A DNA stretch of 48,577 nt from an archaeon (lineage in GTDB: Archaea > Thermoproteota > Thermoprotei_A > Marsarchaeales > Marsarchaeaceae): positions 1 through 48,577 of the forward strand of contig CADDZQ010000005.1 in assembly GCA_902812505.1 (NCBI GenBank), in the 5' to 3' direction. This document shows positions 1 through 48,577 of this stretch, in pieces. The notes beneath the pieces were generated by a model. The model saw only the letters and a program-made list of their open reading frames with translations. It searched no databases and was not told the DNA's origin. Numbering within the stretch: the stretch's first letter is position 1; each line of letters starts with the position of its first letter. Both the position numbers and the translations under genes were made by a program.

Positions 1-500
1 GGTACGCCCACTTACTCAGGGTACCCCCTAAGCCCACCCCCCATCCACCCTACAACCTCTTGGTCTACCTGGCCAAAATAGCGCCGCAGAGCGGTACAAC
101 TGAGTACATCCTCGAAAAGCTCAGGCTCTACGGCTACACCGCCAAAGACGATATGGATAAGCAAGCTCTCGTTGAAAGAGTAGGATACGCACTCAACTGG
201 GCTAGGGACCACACTGAGATATCTGTATCCACACAGCTAGCCGATGATGAAAGGCTGATAGTGCTGAGGGTTGCTCAAAAACTCGCTGGGAAAAACGATG
301 AGCAAGGCTTCCAGCAGTGCGCGTATGAAGCAGCAACGGAGCTTGGCGTCGAGCCTAAAAGGGTTTTCCAATCACTCTATAAGGCGCTCATAGGTCAAAC
401 CTCGGGTCCACGCTTCGGTTCATATGTTAAAGCTATGGGAAAAGAGGAGGTTATTCGAAGACTCATTGAAGCATCCCAGCCCAGTGGGTCCAGCGACTAA
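1..500 (+). CDS. lysS: Lysyl-tRNA synthetase, class I (C-terminal part, 5' end outside window)
   Basis: The frame is open from base 3 to a TAA at 498-500 and codes about 165 residues without the N-terminus. The start of the fragment (PYNLLVYLAKIAPQ) resembles the conserved PYRHLVNLVQ-type segment after the catalytic domain of class I (archaeal-type) lysyl-tRNA synthetases, and the rest is a helical anticodon-binding domain ending near an IGQTSGPRFGSYVKAMGKE-like tail common in this family. The enzyme charges tRNA-Lys in the cytoplasm. The KMSKS motif and HIGH motif would lie upstream, outside the window. Its stop overlaps the convergent pyrD stop by four bases. Family assignment is fairly sure; completeness cannot be judged. 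Confidence 0.8.
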   Translation, partial: YAHLLRVPPKPTPHPPYNLLVYLAKIAPQSGTTEYILEKLRLYGYTAKDDMDKQALVERVGYALNWARDHTEISVSTQLADDERLIVLRVAQKLAGKNDEQGFQQCAYEAATELGVEPKRVFQSLYKALIGQTSGPRFGSYVKAMGKEEVIRRLIEASQPSGSSD

Positions 501-1417
501 AACCACCTCCTCTTTTTGCGCACAAATTCTTCAAACGAAGCGTAACCCTTCCTCTCAAGGTAGTCAACCAAATCTTTTTTAAGCTCCTCGAAGACCCCGT
601 AACCACGCTGAGATATGGATGTCCCAACCTGCACGGCGTCGGCTCCAGCAAGAAAGAAGTCTAAAGCATCCGAAACCTCGTAGACGCCGCCCACACCGAA
701 GATGGGTGTGTGTGGCAAGGCCTTCCTTAAAGCGTACACACAGTACACCGCAACGGGGTGGAGAGCCCTACCTGAGACACCGCCATACACGTTACTCAAT
801 ACTGGTTCCTCGAGTACTGGGTCGAAGACCATCCCTCTGAGTGTGTTAACAGCGGTGAGCCCGTCTGCCCCCGCCTCCACTGCGGCCAATCCCAGCTCCT
901 CTATGCTATGGGTGTTGGGCGTGAGTTTTGCGAACACGGGCTTGTCACCCACGGCTGATTTCACCTCTTCGACGACTCTTCTAACCAATTCTGGGTCGCT
1001 TCCGAACTCTGTCCCAGTACCCTCAACGTGTGGACATGAAAGGTTTATTTCAACCCCGTCTGCTCCAGATTTGGCCACGGCGGCCGCCACACTACTGTAC
1101 TCCTCGATTGATGTACCACCCACACTCACGATCACTGGTTTTCCAAGCGTCTTCGCCCTCCTAATGTGCTCAAGAAACCTGTACACACCCTTCCCAGGCA
1201 AACCCACTGCGTTTATAGAGTAATTGGGTGACTCGTAGTATATGGGTGGGAGGTACCCATTCCTCTCGTCTTTGAATATTGTTTTCGTTACCACCGCTGA
1301 GGCGCCGCTTCTAAGCGCTCGTAGAAGCAATGAGTATTCGTTACCAGCGATGCCAGAAGCGAGCACAAATGGGCTCTGAAGGATTAGGTTACCCACCCTA
1401 CAGCTAATATTCAACAC
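497..1417 (-). CDS. pyrD: Dihydroorotate dehydrogenase, catalytic subunit (type 1B)
   Basis: 306 residues, a TIM-barrel flavoprotein that oxidises dihydroorotate to orotate in UMP synthesis. The FMN/substrate motifs are in place: VVTKTI near residue 43, the active-site loop INLSCPH with Cys128 as general base (Cys is the class 1 hallmark), KLTPN, NTLRGM, YGGVSGRALHP and the phosphate loop GVGGV. Presence of pyrK just upstream in the operon makes this the NAD-linked 1B heterotetramer. GTG start at 1417 is preceded by an AGGTGAG Shine-Dalgarno-like sequence. It is the last gene of the leftward pyr operon, 53 bases after pyrK, and ends in TAG, overlapping lysS by four bases. Confidence 0.95.
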   Translation of the reverse strand: MLNISCRVGNLILQSPFVLASGIAGNEYSLLLRALRSGASAVVTKTIFKDERNGYLPPIYYESPNYSINAVGLPGKGVYRFLEHIRRAKTLGKPVIVSVGGTSIEEYSSVAAAVAKSGADGVEINLSCPHVEGTGTEFGSDPELVRRVVEEVKSAVGDKPVFAKLTPNTHSIEELGLAAVEAGADGLTAVNTLRGMVFDPVLEEPVLSNVYGGVSGRALHPVAVYCVYALRKALPHTPIFGVGGVYEVSDALDFFLAGADAVQVGTSISQRGYGVFEELKKDLVDYLERKGYASFEEFVRKKRRWF

Positions 1418-1470
1418 TACTCACCTGCTCTTACTCAAGCAGTCAGCTAGAAGCCTCATTTTACTCGACA

Positions 1471-2241
1471 TCACCCACCGTGTTGAGCTGCTTCGAGCTC
1501 ATGTAGACTAAACACCGGCCCGTCAACGCAAAGCAGCCTACCGGTTCCCTCCATTACGCACAGCCCGCACACTCCAACTGCGCACCTAACGTCACGAACG
1601 AATGAACCCTCAAAGTACACCCCGAATCTTTTTGCTAGACCCATGGCGGCTAAGAGCATCTGCTCAGGTCCACATGCATAGAGAGCATCATAGGTGGCCT
1701 CTGAGAGTAGTTTTTCGGCTAGCTGGGTGATAAGCCCCTTATACCCCATTGAACCATCATCCGTTGACACCATGACCCTAGCCCCCATGGAGCGCGCCTC
1801 ATCCAAGAGGAATAACTCGGATGCACTTCTAGCACCAAGAAGATAGGTGACGCTCACACCAGGCGTGCTTTGAGCCTCCTCCACGAATTTTAAAAGGGGT
1901 GGCGCACCGCTTCCACCTGCGAGGAGTAGGTAGTTTGTGTTTTGTTTGAGCGTGAACCCCCGACCGTAAGGTCCGCGTACACCCACCATTTCGCCTTTGT
2001 GGAGATTCACCGCTCTAGAGCTTGGTCCACCGTAGTCCTCAATCACGAAGTGCAGCTCTTCCTCCTTCTGTTTGAATACGCTTAGGGGTAGCTCACCCAC
2101 CGCTGGTATGTAGAGCATGACGAATTCCCCCGCCTTAGCCTTAGATATCGGTGTATCGGTGGATTCAAGCACAACCCTGTGGATGTTTGAGGTGAGCTGA
2201 GTGTTCGAGGAAACCCTGTAGTGATGGTACCACAAGCTCAC
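1471..2241 (-). CDS. pyrK: Dihydroorotate dehydrogenase electron-transfer subunit (FAD, [2Fe-2S])
   Basis: 256 residues with the layout of PyrK: an N-terminal FAD-binding beta barrel (about 1-100, with RGPYGRGF near 89-96), a NAD-binding Rossmann-like domain opening with LLLAGGSGAPPLL (about 105-117), and a C-terminal [2Fe-2S] site with Cys220, Cys225, Cys228 and Cys238. It passes electrons from PyrD to NAD+. The GTG start lies inside a GTGA overlap with the pyrI stop, which supports translational coupling. Family relatives include sulfhydrogenase and other ferredoxin-NADP reductase-like subunits, but the position beside pyrD settles the role. Confidence 0.93.
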   Translation of the reverse strand: MSLWYHHYRVSSNTQLTSNIHRVVLESTDTPISKAKAGEFVMLYIPAVGELPLSVFKQKEEELHFVIEDYGGPSSRAVNLHKGEMVGVRGPYGRGFTLKQNTNYLLLAGGSGAPPLLKFVEEAQSTPGVSVTYLLGARSASELFLLDEARSMGARVMVSTDDGSMGYKGLITQLAEKLLSEATYDALYACGPEQMLLAAMGLAKRFGVYFEGSFVRDVRCAVGVCGLCVMEGTGRLLCVDGPVFSLHELEAAQHGG

Positions 2242-2729
2242 TGCACCTGACTTGAAATCTCGTACTCGCCAAGCTCACGTCCACAGTACCTGCACACATA
2301 GGTTAGGGGTGCCTGGGATGATAGCAAGAACGTTGAGTAGACTGGTTCTCGCTGCTTCCCGGTTATACACGTTGGGTTAACACACTTTAGTAAACCCACC
2401 ACCACGCTTGGCGGGGACACATTCCTCTTAGCCACCACTTGGTAGGAGCGCACAAAATTGAGTGTTGCCTGCGGGGCGACTAATGCTAGTCTTTGAACTT
2501 GTTCGTCGCTGAGTTCTACACCCTCAACCTTAACGATATCCTTTTTACCCATCTTTTTACTGGACACATTCATCACTAGAGCAACCCTGAATCCCTTTAT
2601 GTGTGGGTCGCCGAGTAGCTTCAGCACCGCGAGAGCCTTGCCCGAAGGTATATGGTCGATAACCGTCCCGTTGGCTATCCTCTGCACAATCATCGTCTCA
2701 TTACCTGTGTGTGAGTCCATACTCCTCAA
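2238..2729 (-). CDS. pyrI: Aspartate carbamoyltransferase regulatory subunit
   Basis: PyrI binds nucleotide effectors and holds the catalytic PyrB trimers together. The core begins with the conserved NGTVIDHIPSGKA segment and ends in a Zn ribbon with Cys116, Cys121, Cys146 and Cys149 (C-x4-C and C-x2-C). The start is uncertain: TTG at 2729, ATG at 2720 or ATG at 2693 are in frame. TTG 2729 sits in a TTGA string that also contains a pyrB-type stop codon, as expected for the ancestral four-base pyrB/pyrI overlap; a 70-bp tandem duplication now separates that junction from the real pyrB stop at 2796. The stop overlaps the pyrK start. Confidence 0.9.
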   Translation of the reverse strand: MRSMDSHTGNETMIVQRIANGTVIDHIPSGKALAVLKLLGDPHIKGFRVALVMNVSSKKMGKKDIVKVEGVELSDEQVQRLALVAPQATLNFVRSYQVVAKRNVSPPSVVVGLLKCVNPTCITGKQREPVYSTFLLSSQAPLTYVCRYCGRELGEYEISSQVQ

Positions 2730-2843
2730 CCCCCAAGTATCAGTTTGAGGAGTGCCATACGTAGAGGCACACCCCTGTGTGTAAGTCCATACTCCTCAAC
2801 CCCCAAGTATCAGTTTGAGGAGTGCCATACGTAGAGGCACACC
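2704..2843. repeat. 70-bp tandem direct duplication at the pyrB/pyrI junction
   Basis: Bases 2704-2773 and 2774-2843 are copies of the same 70-bp unit, identical except one position (g at 2713, a at 2783). The unit contains the last 16 codons of pyrB including its TGA, plus the first bases of pyrI. The copy nearer pyrB provides its actual C-terminus; the second copy is an untranslated relic between the genes. Because 70 is not a multiple of three, the relic puts no extended fusion in frame. The single difference argues against a pure assembly artefact. Confidence 0.95.
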
Positions 2844-3734
2844 CCAAGCCGCCTGCTTAAAGTATGCCGCGTGCGGTGTAGAGTCAAGCTCATATGGCAG
2901 TTCTTCGACCCTGGGCAGTGGGTGTAGTATTATACACTCCCTTTTCGCCTTCTCCATAACTGTTCTAGCAAGCCTGTAGCTACCCTTGACTTTCTCATAC
3001 TCTGATTGATCTGGGAAGCGCTCCTTCTGTATTCGTGTGGCGTACACTACATCTAACTCGCCAATTATATCCTCCAGCTCCAACCCTAACTCCACTCGTA
3101 GCCCAAGACCCTCTAGGCGCTTCAATACCTCCGCGCGGGGACGCAGAGCCTCGGGGCATACGGCGTAAACCCTTCTTGGATTAAACTTGGTTAACGCATA
3201 GAGAAAGGATGTAGCTGTCCTAGCGTACTTAATATCCCCTACGAGGGCGTATGTTAGACCATCAACACCACCCTTTAGTTTGTTCACGGTGTACAGGTCA
3301 AGCATGGCCTGAGTGGGGTGATGCTGGGAGCCGTCTCCACCATTCACGACTGGTTTAGAGCTGATTTCAGACGCGAAAAGTGCGGCTCCCTCTGAGGGGT
3401 GCCTGACAACTATGAGGTCTGAGTATGCTTCAAGCATCCGTATCGTGTCCGCGAAGCTCTCACCCTTCATCAGTGAAGAAACCTCCGCTGAAAGGTCTAT
3501 AACCTTGGCACCAAGGCGGAGGGCGGCCGACGAAAAACTCAGCCTTGTCCTAGTGCTAGGCTCGAAGAAAGCCGTGGCGACTATCTTATGCCTTAAAGGC
3601 TCACCGAAGTCACTTCCCTGCTCAACGAACTTATCCGTCTCCTCGAAGAGGTCTAACAACTCATTCTTCGTGAAGCCAAGAATGTCTATTACATCCCTGT
3701 TTTTCCAACCCGACTCTTCTGCTCCATGTGCCAT
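2796..3734 (-). CDS. pyrB: Aspartate carbamoyltransferase catalytic subunit
   Basis: 312 residues, typical length. It joins carbamoyl phosphate and aspartate. Carbamoyl-phosphate binding motif FFEPSTRTRLSF (STRT at about 60-63), the HHPTQAMLDLYT segment (active-site His and Gln), a domain-linking GDIKYARTATS segment and the aspartate-binding HPLPRVEELPYELD loop are all present. The start codon ATG 3734 lies 46 bases inside the 3' end of pyrE. The C-terminal codons are repeated downstream in the 70-bp tandem duplication, but the reading frame itself is intact. Confidence 0.95.
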   Translation of the reverse strand: MAHGAEESGWKNRDVIDILGFTKNELLDLFEETDKFVEQGSDFGEPLRHKIVATAFFEPSTRTRLSFSSAALRLGAKVIDLSAEVSSLMKGESFADTIRMLEAYSDLIVVRHPSEGAALFASEISSKPVVNGGDGSQHHPTQAMLDLYTVNKLKGGVDGLTYALVGDIKYARTATSFLYALTKFNPRRVYAVCPEALRPRAEVLKRLEGLGLRVELGLELEDIIGELDVVYATRIQKERFPDQSEYEKVKGSYRLARTVMEKAKRECIILHPLPRVEELPYELDSTPHAAYFKQAAWGVPLRMALLKLILGG

Positions 3735-4297
3735 TTCAATACAACCTCCAACTCCTCAGCTGAAACAACACCCCCCAGCTTCTCCAAAATGTCTGTGAGC
3801 GTAAAGCAGCTGATAAGGGTGACGCCCGACGAGCCAAGAAGGTCTGAAGCACCCTGCTCCCTGTCTACTACCACTAACGCCTTTTTTGGCTTCAAACCGT
3901 GAGATTCAAGTGTTCGCACAGCGCGAACAAGGCTCGCGCCACTCGTAGCTACATCGTCAACGATAAGTGGATCCCTGAGGTGTGCAGGGCTACCTCCTTC
4001 AATCTGTGAGCCCGTCCCATGTGATTTTACCTCCTCCCTCACATAGAAATGCGGCAGACCAGCCCTATAAGCCAACACGGAAGACCAGACAAGACCCCCC
4101 GTCGCAATACCCACAACGCCGTCAACCAACAACGACTCCAGCTTCTCCAGAGCCAAATCCACAAGCGCTGAAAAAAGCTTTGGATCAGAGGGGACTACAC
4201 GTAGATCCAAGTAAACAGGGCTCACTTGACCGCTCTTCAGCGTGAATCTGCCAAACTTCACCGCACCGTGCTGATAGAGTCGACTCACTATATCCAT
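3689..4297 (-). CDS. pyrE: Orotate phosphoribosyltransferase
   Basis: 202 residues, typical for the family. It makes orotidine 5'-phosphate from orotate and PRPP. The PRPP-binding motif PLIVDDVATSGASLV is clear, as is the flexible catalytic loop REEVKSHGTGSQIEG with its Lys and the N-terminal FTLKSGQVSPVYLDLR orotate-binding region. It overlaps pyrF by ten bases upstream and pyrB by 46 bases downstream, so it is surely co-transcribed and probably translationally coupled. Confidence 0.95.
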   Translation of the reverse strand: MDIVSRLYQHGAVKFGRFTLKSGQVSPVYLDLRVVPSDPKLFSALVDLALEKLESLLVDGVVGIATGGLVWSSVLAYRAGLPHFYVREEVKSHGTGSQIEGGSPAHLRDPLIVDDVATSGASLVRAVRTLESHGLKPKKALVVVDREQGASDLLGSSGVTLISCFTLTDILEKLGGVVSAEELEVVLKWHMEQKSRVGKTGM

Positions 4298-5010
4298 GAT
4301 TCGCTCGCCACCCTCCTCGCAGCATCATCTGGATTGGGAGCATCGGTAATAAGTCTCCCCACGATCAGATAGTCAGCACCCATTCTGAGGGGTGCCCTAA
4401 CCTCTCCCCCCTGTGCACCCACCCCGGGTGAGAATATTTTGGAGGAGGGGTGCTTAGCCCTGAGTTCCTGTATAAGCGAAGTGTTGTTTGAAGGAGCAAC
4501 AAAGCACCCCACACCAGCTTTTACAGCCATATCCGCTAAGACATGCATCTGAGAGTTAACAAACTCCGAACCCTCATGGGACATGGCCACGACAGCTATC
4601 ACATCCCCCCCACGGCTCCTTGCAACGTTTACCGCTTCACTCATAGACTTGGTACCAGTAAAGGCGTGAAGAATCCCAGCATTAAACCCTAAGTCAAAGA
4701 TGTTTTCGAATATTAGCCTAGTGACGTGCGGCACATCCGCGGTTTTCCAGTCCGCTATAAACACCAAGTCTTGGAAGTGTTTGATCACGTCCCGAGTGCT
4801 TGGGCCAAGGTTTAAGTAGAACGGTAAACCCAGCTTTACACCCACAATAGCATCACTAACAGAGTCGATTAGTTTGACAGCCTCGCCTTCCTGAAACCGG
4901 CTGCGGCCACCAATAGTGTCCAAAGCAAGCACTACCCTGCTTTTCTTCTTCAAACTAAGCCAATCCAATGTTTCCCTAAACGAGGCCAAAAACTGACCCA
5001 AGTCGAACAT
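4288..5010 (-). CDS. pyrF: Orotidine 5'-phosphate decarboxylase
   Basis: Up to 240 residues; first gene of the pyr operon, catalysing the last step to UMP. The catalytic D-x-K-x-x-D array reads ADWKTAD (Asp87, Lys89, Asp92), with the first barrel Asp at ALDT (Asp31) and the phosphate loop IVGRLITDA near the C-terminus. ATG at 5010 is only 11 bases from a CTTAAATA box at 5021-5028; with the usual 25-base spacing the transcript would begin near 4998-5001, so an in-frame TTG at 5001 may be the true leaderless start. Ends in TAG. Confidence 0.94.
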   Translation of the reverse strand: MFDLGQFLASFRETLDWLSLKKKSRVVLALDTIGGRSRFQEGEAVKLIDSVSDAIVGVKLGLPFYLNLGPSTRDVIKHFQDLVFIADWKTADVPHVTRLIFENIFDLGFNAGILHAFTGTKSMSEAVNVARSRGGDVIAVVAMSHEGSEFVNSQMHVLADMAVKAGVGCFVAPSNNTSLIQELRAKHPSSKIFSPGVGAQGGEVRAPLRMGADYLIVGRLITDAPNPDDAARRVASESWI

Positions 5011-5020
5011 TCAACGCGAA

Positions 5021-5028
5021 TATTTAAG
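5021..5028 (-). promoter_or_regulatory. TATA-like box of the pyr operon
   Basis: CTTAAATA on the minus strand upstream of pyrF matches the archaeal box A. Position relative to the pyrF start suggests a leaderless transcript beginning near 5000. Prediction from sequence only. Confidence 0.5.
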
Positions 5029-5241
5029 CACATTGAGTAATTATCAAGCGGAACCAGCACAATTCGCATCCAAACTCTATTATTCTCCCCATGAAATACA
5101 TGTGAAATATCTCCAAAGGAGATAGATTTAGGCAGAAGACTGAACTGGGTTAACTGTCGTCTATTGACCCACATATCTATGTTGAGTAGGTGGTTGATTT
5201 AATATATACCCACTACTAAAATACTATTAGGTAAGCCTGTC

Positions 5242-5619
5242 TTGAGTAAGTTAGTTGATTTGGACGAAGAATCAGTTAGGACGTGTCACAAAATAGTTGA
5301 GGGGTATAACGACCTAATCAAAACTTGGACTCTTCCAGTTATACACGCCCTAGGACTCAAGACGCCTGCGAGGTTTAACGAGCTGAAGAGAAGGATAGCT
5401 GGAATAAGCGCGACAAGCTTAGCCGAGAGGCTATCAGAGCTTGAGAAGAAGGGTATAATTGAAAGAAGAGTGTTACCTCAGAGACCAGTCAGAGTTGAGT
5501 ATACCTTCACGGAGAAGGGATGGGAGCTATACCACATACTCAACGAGCTGGCCGAGTGGATAAAAAAGTACCATTTGCCTGGCGAGGGTGGGCAGACTGA
5601 GGCATATAACGTATCGTAA
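5242..5619 (+). CDS. HxlR-type winged-helix transcriptional regulator
   Basis: 125 residues with a DUF24/HxlR winged helix: KTWTLPVIHAL (first helix), TPARFNELKRRIAGISATSLAERL (helix-turn-helix) and the wing RRVLPQRPVRVEYTFTEKGWEL. Start is TTG 5242; a TTTAATATATAC box at about 5198-5208 lies upstream. Its divergent position to pyrF leaves open whether it controls that operon or the following membrane protein, 27 bases downstream. The family usually lacks the many Cys of redox sensors; one Cys is present near residue 15. Ligand unknown. Confidence 0.85.
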   Translation: MSKLVDLDEESVRTCHKIVEGYNDLIKTWTLPVIHALGLKTPARFNELKRRIAGISATSLAERLSELEKKGIIERRVLPQRPVRVEYTFTEKGWELYHILNELAEWIKKYHLPGEGGQTEAYNVS

Positions 5620-5646
5620 GACGTTTATACACTCACACACAGAATA

Positions 5647-6486
5647 ATGTTTGGATTGTCAGAACAAAATTATGTTGTTTGCCCTAAATGCAACGCGCTC
5701 AACCCGCTAACAGCCAACTACTGTGCTAATTGTGGTTTACAGTTACAGTCAAGGCAACCACTTTATCCTCCGTCAACCCAAGCACGGATAGTTGAGAGTG
5801 CATTCTCTAAGGAGAACCTCCTACAGGCGTTTAGCACTAGGAGGGTGAAGCTGATGATAATCGGCTTCATAATCGAACTAGCACTATTCTTAGCCTTCTC
5901 GGCTCTACCCATGAGCCAAGCACAGTACCAAGCGATAGTGAACTCCCCGTCTTATAAGCAAATCAACATGGTCAGAGCGGAGGGGTTAATATCCAGAGCC
6001 GTCTCGATCTTTCAAAATAACTATTTTCTAGCATCACTCGAAATGGTACCCGCACTCGGACCAGCAATATTCACATACACTACTTACTCCACTGCAAGAG
6101 TGCTCGATGCACTGGGATACGGTAGCGGTGTACCCGGACCGCTACTCTTTGTAAACATAATCATCTTCCCTCATAGCTGGCTTGAGCTCCCCGCTTACGC
6201 GATCTCAGCAACCCAAAGCGTCATACTCGTTTACTCCTGGATCAAAAAGCGGTTCTTCCAAGAGCTCGCAAGAACAATAATTGTTTGGCTTTTTGTTGGC
6301 CTAGAGTTATTCGTAGCAGCCGTGATAGAGTCATCGATAATAACTCTCGAATCTTATGGAATCCTCCAGCCACTATTGATGTGGGTACCAACCCTTGTGA
6401 TATTCTACATAGCCTACACTCTTCTTAAAAGGTTGAATAAGCCCCAAAACCCTTTGAGCTACCAGCCAGCAAACACCACAGCGTAA
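5647..6486 (+). CDS. Zinc-ribbon SpoIIM-like (DUF95) membrane protein
   Basis: 279 residues. An N-terminal zinc ribbon has Cys12, Cys15, Cys26 and Cys29 (C-x2-C-x10-C-x2-C). It is followed by about five hydrophobic segments and the sequence NIIIFPHSWLELPAYAISAT, which matches the FPHGVLELPA signature of the SpoIIM/stage II sporulation protein M family of archaeal membrane proteins. Molecular function of archaeal members is not known. It follows the HxlR gene by 27 bases on the same strand and may be co-transcribed. The stop is TAA; the same frame stays open for another 75 codons after it (see 6487-6830). Confidence 0.75.
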   Translation: MFGLSEQNYVVCPKCNALNPLTANYCANCGLQLQSRQPLYPPSTQARIVESAFSKENLLQAFSTRRVKLMIIGFIIELALFLAFSALPMSQAQYQAIVNSPSYKQINMVRAEGLISRAVSIFQNNYFLASLEMVPALGPAIFTYTTYSTARVLDALGYGSGVPGPLLFVNIIIFPHSWLELPAYAISATQSVILVYSWIKKRFFQELARTIIVWLFVGLELFVAAVIESSIITLESYGILQPLLMWVPTLVIFYIAYTLLKRLNKPQNPLSYQPANTTA

Positions 6487-6830
6487 GCTACCCAGACCCA
6501 AGAGGCGGAGCTTCCGACCCTAACATCCAGCCACGCCTCAACCACCCCAGGGATAACGGTATGGGAAATATTGGGTAAGGCCACAAAACATATCGGCGCA
6601 CTATACAAGTGGGTAGCACCCGCCCTCCGCACACCTAAAAGTGTTAGGGTCTTGTTCCTGAGCAAATCCGTAAGGAAACGCAGAGCAGAACTGCTAAACA
6701 CTTCAGAGTAAGGCCTCCGCTGATTTCTTCATATACAAAGCATTCACGGAGGCGTCGAAAGCGGGGAGAACAAAACATCTCGTCGAGTTTTACAACCTCC
6801 CCCCACCCACACTCCTCTTAGCTAAGAGGG
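6487..6830 (+). pseudogene. Possible decayed coding sequence (two frames)
   Basis: Immediately after the TAA of the preceding gene, the same frame stays open to 6712 and reads protein-like (for example ALYKWVAPALRTPKSVRV, then LFLSKSVRKRRAELL). From about 6698 a second frame continues with SKASADFFIYKAFTEA and RTKHLVEFYNLPPP and closes near 6850. The join looks like one gene with a frame break. No start codon of normal quality and no family that I recognise. A minus-strand reading of the same region exists and cannot be excluded. Confidence 0.25.
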
Positions 6831-6850
6831 ATGAATCTTGGTGCCTGAGC

Positions 6851-7136
6851 ACTCCCTAGTGGTTCCACCCATCTTCTGGTCAGACCTTCCTTATTTTTCT
6901 GCTATCAAAAAGTGTAACTCGTAGAGCATGGCATACATATATTCACGGGACGGCGCTGTTCACAATTTGTTGAGCAACTGCTAGGGAACCAAGCAAACAC
7001 GCATATTTTATATCCCACATATATTACGCTAGAATGTTTTACTATCGAAGTTCATAGCTCTCTGTTTAAGGTCCACTGATAGTCCCGTTCAAACACACCT
7101 AACAAAGAATTTCATAAACGGATATGGCTCGCGTGG
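6851..7136. other. Intergenic stretch without recognised gene
   Basis: AT-rich sequence with several TATA-like strings (around 6940-6950 and 7000-7020). No open frame of note, no tRNA T-arm consensus and no clear repeat found. Confidence 0.5.
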
Positions 7137-7146
7137 ATAAGCTTTT
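7137..7146 (+). promoter_or_regulatory. TATA-like box for the enoyl-CoA hydratase gene
   Basis: ATAAGCTTTT centred about 26-29 bases before the GTG start at 7171, the spacing expected for a leaderless archaeal transcript. Confidence 0.4.
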
Positions 7147-7170
7147 TTGTGAGCGAAATATTGTTTTTGT

Positions 7171-7920
7171 GTGAGCGAAGTAACACTTAGGATGGAACCA
7201 CCACTAGCGTGGGTATTGCTTAATAGGCCTGAAAAGCATAACGCCTTGACGCCGAGTATGGCTGACGGTCTGGTTGAGTCTCTAGGGATGCTTAGCAGTG
7301 ATAGTGATGTGCGTGTAGTCATGCTTGCCGGCGAAGGGAGGTCTTTTTGCGCGGGAGCAGATGTGTCAAAGCTGGCGCAGTTTAAACCCGCTGACGCGGT
7401 TAGATTCCATAGAAAACTCAACCTAGTGTGCTGGGCTATTAGGTCGTGTATGAAGCCGGTGGTCGCAGTTCTTCATGGGTACGCTTTGGGGGGAGGTTTA
7501 GAAATAGCCGAATGGGCGGATATAAGGATAGCAGCCGAAAACGCAAAAATAGGTCAGCCCGAGGTCAATATTGGTCTAAACGGGGGTGCGGGTGGAACCA
7601 TTATGCTTCCACGCCTAGTCGGCAGAGGGGTGGCTTCTTATCTTGCTATGACTGGCGAAATAGTTGACGCCCAATACGCATTGAGTGTGGGATTAGTTGA
7701 CCTAGTGGTTGACGCTGGCTCGTTAATGGATAAGGCTCGTGAGTTGGGTTTAAAACTAGCATCCAAACCGCCTGAGACGCTGTGGGCTATCAAACAGGCG
7801 CTTTCAAGGTTTGATGAAATGAGTTCGTGGGCTGGGCTAGAGTATGAGGCATCCCTATTTGGGCACCTATTCTCCGAGGAGGAGACACGGAGAAGGTTTG
7901 ACGAGTTCCTTAAAAGGTAA
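7171..7920 (+). CDS. Enoyl-CoA hydratase/isomerase family protein
   Basis: 249 residues, crotonase fold. The oxyanion-hole segment SFCAGADVSKL and the YALGGGLEIAEWADIRIA helix start are clear. Both catalytic glutamates of true hydratases appear to be present: Glu in GGGLEIA and Glu in IGQPEVNIGLNGGAGG. This favours hydration of 2-enoyl-CoA over isomerase or decarboxylase activity, but substrate chain length cannot be read. GTG start; 28 bases upstream of a glycosyltransferase gene on the same strand, with no obvious pathway link. Confidence 0.88.
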   Translation: MSEVTLRMEPPLAWVLLNRPEKHNALTPSMADGLVESLGMLSSDSDVRVVMLAGEGRSFCAGADVSKLAQFKPADAVRFHRKLNLVCWAIRSCMKPVVAVLHGYALGGGLEIAEWADIRIAAENAKIGQPEVNIGLNGGAGGTIMLPRLVGRGVASYLAMTGEIVDAQYALSVGLVDLVVDAGSLMDKARELGLKLASKPPETLWAIKQALSRFDEMSSWAGLEYEASLFGHLFSEEETRRRFDEFLKR

Positions 7921-7948
7921 CCGTAACACACCGCCGACGTGATGGGGG

Positions 7949-9124
7949 TTGACCCCGCTCACACTGGGATACTATGCCCTGATACTTCTGGGCATAGTTG
8001 ATTTCTTGGCTTGGCTCATACTTCTATATAGATTCGAGGCTGGTTTCCGCCGAGCACCCAAACTCCCCAGCGAATATATTGGTCAACCAACACATAGGGT
8101 GGCCGCGGTTGTGGCCGCCCGAAACGAGGAGGAGACGATTGCTGAGTGTATTAGGAGCCTACTCTCGCAGCCGTGTATTAATAGCGTGATTGTCGTTGAC
8201 GACGCGTCAGCCGATAGGACTTACGAGGAGGCTAAAAAGTTCACTAGCGACCACCGTGTTCATGTTCTAAGGCTTGGGGGTAACGGTGCTGGTAAGGCGG
8301 AGGCGTGCTATTTTGGGGTGGGTCACACTGATGCCGATTGGCTTCTCTTCGTGGACGCCGACACACGTCTTAAACCCGGTTTCGTGAGCAGAGCACTCGT
8401 ATTCGCCGAAGAGAAGGGGTTGGACGCCCTCTCGGTTGTGGGTCAGTTGCGCTGCCCTAGCTTTTGGGATAAGGTCTCAACCCCATTCTTGTTCGGGCTA
8501 CTAAACTCGTTTATCAGGCTTGACTATGTGTGTGATAGGGGTAGGAGGGCGGCCTATTTTTACGGTAGCTTCATCCTTATAAAGAGGGATGCCTACATGA
8601 AGATCGGTGGACACAGAGCTGTAAAAGATGACCTAGTTGAGGATAGAGCCCTAGGAAGTTTAGCTAAAAAGAGTGGACTTAACATATGCATAGCCCAAGC
8701 CCCTGACTCAATTTCCGCTGAGTGGGCGCCGGGGTTCAGGTCGAATCTTAAGGCTATGGAGAGGGTTATAGCGCCATCAATCAATAGGAGGGTGGGCTTG
8801 GGTTCAGCCTTCAGCTTCGCGCTTACAGCCCTCTTCTTCATACCCCTGCTACTTATAACGTTGTCCCTAAGTGGGCTCACACAAACATTAACCCCTATCA
8901 ACACGATAGGGGCGTTTTTGGGGGTTTCATCACTTGTGCTTGGTGCAGCCCTTAGTGTACGCTCAGCTCAAAGGATTGGCTCAAACCCCCTCTACTCCCT
9001 GCTATTCATCCTACCTGAGGCGGTTTTCAGCTACGCTTTATGGTCAAGCATCCATAAAGTCTTAAGAGGTAAGCCCATAGTGTGGAGGAGTAGAGCCTAC
9101 GTCTACACAAGGCGGGCGAACTAA
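7949..9124 (+). CDS. Membrane glycosyltransferase, family 2
   Basis: 391 residues. One N-terminal membrane segment (about 5-27) precedes a GT-A domain: VAAVVAARNEEETIAECI, then VIVVDDASADRT (nucleotide-sugar binding Asp pair), LLFVDADTRL (metal-binding DxD-type motif) and VKDDLVEDRALG (catalytic ED-type motif). Three or so C-terminal membrane segments follow (about 280-365). The architecture resembles archaeal and bacterial inner-membrane glucosyltransferases acting on lipid acceptors. Donor and acceptor unknown. TTG start at 7949; no better start in frame nearby. Confidence 0.82.
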   Translation: MTPLTLGYYALILLGIVDFLAWLILLYRFEAGFRRAPKLPSEYIGQPTHRVAAVVAARNEEETIAECIRSLLSQPCINSVIVVDDASADRTYEEAKKFTSDHRVHVLRLGGNGAGKAEACYFGVGHTDADWLLFVDADTRLKPGFVSRALVFAEEKGLDALSVVGQLRCPSFWDKVSTPFLFGLLNSFIRLDYVCDRGRRAAYFYGSFILIKRDAYMKIGGHRAVKDDLVEDRALGSLAKKSGLNICIAQAPDSISAEWAPGFRSNLKAMERVIAPSINRRVGLGSAFSFALTALFFIPLLLITLSLSGLTQTLTPINTIGAFLGVSSLVLGAALSVRSAQRIGSNPLYSLLFILPEAVFSYALWSSIHKVLRGKPIVWRSRAYVYTRRAN

Positions 9125-9267
9125 ACCACTCAGCCTTAGATTCGACTCTATGATACTCAATACCCAGTAGCTTCACAGGTCCCCCTAAGCATGTGACCAA
9201 ATTTCACATGATGAATTAAGGACGGTATATCTCAACGTTAAGCGCCAGACCCCTATTCAGACGCGGT

Positions 9268-9277
9268 AAGCTTATCT
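9268..9277 (+). promoter_or_regulatory. TATA-like box for glyA
   Basis: AAGCTTATCT centred about 28 bases before ATG 9301, consistent with leaderless transcription starting at that ATG. Confidence 0.4.
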
Positions 9278-9300
9278 AGACTACAGTGTTTTGTATCCAA

Positions 9301-10482
9301 ATGTTGGATGAGGTATTAGACCTGGTGCAAAAGCATGAAGTGTATAGGTCATCATGCGTGAATCTTATTGCGAGCGAGAACGTTGTAAGCGACCAAGTAA
9401 AGAGGGCTCTGGGAAGCGACCTTGCGGGTCGCTACGTGGCCTACCCCAAGTTCTATGGTGGCACAAGGTTTATGGATGAAGCTTGGAGCCTAACGGAGGA
9501 GAGGGCGTGCAGGGTTTTCAGAGCGAAATACGCATCCGTTAACCCAATAGGCGGACACATAGCTCTTATGGCCACACTCACCACACTGTGCAGACCAGGT
9601 GCCGCTGTTGCCTCCATACCCCCAGAGTGCGGAGGATATGGGGGGCTTGCACGTGAACACTCCATGGCGAGTATGCTCGGCCTCAGGGTAGATTACCTCC
9701 CATATGACGGTGAGGGGTACAACCTTAACACGGAGAAAAGCCTTGAGTACATCGCCAAAAATAAGCCTAAGGTAGTAGTGCTCGGCTCAAGCCTGATACT
9801 CTTCCCTCAACCCGTGCGTGAAGTAGCCGAAGAGGTCCACAGATATGGCGGCTCACTTGTATACGATGGCTCCCATGTGATGGGGCTTATAGCTGGCGGG
9901 GTGTTCCAGGACCCTTTACGTGAGGGTGCGGATGTTTTGGTGGGCTCAACACACAAGAGCTTCTTCGGACCACAGGGCGGACTCATCCTCTCCAACGATT
10001 CAGAATTCATGGCCAAGCTGAGCTCCAACTTTCTCCACGTAACACAGGATAATCCTCATCCAAACAGGGTTGCGGCGCTCGGTGTCGGCCTAGCCGAAGC
10101 TGAAAAGTGGGGTGCACAATATGCAAGCAGAGTAGTGCTAAACTCAAAACGTTTAGCCAAACTATTATTTGAAGAGGGATTACCCGTGGAACCAAACACT
10201 AGGGGGGATTTTACTCAGAGCCACCAAGTCTTTCTCAACTATGGCGGATGGGAGAAGGGCTCGGATGTAAGGGATAAACTCGAAGAGGTGCGGATAATCG
10301 TTGACGCAGGGGTGAGAGTTGGTCTAAACGAGGTTACTAGGCGGGGTTACGATGAGGGTGACATGGAGAGCGTAGCCCACGCCATAGCGCTAAAGCTCAA
10401 AGGCAACAATACCAACACGGATATACTGAAGATTGTGGACGAATTGGTGGAAAAACACCCAAGAATACACTATACTCTATGA
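9301..10482 (+). CDS. glyA: Serine hydroxymethyltransferase
   Basis: About 393 residues from ATG 9301 (a GTG at 9286 adds five). PLP enzyme interconverting serine and glycine with transfer of a C1 unit to a pterin carrier. The N-terminal NLIASENVVS motif, the PKFYGGTRFMDE substrate loop, the YDGSHVMGLIAGG segment with the PLP-binding Asp and His, and the PLP lysine in GSTHKSFFGPQGG are present. A little shorter than bacterial GlyA, as common in archaea. The promoter box at 9268-9277 favours ATG 9301. Convergent with pyk, nine bases apart. MptA and a PTPS-family gene elsewhere in the window suggest the C1 carrier is a methanopterin-like pterin (inference). Confidence 0.92.
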   Translation: MLDEVLDLVQKHEVYRSSCVNLIASENVVSDQVKRALGSDLAGRYVAYPKFYGGTRFMDEAWSLTEERACRVFRAKYASVNPIGGHIALMATLTTLCRPGAAVASIPPECGGYGGLAREHSMASMLGLRVDYLPYDGEGYNLNTEKSLEYIAKNKPKVVVLGSSLILFPQPVREVAEEVHRYGGSLVYDGSHVMGLIAGGVFQDPLREGADVLVGSTHKSFFGPQGGLILSNDSEFMAKLSSNFLHVTQDNPHPNRVAALGVGLAEAEKWGAQYASRVVLNSKRLAKLLFEEGLPVEPNTRGDFTQSHQVFLNYGGWEKGSDVRDKLEEVRIIVDAGVRVGLNEVTRRGYDEGDMESVAHAIALKLKGNNTNTDILKIVDELVEKHPRIHYTL

Positions 10483-10491
10483 ATGAGCGGC

Positions 10492-11895
10492 TCAGTGTAT
10501 GAGTTGAACACGGATCATGTTTGTTGAACCAACCGGCCCCGTGGGTGCGCCGGCCACTATAACCGCCTTTTCACCGCTTTTAGCGAACCCAAACTTGCGT
10601 AGCGCCTGCTCCACTATTTCAGGCTGCAACTCACCTACGACCTCATCGATCTTGAATGGGAGAACACCCCAGACGAGTTTGAGGCGGCGCGCAACACTCT
10701 CGCTCGGTGTGAAGGCTACTATCTCCGTGTGTGGTCGATATCTCGCTATGAGTCTAGCCGTCGAGCCGGAGCGTGTGTAGGCCACAATCTTCTCAGCCTT
10801 TATGGCGCTCGCAACACGGCATGCCGCCATGCCAACCGCATCCTCAACGCTCTCGGCCTCCGACAACCCCTGGGAGCCATAGCCTAATTCGCCCTCAACC
10901 CTCCTACACACCCGGTCGAGTACACCCACGGCTTCAAGGTAGTTGGCGCCCACGGCTGTCTCCTCTGAAAGCATTAACGCGTCTGTCCCATCTAGTATGG
11001 CGTTAGCTATATCGCTCACCTCAGCCCGGGTGGGGGTGGTATAGGTAAGCATCGAGAGAAGTATCTGTGTCGCGGTTATAACGGGTTTACCCATAGCGTT
11101 GCTTAGCCTAATTATCCTCTTCTGTATGAGTGGCACATTCTCCAAGCCGAGCTCCACACCCAAGTCGCCTCTCGCAACCATTACAGCATCACTCCTCCTA
11201 ATTATTTCATCAAGCCGGTCGACCGCCTCAGCTTTCTCAATCTTAGCTATCAAGGGTACATCTGACCCAAACTCCGAGACTATGCGTCGAGCCGTGTCCA
11301 AGTCAGCGGCCGACCTAACAAATGATAGCGCTATATAGTCTACACCGCTACTAAGCCCGAACCTAATGTGCTCCACATCCTCCTCGGTTACGGCACCCAC
11401 TTCTCCCCTAACGTGGGGAACATTAACGCCCTTCCCAGTAGTTAGGTTACCCCCCACCTCAACCTCACACATAACATTCGGCCCATTCTTCCCAACTACA
11501 CGCAACCTAATCATACCATCAGCCAAATAAACCTCTGAGCCAACATCCACCATACGCGGAAACCCCTCTGGGTGAACGGGTATCACGCCCGCGGAACCCA
11601 CCTGTTGAGAGACGCTTAGCGTAACCTTATCACCCGCTTCTAACCTTAGCGGTTCATTTGGGAGCTTGCCAACCCTTAGCTTCGGCCCAGGCAAATCCTG
11701 TATGATGGCCACGGGAGTCGCCAACTCCTTTGAAACCTCCCTGATAAGCTTGATTCTCGCGGCGTGCTCCTCGTGTGTACCATGAGAGAAGTTGAGGCGT
11801 GCCACATCCATACCAGCCTTTACGAGAGACCTGATCGCATCCCTGCTGGATGTTGCGGGTCCGATTGTGCACACAATCTTGGTGAATCTATGCAT
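10492..11895 (-). CDS. pyk: Pyruvate kinase
   Basis: 467 residues, full length. Glycolytic enzyme converting phosphoenolpyruvate and ADP to pyruvate and ATP. Motifs: TKIVCTIGPAT at the N-terminus, DVARLNFSHGTHEEH, the active-site Lys segment LIAKIEKAEAVDRLDEII, VMVARGDLGVELG (metal/phosphate binding), and ATQILLSMLTYTTPTRAEVSD in place of the bacterial ATQMLESM helix. The C-terminal domain is complete (VAYTRSGSTARLIARYRP). ATG 11895 lies at the expected leaderless distance from the box at 11913-11926. Confidence 0.96.
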   Translation of the reverse strand: MHRFTKIVCTIGPATSSRDAIRSLVKAGMDVARLNFSHGTHEEHAARIKLIREVSKELATPVAIIQDLPGPKLRVGKLPNEPLRLEAGDKVTLSVSQQVGSAGVIPVHPEGFPRMVDVGSEVYLADGMIRLRVVGKNGPNVMCEVEVGGNLTTGKGVNVPHVRGEVGAVTEEDVEHIRFGLSSGVDYIALSFVRSAADLDTARRIVSEFGSDVPLIAKIEKAEAVDRLDEIIRRSDAVMVARGDLGVELGLENVPLIQKRIIRLSNAMGKPVITATQILLSMLTYTTPTRAEVSDIANAILDGTDALMLSEETAVGANYLEAVGVLDRVCRRVEGELGYGSQGLSEAESVEDAVGMAACRVASAIKAEKIVAYTRSGSTARLIARYRPHTEIVAFTPSESVARRLKLVWGVLPFKIDEVVGELQPEIVEQALRKFGFAKSGEKAVIVAGAPTGPVGSTNMIRVQLIH

Positions 11896-11912
11896 ACACC
11901 ATCTGCACTCAT

Positions 11913-11926
11913 AGAAAATTATAAGG
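11913..11926 (-). promoter_or_regulatory. TATA-like box for pyk
   Basis: CCTTATAATTTTC on the minus strand, centred about 25 bases before the pyk ATG at 11895; predicted leaderless promoter. Confidence 0.5.
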
Positions 11927-12089
11927 TTGGCTTAAACCGCGAATAGGTAGGGTGACACACACCCCACAGGGTAGTTGAAATCAGGAAAGCCCGGGGGGAA
12001 TAGCCACCCAAGTATAGTGTTACCCTAGCAGCCGAGGCTCCCTAGAACGTGTGTTAGCACAGAAGGAGCCAAGATACCACCCATTAGGA

Positions 12090-12440
12090 GAACGCCGTAG
12101 TCAGCAGTTACAAAATAGATATGTTCATATAGATTTCTGGACTTGAACAATCCAGTTGTGCATGAGCAGTAGGGTGGTAGCAGAGACCCAAGACCTCGGC
12201 TGAGGGAGGGGTACATGTATACACAGGGAGGAGGGGAGGCTGAAGATGAAGGGCGTTCCCCATGAGGCCTTCTTCGGCGACGTGGAAGGCGTGTAAGTGA
12301 GTGGGTGGGTGCGTCCTGACACGAGGAGGCCAAGCGGAGTGACCCCGATGAACCCGTGAGGTCCCTACATGATGCTGTGAAGCCCAAGCCCTACGGGGTA
12401 TGCGGACGCATACCCACGTATGCCCATCTAGGGTGAAACC
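12090..12440 (+). mobile_element. Deletion derivative (MITE-like) of the TnpB element at 38069-39430
   Basis: The left end (from GAACGCCGTAGTCAGCAGTT) matches the left end of the larger element at 38069 over about 50 bases. An 87-base block at 12303-12389 matches 39281-39367 with two differences, and both copies end in GTGAAACCC followed by t. The tnpB coding body is missing, about 1 kb shorter, although a stretch near 12235-12265 still resembles the tnpB 3' end. A hairpin sits near the right end (stem 12396-12402/12409-12415). The right end stops exactly at the trpA stop codon (12441-12443). Confidence 0.8.
12303..12440 (+). ncRNA. Putative omega-RNA (reRNA) scaffold at the right end of the deletion derivative
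   Basis: TnpB nucleases use a guide RNA made from the right end of their element, with the guide taken from the flanking DNA. This region is the homologue of 39281-39430: 87 bases nearly identical, then a diverged segment that keeps a hairpin, then GTGAAACCC. If transcribed rightward, the next 16-20 bases (the guide) would be antisense to the trpA 3' end. Expression and function are inference. Confidence 0.45.
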
Positions 12441-13244
12441 CTACTTTCCCTCTTCAGTGGGCACAGTTGTGCTTGTTGCCTGTTTAAGTGCGTGAACCGT
12501 GCTCTCCAAATTCGCTAACACCTCAACCCAGCTGGGCTCCTGGTCCATTAGCTTAGAGATAAGGAGGCTGCCAACTATTACACCGTCAACACCCGCCTTT
12601 AAGGCCTGACTCACTGTGCGTGGATTGGATACTCCGAAGCCCAACGCGAGAGGCCTGTTCACCACACTCTTAGCCCTTCTTATGAACTCATATGTATATC
12701 CCGGTAACTCATCCCTGACACCCGTCACCCCGTAGACTGATACCAAGTAGACGAACCCTGTTGAGTTTTGTGCTATCTTCTTCAGTCTCGGGGTAGAAGT
12801 AGCGGGGGTCGCTAGGAAAACGGTGCCCAACCTATTCGCCCAAGCCGTGCGCACCCATTCGGCCGCGAGCTCAACGGGTAAATCGGGTATTATTACACCA
12901 CTAACACCACTACGTGATGCTTGGGCTGCGAACTCAGCGTACCCCATCCTAAGTATTGGGTTAAGATAACTCATTATGTAGATGGGTTTCCCACTACCAC
13001 TCAGTCTCCCAGCCATATCCAACACGAGTCGAAGAGACACGTTTTGTCTCAGCGCTACTGTTGACGCCTTCTGGATTAGGGGTCCATCCGCTATGGGATC
13101 CGAGAAGGGCACCCCCAATTCGAGGGCGTCGGCGCCCGCTTTGAACACTATTTCAGCGGCCTCAAGGCTTCTGTCAAGCGTTGGGTAACCCGCCATGAGG
13201 TAGGCTATCAGCGGGTGATTTGAACCAAAGATCCTAGCACTCAT
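12441..13244 (-). CDS. trpA: Tryptophan synthase alpha subunit
   Basis: 267 residues. Cleaves indole-3-glycerol phosphate to indole, passed to TrpB. The catalytic pair is visible: Glu42 in [16 protein letters not shown] and Asp53 in the same motif. [14 protein letters not shown] and LGFGVSNP / GVIVGSLL match the active-site and phosphate-binding loops. Last gene of the trp operon; overlaps the trpB stop by four bases. The 3' end abuts the right end of the MITE-like element. Confidence 0.95.
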
Positions 13245-14428
13245 AGCTTGCTGCCCCTAAACTTGGCTACACTCTCCACATCCTTGTCACCCCTACCAGA
13301 GAGGGTGACAACTATCTTGGTATCGTGTGGCAGGGCTGCGGCGAGCTTTATGGCGTAGGCTAAGGCGTGGCTTGATTCGAGAGCTGGTATTATACCCTCC
13401 GACCTGCTTAGTGTTTCAAACGCTTTCACCGCCTCCTCATCTGTCACACCAACATATTCAACCCTGCCAGTCTGCTTAAAGTATGAATGCTCCGGTCCCA
13501 CGGCAGAGTAATCCAAGCCAGCCGCTACGCTATGCGTAAGTTGGATCTGGCCATTATCATCTTGGAGTAAGTATGTGCGCATACCATGCATCACCCCAAC
13601 GGAGCCGGCTAGCAGAGGCGCGGCGTGCTTACCCGAGGCCAACCCTTGTCCAGCTGCCTGCACACCAACAAGCTTCACCTTCTTTTCACCAACAAAGGCC
13701 TGAAAGCTACCAGCAGCGTTGCTCCCACCGCCGACACACGCCACGATGTAGTCGGGTAGCCCACCCACTGATTTCTTAAACTGAGCCATTATCTCCCTGC
13801 CAATGACGCTTTGAAAGTCCCTTACGATTGTGGGGTATGGGTGGGGACCCACCACTGAGCCCACCAAGTAGTGTGTGTTCGAAACATTTGCGATCCAGTC
13901 ACGCATCGCTTCGTTTATAGCATCCTTAAGAGTCCTCGAGCCGGCATCCACGGGGTGCACAGTGGCACCCAGCAACCTCATCCTAAACACGTTTAGGCGC
14001 TGCCTCTCCATGTCCTCTGAACCCATATAGACCTCGGCGTGTAAACCGAGCACAGCCGCGGCCATGGCTGTAGCTACACCATGCTGACCCGCCCCAGTCT
14101 CCGCTATAACCCGAGTTTTACCCATCCTCTTGGCGAGGAGAGCCTGCCCTAAAGCGTTGTTAATCTTGTGCGCCCCACCATGGAGGAGGTCCTCCCTTTT
14201 GAGGTATATGCGGGCTCCACCCACGGTGTCACTGAGTTTTTTAGCATAGTAGAGAGGTGTAGGCCTCCCCGCGTAGCTTCTAAGGTAGTAATTGAGTTCA
14301 CGCCTAAACGTAGAGTCCCTTCTTATTTTTGAGTACTCGGCTTCAAGCGCGCTCAGCGCCTCCATAAGTGTTTCCGGCGCGAACTGGCCTCCGAAATCTC
14401 CGAACCATCCAACCTTCTTCTTAGCCAA
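13241..14428 (-). CDS. trpB: Tryptophan synthase beta subunit (TrpB1 type)
   Basis: 395 residues. PLP enzyme joining indole and serine. [16 protein letters not shown] at the N-terminus, [18 protein letters not shown] with the PLP Lys88, the [13 protein letters not shown] substrate loop and the GGGSNAAG phosphate cup are all present. The conserved N-terminal and the pairing with trpA in an operon indicate the TrpA-interacting TrpB1 form, not the stand-alone TrpB2. Overlaps trpF by eight bases. Confidence 0.97.
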
Positions 14429-15041
14429 CCTGCCTCACCGCCTCAATAAAACGCGATACGAGTCTTTTATCCTTAACACCAGGTGAACGTTCAACACCAC
14501 TGGACACGTCCACAGCGTATGGCTCCACCTTAATAATCGCCTCAACAACATTCTCGGGATTAAGGCCCCCGGCGAGAATTATGTTACCAAAGGTTTTCGA
14601 AAGCATCCTTGAAACCTCCCAGTTATGGGTTAGACCAGAACCACCTTTAAGCTTGGAGTCTGTGTCCACTAAGACGTATTCGAACTCAGAATACTTCTTC
14701 AAGACCTCGGGTTTGGGTGGGTCCTGCCCAACGTATAAAACGGGTATTATTTTAAGCTCAGGGTGGGATTCGCGTATCTGGGGGTAGGTAGAGGGGGGAG
14801 CTATGAGCTGAACTGTTCTCACACCCATGCGCACAGCGTTTTCTATGCCTGGGGGGTTTGTGACCACAACAGCCTCTGTGAGAGGCGGCACACCCCGCAC
14901 GAGCCTCCCCGCACTCTCAAAGTCGTTGTTTCGAGGTGAATCTGGGAAACCGTGTATCACGCCAACCGCGTGGGCGCCAGCCTTCGCCTCGTAGAGTAAG
15001 TCATTAAGTCTCGTATTACCGCATATTTTAACTCTGATCAC
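14421..15041 (-). CDS. trpF: Phosphoribosylanthranilate isomerase
   Basis: 206 residues, TIM barrel. The [12 protein letters not shown] segment carries the catalytic Cys; the catalytic Asp is in [18 protein letters not shown] and [16 protein letters not shown] are the family's phosphate-binding signatures. GTG start at 15041, overlapping trpC by 14 bases. Confidence 0.95.
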
Positions 15042-15843
15042 AGTCCAGCAACTCCTTAAGCTTCCCGGATGGGTTGGCGGATGACATTATCGCGCTACCT
15101 ATCAGAAAGGCGTCCGCACCAAACAACCTATCACGCCCTATGCGCCCACACTCATTGTAGCCGCTCTCAGCCACTTTGAATCTACACCCCCTGAGCTCAT
15201 GGGACAGAGAGTAGAAGTGGTCGGGTTTTAGGTTGAGTGTATAGAGATCCCTGTTATTCACCCCTACATAGTCGGCCTCTGAGTTTGTGACCGCCCCTAA
15301 GAGCTGGGGGTCGTGGAACTCGAGGAGCACCTCTAGACCCAAGGAGTGGGCGAGCCTGATTGTTTGGCTCAACGGTAGCTCTGTGTACCCGTCGCGGAAA
15401 AGCTCGGCGATAAGTAGAAGTATGTCGGCGCCACTTCTGTTTGCTGCTTCCACTTGCTTTGTGCTCACCACGAAGTCTTTAAAGAGAATGGGTATACCTA
15501 TACTTTTTGAAGCCCTGCATAGGAGTTCAAGTGACCCGTTGAAGTGGGTTCTCTCAACAAGTATTGACAGCGCCGAGGCACCAGCTCTCTCCAAGCTCGA
15601 GGCTAACTCTGCGCTCGCCGAATCAATAAGTCTACCGCGGCTGGGTGAGCGTGGCTTGATCTCGGCTATTATGGGTAAACGCGTTTTTTCGGCCACCTCC
15701 TTTAGACTCGGCCTATCCAGCTTGTCTACACGTTCAGCCAAGTCGTAGTAGCCTTGACGGATGTTTTCCTGAACGTCCGCGACAACCCTGCTTAGGAAGT
15801 TAGACAACCCGCTCAATCGCCTCCAGTTTTGATGGGTTGCCAC
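15028..15843 (-). CDS. trpC: Indole-3-glycerol phosphate synthase
   Basis: Up to 271 residues. Motifs: PIIAEIKPRSPSRG (catalytic Glu and Lys), LSILVERTHFNGSLELL, ILFKDFVVSTKQVEAA with the catalytic Lys, VLLEFHDPQLL, YVGVNNRDLYTL and VAESGYNE. GTG at 15843 would overlap trpD by 44 bases; the TTG near 15808 is an alternative start giving a shorter N-terminus more usual for the family. Confidence 0.94.
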   Translation of the reverse strand: MATHQNWRRLSGLSNFLSRVVADVQENIRQGYYDLAERVDKLDRPSLKEVAEKTRLPIIAEIKPRSPSRGRLIDSASAELASSLERAGASALSILVERTHFNGSLELLCRASKSIGIPILFKDFVVSTKQVEAANRSGADILLLIAELFRDGYTELPLSQTIRLAHSLGLEVLLEFHDPQLLGAVTNSEADYVGVNNRDLYTLNLKPDHFYSLSHELRGCRFKVAESGYNECGRIGRDRLFGADAFLIGSAIMSSANPSGKLKELLDCDQS

Positions 15844-16861
15844 CGCTTAGCCTAACAAGCTCGCGGAGTCTATCGGCGGCACGCCCAGACTCTATGGTGC
15901 TTAAGGCTAGCTGCACACCCTCGCTGACGCTATCAACAACCCCTCCAACCATGAACCCAACCGCCGCATTGGCCGCAACAAGCCTCGTCTTTGGGTCTCC
16001 CAAACCACTTCTACCCGAAAGAATCCTGTACACTGTGAGGGCGCTATCACGCACATCTCTGCACGTGAGTTGGGAGGGTTCGGCTGACTCTAATCCGAGC
16101 TCATTAGGTGTGAGTGTCGCATGTTTTACGACACCACTGTCAACAAGAGCCACGATGGTGGGCGAGTTTATTGAGACTTCATCCATTCCTTCTGTGCCAT
16201 GAACAACGCATGCAAACTCGGCCCCAAGCTCATTTAGAGCCTTGGCCATCACGTCAACCATGAATGGCTCAGCAACACCAAGCAACTGTCTTTTAACCCC
16301 GGCTGGGTTAACGAGTGGGCCTAGCATGTTAAATATGGTTCTAAAACCTAACTCCCTCCTTATACCCGCAACTCTTTTGAGGGCTGGGTGGAAGGTGGGC
16401 GCATACATGAAACCTATACCCGCGCCCTCCACGCACGCCGCCACTGTTTGGGGGTCAACCTCAAGCCTCACACCGAAGGCCTCCATGAGGTCGGCGCTAC
16501 CAGACGTGCTACTAACTGACCTGTTACCGTGCTTTGCAACCCTGAGCCCTCCAGCAGCGAGCACAAATGCGGCCGCTGTGCTCACATTAAAAGTCTTAAA
16601 CCTATCGCCCCCAGTACCAGCCGTATCCATCAAGCGACCTCCACTCAGATTAACCCTTAAAGCCTTCTTCATAAGCCCCCGAGCGAAACCGGCTAGTTCT
16701 TCATATGTCTCACCCTTGAGTTTGAGGGCTACGAGGAGGGCGCCGATCTGTGCATCAGTAGCCGAACCGTCTAGCACCTCTAGGAGCACACTCTCAGCTT
16801 CCTGCGGGCTCAGATTGCATCCTTCCATGGCTTTGATGAGAGCACCCCTAACAGCGCTCAC
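15800..16861 (-). CDS. trpD: Anthranilate phosphoribosyltransferase
   Basis: 353 residues. Transfers phosphoribose to anthranilate. The PRPP-binding GTGGDRFKTFNVST loop, KHGNRSVSSTSGSADLMEAFG and the metal-site segment GTEGMDEVS are clear. GTG start in a GTGA overlap with the trpG stop. The C-terminus overlaps the proposed start of trpC. Confidence 0.96.
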   Translation of the reverse strand: MSAVRGALIKAMEGCNLSPQEAESVLLEVLDGSATDAQIGALLVALKLKGETYEELAGFARGLMKKALRVNLSGGRLMDTAGTGGDRFKTFNVSTAAAFVLAAGGLRVAKHGNRSVSSTSGSADLMEAFGVRLEVDPQTVAACVEGAGIGFMYAPTFHPALKRVAGIRRELGFRTIFNMLGPLVNPAGVKRQLLGVAEPFMVDVMAKALNELGAEFACVVHGTEGMDEVSINSPTIVALVDSGVVKHATLTPNELGLESAEPSQLTCRDVRDSALTVYRILSGRSGLGDPKTRLVAANAAVGFMVGGVVDSVSEGVQLALSTIESGRAADRLRELVRLSGGNPSKLEAIERVV

Positions 16862-17436
16862 CTCTTCACCACCCCTACAAAGGATTCAAGTATATTTTGG
16901 CCGAACCTCGTGAGAACGGATTCTGGGTGAAACTGCACCCCGAATATGGGGTGACTCACGTGTTCTACACCCATTATCTCACCATCATCAGCGCTTACAG
17001 CATTGACTCTAAGGGGTACTCCTGATCCCACTTCACCCACTAAGGAGTGGTATCGCCCAACATAGAATCTACGTGGTAGACCCCTAAAAAGTGCGCCTCC
17101 CAAGTTAACTATCAGGCTCTTTTCTCCGTGTCTAACTACTCTTGCCTTCCTGATCTTACCACCGAAAACGTGTATGATTTCTTGATGACCCAAGCAAACC
17201 CCGAGAACAGGCTTCTCGCTGCCAAGCCGCCCAATAATGTATGGGCCAATACCAGTCCACCTACCATCCCTAGGGTCGCCTGGGCCGGGGGATATCACGA
17301 AGCCATCGTATACTCCAAGCGCCTCAATGGGTAGTTCATCATTCCTACACACTTCAACATCCACTCCAAGTGAACCCAATGCCTGATAGAGATTGTAGAC
17401 AAAGGAGTCGTAGTTGTCCACCAACAGCAGCCTCAA
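16858..17436 (-). CDS. trpG: Anthranilate synthase component II (glutamine amidotransferase)
   Basis: 192 residues, class I glutamine amidotransferase domain alone (not fused to TrpD). The nucleophile Cys81 is in GVCLGHQE, and the His-Glu of the triad in VQFHPESVL. ISPGPGDPRD is the oxyanion strand segment. It supplies ammonia to TrpE. TTG start in a TTGA overlap with the trpE stop, so coupling to trpE is expected. Confidence 0.95.
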   Translation of the reverse strand: MRLLLVDNYDSFVYNLYQALGSLGVDVEVCRNDELPIEALGVYDGFVISPGPGDPRDGRWTGIGPYIIGRLGSEKPVLGVCLGHQEIIHVFGGKIRKARVVRHGEKSLIVNLGGALFRGLPRRFYVGRYHSLVGEVGSGVPLRVNAVSADDGEIMGVEHVSHPIFGVQFHPESVLTRFGQNILESFVGVVKR

Positions 17437-19157
17437 AGCCTAGCCACCTCCCCACCACCGGCACCAAGAGCCTCAACGACAACCCTAGCCTTACTTTCGG
17501 TCTCATAGTACTCGGAGACAGGGTCTGATGCTGCAACTATTCCAGCCCCAGCCTGGACAACACACTGTGAGCCATGAGAGTAAAGGGACCTAATGTTTAT
17601 CGCCATATCCATGGTGTGTGCACCCATAAAGTAACCAACACTACCAGCGTAGGGTCCACGTGGCTCGCCTTCGAGTGAATCTATGAGCTCAACGGCCCTC
17701 ACTTTCGGGGCGCCGGAAACTGTCCCCGCGGGGAAAACCGCCGTGAAAACATCCACAGAATCAAACTCCTCTTGTAATTCACCAACAACCTTTGACACTA
17801 GGTGCTGAACATGACTATACTTCATTACCTTACGGTACGAGGTTACCCGAACACTGCCGAAACGTGAAACCTTACCCAAATCGTTCCTAGCCAAATCCAC
17901 TAGCATAACGTGCTCCGCCGCATCCTTAGCGCTCCTAAGTAACTCCCTCCTCAGAGATTGATCCAACTCGGGGTTACCTGTGACCTTCCTCGTACCGGCG
18001 ATTGGATAGGTCTCAACTCTGCGCCCGCTCACACGCACCAGTGTTTCAGGGGAGGAGCCAATTATTCGCCTCTCACCCATCTTAATATAATACATGTAAG
18101 GCGAGGGGTTCGTTTCTAGGAGCCTAATGAACACGCTCTTATATTCCCCCTCAAACGCTACACCTAGCTTCCGCGCCAAGACAACTTGGAACACCTCACC
18201 AGTAGCGATGTACTCCTTGGCCCGGTTGACCATATCCACATAGCCACCAATATCAGGTCGCTCATAAACAACCTTTCCCGCTCCACTGCCACGCGGTTTA
18301 TGGGAGCCAAGCTCGCCAATATTTCTCCAATCTGGGGGTCGACCCACAGCCCAGGCTTTATCCTCGTTGAGTACTCCCTCCTCAGAGATTGATCCAACTC
18401 GGGGTTACCTGTGACCTTCCTCGTACCGGCGATTGGATAGGTCTCAACTCTGCGCCCGCTCACACGCACCAGTGTTTCAGGGGAGGAGCCAATTATTCGC
18501 CTCTCACCCATCTTAATATAATACATGTAAGGCGAGGGGTTCGTTTCTAGGAGCCTAATGAACACGCTCTTATATTCCCCCTCAAACGCTACACCTAGCT
18601 TCCGCGCCAAGACAACTTGGAACACCTCACCAGTAGCGATGTACTCCTTGGCCCGGTTGACCATATCCACATAGCCACCAATATCAGGTCGCTCATAAAC
18701 AACCTTTCCCGCTCCACTGCCACGCGGTTTATGGGAGCCAAGCTCGCCAATATTTCTCCAATCTGGGGGTCGACCCACAGCCCAGGCTTTATCCTCGTTG
18801 AGTACTATGAAATCATCGAAGCCAAGATATTCTAGGTCGTGGAAAGGCTCGGGAGACCTGTATGGAACCTTCTCCCAGAGTGACATAGCGCTGAATGAGG
18901 TGTAACCCAATACCAAACCATGGGTCCGCAGAATACTTCGAAACTCTGATGCCACGCTTTCCCAGTCACGTCTACCCCCACTAACACTGTACATCGTTGC
19001 AGGGTTAACACCGCACACAACACGCCTACGCGAGCCGTTGGATACAATAATCAGACCGCCACTATACGCCGATTCAACCAAATCAACAAGGGAAGAGATC
19101 TTTGGATATGTCGACAGACGTTCCCTTATTAATCCAAACGCGACCGCCCTGCATCAT
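17433..19157 (-). pseudogene. trpE: Anthranilate synthase component I, disrupted by a 431-bp tandem duplication
   Basis: First gene of the trp operon. Removing one repeat unit gives a continuous protein of about 405 residues from TTG 19081, ending in the normal chorismate-binding domain (GERRIIGSSPETLVRV, YPIAGTRKVTG, LVDLARNDLGKVS, GAPKVRAVELID, YAGSVGYFMG). As read, the upstream part runs from 19081 to 18164 and the downstream part reads in another frame to 17433, because 431 is not a multiple of three. Protein-like sequence also extends upstream of TTG 19081 (for example RERLSTYPKISSLVDL), reaching ATGATG at 19157 if one G in the GGG at 19148-19150 is dropped. The rest of the operon is intact. 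Either a recent mutation or an assembly error. Confidence 0.85.
17942..18803. repeat. 431-bp perfect tandem duplication within trpE
   Basis: Bases 17942-18372 and 18373-18803 are the same 431-bp unit; I see no difference between them. The junction shares a 3-base ACT with both outer edges, which is microhomology typical of replication slippage or template switching. It breaks the trpE frame. Confidence 0.95.
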
Positions 19158-19180
19158 GTCTTAATAAACCTAGATTAGTG

Positions 19181-19189
19181 TATTTAAGG
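19181..19189 (-). promoter_or_regulatory. TATA-like box of the trp operon
   Basis: CCTTAAATA on the minus strand. A start point 25-27 bases downstream would fall at about 19158-19160, directly at the ATGATG at 19157-19152. Confidence 0.55.
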
Positions 19190-19425
19190 TTTAGCCAAAA
19201 GACGCCCCCAAAATTTAGTCTATTTCCCACACCGCCTTGGTAACCAGCCAGAGAGTTCAACCACTAACTATGAGAACAATTAGCTTAGGAAGGGTAAAAC
19301 CATGTTAGTGAAGTTGGAGGTGAACCTAATCAATTGCCTATGTGGCGGGTATTCTCTTCAGTCGCTGACTCCACACGCTATAAGTAGACCCAATAGAAAG
19401 AGGTGACAATAAACTTGCTGTTAAG
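19190..19425. other. Intergenic between the trp promoter and the permease gene
   Basis: No gene recognised. A 34-codon plus-strand frame (ATG 19302 to TGA about 19406) exists but has no support. The permease gene ends at 19426, so both flanking genes run leftward. Confidence 0.4.
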
Positions 19426-20970
19426 TCACTCTGGGGGTATTTCTTCGAATACTCTGCGTATGTCGAGGCCTACGGACTTATAGTGTAGCTTCATTACAAT
19501 ATAGATCACGCTTCCAGCTATAAGTGACCCAGCTATGTACCCGTAGGCTAGTGGGTTGCCTCCCCACACGGCGGGGTAGGCTAAAAACTCGTAGGAAATG
19601 AATACGAAGACGGCGGCCATGAGTGTTCCCGAAACCGCTAATGTCGACCTCGCTCCACCCTTCTCCTTCCTTAAGGCGTAGACAACAGCACCCACACCCA
19701 CGAATGCGAAGTACACCATAGATGCTAGAACAGCCCCGTAGAGGGATGAGACCCTCCCATAGAAGTAGGATGCCGCACCTATCAATGCGGAGGTAACCGT
19801 GAAATCGACTAGGTGAGCCACCACAGGTGACCCATACCTAGGGCTGACGTACGCGAAGGAGGCGGGAAGAGTCCTGTCAAACGCCTGAGCCAAAAGATAT
19901 CTGGATATGAGTATGACACCAAACTCGAGTATTGCAAGCGTCCAAACAATCCACCCCACACCTATCATCACCCTAAGCACGGGGTTCCCTGAGACACCCA
20001 TAGCCAGAGTCCAGAAGTTGAAGGAGTAGTTGTACACCAAGGTGGGGTTAGAGAGCGCCGCGTTCACAGCCCTAAACCCCCCAGCGTAGTACATGGCGGC
20101 TAGTGGGGCTGTCATCACCGCGAAGCCAAACAGTGCGGATACTGGTACAGCCCACCTAACAGCGTTCTTACCTTTGAGCTCTGACCCAATGGATGGGGAA
20201 GCGTTGAACCAAGGATATGAGAACAGCGCGAAGAAGGGTACAACGAGCAGTGTATTCCAGAAATTGAACGCGGACCCCTTATATGTGGACACTAGCCCAG
20301 AGTAGGATACTCCGGGAGCCCCGAGTGAGTCAATATAGTGCTGGAAGCCGGCTCTACCCGAAGCTAAGAGCACCCCCACCCCGAGGATGAGGGTTATCAG
20401 CCCAGCGACCATTGTGGCTGATATTAGTCTGTATCCCCAGTTTGGCTTGAAAACATTCAGCGCCACTATCCCCCCGAAAATCGCCTCCGCGATCACGAAG
20501 ACACCTAGAGGTGATGAGCCTGTTGCGAGGGGTTGGAACGCGTGTTCCCCGAGTAGCACACCCACCGAGCCAATCGCGAAAACGAGTGATAGCGCTATCA
20601 AGGCTAAGTAGGGCATTGTCTCGAAGGTCATACCCGTGAATGTAACCGTTGAGCCAATAAATCCTCCAAGAGACCGTGAAAGCCAAACATAGTCACCCCC
20701 GGTTCTCGATATACGCCTCGACATCATTGTGTACACAACCATCATGGGCACTATCATGAGAAAGGTGATTACCGAGCCCACGACTAGGTTAACACCACTC
20801 GCTGTTGGGAGCGAAGCCATGGTTACCCCAATCAGGCCCAGCGCCGCGCCGATGGACATGTAGCTCACGTTTATTGAGAGTGCATCGAAGAAGGACACAT
20901 TTTTGACTAGGCCTGTGCTCTCCCGAACGAATAACCCAGGCCTTTCGGACTGAGCCATGGGAGTATTCAC
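19426..20970 (-). CDS. Amino-acid permease, APC superfamily
   Basis: 514 residues with about 12 or more hydrophobic segments. The first membrane helix region (VSFFDALSINVSYMSIGAALG) and the MMSRRISRTGGDYVWLSRSLGG segment match the APC fold, the latter being the conserved helix 2/3 Gly-Gly-Asp-Tyr motif. Substrate cannot be read; location just upstream of the trp operon on the same strand hints at an amino acid, but no evidence picks one. GTG at 20970 or ATG at 20958 (with AGGTG about ten bases before it) may be the start; a GATTAAAAAC box lies near 20990. Confidence 0.85.
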   Translation of the reverse strand: MNTPMAQSERPGLFVRESTGLVKNVSFFDALSINVSYMSIGAALGLIGVTMASLPTASGVNLVVGSVITFLMIVPMMVVYTMMSRRISRTGGDYVWLSRSLGGFIGSTVTFTGMTFETMPYLALIALSLVFAIGSVGVLLGEHAFQPLATGSSPLGVFVIAEAIFGGIVALNVFKPNWGYRLISATMVAGLITLILGVGVLLASGRAGFQHYIDSLGAPGVSYSGLVSTYKGSAFNFWNTLLVVPFFALFSYPWFNASPSIGSELKGKNAVRWAVPVSALFGFAVMTAPLAAMYYAGGFRAVNAALSNPTLVYNYSFNFWTLAMGVSGNPVLRVMIGVGWIVWTLAILEFGVILISRYLLAQAFDRTLPASFAYVSPRYGSPVVAHLVDFTVTSALIGAASYFYGRVSSLYGAVLASMVYFAFVGVGAVVYALRKEKGGARSTLAVSGTLMAAVFVFISYEFLAYPAVWGGNPLAYGYIAGSLIAGSVIYIVMKLHYKSVGLDIRRVFEEIPPE

Positions 20971-21018
20971 CTCACACCTATCTGTAGTTTTTAATCTAGG
21001 ATTATAATGTGCATGTGC

Positions 21019-21273
21019 TCAGAGGCTTTGGATTAGCTCTTCTATGATTTCTTTGTCCTTTGCCCACTCGTCCCGCGTGTGGATCTTGTATTTCTGCACA
21101 ACCTTCCAATCATTGTTCTTGGATTGCCACAGGTAGACTGTCAGCGACTTTTTACCCCAGCCCTCCGTTAGCACGGCTGCCTTCCACCATTTCTCAGTCT
21201 TATATATGGTTTTACCCTTTAACTGCTTTAGGTTTTCGTCGACGGGGAACCTTTCAACTTCTGTGTCGCTCAT
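21019..21273 (-). CDS. Small conserved-looking protein of unknown function
   Basis: 84 residues, charged and Trp-rich (segments KTEKWWKAAVLTEGWGKKS and LTVYLWQSKNNDWKVVQKY). The pattern LKGKTIYKTEKWWKAAVL recalls a short family in TACK archaea, but I cannot name one. No membrane segment or signal peptide. ATG 21273 with an AAACTTATCG box about 30 bases upstream suggests a leaderless transcript. Forty-eight bases upstream of the permease gene. Confidence 0.6.
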   Translation of the reverse strand: MSDTEVERFPVDENLKQLKGKTIYKTEKWWKAAVLTEGWGKKSLTVYLWQSKNNDWKVVQKYKIHTRDEWAKDKEIIEELIQSL

Positions 21274-21441
21274 ATCACTCTATATTACATTCAAGTGTGC
21301 GATAAGTTTGACGTGCAACCGCTAAGCATTACATCTGGGAATCATTTAAGCCATAACCATGTTAGGTGTTGTAGGTGTGGTGGAGGGGCTTGCAGCCGGG
21401 CCGCAAGGAAACTTAATACGGAGGATGTGTAGCCTCTATGT

Positions 21442-22364
21442 TCAACTCAGGTTGATCCTGACTAGCTCTTCGAGGTTTGTTCTCAATTCGTGGGCTTTGT
21501 CTTCGGGTAGTGTATCGAGTAGGTAGCTACCCGAGCTCCGCTCAAGTCCTCTGCTAAACCTCACACGCCTCCTGTCTGTGATTACTGGTATTAGCTCCAC
21601 GTGTGCATGGAAGTCCTCCGCCTCCTTAGGAGAATTATGAAATGTTAGGGTGTACACGGTTTCATCGCCAAGCGTCCTATCGAGGAGTTTAAGTGCTAAA
21701 AGCAGTGCGTATACCAAGTCTACACTCTGAGCCGAGCCGAGATCCCAGAGGTATCTTGTGTGTGTAGGCTGAATAATTAGTTCGTAGGGTGTGCGTGGTG
21801 CGTAGGGGACGTACACAACCACCTCCCCACGACTAAGCACAACCCTCTCAGCGTGGTCGGGCAGGGTGTTGGCTTTGCACAGCGCACACCTGTGCCCGTT
21901 AAGGTGCTCAGTCTCCTTGGCTATTCTTGGGGGGACGAATGGTAGGGCGAATATCTGTGAGTGTGGGTGGGTTATACTCACCCCCCCAGACCTTCCCCTA
22001 TTCCGGAAGAAGTGGACGTATTTTATCTTGGGGTCTTCCTGGAGCTGCCGCATTCTTTCAAGCGTTGTGCGCACGACTTTAAGCGCGTGCTCCAAACCGA
22101 ACTCTGAGAAGTCAGTGTTATGGTTGAGTGACTCGATAACTATCTCAGACACACCGTAAGCTGGTATACTGAAGGGTGGGGTGCCGCCACCCGCACTCAG
22201 AGTGTATGGTGGAAACCTGTTGGGTATTATCTGAACATCCAAGGATGAGTCTATCTCACTCGAACCCGGGCAGAAGGGGCAGTTGTCTGGTAGCACCGGT
22301 CTGCTTGAACGGTTGGGAGCGATTGTAACCCATTCACCGGTGAGGGGGTCCAGTCTTATCTCAT
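21442..22364 (-). CDS. galT: Galactose-1-phosphate uridylyltransferase (start out of frame)
   Basis: HIT-superfamily nucleotidyltransferase exchanging UMP between UDP-glucose and galactose 1-phosphate. Catalytic SITHPHSQI contains the His-Pro-His-x-Gln motif; CPFCPGS and CALCKA give the zinc-site cysteines. An N-terminal RLDPLTGEWVTIAPNRSS typical of the family is encoded upstream of the first normal in-frame start (GTG 22296). No ATG, GTG or TTG leads into it; an ATG at 22364, in an ATGA overlap with the upstream gene, would fit if one base were added (ATGGAG instead of ATGAG). I annotate from that ATG and treat the frame as broken at the second codon. Confidence 0.85.
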
Positions 22365-22936
22365 TCGTGTCTGAGCACCTCTAGGAAGGATTTAGTTACA
22401 GCCTCCAGCTCTTTCGGTAGGTTAAGCTCCTCAAGGTTTTTAACGAACCCTTCATATATCTGCCTATCCATACCTGACCTGCGGTATTCTAACGCCTGTA
22501 TCGCTGCTTCAAGCTTGTCTGCCAAATGCACAATCTTTGATTCAAACGTGCGCTCAGAGGCATACTCTTCCCATAGCTGTGAGAAACGCTTAGAGACATC
22601 CTTCGGTAGCTCCAATAGCAGCTTCCTAATCACGGTGCCCTCAAGCTCACTCTTGGTTTTCCGCCCAACCAGCCCAGTGGTCTCATGGTCCCAGTCACCA
22701 ATATAGGCTTCAGCCAAGTCATGGATGAGCGCCATCTCCACGATCTTCGAATAGTCTACTTCTGCGTCCACCATTCTGGAAATGGTCGCGGCTAGCAGCG
22801 CTGTTCTATAGGAGTGATCCGCGACGCTTTCATTTGGTAGCGCACGCACAGCCCACCCTGTGCGTGTTACACGCTTGAGTCTACCCGCCGCGATCGTGAA
22901 CGCCAAAACCCTCTCACACTGTGTTTTTCTATTCAT
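22361..22936 (-). CDS. HD-domain hydrolase (5'-deoxynucleotidase-like, YfbR/HDDC2 family)
   Basis: 191 residues. Metal-binding HD pattern: His41 in VADHSYR, His72-Asp73 in ALIHDLAEAYIGD, and Asp in VHLADKLEAAIQALEYR. The helical context fits the HD_3/YfbR group, which dephosphorylates deoxyribonucleoside 5'-monophosphates, though archaeal members may act on other nucleotides. The stop overlaps the galT start as ATGA, so the pair is probably co-transcribed. Confidence 0.8.
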   Translation of the reverse strand: MNRKTQCERVLAFTIAAGRLKRVTRTGWAVRALPNESVADHSYRTALLAATISRMVDAEVDYSKIVEMALIHDLAEAYIGDWDHETTGLVGRKTKSELEGTVIRKLLLELPKDVSKRFSQLWEEYASERTFESKIVHLADKLEAAIQALEYRRSGMDRQIYEGFVKNLEELNLPKELEAVTKSFLEVLRHE

Positions 22937-23004
22937 TTACAAACGCTTGAACACTCAACCTCAGCCGAAAATATCAATCTTGTGACATAAACATTATGGG
23001 GGTG

Positions 23005-23757
23005 CTAGAGGTGTTTTATCCACACATTCTTGGTGTAGATTTTGCTGAATCCAAGCTTCTTGTAGAATCCTTCAACATTGTCCGCCGTGAATGTCTGAAG
23101 TATAAGTTTAGTGTTAAGGTTCTCAGCGTATCTGGCCGAGTAGCTGAGAAGGGTTGTCGCTACACCTACACGTCTTTGCCCACGCAGTGTGCCAACACAG
23201 TAGGCGCCCGTGTAGCCGTTATGCGTGAATAACGCGGTTACGCCGCAGGGAGTGTCGCCTATAACCCCCAGTAGTAGCCTCACATTTGGGTTGCCGACGG
23301 CTGTGCTCACAATCCTCTTCACACTTCCAAGGAGTGATGGGTCCTCGTCGAAAGCTGAAACGTAAACTTCACTCCAGACGTTGGCGAGTGCCCTATCGGC
23401 AACCAATACTCGAACATCGCTATTCACCCTGTTAAGTGGTCCGTCAAGCATCATAACGCTGAGCGTATCCGCTTTCTTATAGCCTTTGGAGGAGAGGGTC
23501 TGGTTCAGCTCGTGATAGTCTATGCTATCCTCAACCATGAATGATGCGGGTAACCTCACCCCCGAGTAAAACTCCTCGACACGTAAAACGAAAACTTTAG
23601 GGTCTAAGTCGGGTAAGAGTACACCCGCATGGTTAAAGAGTGGCTCGTGGAACTCATTTGAATAGAGGAGGTATCCCTCCGTACCGACCCATTCAAGCTG
23701 GGCCCAATACGACCACCACCCAGCCTCGTTCAACTCGAAGTCTCTGTGGTCACCCAT
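23005..23757 (-). CDS. GNAT-family acetyltransferase
   Basis: 250 residues. The C-terminal half carries a GNAT fold: CGVTALFTHNGYTGAYCVGT, then the acetyl-CoA loop LRGQRRVGVATTLL (RxxGxG/A type), and LILQTFTADNVEGFYKKLGF, the motif B helix. The N-terminal 95 residues match no domain that I recognise. The gene overlaps the cysS stop by eight bases, so it is translated after cysS. Substrate unknown. Confidence 0.78.
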   Translation of the reverse strand: MGDHRDFELNEAGWWSYWAQLEWVGTEGYLLYSNEFHEPLFNHAGVLLPDLDPKVFVLRVEEFYSGVRLPASFMVEDSIDYHELNQTLSSKGYKKADTLSVMMLDGPLNRVNSDVRVLVADRALANVWSEVYVSAFDEDPSLLGSVKRIVSTAVGNPNVRLLLGVIGDTPCGVTALFTHNGYTGAYCVGTLRGQRRVGVATTLLSYSARYAENLNTKLILQTFTADNVEGFYKKLGFSKIYTKNVWIKHL

Positions 23758-24970
23758 CTAAACTCAAGCCCAGTATTTCCTCGGCCGCCAAAACAAGTCT
23801 ACACACCTGGTTTAAATACAACCCGGGTTTTTGGTTTGAGCTGTCGGCTGCCAGTCGCCTCAGGGAGGCCAGCGCCTTGGGTGTATCCAAATCCCTTGTT
23901 AAGGCTTCTCTGAACTGCGAGGCTACTTCGGATGTGATGTCGGGTTTAAGTCGCCTACGAACACGCTCCCGTATCTTCGAGGCCCTGCTTATCAGGTCTT
24001 CCACCTCCCCCGCACACAATTCAACATCCTTCTCGTCAAAAGACACATCACTTCTATAATGGGTCTTCATAAAATACCAGCGCAACGTGTTTACACCATA
24101 CTTGGTAAGACCATCCTTAAGATATATGAGATTACCCTCAGACTTCGACATCTTCTTGCCGCCCACTGTGAGCATACCGGTGTGCACCCAGTACTTCACA
24201 AACGGCCTGACACCAGTGAAGCTCTCAGCTTGAGCTATCTCGGCCTCGTGGTGTGGGTAAACAAGCTCGTAGCCGCCACCGTGAATATCGTACTGGGGGC
24301 CAAAATTACTCACCGTTATAGCTGTATCTTCAATGTGCCACCCAGGTCTACCCTTACCCCAAGGGCTATCCCAGCAGGGATCACACCCCTCTGGAGGCAT
24401 GCTTCTCCATAGGGTGAAGTCCACCTGCGACCTTTTCTTCGAGGACATCTCTATGGGTCTTAACATGAGATCACTCATCCCCTGCTTTGAGAGTTGACCG
24501 TAGTAGGGGTAGGAGGAAACATCGAAGTACACGTCCCCCTCCGACACGTAAGCGTGACCCTTCTCGATAAGTGAAGATATCTGGAACAACATTTCTTGAA
24601 TATAGCCCGAGGCCCGCTCATACCGCCGCACGGTGGTGACACCCAAGGCCTTCATATCTTGAATAAACGCGCGTGTATAGTGGTCAACGAACACCCAGAA
24701 ATCCCTGTTCGCCCTACCAGCCGCCTCAACGACCTTATCATCCACGTCGGTGATGTTCATAATAAAATTCACCCTATAACCCATGTGTGTGAGCAGTCTT
24801 GCTAAAACATCATAGAACACATAGGTGCGACCGTGACCCAAGTGGAGGTAGTCCTGCACGGTCGGCCCGCACACAAACATCTTAACCCTGCGCGGATAGA
24901 TGGACTCGAAGCGTTGCACCCCGCCATGTAGCGTATTATACAAAAACAATGGCGAATGTTCACTTATCAT
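23750..24970 (-). CDS. cysS: Cysteinyl-tRNA synthetase
   Basis: 406 residues. Class I synthetase: VCGPTVQDYLHLGHGRTY (zinc ligand Cys34 and HIGH-type HLGHG), NFIMNITDVDDKV, GKGRPGWHIEDTAI, YELVYPHHEAEIAQ (zinc His and Glu), and KKMSKSEGN near 270. The position that is Cys in bacterial GWHIECSA is Asp here (GWHIEDTA); I believe this is common in archaeal members. A short C-terminal helical domain follows. ATG 24970 with GGTGA upstream and a GGCTTAAAAGC box near 25020. Confidence 0.95.
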   Translation of the reverse strand: MISEHSPLFLYNTLHGGVQRFESIYPRRVKMFVCGPTVQDYLHLGHGRTYVFYDVLARLLTHMGYRVNFIMNITDVDDKVVEAAGRANRDFWVFVDHYTRAFIQDMKALGVTTVRRYERASGYIQEMLFQISSLIEKGHAYVSEGDVYFDVSSYPYYGQLSKQGMSDLMLRPIEMSSKKRSQVDFTLWRSMPPEGCDPCWDSPWGKGRPGWHIEDTAITVSNFGPQYDIHGGGYELVYPHHEAEIAQAESFTGVRPFVKYWVHTGMLTVGGKKMSKSEGNLIYLKDGLTKYGVNTLRWYFMKTHYRSDVSFDEKDVELCAGEVEDLISRASKIRERVRRRLKPDITSEVASQFREALTRDLDTPKALASLRRLAADSSNQKPGLYLNQVCRLVLAAEEILGLSLDG

Positions 24971-25372
24971 ATTTTTCGCCTATTCACCCAAAGGCACAGT
25001 GTCTTTCTCATCCAAGCTTTTAAGCCTAACAACGCAGTTGTGCACGAACAAATATCGGAACAACTATAAGGCTTGATGACCGCTGACCAAAAACGCAGGT
25101 AGCACACCCACCCACACATGGTTTACTTGGCTTCTGTTTAGGGGGCGCCAGCCCATGTGGCCGCAGAATTCCGCCCACGGCGGATGGTTACGGCGACCTT
25201 CACAAGCCCACAAAAATGTAAATCCCCTGCCCCCCTAAGCAGGAGCAAACCTTGATTAGAGACCCATTCAAGATTTCTTGCTTTTTCCCACTTCGGAGAA
25301 GCGAGGTTTTGGAAACTCTTCAACGTTTATTGGAGTAATTCCTAAAGCTTCGAAAGACGGTGCATTCATAGA
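24971..25372. other. 402-bp gene-poor stretch with a GC-rich hairpin-forming core
   Basis: No coding frame recognised. Bases about 25136-25245 are richer in G+C than the surroundings and form two simple hairpins: CCGCC/GGCGG at 25171-25175/25179-25183 and CCTGC/GCAGG at 25226-25230/25239-25243. This could be a small structured RNA, but I can assign no class. It lies between the divergent cysS and the 25373 gene, so promoters for both are also here. Confidence 0.3.
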
Positions 25373-25654
25373 TTGGTTGATAAACACTTAAGCTCACTCG
25401 ACGAACTCTTTGATGCGATAGCGAAGCTGGAGATAGATGAGGGGGTAAGGGTTAACGGCAGGGTGGCAGGTAGAAAATGCTACATGTTTGTCACCAAGTC
25501 ACCCAATGGATACACGATAGCTGTGTTTGAAGCGAGGAACAACTCAACGAGTGTGGGAAAACAGCTGATGATAGAGGACTCTATGAGCCTCGAACGTGTG
25601 AAGCGCTTTATCAAGGAAAACTGTGAAACACCGCTCAAGGCCTTCCGCTACTAG
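25373..25654 (+). CDS. Small hypothetical protein
   Basis: 93 residues from TTG 25373. Predicted alpha/beta, no membrane segment; segments GRVAGRKCYMFVTKSPNGYT and TIAVFEARNN read as a beta hairpin followed by a C-terminal helix (SLERVKRFIKENC). Balanced composition and the convergent overlap of 20 bases with the next gene suggest a true gene. No family recognised. Confidence 0.55.
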   Translation: MVDKHLSSLDELFDAIAKLEIDEGVRVNGRVAGRKCYMFVTKSPNGYTIAVFEARNNSTSVGKQLMIEDSMSLERVKRFIKENCETPLKAFRY

Positions 25655-26201
25655 CCCCCATCTTGAAGACGGCCGAGGAGTGGGCCGTCTCATAGACACG
25701 GGCCAATACGCCCTCAACGTTAACCCTGCGCTCTCTGACAATAGCCCAAATCCTTGAAACCAAATAGCGCGCAAGCTCCTCCGCGCTAGTGTCCCTAACA
25801 GGGAGCAGAACGACATCCCGTGACGGGAGGAAATATTCTTCGCCGCCACTGCACACAACCCTTATCCCCCTCTCTACAGTTGGGTCTCCTATAACCTTGA
25901 GCAGAGGGTTGGCTGTGGGGAGCATAACCCTATGATCTAATTCGCCGATTACCTTTTTTACCACCTCCTTTAGATCCAAGAAGTTTACGACGAACCCATC
26001 ACCGCCGAGGTTACCAGTTACCTCCACCTCTACTCCATAGTTATGGCCGTGTAGAGGTTCTTTAAAGAAGGGATTATATATGAAGTGGGCCGCGGAGAAC
26101 CTGAGCTCTGACCCGCTCACCCTTACACTAAAATCATCCATGCCAAGCATAACACATCCATCACTAATAACCTTCACTGTTTTAACCTTATAGTCTCCCA
26201 A
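25635..26201 (-). CDS. 6-pyruvoyl-tetrahydropterin synthase family protein (Glu-type active site)
   Basis: 188 residues, T-fold enzyme. Zinc ligands: His39 in FSAAHF, and His51 and His53 in LHGHNYGVEVEV. In QueD and canonical PTPS a Cys precedes HGH; here the sequence is EPLHGH with Glu48, matching the ExxHGH signature described for PTPS-III-type enzymes that make 6-hydroxymethyl-dihydropterin. LDHRVMLP carries the second catalytic pair. An insert around 110-125 is unusual in length. With MptA in the same window, a role in pterin-cofactor synthesis is more likely than archaeosine, but this is inference. Confidence 0.8.
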   Translation of the reverse strand: MGDYKVKTVKVISDGCVMLGMDDFSVRVSGSELRFSAAHFIYNPFFKEPLHGHNYGVEVEVTGNLGGDGFVVNFLDLKEVVKKVIGELDHRVMLPTANPLLKVIGDPTVERGIRVVCSGGEEYFLPSRDVVLLPVRDTSAEELARYLVSRIWAIVRERRVNVEGVLARVYETAHSSAVFKMGASSGRP

Positions 26202-26377
26202 ACTTGGTCCTTAAAACCACTATGACGCGTGGTTAAGCCTCTATACAAATCATTCGCGCATACCACCGATAACTATCTAAATCTAGGGATTGGGCGCCAA
26301 ACTACCCATAAGGTTACTTGGAACACAATCAAGCGCGTAGATTTCCTGAGCGTACTCTGGGCTAACTGCAATATCGA
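26202..26377. other. Intergenic between PTPS-family gene and mobA
   Basis: 176 bases, no gene seen. Probably holds the promoter of the PTPS-family gene (CCTTAAAACC near 26210). Confidence 0.3.
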
Positions 26378-27003
26378 TTATCGTTGTGAATATTCGGTGT
26401 TTAGGAGGAGTGCGTATTCTTGGGGGGTGTTTACATTTTTAAGCGAGTTTAGGCCTGGGTCCACCGTCGTTAGCCTACTGGTTGGCACATAGGCCGCGTC
26501 TGGTAGTGTGGCTATCAGGTCTATTAGTCTAAATTTTCCCTCGTCGAGTACACGCCGTAAACCTAGCCTGACACTGGGCGTATGGTAGACTGCGCAGAGA
26601 GGCTCCAAAACCCCTGACGCATCCCACCTAGGCACAGCCGCGGAGTGGCCCAAACACGCACTGTAGAGGTACCCTATAAGCTCGGCTTTAATAAGCGGCA
26701 TATCGCACCCCACAAGGGCGAAGTAGGGTGTCTCAATATAGTCAACCGCTGCCACAAGCCCACTCAGCGGGGAACCAAGCTCTAGGGTGTACCCAACTAT
26801 CCTCACGGGGCCACCCGCCTCCCACACATACCCCTCTGGCCGTTTTGAGCCTACGTTATAAAAACTTGGTTTGTTAGGATCTTCAACTCTGAGACTATGC
26901 GTGACAAAAACGTTTCGCCGTTTAGCCGTAAGAAGGCTTTATTCACACCCATCCTAGTACTCTTCCCACCACAAGCGACTACAGCGGATAAACCCTGCTC
27001 CAT
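26378..27003 (-). CDS. mobA: Molybdopterin nucleotidyltransferase (MobA/MocA-like), frame broken
   Basis: ATG 27003 begins GLSAVVACGGKSTRMGVNKAF, the nucleotide-binding G-rich loop with the RMG and Lys of MobA/MocA enzymes. This frame stops at 26851, but the next frame continues without loss of similarity (GYTLELGSPLSGLVAAVDYI, then VGCDMPLIKAEL, the metal-binding Asp). The break is at a run of T and A near 26855-26862 (GTTTTTATAACG); adding one base restores about 208 residues. It would attach GMP or CMP to molybdopterin. CO dehydrogenases use the CMP form, so a MocA role is plausible, but the sequence does not decide. Last gene of the cox cluster. Confidence 0.75.
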
Positions 27004-27031
27004 TGTTGACCCATTCCCAGCCGGGGAAAAC

Positions 27032-27960
27032 CTAGGAGTTCGACTCTGGGGAGTATCTTTGGGGGTTTGATTCGAAAACCCTCTTGCATTGCTCTGAGCA
27101 GAAGACGGTCCTCTTACCTTCGATGATTGTAAAGTGTGGGCTGAGGGGTTCGACGAGCATTCCGCACACAGGGTCAACGAAGAGGTCGGATGAATGTGTT
27201 GCGGGTTGGGAAGCCACCAAGCCAGTGCTGATTTGGGTGTTCGAGTATTTCACCGCCTCAGCCATGATGCTGAGTGCTATCTCGCTGAGTGTGCGGGCGC
27301 CGATATCAATACCTGCGGGCGACCTGACACGCTCCACGAGCTCCACCGGTATCCGTCTGGCTAAAAGCCATTTTTTATTGCTTCCGCCCTCTTCTTACCC
27401 GCTACAACACCAATGTAGAGTGGTCTTACACGCAGTATCTTCTCCACGAATAGTTGGTCATCTGAGCCCATGGTTGCTACAAGAGCGTAGAGGTTCTCGG
27501 GGCGCACCGAGCGCAGGAAGCCGCCGAGCCTATCCAAAGCCTCAGCCTTATCACTGGGGGTGACACTCAAGTGGGTTACATGGAAGCCCACCACCCTCGC
27601 TATTTCTGTGATGGATGCGATGAGCTCTGAATGCTCACCCACGACTAAAAGCTTCCTGCGTTCACCGAACGGTTCAATGAGTACCTCCACCACCCCACCT
27701 TGACAAGTCTCGAGTGAATGCACAAACTGCCCTCCGTCTCCAGCCATAATGCGCACACACAGGTCGACTATCTCACGCGTCGTACACGAGCCGCCGAGCC
27801 AGCCATGGGTTGAGCCATCCCCCTCCACGATGGCTTTGGAGCCAGCTTTGAGTGCGGAGGGGCTCCTCGCTGAGAGCACAGTCACTAGTGCAAACCTTTT
27901 CCCAGCCCTGAGCAACTCAAGCTGAGTCTGTAGGAGTTCGGCGTAGTCGCTCAAGCCCAA
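27032..27960 (-). CDS. XdhC/CoxF-family protein fused to a YHS domain, frame broken
   Basis: Starts ATG 27960. N-terminal XdhC domain (GSTHGWLGGSCTTREIVDL) and a Rossmann domain (KLLVVGEHSELIASIT), then a break: the frame stops at 27361, while the next frame carries the rest of the XdhC C-terminus (ERVRSPAGIDIGARTLSEI). One more T in the TTTT near 27365 joins them. A C-terminal YHS domain follows (VDPVCGMLVEPL, then VFCSEQCKRVFESNPQRY), the cysteine-containing metal-binding type found in copper ATPases. XdhC proteins bind molybdenum cofactor and help sulfuration; the YHS part may supply copper for the Mo-Cu site (inference). Confidence 0.75.
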
Positions 27961-27963
27961 CGC

Positions 27964-28401
27964 CTACCTCAACCTTTGGCTCAGACACTCGAAAAACTGT
28001 TTTATTATCTTCTCCGCTTGGGAGCTTATCATACCCTGAGCCATGGATGCCACCCTCCCCACCACCTTTGTGTCCGCCACCCAGCTTAGGGTTGAACCGC
28101 CTGTGGATAAATCCTCTAATTGGACTATTATGGATATGTCGACACCGCTCCCAAGCCCTGAGCCGTGTACAGCGTAACCCAGGTTTGTGTGGGGGGACCT
28201 TTGAGTCACATTGAAACGCAGGTTAAAGTCTCCTCTGATGAAGCCTATGCCAGCCCTAACAGTGGCCAATGCTTCATCCTCTGATTTAATATCTAGGCTC
28301 TTCAGATCTGGAATACACTCTGATACGCGCCTTAAATCTGATATATAGGAGTAGACCTCTGAGCTCGACTTCGGGAACTGATAGCTACCTTCAAACTTCA
28401 A
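27964..28401 (-). CDS. coxG: CoxG-like SRPBCC protein
   Basis: 145 residues, one SRPBCC/START-fold domain: MKFEGSYQFPKSSSEVYSYI at the N-terminus, the ECIPDLKSLDI strand turn that matches CoxG proteins (usually CIPG), and a C-terminal helix (SSQAEKIIKQFFECLSQRL). In Oligotropha-type bacteria CoxG anchors CO dehydrogenase to the membrane; no membrane segment is visible here. It lies 15 bases after coxL and three before xdhC. Confidence 0.85.
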   Translation of the reverse strand: MKFEGSYQFPKSSSEVYSYISDLRRVSECIPDLKSLDIKSEDEALATVRAGIGFIRGDFNLRFNVTQRSPHTNLGYAVHGSGLGSGVDISIIVQLEDLSTGGSTLSWVADTKVVGRVASMAQGMISSQAEKIIKQFFECLSQRLR

Positions 28402-28416
28402 GGTCTAACCCCCACA

Positions 28417-30765
28417 CTACTTATCCAACGCATAACCCTTCTCCTCCAGGAGCCTGCGTATCTTCCAAGGATAAAGCGGCATGTCTATGTGGGTTACCCC
28501 AAGCGGCCAAAGAGCGTCGACAACCGCGTTGACGAACGCAGCTGGTGATCCAACGGTGGCGGATTCACCAACACCCTTGGCACCCAATAGGTGGTGGGGT
28601 GATGGGGTGACGGTTTTATCTGTTTCCCACTTGGGTGTCTCCACAGCTGTAGGTATAGTGTAATCCATGAAGTTAGCGCCGTAGATGTTACCATCTTGGT
28701 CGTAGCTAATCTCCTCCATGAAGGCTGTGCCGAAGCCCATTGTGAGCCCTCCGTGTATCTGCCCGTCAACTATGAGTGGGTTTATTATGTTACCGCAGTC
28801 GTCGACGGCGACGAACCTTCTAACCTTAGCTTCACCTGTACCCCTATCTATGTCTACAACGCAGATATAGCTTCCGAAGGGGAACGTCATGTTGGGTGGA
28901 TCATAGTAATGAACAGCCTCCAACCCCGCCTCCATGCCCGGCGGATGATTCGTGTATGCGGCGAAGGCCACTTCTTGAATGGTCTTATACTTGGCGGGTG
29001 CACCCTTAACATAGAATCTGCCACGCTCCCATACCACGTCCTCCTCCCTAGCCTCCAAGAGGTGGGCGGCTATTTTCTTCGCCTTCTCACGGATTTTACG
29101 TGATCCCACAGCCGCGGCAGCGCCGGCGGTGGGGGTGCTTGGACTCGCATAGGTTCCAAGGCCATAGGGCGCGGTGTCCGTGTCCCCCTCCTCAACAGTT
29201 ATATCTTCGATGGGTATACCCAACTCCTGAGCGATTATTTGGGCATAAGTCGTCTCATGCCCCTGGCCCTGAGACCTAGTCCCAAAACGGGCGATAACCT
29301 TACCCGTGGGGTGAATCCTTATCTCGGCGCTGTCGAACATCTTGATGCCTAAGATGTCGAATGTGTGGGAGGGGCCTGCGCCAACTATCTCCGTGAAGCT
29401 ACTTATACCTATACCCATGAGTTCGCCCCGCTTCCTCTTCTCTTCCTGCTCTTTACGTAGCTCTTCATAGCCTATCATCTCCATCGCCTTCCTGAGCGCG
29501 CCAGCGTAGTTGCCGCTATCGTAAACCCAACCCATCACCGACCTGTAGGGGAACTTCTCTGGCGGAATAAAGTTCTTGAGCCTTAGCTCAGCTGGGTCGA
29601 TTCCAAGTCTGTGGGCCATTATATCCACCAGCCTCTCTATGGCGTACACGGCCTCCGTGACGCGGAAGGAGCACCTGTATGCTATGCCCCCCTGCGGCTT
29701 GTTGGTGTAAGCTCCATCCACTTCAACAAACGCCGCTTTAAGGTCATATGACCCAGTGCATATGCTGAAGAGGCCGAGCGGGAATTTTGATGGGTTGGCA
29801 TCACCGAAGAAGACACCATGATCGCTCACCGCCTTAACCCTGAAGGCTAGCAAAGTCCGATCCCTCTTTGCTGCGAGCTTAGCCCTCATATGGAAGTCCC
29901 TTGCGAAAGCGGTGCTGGGGTGGTCATCCGAGCGATCGTTGACCCACTTTACAGGTCTACCAGTAACGATTGAGGCTACAGCGGCCACAATGTAGCCGGG
30001 GTAAACATACACCTTGCCGCCGAAGCCACCACCGATGTCGGGGGATATTATCCTGATTTTGTTTTCAGGGATCTTCGTGATAAGCGAAGACATCGTCCTC
30101 ACAACGTGCGGTGCCTGCGTGGTCATCCAAATAGTGAGTGTCCCCTTTACGCTATCATAGTAGGCAACGCATCCGCATGGCTCCATGTAAGACACGTGTA
30201 TCCTCTGATAATACATGTCTTGACCCACAACTGCATCTGCTTGCTCGAACAACCTATCTGTAGCCTCTCTGTCACCAGCCTCCCAGTGGAAGACGTGGTT
30301 GGTGCGCTTATCCTCTCTAACTATGGGTGAACCCTCCTCGAGCGCCTTTTTGGGGTCGGTGACCACTGGAAGCGGCTCGTAGTCAACCTCGACGAGTTTG
30401 ACGGCGTCAGCCGCAGCATACCTGCTCTCAGCCACAACACCCACCACCTCCTGCATTTGGAAGACCACCTTCTCGGTGGGGAGCACCATCATTTTATCAC
30501 CGTTGAGTGTGGGTATCCAGTCCAAGCCGAGTGGTTGCAGGTCTTTGCCGGTGATAACGGCTACCACACCGGGCGCACCCTTAGCCTTCTCAGTGCTTAT
30601 ACTCCTAAGCTTCGCGTGCGCGCAGGGACTCCTAACAAAGTCTAAATAAACCATCCCAGGTAGGCTGATATCATCAACATATGTACCCCTACCTTGAATA
30701 AAGCGCACATCCTCCTTTCTCTTGACTGCGCTACCCATCCCATGTATGACTGGCACCTCTGTCAC
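28417..30765 (-). CDS. coxL: Aerobic CO dehydrogenase large subunit, form I
   Basis: 782 residues, molybdenum hydroxylase. The active-site loop IAYRCSFRVTEA at about 361-372 is the form I signature AYxCSFR; Cys365 would bridge Mo and Cu through sulfur as in Oligotropha CoxL. DIGGGFGGKVYVYPGY (about 243-258), TRSQGQGHETTYAQI and the catalytic Glu in GAKGVGESATVGSP near the C-terminus agree. It oxidises CO to CO2, passing electrons through CoxS and CoxM. The stop is followed by coxG after 15 bases; coxS lies two bases upstream. Form I membership separates it from form II and aldehyde oxidases, in which this loop differs. Confidence 0.96.
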   Translation of the reverse strand: MTEVPVIHGMGSAVKRKEDVRFIQGRGTYVDDISLPGMVYLDFVRSPCAHAKLRSISTEKAKGAPGVVAVITGKDLQPLGLDWIPTLNGDKMMVLPTEKVVFQMQEVVGVVAESRYAAADAVKLVEVDYEPLPVVTDPKKALEEGSPIVREDKRTNHVFHWEAGDREATDRLFEQADAVVGQDMYYQRIHVSYMEPCGCVAYYDSVKGTLTIWMTTQAPHVVRTMSSLITKIPENKIRIISPDIGGGFGGKVYVYPGYIVAAVASIVTGRPVKWVNDRSDDHPSTAFARDFHMRAKLAAKRDRTLLAFRVKAVSDHGVFFGDANPSKFPLGLFSICTGSYDLKAAFVEVDGAYTNKPQGGIAYRCSFRVTEAVYAIERLVDIMAHRLGIDPAELRLKNFIPPEKFPYRSVMGWVYDSGNYAGALRKAMEMIGYEELRKEQEEKRKRGELMGIGISSFTEIVGAGPSHTFDILGIKMFDSAEIRIHPTGKVIARFGTRSQGQGHETTYAQIIAQELGIPIEDITVEEGDTDTAPYGLGTYASPSTPTAGAAAAVGSRKIREKAKKIAAHLLEAREEDVVWERGRFYVKGAPAKYKTIQEVAFAAYTNHPPGMEAGLEAVHYYDPPNMTFPFGSYICVVDIDRGTGEAKVRRFVAVDDCGNIINPLIVDGQIHGGLTMGFGTAFMEEISYDQDGNIYGANFMDYTIPTAVETPKWETDKTVTPSPHHLLGAKGVGESATVGSPAAFVNAVVDALWPLGVTHIDMPLYPWKIRRLLEEKGYALDK

Positions 30766-30767
30766 AC

Positions 30768-31292
30768 CTAGTCACCTCCGCTTCTCCATGAGGGGTCTGA
30801 GCGAAGCTTCTGCGCTGCATAGTGGATGGCTTCAACTATCTTCACATACCCAGTGCACCTGCAGAGGTTACCCGAGATACCCCTCCTAATCTCCTCCTCT
30901 GTGGGGTTAGGGTTCTTCTGTAGCAGGTCGTAGGCAGCCATCATCATGCCAGGCGTGCAATACCCACACTGGAGGCCATGCTTCTCCCAGAATCCTTCCT
31001 GAATGGGGTGGAGCCTACCCTTCCTTGCGAGTCCCTCCACTGTTAGCAGGCTTCCCCCGTTCGCCTGCACTGCGAAAACCGTGCACGATTTAACCGCCCT
31101 ACCATTAAGCACAACCGTGCAGGCACCGCAGTTGGACGTGTCACAGCCAACATGGGTGCCGGTTAGACCGAGCACTTCTCTAATAAAGTGTACTAGGAGC
31201 ATCCTCGTCTCAGCCTCCCCGACCCTCCTCTCACCGTTCACGGTGAGCTCTAAACCCACCTTAGCGTCGGCTGGGTAGATAAGCGCGGTCAC
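30768..31292 (-). CDS. coxS: CO dehydrogenase small subunit, two [2Fe-2S] clusters
   Basis: 174 residues. N-terminal ferredoxin-type cluster: [22 protein letters not shown] (read in two parts: [10 protein letters not shown], then AVKSC). C-terminal helical cluster: [15 protein letters not shown] and [15 protein letters not shown]. It carries electrons from the Mo-Cu site to the FAD of CoxM. Start GTG 31292 shares its G with the coxM stop (TAGTG), so translation is coupled. Confidence 0.96.
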
Positions 31293-32173
31293 TATAGGCC
31301 ACCCCTAGCCCTCTTGTAGGCCAAGTTCAAAGCCCTATGGGTGAGCACCTTGACCATCGCTTTTTTATATTCAGCTGGGCCACGGATGTCTGAAAGTGAG
31401 TTACTGGCGTTCATCGCCAGCGTTGAAGCCTTATCTAGGACTTCTTTATCAGAGAGGCTTTTTCTAACAAGCCACTACTCGGCTTCACTGGCTTTAATGG
31501 GCTTCGTTGAAGCAGCTGTGAGACCTATCCCAACACTCCTACACACCCCATCACCGTCGACCTCCAACTGCGCCGCCACTCCAATTATAGCGTAGTCGCC
31601 CACCCGACGTTCAAGTTTGAGGTACGCACCACCGCATCCACGCCTATTCTTTGGGATGCGGACCTCGGTGTGCAGTTCGTCGGATGCTAGAAGTGTTGTG
31701 AATCTATCCACAAAGAAGTCCTTTGCAGCTAAAACCCTCTGACCGCTTGGGCCGCTAGCAACCATCTCCGCATTCATGGCTAGGCAAACCGCTGGCAAGT
31801 CGTTACCCATATCCGCATGGCAAACGTTACCGCCGAATGTGCCAAGATTCCTAACAAGTGGGTCAGCTATCTGTAGCGCCGCATCGTGTATAAGTGGGTA
31901 ATCCTTGGCTATCAGCTCAGAGTCGCAAAGTCTTGATATCCTAGTAAGAGTGCCTATTTTCAGCCACTCTCCAGAGTCGTCCAAGTAGTCTAAGTTGGGG
32001 ATGCGATTTATATCTACGAGGCTTTTGGGAGACGCGTAGCCTAGCTTCATAAACGGTATGAGGCTTTGGCCGCCGGCTAGAACCTTGGAGTCCTCTAGTG
32101 TATGGAGGAGCTCCACAGCCTCCTCCACACTGTGTGCAACCGTATAGGAAAATCTATCGGGAATCACAAACAA
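31292..32173 (-). CDS. coxM: CO dehydrogenase medium (FAD) subunit with in-frame TAG
   Basis: About 293 codons from TTG 32173 (GTG 32167 also possible). FAD-binding motifs [14 protein letters not shown] and [19 protein letters not shown] are intact (both typical of CoxM), then [15 protein letters not shown]. At codon 233 (31475-31477) a TAG interrupts the frame; the following 60 codons in the same frame read as the normal C-terminus ([17 protein letters not shown], then [16 protein letters not shown]) to TAG at 31292-31294. A single GAG-to-TAG change would explain it. First gene of the operon. Confidence 0.85.
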
Positions 32174-32187
32174 TAATCTTAATACCT

Positions 32188-32197
32188 TTACTTAAAG
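32188..32197 (-). promoter_or_regulatory. TATA-like box of the cox operon
   Basis: TTTAAGTAAA on the minus strand about 25 bases before TTG 32173/GTG 32167; predicted leaderless promoter in an AT-rich run. Confidence 0.45.
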
Positions 32198-32710
32198 ATT
32201 GTTGTAATACTTTATCATTATATTTACCATATTTATAGAAATAATATTCATATTTATCAAAACCTAAGTCATACCCACCATTCACCCATACCACTCAACA
32301 GAATACCCGAGAACCCCTAACACATCCAAAGGAAACATCAACCTTTACCCAGAGTGATCGAAGCTTTTCAAAAGGGGAAGGTGTCCGAATTGGAGGATGA
32401 GTGGACCCCGTGCTCCTAAATGCGGCTTGGCTCACCAAGCAAGGCGCCAGCGGGAGGACTTTGACTGGTGGTTTGGCACCGAATGGGTAATTGGTATACA
32501 CTCTTTCTCCTCCAAGTGGCACCATACAGGTGTTAGGTGAGGGTGGTTGTGGCTGGGATTGCCCGCTTGGGTTATAAACTGTTCACGTGGGTATCCAGAC
32601 AATCATGGGCTTAGGGTTGAGCTTTAAGTCGAATTAAGGATTACACAATAACAAGCTTGCCTTTGTTGGCTTCTTCACCTGAAGCTGGAGAAGCTCGCTT
32701 TAAAAGCAAT
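32198..32710. other. 513-bp gene-poor stretch upstream of the cox operon
   Basis: The first 80 bases are very AT-rich. From about 32390 to 32530 the sequence is GC-richer and can pair: GGAG/CTCC at 32393-32396/32413-32416 and GCTTGG/CCAAGC at 32425-32430/32435-32440. No coding frame of note. A small RNA is possible but I can assign no class. Confidence 0.3.
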
Positions 32711-33193
32711 TTATTTACACATTGTGTAACCAACCGTGACGTTAAGCGATGCGTTTTGTGACGCAATCGCGTTAACACTGTTTTGATTGGTGCTTAGAAT
32801 TACACCATTATGGAAGAACGAACTACTGAAGAGTGGGGCTTCGCCGGCGTAATTGCTATAGCTTACGCTTTGTGTCTTACCGCCATAAATTACAGTGATT
32901 GTTACGTCATCAAGTGGGTTGAGACTCATTATAGCCGAACCATTTTTTGTAAAAGTAGTGGGGTTGCCGCCTTCGATGTAAACTATTGTAATGTTGTAGC
33001 CATCAACTTCAAAACTCGTATTCCTTAGCCACACAGATTGTGGAAGTATCGTGGGGCGGTATCGAACAACACAGTTTGAGTCACTATAGGAAGGTGTGAT
33101 ACTCGCAACAATTGAGCCTCTATATAAAAGTCTGATACTCGCAACTAGGGCGACTACTAATAAAACAACTACAAAATATTGAATCTTTTGCAT
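32711..33193 (-). CDS. Secreted or membrane-anchored protein of unknown function
   Basis: 160 residues. A single N-terminal hydrophobic segment (about 6-24, YFVVVLLVVALVASIRLLY) could be a signal anchor; the rest is Asn-, Ser- and Thr-rich with many possible N-glycosylation sites (NTS, NIT, NGS, NAS, NVT), as expected for an exported beta-rich protein. It follows the larger secreted-protein gene by ten bases with an AGGTGG seven bases before the ATG, so the two are co-transcribed. The base composition is lower in G+C than neighbours. No family recognised. Confidence 0.6.
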   Translation of the reverse strand: MQKIQYFVVVLLVVALVASIRLLYRGSIVASITPSYSDSNCVVRYRPTILPQSVWLRNTSFEVDGYNITIVYIEGGNPTTFTKNGSAIMSLNPLDDVTITVIYGGKTQSVSYSNYAGEAPLFSSSFFHNGVILSTNQNSVNAIASQNASLNVTVGYTMCK

Positions 33194-33203
33194 TTATTTC
33201 CAC

Positions 33204-34154
33204 CTATGGTACACACGCGGGTACTGACGAACCGCTAGCTGGTATGCTACCAGCGCCTGAACTAAAGTATGATAAATACAAACCGGGGCACGGTGGATTG
33301 ATGACCCAGCCAAAATTTGCATTTGCGGGGGGGGGAGCATTATTTCCGCTCGTTACAAACATGGTTAGGGAACTTGGGAACCACAAGTATACGTCAAGAG
33401 TGTTCCCAGATTGTGCGACTTTCCATACATACATCCAATCTATACCCTAAGCTCCTGAATTCGCTAAAGTGTAAGACGAGCCACCGCCCTCAAATATCGC
33501 ACTTAAAGAGCCGGCTTGTATTCCAGTCGCACCATCCGGTAAGCTTGGAAAGGCATTGATTATGCTAGTGCCGTTTCCAAAATTCCACCAAACATACCAC
33601 TGTCCTTGATAGAGATAAATAATCACAGATGTCCATTGTAGCGTGTATAAGATGTTGTGGTAATTGAATTGACCATAATGACCATTAGCTGGACAATAGA
33701 TTGTTAAATCATAATTTGGATTACTTGAAGTATGGCCAACGTTGTCAACAGCCCATCCAGTATAACTCACGGAGCACGATGATGAAGGCCAAAATTGGAT
33801 TCCCACCTGATAAAAGTTGCCTACATTATCTGTTAACCAAATCCAATAGCTGAAGCCGCCATCGCCACTTCCGCCCTGAAAATAGGTGATGTTAATTTGA
33901 CTGCCTAAGTCTGAAGCAGTGCCCCATTGCGGGCCGTATTGCCAATCCGAACTAACAGTGGGATAAACATAAGAAGTATTTGCTACATTCTGCGGGATAG
34001 GTGGCGGAGTGACGATCGCTAAAACATTTAAATTTTTTCCATGAATAAACATATGTCCACTTTCAAGCACCTTAACAGGTTGCTGGGAAGCCTGCGCAAA
34101 AGAGACGGTTGCAGACAGGGTGAGCAACAAAATTATTAGCATCACTTTTAGCAC
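33204..34154 (-). CDS. Secreted protein of unknown function with in-frame TAG
   Basis: Up to 317 codons. An N-terminal signal peptide (MLKVMLIILLLTLSATVSFA, cleavage probably after QA) is followed by a Trp/Tyr/Gly-rich, beta-strand-like domain (FSYWIWLTDNVGNFYQVG, IIYLYQGQWYVWWNFG). A TAG at 33447-33449 interrupts it after residue 235; the same frame goes on for 80 more codons in the same style (VWKVAQSGNTLDVYLWFP) to TAG 33204-33206. Lectin-like or peptidase-like folds are possible, but no catalytic motif is visible. Lower G+C than neighbours suggests acquisition by transfer. Confidence 0.55.
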
Positions 34155-34170
34155 AAAAATTATGCTCTTA

Positions 34171-34182
34171 AGATATATATAT
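34171..34182 (-). promoter_or_regulatory. TATA-like box for the secreted-protein genes
   Basis: ATATATATCTTA on the minus strand centred about 24 bases before the GTG at 34154. Confidence 0.5.
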
Positions 34183-34223
34183 TACTCAAATTCGACTTTT
34201 AGTTATTATAGAAAATCTTGTAG

Positions 34224-34375
34224 ATCAGGTTCGGTATCCTGATACCTGCGTGTCGCGGTCTATGGACTCGGCGAACCGCTCAGCAACCCCCGACATCTGT
34301 GGGGTAAAGTTTGAGCTGAGAAAGAGTGTGGTGTACCAATTACTCATCCTGGGAGAAACACCCACTTTCGGTGGG
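34224..34375 (+). ncRNA. Candidate structured RNA (strand uncertain)
   Basis: Within 150 noncoding bases several hairpins follow each other: GGTATC/GATACC (34233-34238/34241-34246), GCGGT/ACCGC (34255-34259/34275-34279), CTCAGC/GCTGAG (34279-34284/34315-34320) enclosing CCCC/GGGG (34287-34290/34301-34304), and CCCAC/GTGGG (34361-34365/34371-34375). A TTATTATAG string near 34203 could be a promoter. No known RNA class recognised. Could also be 5' control region of the next gene, but that gene has its own leaderless-type box. Confidence 0.3.
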
Positions 34376-34418
34376 GCAAATGCTTATGGGTGGCTTACCC
34401 GGTTTGTTTAGTGGATGA

Positions 34419-35519
34419 GTGCATTTGGTTCTGAGTGTGGGTGTCGACCAGGGAAGCGTGTCCTACGATATTGTCGCTATTGATGACTCTAGCGGTGAGC
34501 CCAAGATAGTCCTCGAGAAATCCTTCTCCACCAAGTTCGTTAAGGAGAGGCCGAGTGTTGTCGTGGACACGATATTCTCGCTCGGAGTTAAAATCGACAG
34601 CTTGGTTTTACCATCCGGCTTCGGAACCAGACTTAAACACATCTGGGAGCTCACATCTGAGGACTTCTTCGAGATGAGTCTGAAACCCGGCGGCGGGTCG
34701 TCGCTTGAGAGGGTGATCCAGGCCGTTAAGAACACTGGTGTAAACGCCTACGTAATCCCCGCTGTCAAACACCTCCCCACGGTGCCAGCCCACAGAAAGC
34801 TCAACAGGGTAGACCTTGGCACATCTGACAAGGTGTGTGCTGCCGCACTGGGAGTGTACACCCAGATGAAGAATAAGAACATCACGCCTGAGGAAACCGT
34901 GTTCGTCCTAGCAGAGCTTGGCTCATCATTCAACGCCTTCATAGGTGTTAAGAATGGAAAGATCGTAGATGGGATGGGTGGTACCAACAGCTGGCTGGGC
35001 ATCGGCTCCAGAGGGTGCGTTGACGGGGAGGTGGCCGCCCTGATGGGTGAGTTCTCGAAGGATGATGCATACTCGGGGGGCGCATTATACCTCGCCTCAG
35101 CGGGTAACGGCAACATGAGTGTGGAGGAGCTCGCTGTTTACGCTGAGCAGGGAAATGAGAGAGCTAGGCTCGTCTGCGAGGCATATGTGGAGGGAGTGGT
35201 AAAGGATGTATCCGCCATAATCGCTGCGAACGGTATAAGTTCCACTGAACTGTTTTTATCAGGTAGAATACCCCGTATAAGCTACTTCAACGAAGCCCTC
35301 CGCTCTAAGCTCAGGGGCTACACACTCCTAGGCATGGATCGGATGGGGTCCGTGACGAAGGAGGGAGCCATCGGGGCTGCGATAATAGCAAACGGCCTCG
35401 CGGGTGGTGTGTTCAAACCCATCGTTGACAACCTGAGCCTAGACAAGGCCGCGGGCCACGTGCTAGACTACGTACACCTCCCGCAGAAGGCGCGTAGTAG
35501 GGTGGGATTGCGGGATTAG
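34419..35519 (+). CDS. DUF1464 family protein (ASKHA-type kinase-like)
   Basis: 366 residues from GTG 34419. An N-terminal VGVDQGSVSYDIVAIDD phosphate-1-like loop and an inner GTNSWLGIGSRGCVDGEV segment suggest the actin/hexokinase/Hsp70 ATPase fold; LFLSGRIPRISYFNEAL and GAIGAAIIANGLAGG fit the second half. DUF1464 is an archaeal family annotated as butyrate-kinase-like, function unproven. A TGCTTATGG box about 33 bases upstream. The mptA gene follows after 40 bases with a GGAGG-type sequence in the gap, so the two are probably one operon. Confidence 0.75.
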   Translation: MHLVLSVGVDQGSVSYDIVAIDDSSGEPKIVLEKSFSTKFVKERPSVVVDTIFSLGVKIDSLVLPSGFGTRLKHIWELTSEDFFEMSLKPGGGSSLERVIQAVKNTGVNAYVIPAVKHLPTVPAHRKLNRVDLGTSDKVCAAALGVYTQMKNKNITPEETVFVLAELGSSFNAFIGVKNGKIVDGMGGTNSWLGIGSRGCVDGEVAALMGEFSKDDAYSGGALYLASAGNGNMSVEELAVYAEQGNERARLVCEAYVEGVVKDVSAIIAANGISSTELFLSGRIPRISYFNEALRSKLRGYTLLGMDRMGSVTKEGAIGAAIIANGLAGGVFKPIVDNLSLDKAAGHVLDYVHLPQKARSRVGLRD

Positions 35520-35559
35520 TAAGCCTTAATCCTTAAAGGAGGATGACCTAGGCTGATAT

Positions 35560-36516
35560 ATGTCGAACCAACCACCCGACGTTCAGTCTGAGCGGCCAGC
35601 AATACCTATACCCATAGGCAGAGTTGGCCTAGTCAACGTTGTCAAGGAAGTTGTGTTCAACGGTTCATCCAAACCATATAACGTTGTGGCCTCCATAGAT
35701 GTATACACAGACCTACCCAGAACCCAGCGTGGACTCCATATGAGTAGGCCGGGCGAGGCGATAATGGATATCATTGAGAGTGCTTCTTCGATAAGCATAA
35801 AGACCTTCGAAGCACTGTGCGGGGAAATCTCTAAGAGGACGCTTGAGGTGACCGATGGGTCAACCTACGTGGAGACAAGGCTGCGTGGGAAAATGGTTAT
35901 ACGCTCTAGGTCTAGGGTTAACAACAGGGTCACCAGCGAGCCCATAGATGTTTTCGCGTCTGCGAAGGTTATGCGTGATTTGAATGAGACCGTGTACTCC
36001 GTTGGCTCTAGGACAGTGGGTATGACTGTCTGCCCCTGCGCCATGGAGGTTGTGAGAAACTATACTAAGGATGTTACCCGGGAACTCTTCAACCAAGAGA
36101 ACCTAGATGTAGGCGATGAGTTTATTGCCAGCCTTCTACGGAACCTCCCCTTGGCTTCACATGTTCAGAGGGGTGCGGGCTCGATAGTTGCTCTGGGCAT
36201 AACTCCCGGCATAGTGGATGTCTACGACCTAGTCGAAATCATAGAGCAGTCAATGAGTGCACCCATTCAAGACGTGCTCAAACGGACCGACGAAGCAAGC
36301 CTCGTGCGTATGGGCTTCTCCAGACCACGCTTCGTTGAAGACGTGGTAAGAAACATGGCCTACGAATTGGTTCAACGATACCGTGACAGGCTCTCGCAGG
36401 ACACCGTGTTCACACTTCGTCAACGAAACTTCGAGAGCATACACAAGCACGATGTTAAAGCAGAGATAAGGTCCACCCTAGGTGAGCTTATACGCTGGGT
36501 TTCAGACATCGAGTAG
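35560..36516 (+). CDS. mptA: GTP cyclohydrolase MptA (type IV, FolE2-like)
   Basis: 318 residues. First enzyme of archaeal tetrahydropterin synthesis, making a 7,8-dihydroneopterin 2',3'-cyclic phosphate from GTP with Fe(II). The family signatures are IDVYTDLPRTQRGLHMSR near residue 45-65 and GMTVCPCAMEVVRNY near 155 with the metal/Cys region. HVQRGAGSIVALGI and the C-terminal helical segment match FolE2/MptA. ATG 35560; an AAAGGAGGATGA about 15 bases upstream is rather far for a Shine-Dalgarno. The C-terminus overlaps a convergent gene by 15 bases. Confidence 0.92.
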   Translation: MSNQPPDVQSERPAIPIPIGRVGLVNVVKEVVFNGSSKPYNVVASIDVYTDLPRTQRGLHMSRPGEAIMDIIESASSISIKTFEALCGEISKRTLEVTDGSTYVETRLRGKMVIRSRSRVNNRVTSEPIDVFASAKVMRDLNETVYSVGSRTVGMTVCPCAMEVVRNYTKDVTRELFNQENLDVGDEFIASLLRNLPLASHVQRGAGSIVALGITPGIVDVYDLVEIIEQSMSAPIQDVLKRTDEASLVRMGFSRPRFVEDVVRNMAYELVQRYRDRLSQDTVFTLRQRNFESIHKHDVKAEIRSTLGELIRWVSDIE

Positions 36517-36834
36517 GTTCACGCCCTCTATGAACTCTTTCAGCAGCGAGCGCTGAGCTTCATCCATTCCTTTGAACTGGGTTATGAAAATCTGTTTTAC
36601 CCATGCAAGGTCAAATCTGAGCTCACCGTGATACCCTTTCTTCCCATAGAAATCAGTTAAACACTCGATGATACGATTCTTTATTTCCTCCCTACCCATA
36701 GTATAGTTCAACTTATGGGTTAAGTAGCCCACCCATTCATCCGTAAACCTTAGACCGCCTCCCTCCATCACAACCACTCCGTAGGTTATTAGGCGGTTTA
36801 ACGCCTCATCCAAGAAGGCTTCTGCCATCATCAA
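36502..36834 (-). CDS. Hypothetical protein, possibly winged-helix
   Basis: 110 residues. Helical throughout (AEAFLDEALNRLITYGVVVM, then REEIKNRIIECLTDFYGKKG). The opening resembles a small winged-helix or Rv-type helical domain, but no family is certain. Overlaps the mptA 3' end by 15 bases, convergent. Start is ATG 36834; ATG 36831 and 36828 follow immediately. Confidence 0.5.
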   Translation of the reverse strand: MMMAEAFLDEALNRLITYGVVVMEGGGLRFTDEWVGYLTHKLNYTMGREEIKNRIIECLTDFYGKKGYHGELRFDLAWVKQIFITQFKGMDEAQRSLLKEFIEGVNLLDV

Positions 36835-36931
36835 TAAAACGTCACAGGGAAGTTAAAGGCGCGTTGAAACGACAGTAAAAACCCAACACCAACTAACACT
36901 ACGGGTTCTAACCTACATTAAGAAGCTCATC

Positions 36932-37711
36932 TCATCTCGAGAGTGAGTAGGCCTGGGTTATTAGCGCATCATTCATCGACTGGGGATACGCAAGTATCGC
37001 ACCATGAACACCCAGTTCCCCCAGTTCCACCATTAACTTTTTTACTTTGTCTATGCTACCCATTAAGTAGTAGTCCTCAAGATTCGGGAAAACCCTTCGC
37101 ACATGGCCACTTGCACCAGCGTATACGTATTTGGCACTTGACATAAGCCTCCTATACGCGTATTCCGTGTATTCTTCGTCATAAACCAGACTCGGGGCGG
37201 TTGAGTAGAATTCGGTGTCGCCCACAATCCTCTTAGCGTAGGAGACCGGGGGTGGCTTAAGGAAGCCGAACACCACCCCATCAAACCTGTCGCTGAGTCC
37301 AAGGATCCTAGGTCCCTGAGCGGCCAAAAGGGTTTTGAAACCCATGTCCCTAGATGTGTCCGAGTACAAAATGAGTCTCCCAACTAGCTTACCCAAATCT
37401 ACTCCCGCCGCCAAACGTTGGCGGAGGTCACCCACGCATAGGGCGACCGATACGTCGGGGGGCACACCCGCTAGTAGCCTTTGCGGCTCAACATTGAACC
37501 ACTTGCACACGTTGATTGCTGCTACACCTAGCTCAACGCTCCTCCCGAAGTCCCTCCTTAACGCGCTGAGGAATTCTATTGGCTTACCATGCTCTGTGTC
37601 ATTAACCCAAACCGAGGAATATCCGAGTTTAAGGGCGTGACCTACCAGTCTTCGCACCCGCCGATAAGGCAGGTGTGAGTGGAATAGTAAAGAGATTTTA
37701 GGTGTTTTCAC
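36932..37711 (-). CDS. Luciferase-like (F420/flavin) monooxygenase family protein, short
   Basis: 259 residues, shorter than usual (about 320-340). GHALKLGYSSVWVNDTEHGK and SVELGVAAINVCKWFNVEPQ match the early strands of luciferase-like barrels, which bind F420 or FMN; GPRILGLSDRFDGVVFGFLK is the later barrel strand. No catalytic residue can be singled out. It overlaps the Alba gene by four bases. Whether the shorter C-terminal part still binds a cofactor is unknown. Confidence 0.7.
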   Translation of the reverse strand: MKTPKISLLFHSHLPYRRVRRLVGHALKLGYSSVWVNDTEHGKPIEFLSALRRDFGRSVELGVAAINVCKWFNVEPQRLLAGVPPDVSVALCVGDLRQRLAAGVDLGKLVGRLILYSDTSRDMGFKTLLAAQGPRILGLSDRFDGVVFGFLKPPPVSYAKRIVGDTEFYSTAPSLVYDEEYTEYAYRRLMSSAKYVYAGASGHVRRVFPNLEDYYLMGSIDKVKKLMVELGELGVHGAILAYPQSMNDALITQAYSLSR

Positions 37712-38010
37712 GTCTGCTTCGAGAGAGTGATCTCTATCGAGGACACGCTTCTTGTCTTATTATCCACTGTGAATGTCTCCGTTGATATCTTAACATCCTT
37801 CACATAGGCATCGGAGACAAAGCTACGCCTAAGTATTTCAGCCGTATCCACCGCCCTACTTATGGACTTCCCCCTAGCCTTGATCACAATCGTCTTAGAG
37901 CCGCGTTCGAAGAGTGTTAGTGCAGCGATAACATAGTTCATAACGGGTTTCTGGCCAACAAGCACAACGTTACCGAGGTCTGACCTGAGACCACCACTTG
38001 ACTCCGACAT
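37708..38010 (-). CDS. albA: Alba DNA/RNA-binding protein
   Basis: 100 residues. The NVVLVGQKPVMNYVIAAL core followed by TIVIKARGKSISRAVDTAEI is the canonical Alba signature, including the Lys that is acetylated in Sulfolobus Alba (KP motif). Chromatin and RNA-binding protein of archaea. An AAATAATAGG box lies near 38045-38056. The TnpB element begins 59 bases upstream of the start codon, so the insertion left the promoter in place. Confidence 0.95.
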   Translation of the reverse strand: MSESSGGLRSDLGNVVLVGQKPVMNYVIAALTLFERGSKTIVIKARGKSISRAVDTAEILRRSFVSDAYVKDVKISTETFTVDNKTRSVSSIEITLSKQT

Positions 38011-38136
38011 CTACTGCACCACCAGAAATACATGTCAAACCCCCTATTATTTGTTACCAATACGCCACGAATGCCGTAGTCAGCAGTTTCAAAATAAATA
38101 GGCTTATATGGATTTATACTATATGGGGTTACAGGC

Positions 38137-39337
38137 GTGCCGAGAAGCTATTCACTTGAACATGAGCGCGGAGAACAACTCGAACCACTGCTACGAGCGT
38201 ACAGGGACGCTGTAAACCAAATACTTGGAGAGCTCTGGGGCGCCCTAGAGTGGGAAAAGAGGAGGGCGAAGGGGGGCAAAACCAGTGGAGGCTCAAACCC
38301 AAGTACAAGGTGGACATCCACAGCAAGGAGTACAAGAAGGAGCTCAGGGACCGCTTACTCTAGGGTTGGCCTTATGCTGCGCACTGGGTGGACTCCGCCA
38401 TAAAAACAGCCTACTCCACACCCAAGTCGTGGCGTAAAAACTACCTGAAGGGTGACTGTTAAGCCGGGTGAGTACGTGTACCTCGACCTCTCGAAGAGGT
38501 ACTTCCCTCTACTTGGGGAGGTGTCCTCGGCGGGTCTAGGTGAACCCATAATCACACCCGAAAAGATACACCTACCAGTGCATTGCGGGGATGGCGATCA
38601 AGGCGGCAAACCCAGTGTGGCGTGGGACTTCAACCTGCTTTCCCTGGACGGCTACTCACCCGAGACGGGGTGGGTGAGGATAGACACTTCAAAGCTTGCT
38701 TCTATTCACATCTCATCCTTCGAGAAGAGGCGTAGTGTGCAGAGGAGGGCTTCAAAGTCGAAGAAGGCTAGGAGGGTGCTCGCGAAGTACTCGAAAAGAG
38801 AAAGAAACCGTGCGGGGAAGCACCACCTCGAGATTGCGCGTGTCATTCAGTCGGTGGCGGGAGTCGTGGGCCACGAAGAACTCTCCAAGAAGGGAATGTA
38901 TACGCGTTCACGTGTGTGGAACCGCAGAATATCGAGGAGTGACTGGCGCTCAATCGCGAAGATACTCGAAGAAAGGCTGGGTGAAGCCAGAGTAGAGGAG
39001 CTCGACCCATATGGCTCATCCTCCTACTACTCCAGGTGTGGGTGGGAGAACAACACAGACCTGAATGGGGCGGAGGTGTCGGTGTGTGGTGGGTAGGGGC
39101 TCCGTATTAATAGGCAGCATTAATAGGCAGCTCAACGCCGCAATAAACCTCCACATGAGGCTCAGGTTCGGGTACACCGAGAAGTGGGAGGGTGGAAGGA
39201 AGCGTGTACAACTGAGGATGGAGGGCGCTCCCCCAGCGGCGGGTGTGGTGGGACCGCGTGGTGCTACCCTCCCTCCTTATGGGTGGGTGCGTCCTGACAC
39301 GAGGAGGCCAAGCGGAGTGACCCCGATGAACCCGTGA
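38137..39337 (+). pseudogene. tnpB: TnpB nuclease gene with multiple lesions
   Basis: The parts read as one TnpB: N-terminus from 38137 (EHERGEQLEPLLRAYRDAVN), a frame change near 38270, KYKVDIHSKEYKKELRDRLL, an in-frame TAG near 38360, WPYAAHWVDSAIKTAYSTPK, a TAA near 38460 with a further frame change, then VKPGEYVYLDLSKRYF and VAWDFNLLSLDGY (RuvC first Asp), VEELDPYGSS (second acidic site), a broken zinc finger (SRCGWENN) and, in another frame, INRQLNAAINLHMR where the usual Asp is Asn. A repeat of TTAATAGGCAG occurs just there (39107-39129). It cannot make an active protein as read. Confidence 0.85.
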
Positions 39338-39430
39338 GGTCCCTACACGATGCTGTGAGGCCCAAGCTCTGCTACGCGTACGACAGGTACAATGATGTGT
39401 ACCTACGTATACCTACGTAGAGTGAAACCC
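39281..39430 (+). ncRNA. Putative omega-RNA (reRNA) overlapping the tnpB 3' end
   Basis: Bases 39281-39367 are nearly identical to 12303-12389 in the tnpB-less copy, so this block is conserved independently of the protein frame it partly overlaps. TnpB guide RNAs come from exactly this position. A 3' hairpin precedes the end. Guide would be the bases after 39430. Confidence 0.5.
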
Positions 39431-39595
39431 TCCCACCTTGCTAGTAAACTGGATACCGCTCATCCAAACGCTAGGGTAACTGAACGGTAAGTCAACACTG
39501 CACAAAACTGGACTGGGGGCACAAACCCAATTTATTGATACTTGAAAACTTTTTAGTGGTGGGGGTTACCCGCTTTAGAGTTCTTGTGGAGTTAG

Positions 39596-39603
39596 GTTTA
39601 AGT
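39596..39603 (+). promoter_or_regulatory. TATA-like box for the HAD phosphatase gene
   Basis: GTTTAAGT centred about 21-24 bases before ATG 39620; leaderless-type spacing. Confidence 0.5.
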
Positions 39604-39619
39604 CTGACCTGTGTGATTA

Positions 39620-40285
39620 ATGTTTCTCTTGGCACACAAGCGATATGAGATTCTACTGTTGGACTTCGATGGAACCCTAGTGTCAACCCTAGACTCATTT
39701 GTGTACTCCGCCAATAAGGCTCTGAGCTTGATGGGTTTCAAGGTTAGCCTCGAATCGCTCTATACCAGTTTGACCAAGCCCTTTGATAAGGTGGTTGAAT
39801 CCCTAGTTGGCCCACTTGAACCAAGGATAAAGCAGGAATTGATTGACAAATATATTGAGGTCTATAACACTGAAGGCTACAAGTACTCGAAGCCTAATAA
39901 GGGCGCCCTCGAGGTTTTAGACAATCTTACTAATAATGGTGTAAAACTGGGTATAGTCACCTCAAGAACACTTCTCTGTGACAGTATTCAGAGAACGTTG
40001 GAGCACCTCTCTCTAGCGAAGTATGTTGGCACACTGGTTACCGCGAGAGATGTTGCAAGACCAAAACCCCACCCAGATCAGCACCTCCTAGCTCTGCGTA
40101 GACTAGGCGGAACAGCCTCACACGCACTATCCGTGGGCGACTCACCAGAGGACATACAAGGGTCGAGAGGTGCTGGTATCCGTGTTGCCGCGTACACCAA
40201 GGGCTTCTACACATTCGACCAGCTTGCACCTTTCAACCCCGACTACGTGATACATGAGTTAACAGAGCTTTTGCAACTGTTTTAA
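39620..40285 (+). CDS. HAD-superfamily phosphatase (phosphoglycolate-phosphatase-like)
   Basis: 221 residues. Motif I LLLDFDGTLVST with nucleophile and acid Asp, a helical cap of the PGPase/Gph type, motif II GIVTSRT, motif III Lys in RPKPHPDQ and motif IV VGDSPEDIQGSRGAG. Probably removes phosphate from a small metabolite; the substrate is not readable. lipA follows after 39 bases but has its own promoter box. Confidence 0.88.
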   Translation: MFLLAHKRYEILLLDFDGTLVSTLDSFVYSANKALSLMGFKVSLESLYTSLTKPFDKVVESLVGPLEPRIKQELIDKYIEVYNTEGYKYSKPNKGALEVLDNLTNNGVKLGIVTSRTLLCDSIQRTLEHLSLAKYVGTLVTARDVARPKPHPDQHLLALRRLGGTASHALSVGDSPEDIQGSRGAGIRVAAYTKGFYTFDQLAPFNPDYVIHELTELLQLF

Positions 40286-40294
40286 ATTCGAAGC

Positions 40295-40303
40295 GTTTTA
40301 AAC
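40295..40303 (+). promoter_or_regulatory. TATA-like box for lipA
   Basis: GTTTTAAAC centred 26 bases before GTG 40325; leaderless-type promoter. Confidence 0.55.
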
Positions 40304-40324
40304 AGGGCTAATAATAGTGTTGTT

Positions 40325-41200
40325 GTGACACTTAAACCTGAATGGTTAAAGATTAGGCCGCCATCGGGTGAAAAGTACCTTATGATCAAGGGTCTAAAGG
40401 AGGGCCTTGAGCTTCACACTGTATGTGAAGAGGCTCACTGCCCCAACATATATGAGTGCTGGGGTGGGGGCACCGCTACATTCATGGTTATGGGTGACCT
40501 GTGCACAAGGCACTGCCGATTCTGCGCCGTAAAAAGCGGCCGCCCGAATGGCTACCTAGACCCCCTTGAACCAGTTAAACTGGCGTACGCAATCAGACGA
40601 ATGAATCTAAGGTACGTTGTGGTTACATCGGTTGATAGGGATGACCTCGAAGATGGTGGAGCCTCACACTTCGCGGCCTGTATTAGGGAGATTAGAAGGC
40701 TTAATCCCTCAATCTACATAGAGGTATTGATACCCGATTTTAGAGGTGACGTTGAGGCCCTAAAGAGAGTTGTGGAGGCTAGGCCACACGTGGTGGCGCA
40801 CAACATCGAAACAGTGAGGAGGCTAACGCCTGCTGTAAGGGACCCACGTGCTGGGTATGACCAGTCGCTTGCCGTGCTCGAAAACATCAAGAAACTGGAT
40901 GGGGGAATCTATACCAAGTCTTCTATAATGGTGGGTTTGGGTGAGTCAAAGGAGGAAGTGGTTTCAGCTATGAAGGATCTAAGAGGGGTTGGCGTTGACT
41001 TCCTAACAATCGGACAATACCTCCAACCATCTAACGGTCACATACCCGTCAAAGAGTATGTTCACCCCGACGTGTTCGAGGAGTATAGGCTAATCGGTGA
41101 AAGCCTAGGCTTCAAATACGTGGCCTCCGGACCCCTTGTACGTAGCTCCTACAAGGCTGGCGAGTACTTTATCATGAAAAACCTAGCCACCGCACACTGA
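40325..41200 (+). CDS. lipA: Lipoyl synthase
   Basis: 291 residues. Radical SAM enzyme that inserts two sulfurs into octanoyl groups. The auxiliary cluster ligands Cys34, Cys39 and Cys45 (CEEAHCPNIYEC), the radical SAM ligands Cys60, Cys64 and Cys67 (CTRHCRFC) and the C-terminal RSSYKAGE serine motif are all present. Supports lipoyl-dependent 2-oxoacid or glycine-cleavage complexes elsewhere in the genome. Start GTG 40325 sits at the predicted transcription start. Convergent with the DUF1512 gene, 31 bases apart. Confidence 0.96.
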   Translation: MTLKPEWLKIRPPSGEKYLMIKGLKEGLELHTVCEEAHCPNIYECWGGGTATFMVMGDLCTRHCRFCAVKSGRPNGYLDPLEPVKLAYAIRRMNLRYVVVTSVDRDDLEDGGASHFAACIREIRRLNPSIYIEVLIPDFRGDVEALKRVVEARPHVVAHNIETVRRLTPAVRDPRAGYDQSLAVLENIKKLDGGIYTKSSIMVGLGESKEEVVSAMKDLRGVGVDFLTIGQYLQPSNGHIPVKEYVHPDVFEEYRLIGESLGFKYVASGPLVRSSYKAGEYFIMKNLATAH

Positions 41201-41231
41201 AAGTGGAAATAAAGAATATTGGTTTGCCTCG

Positions 41232-42680
41232 TTACGGTATACCAGCTGTGTTACCTATCCCAGCAACCACCACTATATCGCCTGGATTTGTTCTTTCCTG
41301 GATTATCTTTGTTAGCGACTCTATGACGACTGGCACAGAGTCCGCTATACTCTTCTTCATCGCGGTTATAGCCTCCTCTTCGCTCTGCTTGACAATCACC
41401 GCGTCAAGTGGAATCCTGAAGCGGGTTGCAACATCCTCGATTGCATACTTTTCTGGTCCAGGGTCGCCGATCGCGGCTCCAACACCCTCAGCCACTGTAC
41501 CAGTCTTCTCTCCTTCAAGCTTTAAGGCGGCATCAACAGTTATTATCCTCGCCACGCGTCCCCCATTCATCTCTACTAGTTTGGCTATGGCCTTACCTGG
41601 CTTACCCACAGTGGCCCCCGGTCCCTTCGCCTTCACAACTAGGATCCTTCTACCCTCCAATTGAACTTCACCGTACTCTGTTTCATCCTCTATCTCCTCC
41701 ATTTTAGCGCCCTTCAGCAGATTCACAGCTACCAGCGGACCTATACCGTCACCCACGGGTACACCCATGAGGAACTGCTTTGTGGCTCGCTTATAGATTC
41801 TTGCTACTTCGAGAACCATCGGTACAACCATACTAAGCTGCAGGTAGAGGTAGAAGTTATTGGTTTTCTTGGCTGTCAGGTAGTAGTGTTTTATCACCTT
41901 TGAGAGATAGTGAGTAGCCCAAGCTGCCTCTAAGCTCACCTCGAAGTTTTCAAGCTGTGCGCCGTTAAAGTTGGGCGCAATCTTCTTAGCCATACCCTTA
42001 CTCTTGATGTTCCTCACGTTAAGTATGTGGTCAAGTCTACCCAGAACACCATTCGGATCCCTGTCAACGGGCTCAATAGTGAATGTCTCAAGCGCCTGCT
42101 GAATCGCCATATCCACACTCTGCTGAGAGGCACCCCCTTGGAGCGCGGCCTGCCTAACGGCGTTCCTAGAGTCCTCCTCTATTAGTGTGAGCGTTCTAAT
42201 CGCGCGCTCCACTTGGGAGCGGTACATCATAGTCTGTATTTGGGGTTGAAAGAAGATGAGCGCGAAGAAAATCAGAAAGTAAATCACGTTATAGAAGAGT
42301 GAGTAAGAGGGTTGAAGAGTACTTGAGGACACACTCAGTGTGGCGCTTGCTGTGTCACCGTGCGTGTCAACCGCCCTAATGGTGTACTGCCCAGCCGTAA
42401 GGTAGCTTGGTATGTTTATGGAAGCCGAAAAACTCCCCTGAGGGTTTGTGGACACAACCCATGCGGGTTGGCTTATAACTGTGCCATTTATTAGCAGGTT
42501 AATCGTTACGTTAGAGTTGGGCGCGAATCCAGACCCATACACCGTCACAATCGCTTGACCAGCGGTCACCTTAGTAGTGGACAGGGTTATCTGGGGTTGG
42601 GCTGCGTAGATGGGTGATACAAACGTAAGTAGGGAGATAACTATAAGTATTCCAATTAAAAATGTTGACCTGATAGCCAC
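41232..42680 (-). CDS. DUF1512 protein with N-terminal signal and Ig-like (IPT/TIG-type) domain
   Basis: 482 residues. Signal peptide (about 1-26, ending SPIYA), an Ig-like beta domain (about 28-118; TVYGSGFAPNSNVTINLLIN is IPT/TIG-like), one membrane helix (about 128-145, YNVIYFLIFFALIFFQ), then the archaeal DUF1512 domain (MYRSQVERAIRTLTLIEEDS to VVAGIGNTAGIP). The DUF1512 domain is annotated as membrane-associated with unknown function; GVPVGDGIGPLVAVNLLKGA and LVVKAKGPGATVGKPGKA look like nucleotide-binding loops. The Ig-like domain would face outward. First gene downstream of map in a leftward run. Confidence 0.75.
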   Translation of the reverse strand: MAIRSTFLIGILIVISLLTFVSPIYAAQPQITLSTTKVTAGQAIVTVYGSGFAPNSNVTINLLINGTVISQPAWVVSTNPQGSFSASINIPSYLTAGQYTIRAVDTHGDTASATLSVSSSTLQPSYSLFYNVIYFLIFFALIFFQPQIQTMMYRSQVERAIRTLTLIEEDSRNAVRQAALQGGASQQSVDMAIQQALETFTIEPVDRDPNGVLGRLDHILNVRNIKSKGMAKKIAPNFNGAQLENFEVSLEAAWATHYLSKVIKHYYLTAKKTNNFYLYLQLSMVVPMVLEVARIYKRATKQFLMGVPVGDGIGPLVAVNLLKGAKMEEIEDETEYGEVQLEGRRILVVKAKGPGATVGKPGKAIAKLVEMNGGRVARIITVDAALKLEGEKTGTVAEGVGAAIGDPGPEKYAIEDVATRFRIPLDAVIVKQSEEEAITAMKKSIADSVPVVIESLTKIIQERTNPGDIVVVAGIGNTAGIP

Positions 42681-42740
42681 TTAGTGGACCTCCACACTGA
42701 GTTATCCTTTTTGGACGATTTAAGTGCTTTGCAAAAACCA

Positions 42741-43664
42741 TCAGATTGGCAGAGACTCGTCTTCACGTTTTGTGGTCACCACAGGTCCGTCGTTAGACAT
42801 GAAGATTGTGTGTTCAAATTGGGCCACCAGTCCGCCGCTCTTCTCCAGAAGCACCTTGTATTCATAGATTCCCCCAGCTCTCACAAGGCGTATAATCGAG
42901 TTGTACACCTCCTCCTTCGAGGCGAATGAGCCTAGCCACCTATCAGTAAAGGGCATACCCTTTCTAGTGCCCAGCGCATACTCAAGTATTCTCTCATCAA
43001 GCCTAGTGGGCGTCCTGACCTTTCTCAGCCCCCTGAATATCTTCCCCACACTATCCTCTTTGATCTTCCCAACACCATACGTTGTGAACGGCTCTATGGC
43101 CACAGCTACACCTGGCGTAAACCTGAAGCTTACACCATTAGCTACGTTGGGCACACTCACCCCGGCGTGTAGCTCATACCGCCTAATGGTGTGACCAGTG
43201 AGGTCCACGATTGGGTTGACCCCGTAGCTTCTGATTTTCGCCTCAATAAAGCCACCCAAGTCGCCCAGCCTAATATCCCTTCTGATGTGGGAAAGAGCTT
43301 CTAAGAGGGATTCCCTAGACGCACGCACAATCCTTTCCGCATCGGGGTTAAAACTCACAGTTACTGCCGAATCGGCTATGTACCCCTTATAGTGTGCGCC
43401 AGCATCGATCTTCACCACACTCGACTTGGGTATCACGGAATCCGTATCCATGGAGGAGGGAGTATAGTGAGCGGCCACACTGTCAATGGACACGTTGAGT
43501 GGGAAGGCTGGCTCGCACCCCTGCGCTCTCAGCTCCGCTTCAACCCTCTCGCAGAGCTCCGACAGGGGCATACCTTCGTGCACAATCTCCTGAGCCTTGA
43601 CGAGCGCCTTTGCGGTTACTGAGCCAGCTATACGAAAACCATTCTCAGATTCCTCTAAACTCAT
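42741..43664 (-). CDS. map: Methionine aminopeptidase, type II
   Basis: 307 residues. Metal ligands: Asp87 (KIDAGAH), Asp98 (YIADSAV), His in LTGHTIRRY, Glu in VAIEPFTTYG and Glu in AQFEHTI; His66 (AAHYTP) is the active-site base. The helical insert between residues about 170 and 250 marks type II, as in archaea and eukaryotes. It removes the initiator Met. Nine bases after argS, so likely one transcript. Confidence 0.96.
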   Translation of the reverse strand: MSLEESENGFRIAGSVTAKALVKAQEIVHEGMPLSELCERVEAELRAQGCEPAFPLNVSIDSVAAHYTPSSMDTDSVIPKSSVVKIDAGAHYKGYIADSAVTVSFNPDAERIVRASRESLLEALSHIRRDIRLGDLGGFIEAKIRSYGVNPIVDLTGHTIRRYELHAGVSVPNVANGVSFRFTPGVAVAIEPFTTYGVGKIKEDSVGKIFRGLRKVRTPTRLDERILEYALGTRKGMPFTDRWLGSFASKEEVYNSIIRLVRAGGIYEYKVLLEKSGGLVAQFEHTIFMSNDGPVVTTKREDESLPI

Positions 43665-43673
43665 AGCGTATCA

Positions 43674-45653
43674 CTACATCCTCTCGGGGGGTACAATCCC
43701 AAGGAGCGAAAAGCATGATAAAAGCGTGCGGTTCAACATCACCACCAGACCTAGTCTGGCATCACGCACAGCTGGATCCTGAGCCCCCAAAACGGGTGTC
43801 GAATCATAGTAGCTATTGAAAAGGTCACAGAGCTTTAAAACATAGTCTGCTAGCGCCTCTGGCCGCAGATTATCCGCCGCATACCCAACCACCTCCGGTA
43901 GCCGCGCGATAAGCACGGTTAGCCTGTGCTCATCCGGGCTCCTAAGACACGAGAAGTCTGGTTGAAGCCGAGAAATGTCTCCAGCCTTCGCTAGCAGGCT
44001 CCTAGTGCGCACATATGTGTAGAGCGCGTAGGGACCACTGTTGGATTCGAAGTTGAGCACCCTATCCCAGCTGAAGGATATTTTTTTGTTGGCGTTAACG
44101 CTTATAAGAGCGAACCTTATGGCGGCTACACTCACCTTATCAGCTATGCTTTTCACCGTGTCATCGTCCAGCTCCTTGTTTCTCCGCTTAACCTCATCCA
44201 CGGACCTGTTGAATGCTTCATCGAGTACAGAGTCAAGCGCAATATACCTGCCACGTCTTGAAGTCATCCTCTCACCCTCAAGTTCAACATGCTCGTAGGG
44301 AACATGCACTTGGTTAACAATCTTTTTATAACCCAAAGAGTAGAGCGCCACCTTTAGCTGGAGCTGGGGAGTAGACTGCTCGGCGCCAATTATGTTGTAT
44401 ACATAGTCCGCCTCGGAGAGCTTAACAACAGAGTAGGCCAAGTCACGTGTGGTGTAAAGGGTTGTACCATCAGAGCGTGTGAGAACAAGTGGGGGTATGA
44501 CGCGTGTCTTCGGTATCCCAAACAGTTCCTTTAAACCCAACTCGTTTGCGGCTCTCTCAGCATCGAAGATGAGGCTCCTACCTTCCATCTTGACGTACGG
44601 TGAGCCCCTTAACTTCTCTAATAATAGCTCCACGCTACCATCCCATAGCAGGTCGCTCTCAAAATAGAACCTGTCGTGGTTGACGTTGGCGCGGCGAAGG
44701 GTCTGTTTGAATCCCTCTAAGCAGTGGTTTACGAGCTTCCTCACAAGCTTTACAGTCACACCAACACCTTCCTCATACTCCATCATTAACTGGTTCAATG
44801 CAAGAACGGGGTCTTCTAAGTCGGCGAAGGCGCGACTCAACGCCTCAAACATCGCCGGATCCCTCTTAGATTGTTCAGCGAGTACGCCCATCCACTCATC
44901 GATCTCCGACTGCACTCTCTTCACCTCCTCGTCACCCTCAGCTTCAGCAAGCCTAGCCTTAGCGTCATAGAGTTCGACAAACGCGTTGGCGAAGACGTAG
45001 AGTGAACCAACATAGAAGTCGGGTTTACCGGACGGCTCTGGTTCACCTAGCAACTTATAGGCCAACGCGGCGAGCGCGGTCTGCCTACCAGTATCATCCA
45101 CGTAGAAGTGTGTTATCACCGTTTTATGTCTTGCTCGAAGAAGGCGTGCCAACGTGTCCCCGAAGAACGCGTTCCGCGCAGCACCTATATGGAGGGGGTG
45201 AACAGGGTTCGCGCTCGTGTGCTCAACTATCACCCTACTCGGAGTGGATGGGTTCTCACCATATCTTTCCCCAAGCTTAGATATGCTACTCCAAACAGCA
45301 TCAGCAACGCTCTTAGTCTTAAGAAAGAAGTTAACGTAGCCCCCCATGGGTTGGATGCGCTCAACGAAGTCGAGCGCCGCGGAGGCCGCTAAGTCAGCGA
45401 GTCTTCTAGACAGTGAATCCGGCGTGTCACCACTTCGTTTTGCCTTGGCGTGGACGGGTAAAGCCAGGTCGCCCAAGTCGGGTGAGGGGGGAACCTCAAA
45501 CTCATCTGGCTCAACGCTAAGCGTAGACGAGAGAGAGCCTATTATACCACGTTTAAACGAACCCATAGGGTCAAATTCCGCGTGATCACCATCTATGCCA
45601 GGCATTTTTGCTAAACACGTAACGGTGTGATTTATGGTTTTGTGCACAGCCAC
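43674..45653 (-). CDS. argS: Arginyl-tRNA synthetase
   Basis: Up to 659 residues. ANPVHPLHIGAARNAFFGD (HIGH motif at about 152-161), YVDDTGRQ, the RVIPPLVLTRSDGTTLYTTRDLAYS segment and a degenerate KMSKS (ERMTSRRGRYIALDSVLDE). A DALR-type anticodon domain ends in LLSCFSLLGIVPPERM. Start is uncertain: the first 29 residues are unlike the family, and ATG at residue 17 or 30 (MGSFKRGIIGSL) is a better fit to the usual N-terminal Arg-S domain. Confidence 0.95.
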   Translation of the reverse strand: MAVHKTINHTVTCLAKMPGIDGDHAEFDPMGSFKRGIIGSLSSTLSVEPDEFEVPPSPDLGDLALPVHAKAKRSGDTPDSLSRRLADLAASAALDFVERIQPMGGYVNFFLKTKSVADAVWSSISKLGERYGENPSTPSRVIVEHTSANPVHPLHIGAARNAFFGDTLARLLRARHKTVITHFYVDDTGRQTALAALAYKLLGEPEPSGKPDFYVGSLYVFANAFVELYDAKARLAEAEGDEEVKRVQSEIDEWMGVLAEQSKRDPAMFEALSRAFADLEDPVLALNQLMMEYEEGVGVTVKLVRKLVNHCLEGFKQTLRRANVNHDRFYFESDLLWDGSVELLLEKLRGSPYVKMEGRSLIFDAERAANELGLKELFGIPKTRVIPPLVLTRSDGTTLYTTRDLAYSVVKLSEADYVYNIIGAEQSTPQLQLKVALYSLGYKKIVNQVHVPYEHVELEGERMTSRRGRYIALDSVLDEAFNRSVDEVKRRNKELDDDTVKSIADKVSVAAIRFALISVNANKKISFSWDRVLNFESNSGPYALYTYVRTRSLLAKAGDISRLQPDFSCLRSPDEHRLTVLIARLPEVVGYAADNLRPEALADYVLKLCDLFNSYYDSTPVLGAQDPAVRDARLGLVVMLNRTLLSCFSLLGIVPPERM

Positions 45654-45685
45654 CCAAACACGGGTTGCCGCCCTATGACTCAGCG

Positions 45686-46690
45686 CTAAACGTAATCTTC
45701 TCTGCTCACCACATTCTTATAGTTCTTACCCTCTAGGAATGCGGCGAGATTTCTAGCCGCGCTCCTCACAGCTCTAGGAAAGAAGTTCTTCACAACACCC
45801 GAATTATGAGGTGACCCCAAAACGTTCGGTAGCTCCAAGAATGGGTAGCGCGGACGGAAAGCCGAGTCACCCTTCGGTTCATCCCACCAAACATCAATCG
45901 CAGCCCGGAAGCGGGGGTGGCTGAGAAGATGGTTATAAAGGTCCTCTTCAACGATTACACCTGCGCGCCCAACATTAACAAGCAATGCATCATCCTTCAT
46001 AACCCCGAGCGCCTCTCTATCGATCATACCAGCTGTGCGCTTGGTTAGCGGTAGGGTTAGAAGCAGTATGTCAACACCACTCAAAAACTCTTTGAGGGCG
46101 CTCGACCCAAAAAGCCTATCCACATAAGCGTCGGCATTACCCGACCGATTCAAAGCGTGAACACTCATACCAAAGCACTTAGCCCTTTTGGCCACAGCGC
46201 GCCCTATCCCTCCATATCCGAGTATACCCAACACTTTACCCGCTAACTCCTCTGTGGGGGTTTTCTGATTGAAGACTTCCCGCTTCAAAAGTTGATGGTT
46301 CGACTGCAACTCCTTGTAGAAGTAGAGGATCATGGCGAAAACGTGTTCAGCCATCGGCTCCGCGTAGGCGCCAGCATTGCTGAGGACCACGACACCCTCA
46401 GGTATGGAGTCAAACGGTAGACCGTCCACACCCGCTGAAACCGTCTGTATAACCCTGAGCTTAGGTAGTCGATGAGTCCACTCTGATAGGAATACGCCTG
46501 TTGGGCGGGAGTCACCACCACCAGAGCCAGACGAGTAGGCCACAAGCATGGCCTCCGTGTCCTCCGGTGGGTTTGGGGCTTCGCTAGAATACACTAACTC
46601 GCATATGCTTCCGAGCTCTGAGGTGATAGCCTCTCTGACCTCGGAGCCCACTGGGAATGCGACGTACACCCTAGCGGGCAAAGCCATCAC
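45686..46690 (-). CDS. D-isomer-specific 2-hydroxyacid dehydrogenase
   Basis: 334 residues. NAD-binding GILGYGGIGRAVAKRA, catalytic Arg in VNVGRAGVIVEE, Glu in DVWWDEPKGD and His in GSPHNSGVVKN. Could reduce glyoxylate, hydroxypyruvate or a similar keto acid; substrate is not resolved. Start ATG 46690 (also 46687). It lies between the OFOR-linked unknown gene and argS, same strand. Confidence 0.88.
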   Translation of the reverse strand: MMALPARVYVAFPVGSEVREAITSELGSICELVYSSEAPNPPEDTEAMLVAYSSGSGGGDSRPTGVFLSEWTHRLPKLRVIQTVSAGVDGLPFDSIPEGVVVLSNAGAYAEPMAEHVFAMILYFYKELQSNHQLLKREVFNQKTPTEELAGKVLGILGYGGIGRAVAKRAKCFGMSVHALNRSGNADAYVDRLFGSSALKEFLSGVDILLLTLPLTKRTAGMIDREALGVMKDDALLVNVGRAGVIVEEDLYNHLLSHPRFRAAIDVWWDEPKGDSAFRPRYPFLELPNVLGSPHNSGVVKNFFPRAVRSAARNLAAFLEGKNYKNVVSREDYV

Positions 46691-46700
46691 TCATTACGCT

Positions 46701-46985
46701 TCATGGAGATGCCTCGTCGTCAACAGCCATCAGCCATGGTACCAGCGTTTCGAGATTGAGCTTACGCACATCCCCACCGCCGTAGTCCATCTCTGCCCCC
46801 GTTATTTCCACGTACTCATCATTCTTTGTACCGTATATTTTTATAACAGCGTCTTCGTAGTGTTCTCTTGCAGCGTCAAGCTTGGAGAGGAAAATCAGCG
46901 ACAGTTTTGCACCCTCCGTTTGAAGTGAATATGCACCGTTTGAAGACTCCACGAACCCCACTAGTTTAGAATACTTGAGCCTCAT
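46701..46985 (-). CDS. Small hypothetical protein next to OFOR beta
   Basis: 94 residues, acidic, no signal or membrane segment. RLKYSKLVGFVESSNGAYSL followed by KLSLIFLSKLDAAREHYEDA. Compact alpha/beta prediction only. It starts 11 bases after korB and ends ten bases before the dehydrogenase gene, so co-transcription is likely. No family recognised. Confidence 0.55.
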   Translation of the reverse strand: MRLKYSKLVGFVESSNGAYSLQTEGAKLSLIFLSKLDAAREHYEDAVIKIYGTKNDEYVEITGAEMDYGGGDVRKLNLETLVPWLMAVDDEASP

Positions 46986-46996
46986 GTGTCAGCACA

Positions 46997-47857
46997 CTAC
47001 TGAAATGGTTCTAGGGCCTTAGCGAATTCCTGCTCACTCAGATTCCTCACACTTTCAACCGGTATAGTGGCCGTAACCTCCGAGCTCACAAGCTCCTCGA
47101 ATGTGGGCTTCTCCTCCGACCTATAGAAGAGGCCAAGCGGTATCTTATCTACTTCCTGAGCCCTGTGCAACGCTGCCACCAAATCGCTCGGATCGTGACC
47201 CACATCCTCCAGCTTATACATTTTCTGCCTAACTTCATCGTATATGTCGTGCCACGTGACACAGGGGCTTATCACGTCCACAAGAGCGAAGCCGCGATGC
47301 TTGATGGCCTCTTGGATAAGCATAGAGAGATGTTTGGGGTCGCCACTGAAGCCCCGAGCCACAAACGTTGCACCCACGCCGAGGAGTGTGGATAGTGGGT
47401 TGAGTGGGTAGATAATGCTACCATCGGGTGAGGTCTTGGTTCTCTGGCCCTTCTTAGATGTAGGTGAAAGCTGACCGGTTGTGAGGCCGTAAACCTCGTT
47501 GTTCATAACTATGAGCTTCACATCATGATTCCTCCTCGCAGTGTGCACTACATGGTTGAAACCTATACCGTACTCGTCGCCGTCACCGGCCGCCGCTATC
47601 ACAACCAAGTTGGGGTTCGCCACCTTCACCCCCACCGCTACAGGGAGAGGTCTGCCGTGGAGTCCGTGGTGGGCATAGGTCCTAATATAGCCCGGAAGGT
47701 TGGATGAGCAACCTATACCGGAGCTTATGAACACACGCTCCGGGGGAATCTGTAGTGTTATGAGCGTATTCTTAAGGGCGGCGAGAACACCGAAGTCGCC
47801 GCAACCAGGACACCAGTCGGGTCTGGTGTCACTCTCATAGACCCTAGGGTCCAACAC
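46997..47857 (-). CDS. korB: 2-oxoacid:ferredoxin oxidoreductase, beta subunit
   Basis: 286 residues. TPP and [4Fe-4S] subunit: Cys16 and Cys19 (WCPGCGDFG), Cys50 (GIGCSSNLPGY) and Cys near 200 (DVISPCVTW) are the cluster ligands; the TPP motif starts at AAGDGDEYGIGFNHVVH. The N in MNNEVYGLTTGQ binds Mg-TPP. Oxidatively decarboxylates a 2-oxoacid to acyl-CoA, reducing ferredoxin. A GGAGGTGA sits before the GTG at 47857, inside the end of the alpha gene. Whether the substrate is pyruvate, 2-oxoglutarate or broad cannot be decided, so the symbol is tentative. Confidence 0.88.
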   Translation of the reverse strand: MLDPRVYESDTRPDWCPGCGDFGVLAALKNTLITLQIPPERVFISSGIGCSSNLPGYIRTYAHHGLHGRPLPVAVGVKVANPNLVVIAAAGDGDEYGIGFNHVVHTARRNHDVKLIVMNNEVYGLTTGQLSPTSKKGQRTKTSPDGSIIYPLNPLSTLLGVGATFVARGFSGDPKHLSMLIQEAIKHRGFALVDVISPCVTWHDIYDEVRQKMYKLEDVGHDPSDLVAALHRAQEVDKIPLGLFYRSEEKPTFEELVSSEVTATIPVESVRNLSEQEFAKALEPFQ

Positions 47858-47863
47858 ACTTCT

Positions 47864-48577
47864 TCACCTCCCATTACTCCCAGCGATATGCTGCTTGACG
47901 GCTTTTACAACCTCAATCGGATATATCGGTTCACCGTCATACTTCAAATAATACTTCTGTATTAAAACACCCGTCTCACGCCTGATGAGTTTCGCCATCT
48001 GCGCTGTATAGTTCTGCTCAACATCCATGAGTTCGCTGGCCTGCTTAAGCATGCTTTCAACATCAGCTGGGAACGGGTAGATATCATAGAACTCATAGCT
48101 GTTCACCTTGAAGCCCTCCCCCCAGAGTCTTTCAAGCGCCTCCCGCACAGGGAGAGAGGAGCTACCCCACGTAACTATGGTTAGATCCGCCTTATCGGGT
48201 CCGAAGACGTCGGGGGGATTCATCTCCTTAGCCACACTCTGAAGCTTAATCATCCTCTTATTAAACTGCTTCCTACGCATATCAACAGCCTCCCTTAAAC
48301 CCGCTAGAACATCGCTTAAATCGTGTCCAAACTCATCGTGCTCATCCGTCTTCGCAACAAACATCAAACCCGGCGTACCGGGAAGCGCCCTCGGAGACAC
48401 GCCGTCTTCGGTTAAAGCGTACCTTTTGAACCATACACCGTTATGCATGCCGGGAGCAGCCTCCTTAACAATCTTACCACGTTCAATAGGTACTTTTGGG
48501 GTGAGGTTCTCGACGGTCGCGTACCCCCCATCACCGATGGCGAAGTCGAGTAGAACAATCACTGGTAGCTGATATTT
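47864..48577 (-). CDS. korA: 2-oxoacid:ferredoxin oxidoreductase, alpha subunit (C-terminal part, cut by window end)
   Basis: The frame is open to the window end (begins KYQLPVIVLLDFAIGD). The C-terminal domain segments GTPGLMFVAKTDEHDEFGH, TIVTWGSSSLPVREALERL and FPADVESMLKQASELMDVEQN match the fused gamma/alpha chain of archaeal oxidoreductases, including the NYTAQMAKLIRRETG segment near the C-terminus. The N-terminal gamma domain and the substrate-recognition motif (YPITPS-type) are outside the window. Seven bases before korB. Confidence 0.88.
   Translation of the reverse strand, partial: KYQLPVIVLLDFAIGDGGYATVENLTPKVPIERGKIVKEAAPGMHNGVWFKRYALTEDGVSPRALPGTPGLMFVAKTDEHDEFGHDLSDVLAGLREAVDMRRKQFNKRMIKLQSVAKEMNPPDVFGPDKADLTIVTWGSSSLPVREALERLWGEGFKVNSYEFYDIYPFPADVESMLKQASELMDVEQNYTAQMAKLIRRETGVLIQKYYLKYDGEPIYPIEVVKAVKQHIAGSNGR

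Follow-up and report, generated by a model that had tools for sequence, protein, structure and literature searches.

Elements of the IS607 family encode a serine transposase (TnpA) together with TnpB, lack terminal inverted repeats, and insert by exchange at GG/CC without target duplication (PMC6188088, PMC4058570). Full copies of the Marsarchaeota family described here resemble IS607, IS1535 and archaeal ISC1926 in carrying a serine TnpA and TnpB, in having no terminal inverted repeats, and in their CC/GG exchange free of target duplication. In contrast, the element analyzed in the window carries neither gene and possesses a private 5′ RNA domain, and the preferred site is GCC. The reRNA of IS607 TnpB, derived from RAGATH-18, is encoded at the 3′ end of tnpB and takes its guide from the right flank (PMC11061315). 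The same arrangement, a scaffold at the tnpB 3′ end followed by a right-flank guide, is predicted here. It differs in having no match in Rfam, in that the archaeal scaffold overlaps the coding end of tnpB, and in its upstream motif, which would be GCC rather than AGGAG/GAGGG.

A PATE-like IS605 copy in Halanaerobium, consisting of the left end, the final segment of tnpB and the complete right end (PMC7290912), likewise keeps the guide-RNA region, but it is a single copy of IS605 type, and no added conserved RNA domain was reported for it. It was the only tnpB-less guide-RNA copy found in a limited search of the literature. In archaeal IS200/IS605 elements, the guide RNA (omegaRNA/sotRNA) overlaps the tnpB 3′ end (PMC12558985). 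An archaeal TnpB-associated guide RNA with this overlap is also predicted here; however, those RNAs lie within IS200/IS605 tnpB genes, whereas in the present case the RNA portion occurs by itself, in a miniature element (MITE) of the IS607 type.

The window, that is, the whole stretch of 48,577 nucleotides analyzed, is contig C5 of the MAG of a hot-spring archaeon (1.43 Mb, 114 contigs, 79% complete). The closest genome, from the same genus, is Candidatus Marsarchaeota G2 archaeon ECH_B_1 (G001; its contig C41 is NEXG01000041), and G002 represents a second genus within the family. The coordinates of all features are collected in Table 1.

Table 1. Features of the trpA-adjacent element and of its TnpB-bearing relative in the window.
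Feature	Position	Strand	Basis
Complete IS607-type MITE	12094..12441	+	ends common to 25 other complete copies; GCC at joins of sister empty sites
TATA-like box TTCATAT in left end	12124..12130	+	constant spacing to 5′ RNA domain in 26 copies
MITE-specific 5′ RNA domain	12152..12223	+	model R1, 85.3 bits; conserved in 26 copies
Guide-RNA-like (omegaRNA/reRNA) scaffold	12240..12441	+	homologous to tnpB 3′ end and right end; compensatory changes in 26 copies; aligned with full IS607 copies
Helix 4 of scaffold	12250..12317	+	12250-12263 pairs with 12305-12317; three pairs double-changed; 98.1% of cells paired
91-bp block, gene-conversion patch	12302..12392	+	common with 39280-39370; 3/91 differences to TnpB copy
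Helix 6, terminal hairpin GGGTATGC-GGAC-GCATACCC	12396..12415	+	three pairs double-changed; 97.8% of cells paired
Flank positioned as guide	12442..12461	+	directly after right end; antisense to trpA end
trpA, intact	12441..13244	-	TIGR00262, 244.7 bits; ORF list
TnpB-only relative, same family, tnpB pseudogene	38073..39430	+	common ends, broken frames; site empty in G001

The element begins with GCC at 12094-12096, which is derived from the target and includes the CC exchange dinucleotide, and its right end (...GTGAAACCC, GAAACCC) terminates at 12441. The first-pass annotation had described a tnpB-less, MITE-like derivative whose right end touches the trpA stop and whose first guide bases would be antisense to the trpA end, and all of this was confirmed: the stop codon TAG is read from the strand opposite 12441-12443, its third base coinciding with the final base of the MITE, and the tnpB frame is wholly gone. 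In BLASTN, the two window copies were identical at 88 of 91 bases of the shared block (E 3e-40), 40 of 47 bases at the left end (12090-12136 against 38069-38115) and 26 of 32 bases at the right end. The first-pass annotation had given 87 bases and two mismatches for the block.

Searches with the right half yielded 5 matches in the window genome, 20 in G001 and 17 in G002, and none in 38 other relatives; with the left half, G001 gave about 30 copies, partial or full, and G002 about 10. Since the ends together with the RNA half recur at least 20 times in G001 and 11-17 times in G002, a chance resemblance is excluded. Complete copies with both ends numbered 26 (318-397 bp). They are short, free of a coding frame, present in many copies, and bear the ends of an autonomous element, as MITEs do. 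The closest pair was 96% identical and the median was 83%; most copies are therefore not recent. Conservation over the 26 copies reached 0.93-0.95 in the left end, 0.98 in GCAGTAGGG, 1.0 in AGACCCAAGA and 0.95-0.97 in the right end. All of these segments are at least as conserved as the 87-base block, contrary to the claim that conservation peaks there.

Empty sites were sought by comparing the joined flanks of 22 copies with three genomes, and both occupied and empty alleles were obtained. The site of the window TnpB copy is empty in G001 (CGAAT-GCC-TCCC), and that of MITE L089 is empty in the window genome (TTAAA-GCC-GCAG). The L099 site has GCC at the join, read from one side; together with the two clean empty sites it places insertion at GG/CC, while the L090 site was too diverged for reading. 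Insertion is thus an exchange over a common CC (GG in the complementary strand) that leaves the target unduplicated, with a weak sequence preference upstream of GCC. The guide match is preceded by GCC in the empty site and by CCC in the occupied one, so that self-discrimination by TnpB would rest on the G or on bases farther out.

A full copy in contig C22 of G001 (L176/L209) shares both ends with the MITEs and encodes a TnpA of 201 aa and a TnpB whose frame is shifted once. Its 201-aa protein scored 212.7 bits against the IS607 transposase model NF033518 (cut-off 110). Three intact tnpA copies are present in G001, as are intact TnpB-only copies (L206 and L216) with ends like those of the MITEs. 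An intact TnpB of the same type, for which the first-pass annotation had proposed a search, was accordingly found in the sister species but not at home: the copies in the window genome are all broken (the window tnpB is split, and a copy on C35 has a broken tnpA and tnpB), and no intact tnpA or tnpB of the family occurs in the 79% of that genome recovered.

Because the autonomous relatives carry a serine transposase and TnpB and insert at CC/GG, the family is of IS607 rather than IS200/IS605 type. By these sequence features, the trpA element is a non-autonomous MITE of an archaeal IS607-type family of Marsarchaeota. The common ends and the insertion differences between species point to mobilization of the MITE in trans by TnpA, which is plausible because the sister species has undamaged TnpB and transposase genes flanked by these ends. 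A full IS607 element with both genes open (L215; WSBC01000008, 1932-3841) was also found in a MAG that bears the label Euryarchaeota MV2. The L215 TnpA closely resembles that of Marsarchaeota, and its TnpB is only about 53-56% identical, a mix that suggests misbinning, a mosaic origin, or transfer from one archaeal phylum to another.

Each MITE is laid out like a candidate RNA gene. The TATA-like box reads TTTATAT in 24 of 26 copies and TTCATAT in two, the trpA copy among them, and it lies 26-33 nt from a conserved TGTGCA in every copy. The distance from an archaeal TATA box to the start site is about the same. A scan for bacterial-type promoters and terminators, outside of which archaeal promoters fall, returned nothing. 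The following 5′ RNA domain (68-92 nt) comprises a closing stem (TGTGCA.../...GTACA), two inner hairpins and long invariant stretches; as the domain is mostly invariant, its structure is only weakly tested. It is restricted to MITEs and missing from TnpB and TnpA copies, which have only the left end in common with the MITE left half. Among 229 genomes of the class, its covariance model matched G000, G001 and G002 alone. Two exact 17-mer matches in viral contigs were rejected, as model R1 had no match there.

In the alignment of the scaffold from 26 copies, 97.6% of cells were paired and ten pairs were changed on both sides, as is expected of a conserved structured RNA. Double changes occupied 56 cells compared to 17.6 in shuffles, and slid versions of the structure collapsed. 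Most double changes sit in helices 4, 5 and 6; helix 5 is partly broken in the trpA copy and may shift register. The distant L215 forms the same terminal hairpin with different bases. In TnpB copies, the scaffold doubles as code for the C-terminal tail of the protein; since the frame is gone from most MITEs, the conservation of the scaffold is not explained by protein coding. Compensatory changes could also spread through recombination with TnpB copies, in which case no selection in the MITEs would be needed.

The RNA of the trpA MITE folded alone was no better than its shuffles (z -0.68); single-RNA folding is not distinctive here, and comparative evidence was used instead. Rfam returned no relevant family at gathering or relaxed thresholds, RAGATH-18 included, and a hit to mir-3059 (E 0.48) was dismissed as chance.

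The family TnpB aligns with solved TnpB/Cas12f-like proteins. Its RuvC-III motif, (D/N)RQLNA(A/S), carries Q where DxNAA has its D; this applies to all copies extending that far (L206, L216, L203-L212 and the distant L215), so that the canonical D-E-D triad is incomplete. As Q substitutes the third catalytic D, guide-directed cutting may not work. TnpB lineages with altered catalytic sites have been reported, and the family TnpB may therefore be active or inactive. An AlphaFold2 model of L216 (mean pLDDT 50) was too poor for use.

Taken together, an old IS607 MITE that is fixed at the end of trpA is the ordinary part of this locus; less ordinary is its family, which is tnpB-less and high in copy number, retains a promoter-like element together with a guide scaffold, and has a private RNA domain. 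We consider it likely that the MITE is moved in trans, that its RNA is transcribed and usable by TnpB made elsewhere, and that the trpA copy is an old passenger. The IS607 TnpA of full copies would have moved the MITE, and each MITE would be transcribed from the TATA-like box of its left end. The resulting RNA would consist of the 5′ domain, the scaffold, and then about 20 nt of flank as guide. Trans use of such an RNA is plausible: TnpB produced elsewhere could load it, and the loaded protein would aid retention of the element at its site, as proposed for TnpB. At trpA, the MITE landed precisely at the stop codon and left it unharmed, and part of the scaffold was overwritten through gene conversion. 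A bolder extension appears improbable to us, namely that some 30 dispersed guide-RNA genes, each with its own promoter and private 5′ domain, are served in trans by a TnpB without the third RuvC aspartate, forming a mobile guide library whose protein partner may be a binder and not a nuclease, acting where a site is unoccupied or the element has been excised.

It is somewhat less improbable, though still unlikely, that the MITEs are pure DNA parasites whose 3′ part is kept only because the transposase needs the ends, with the RNA structure a relic acquired through TnpB recombination and no RNA made or used. Such a reading fits the trpA copy, which diverges like spacer, and the gene conversion between element types described below. 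It does not readily account for a conserved scaffold of about 200 bp and a conserved MITE-only domain, beyond what IS607 end binding is expected to need, nor for a promoter-like box at a fixed distance and compensatory changes in three helices.

The history of the trpA copy could be followed in G001, where contigs C32 (pyk) and C4 (trpA) both end within the element and overlap by 91 identical bases. This overlap indicates the same insertion at the same base in both species; the trpA copy is, on this comparison, vertically inherited, with the sister species bearing the element at the same base of the trpA stop. Divergence between the window and G001 was 3.0% for trpA, 5.4% for the pyk 3′ end and 8.1% for the spacer. 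The element without the block diverged by 12.1%, which did not differ from the spacer (p 0.21). In contrast, the block differed from its G001 ortholog at 23 of 91 positions (25.3%), gaps not counted (p 0.004 in comparison with the remainder of the element), and from the TnpB copy by 3.3% (p 3e-5 against the ortholog). Because this sharply bounded patch is far closer to the non-allelic TnpB copy than to the ortholog, its near-identity, previously taken as a sign of conservation, is attributed to gene conversion involving that copy, which lies 27 kb from the MITE, and not to purifying conservation. The site of the TnpB copy is empty in G001, and this copy therefore probably arrived in the window lineage after the split or was lost from G001.

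The same comparison bears on the proposal that the MITE RNA, or antisense reading at trpA, controls the trp operon. The shared insertion at the trpA stop in two species and a guide antisense to the trpA end speak for such a role, yet the constraint expected of a trp regulatory RNA was not observed: outside the block, divergence of the element is no slower than that of the neighbouring spacer, which gives no sign of exaptation, and the block has been replaced. The first 16 bases of the guide found no second match in the window genome at up to two mismatches. About 30 further MITE copies occupy unrelated sites, one of them within an open frame, and the insertion, having left the stop intact, can be neutral. 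We regard exaptation as very improbable; of the two interpretations offered by the first-pass annotation, the non-autonomous derivative with a retained guide-RNA-like scaffold stands, and the trp regulator does not. The trpA copy is probably an old, fixed and immobile passenger.

Least probable of all is an origin as a PATE-type derivative of IS200/IS605 (Y1 transposase), for although that group is the best-known source of TnpB with its guide RNA and PATE-like ends-only copies have been reported there (PMC7290912), it is already contradicted by the lack of any match to Y1 HUH TnpA (PF01797) in the window genome (79% complete), by the IS607 serine recombinase between the same ends, and by insertion at GCC.

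If the trans-served IS607 MITE reading is true, guide-RNA-only transposons would demonstrate that a TnpB system can amplify its RNA half apart from the protein, and such separate spread would be a route to CRISPR-like guide sets served in trans. For testing, nature supplies in this family about 30 related RNAs within a single genome, each with its own guide, along with an extra conserved domain and an atypical TnpB. The trp locus is a caution, in that a copy with an exapted look is instead an old passenger, part of which gene conversion has overwritten.

Three minor observations were made. MITE L171 (G001 contig C2, near 106472) splits a would-be open frame of at least 401 codons over the joined flanks. 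In the window, trpE is interrupted by a perfect tandem duplication (17942-18806; 434 bp, period 431), which leaves two overlapping frames, 17433-18347 and 18164-19081, that both match TrpE-arch; the duplication is a recent mutation if real, and otherwise an error of assembly. Where two minus-strand frames adjoin, the junction is spanned by a tandem direct repeat of 72 bp (2704-2845) containing one mismatch.
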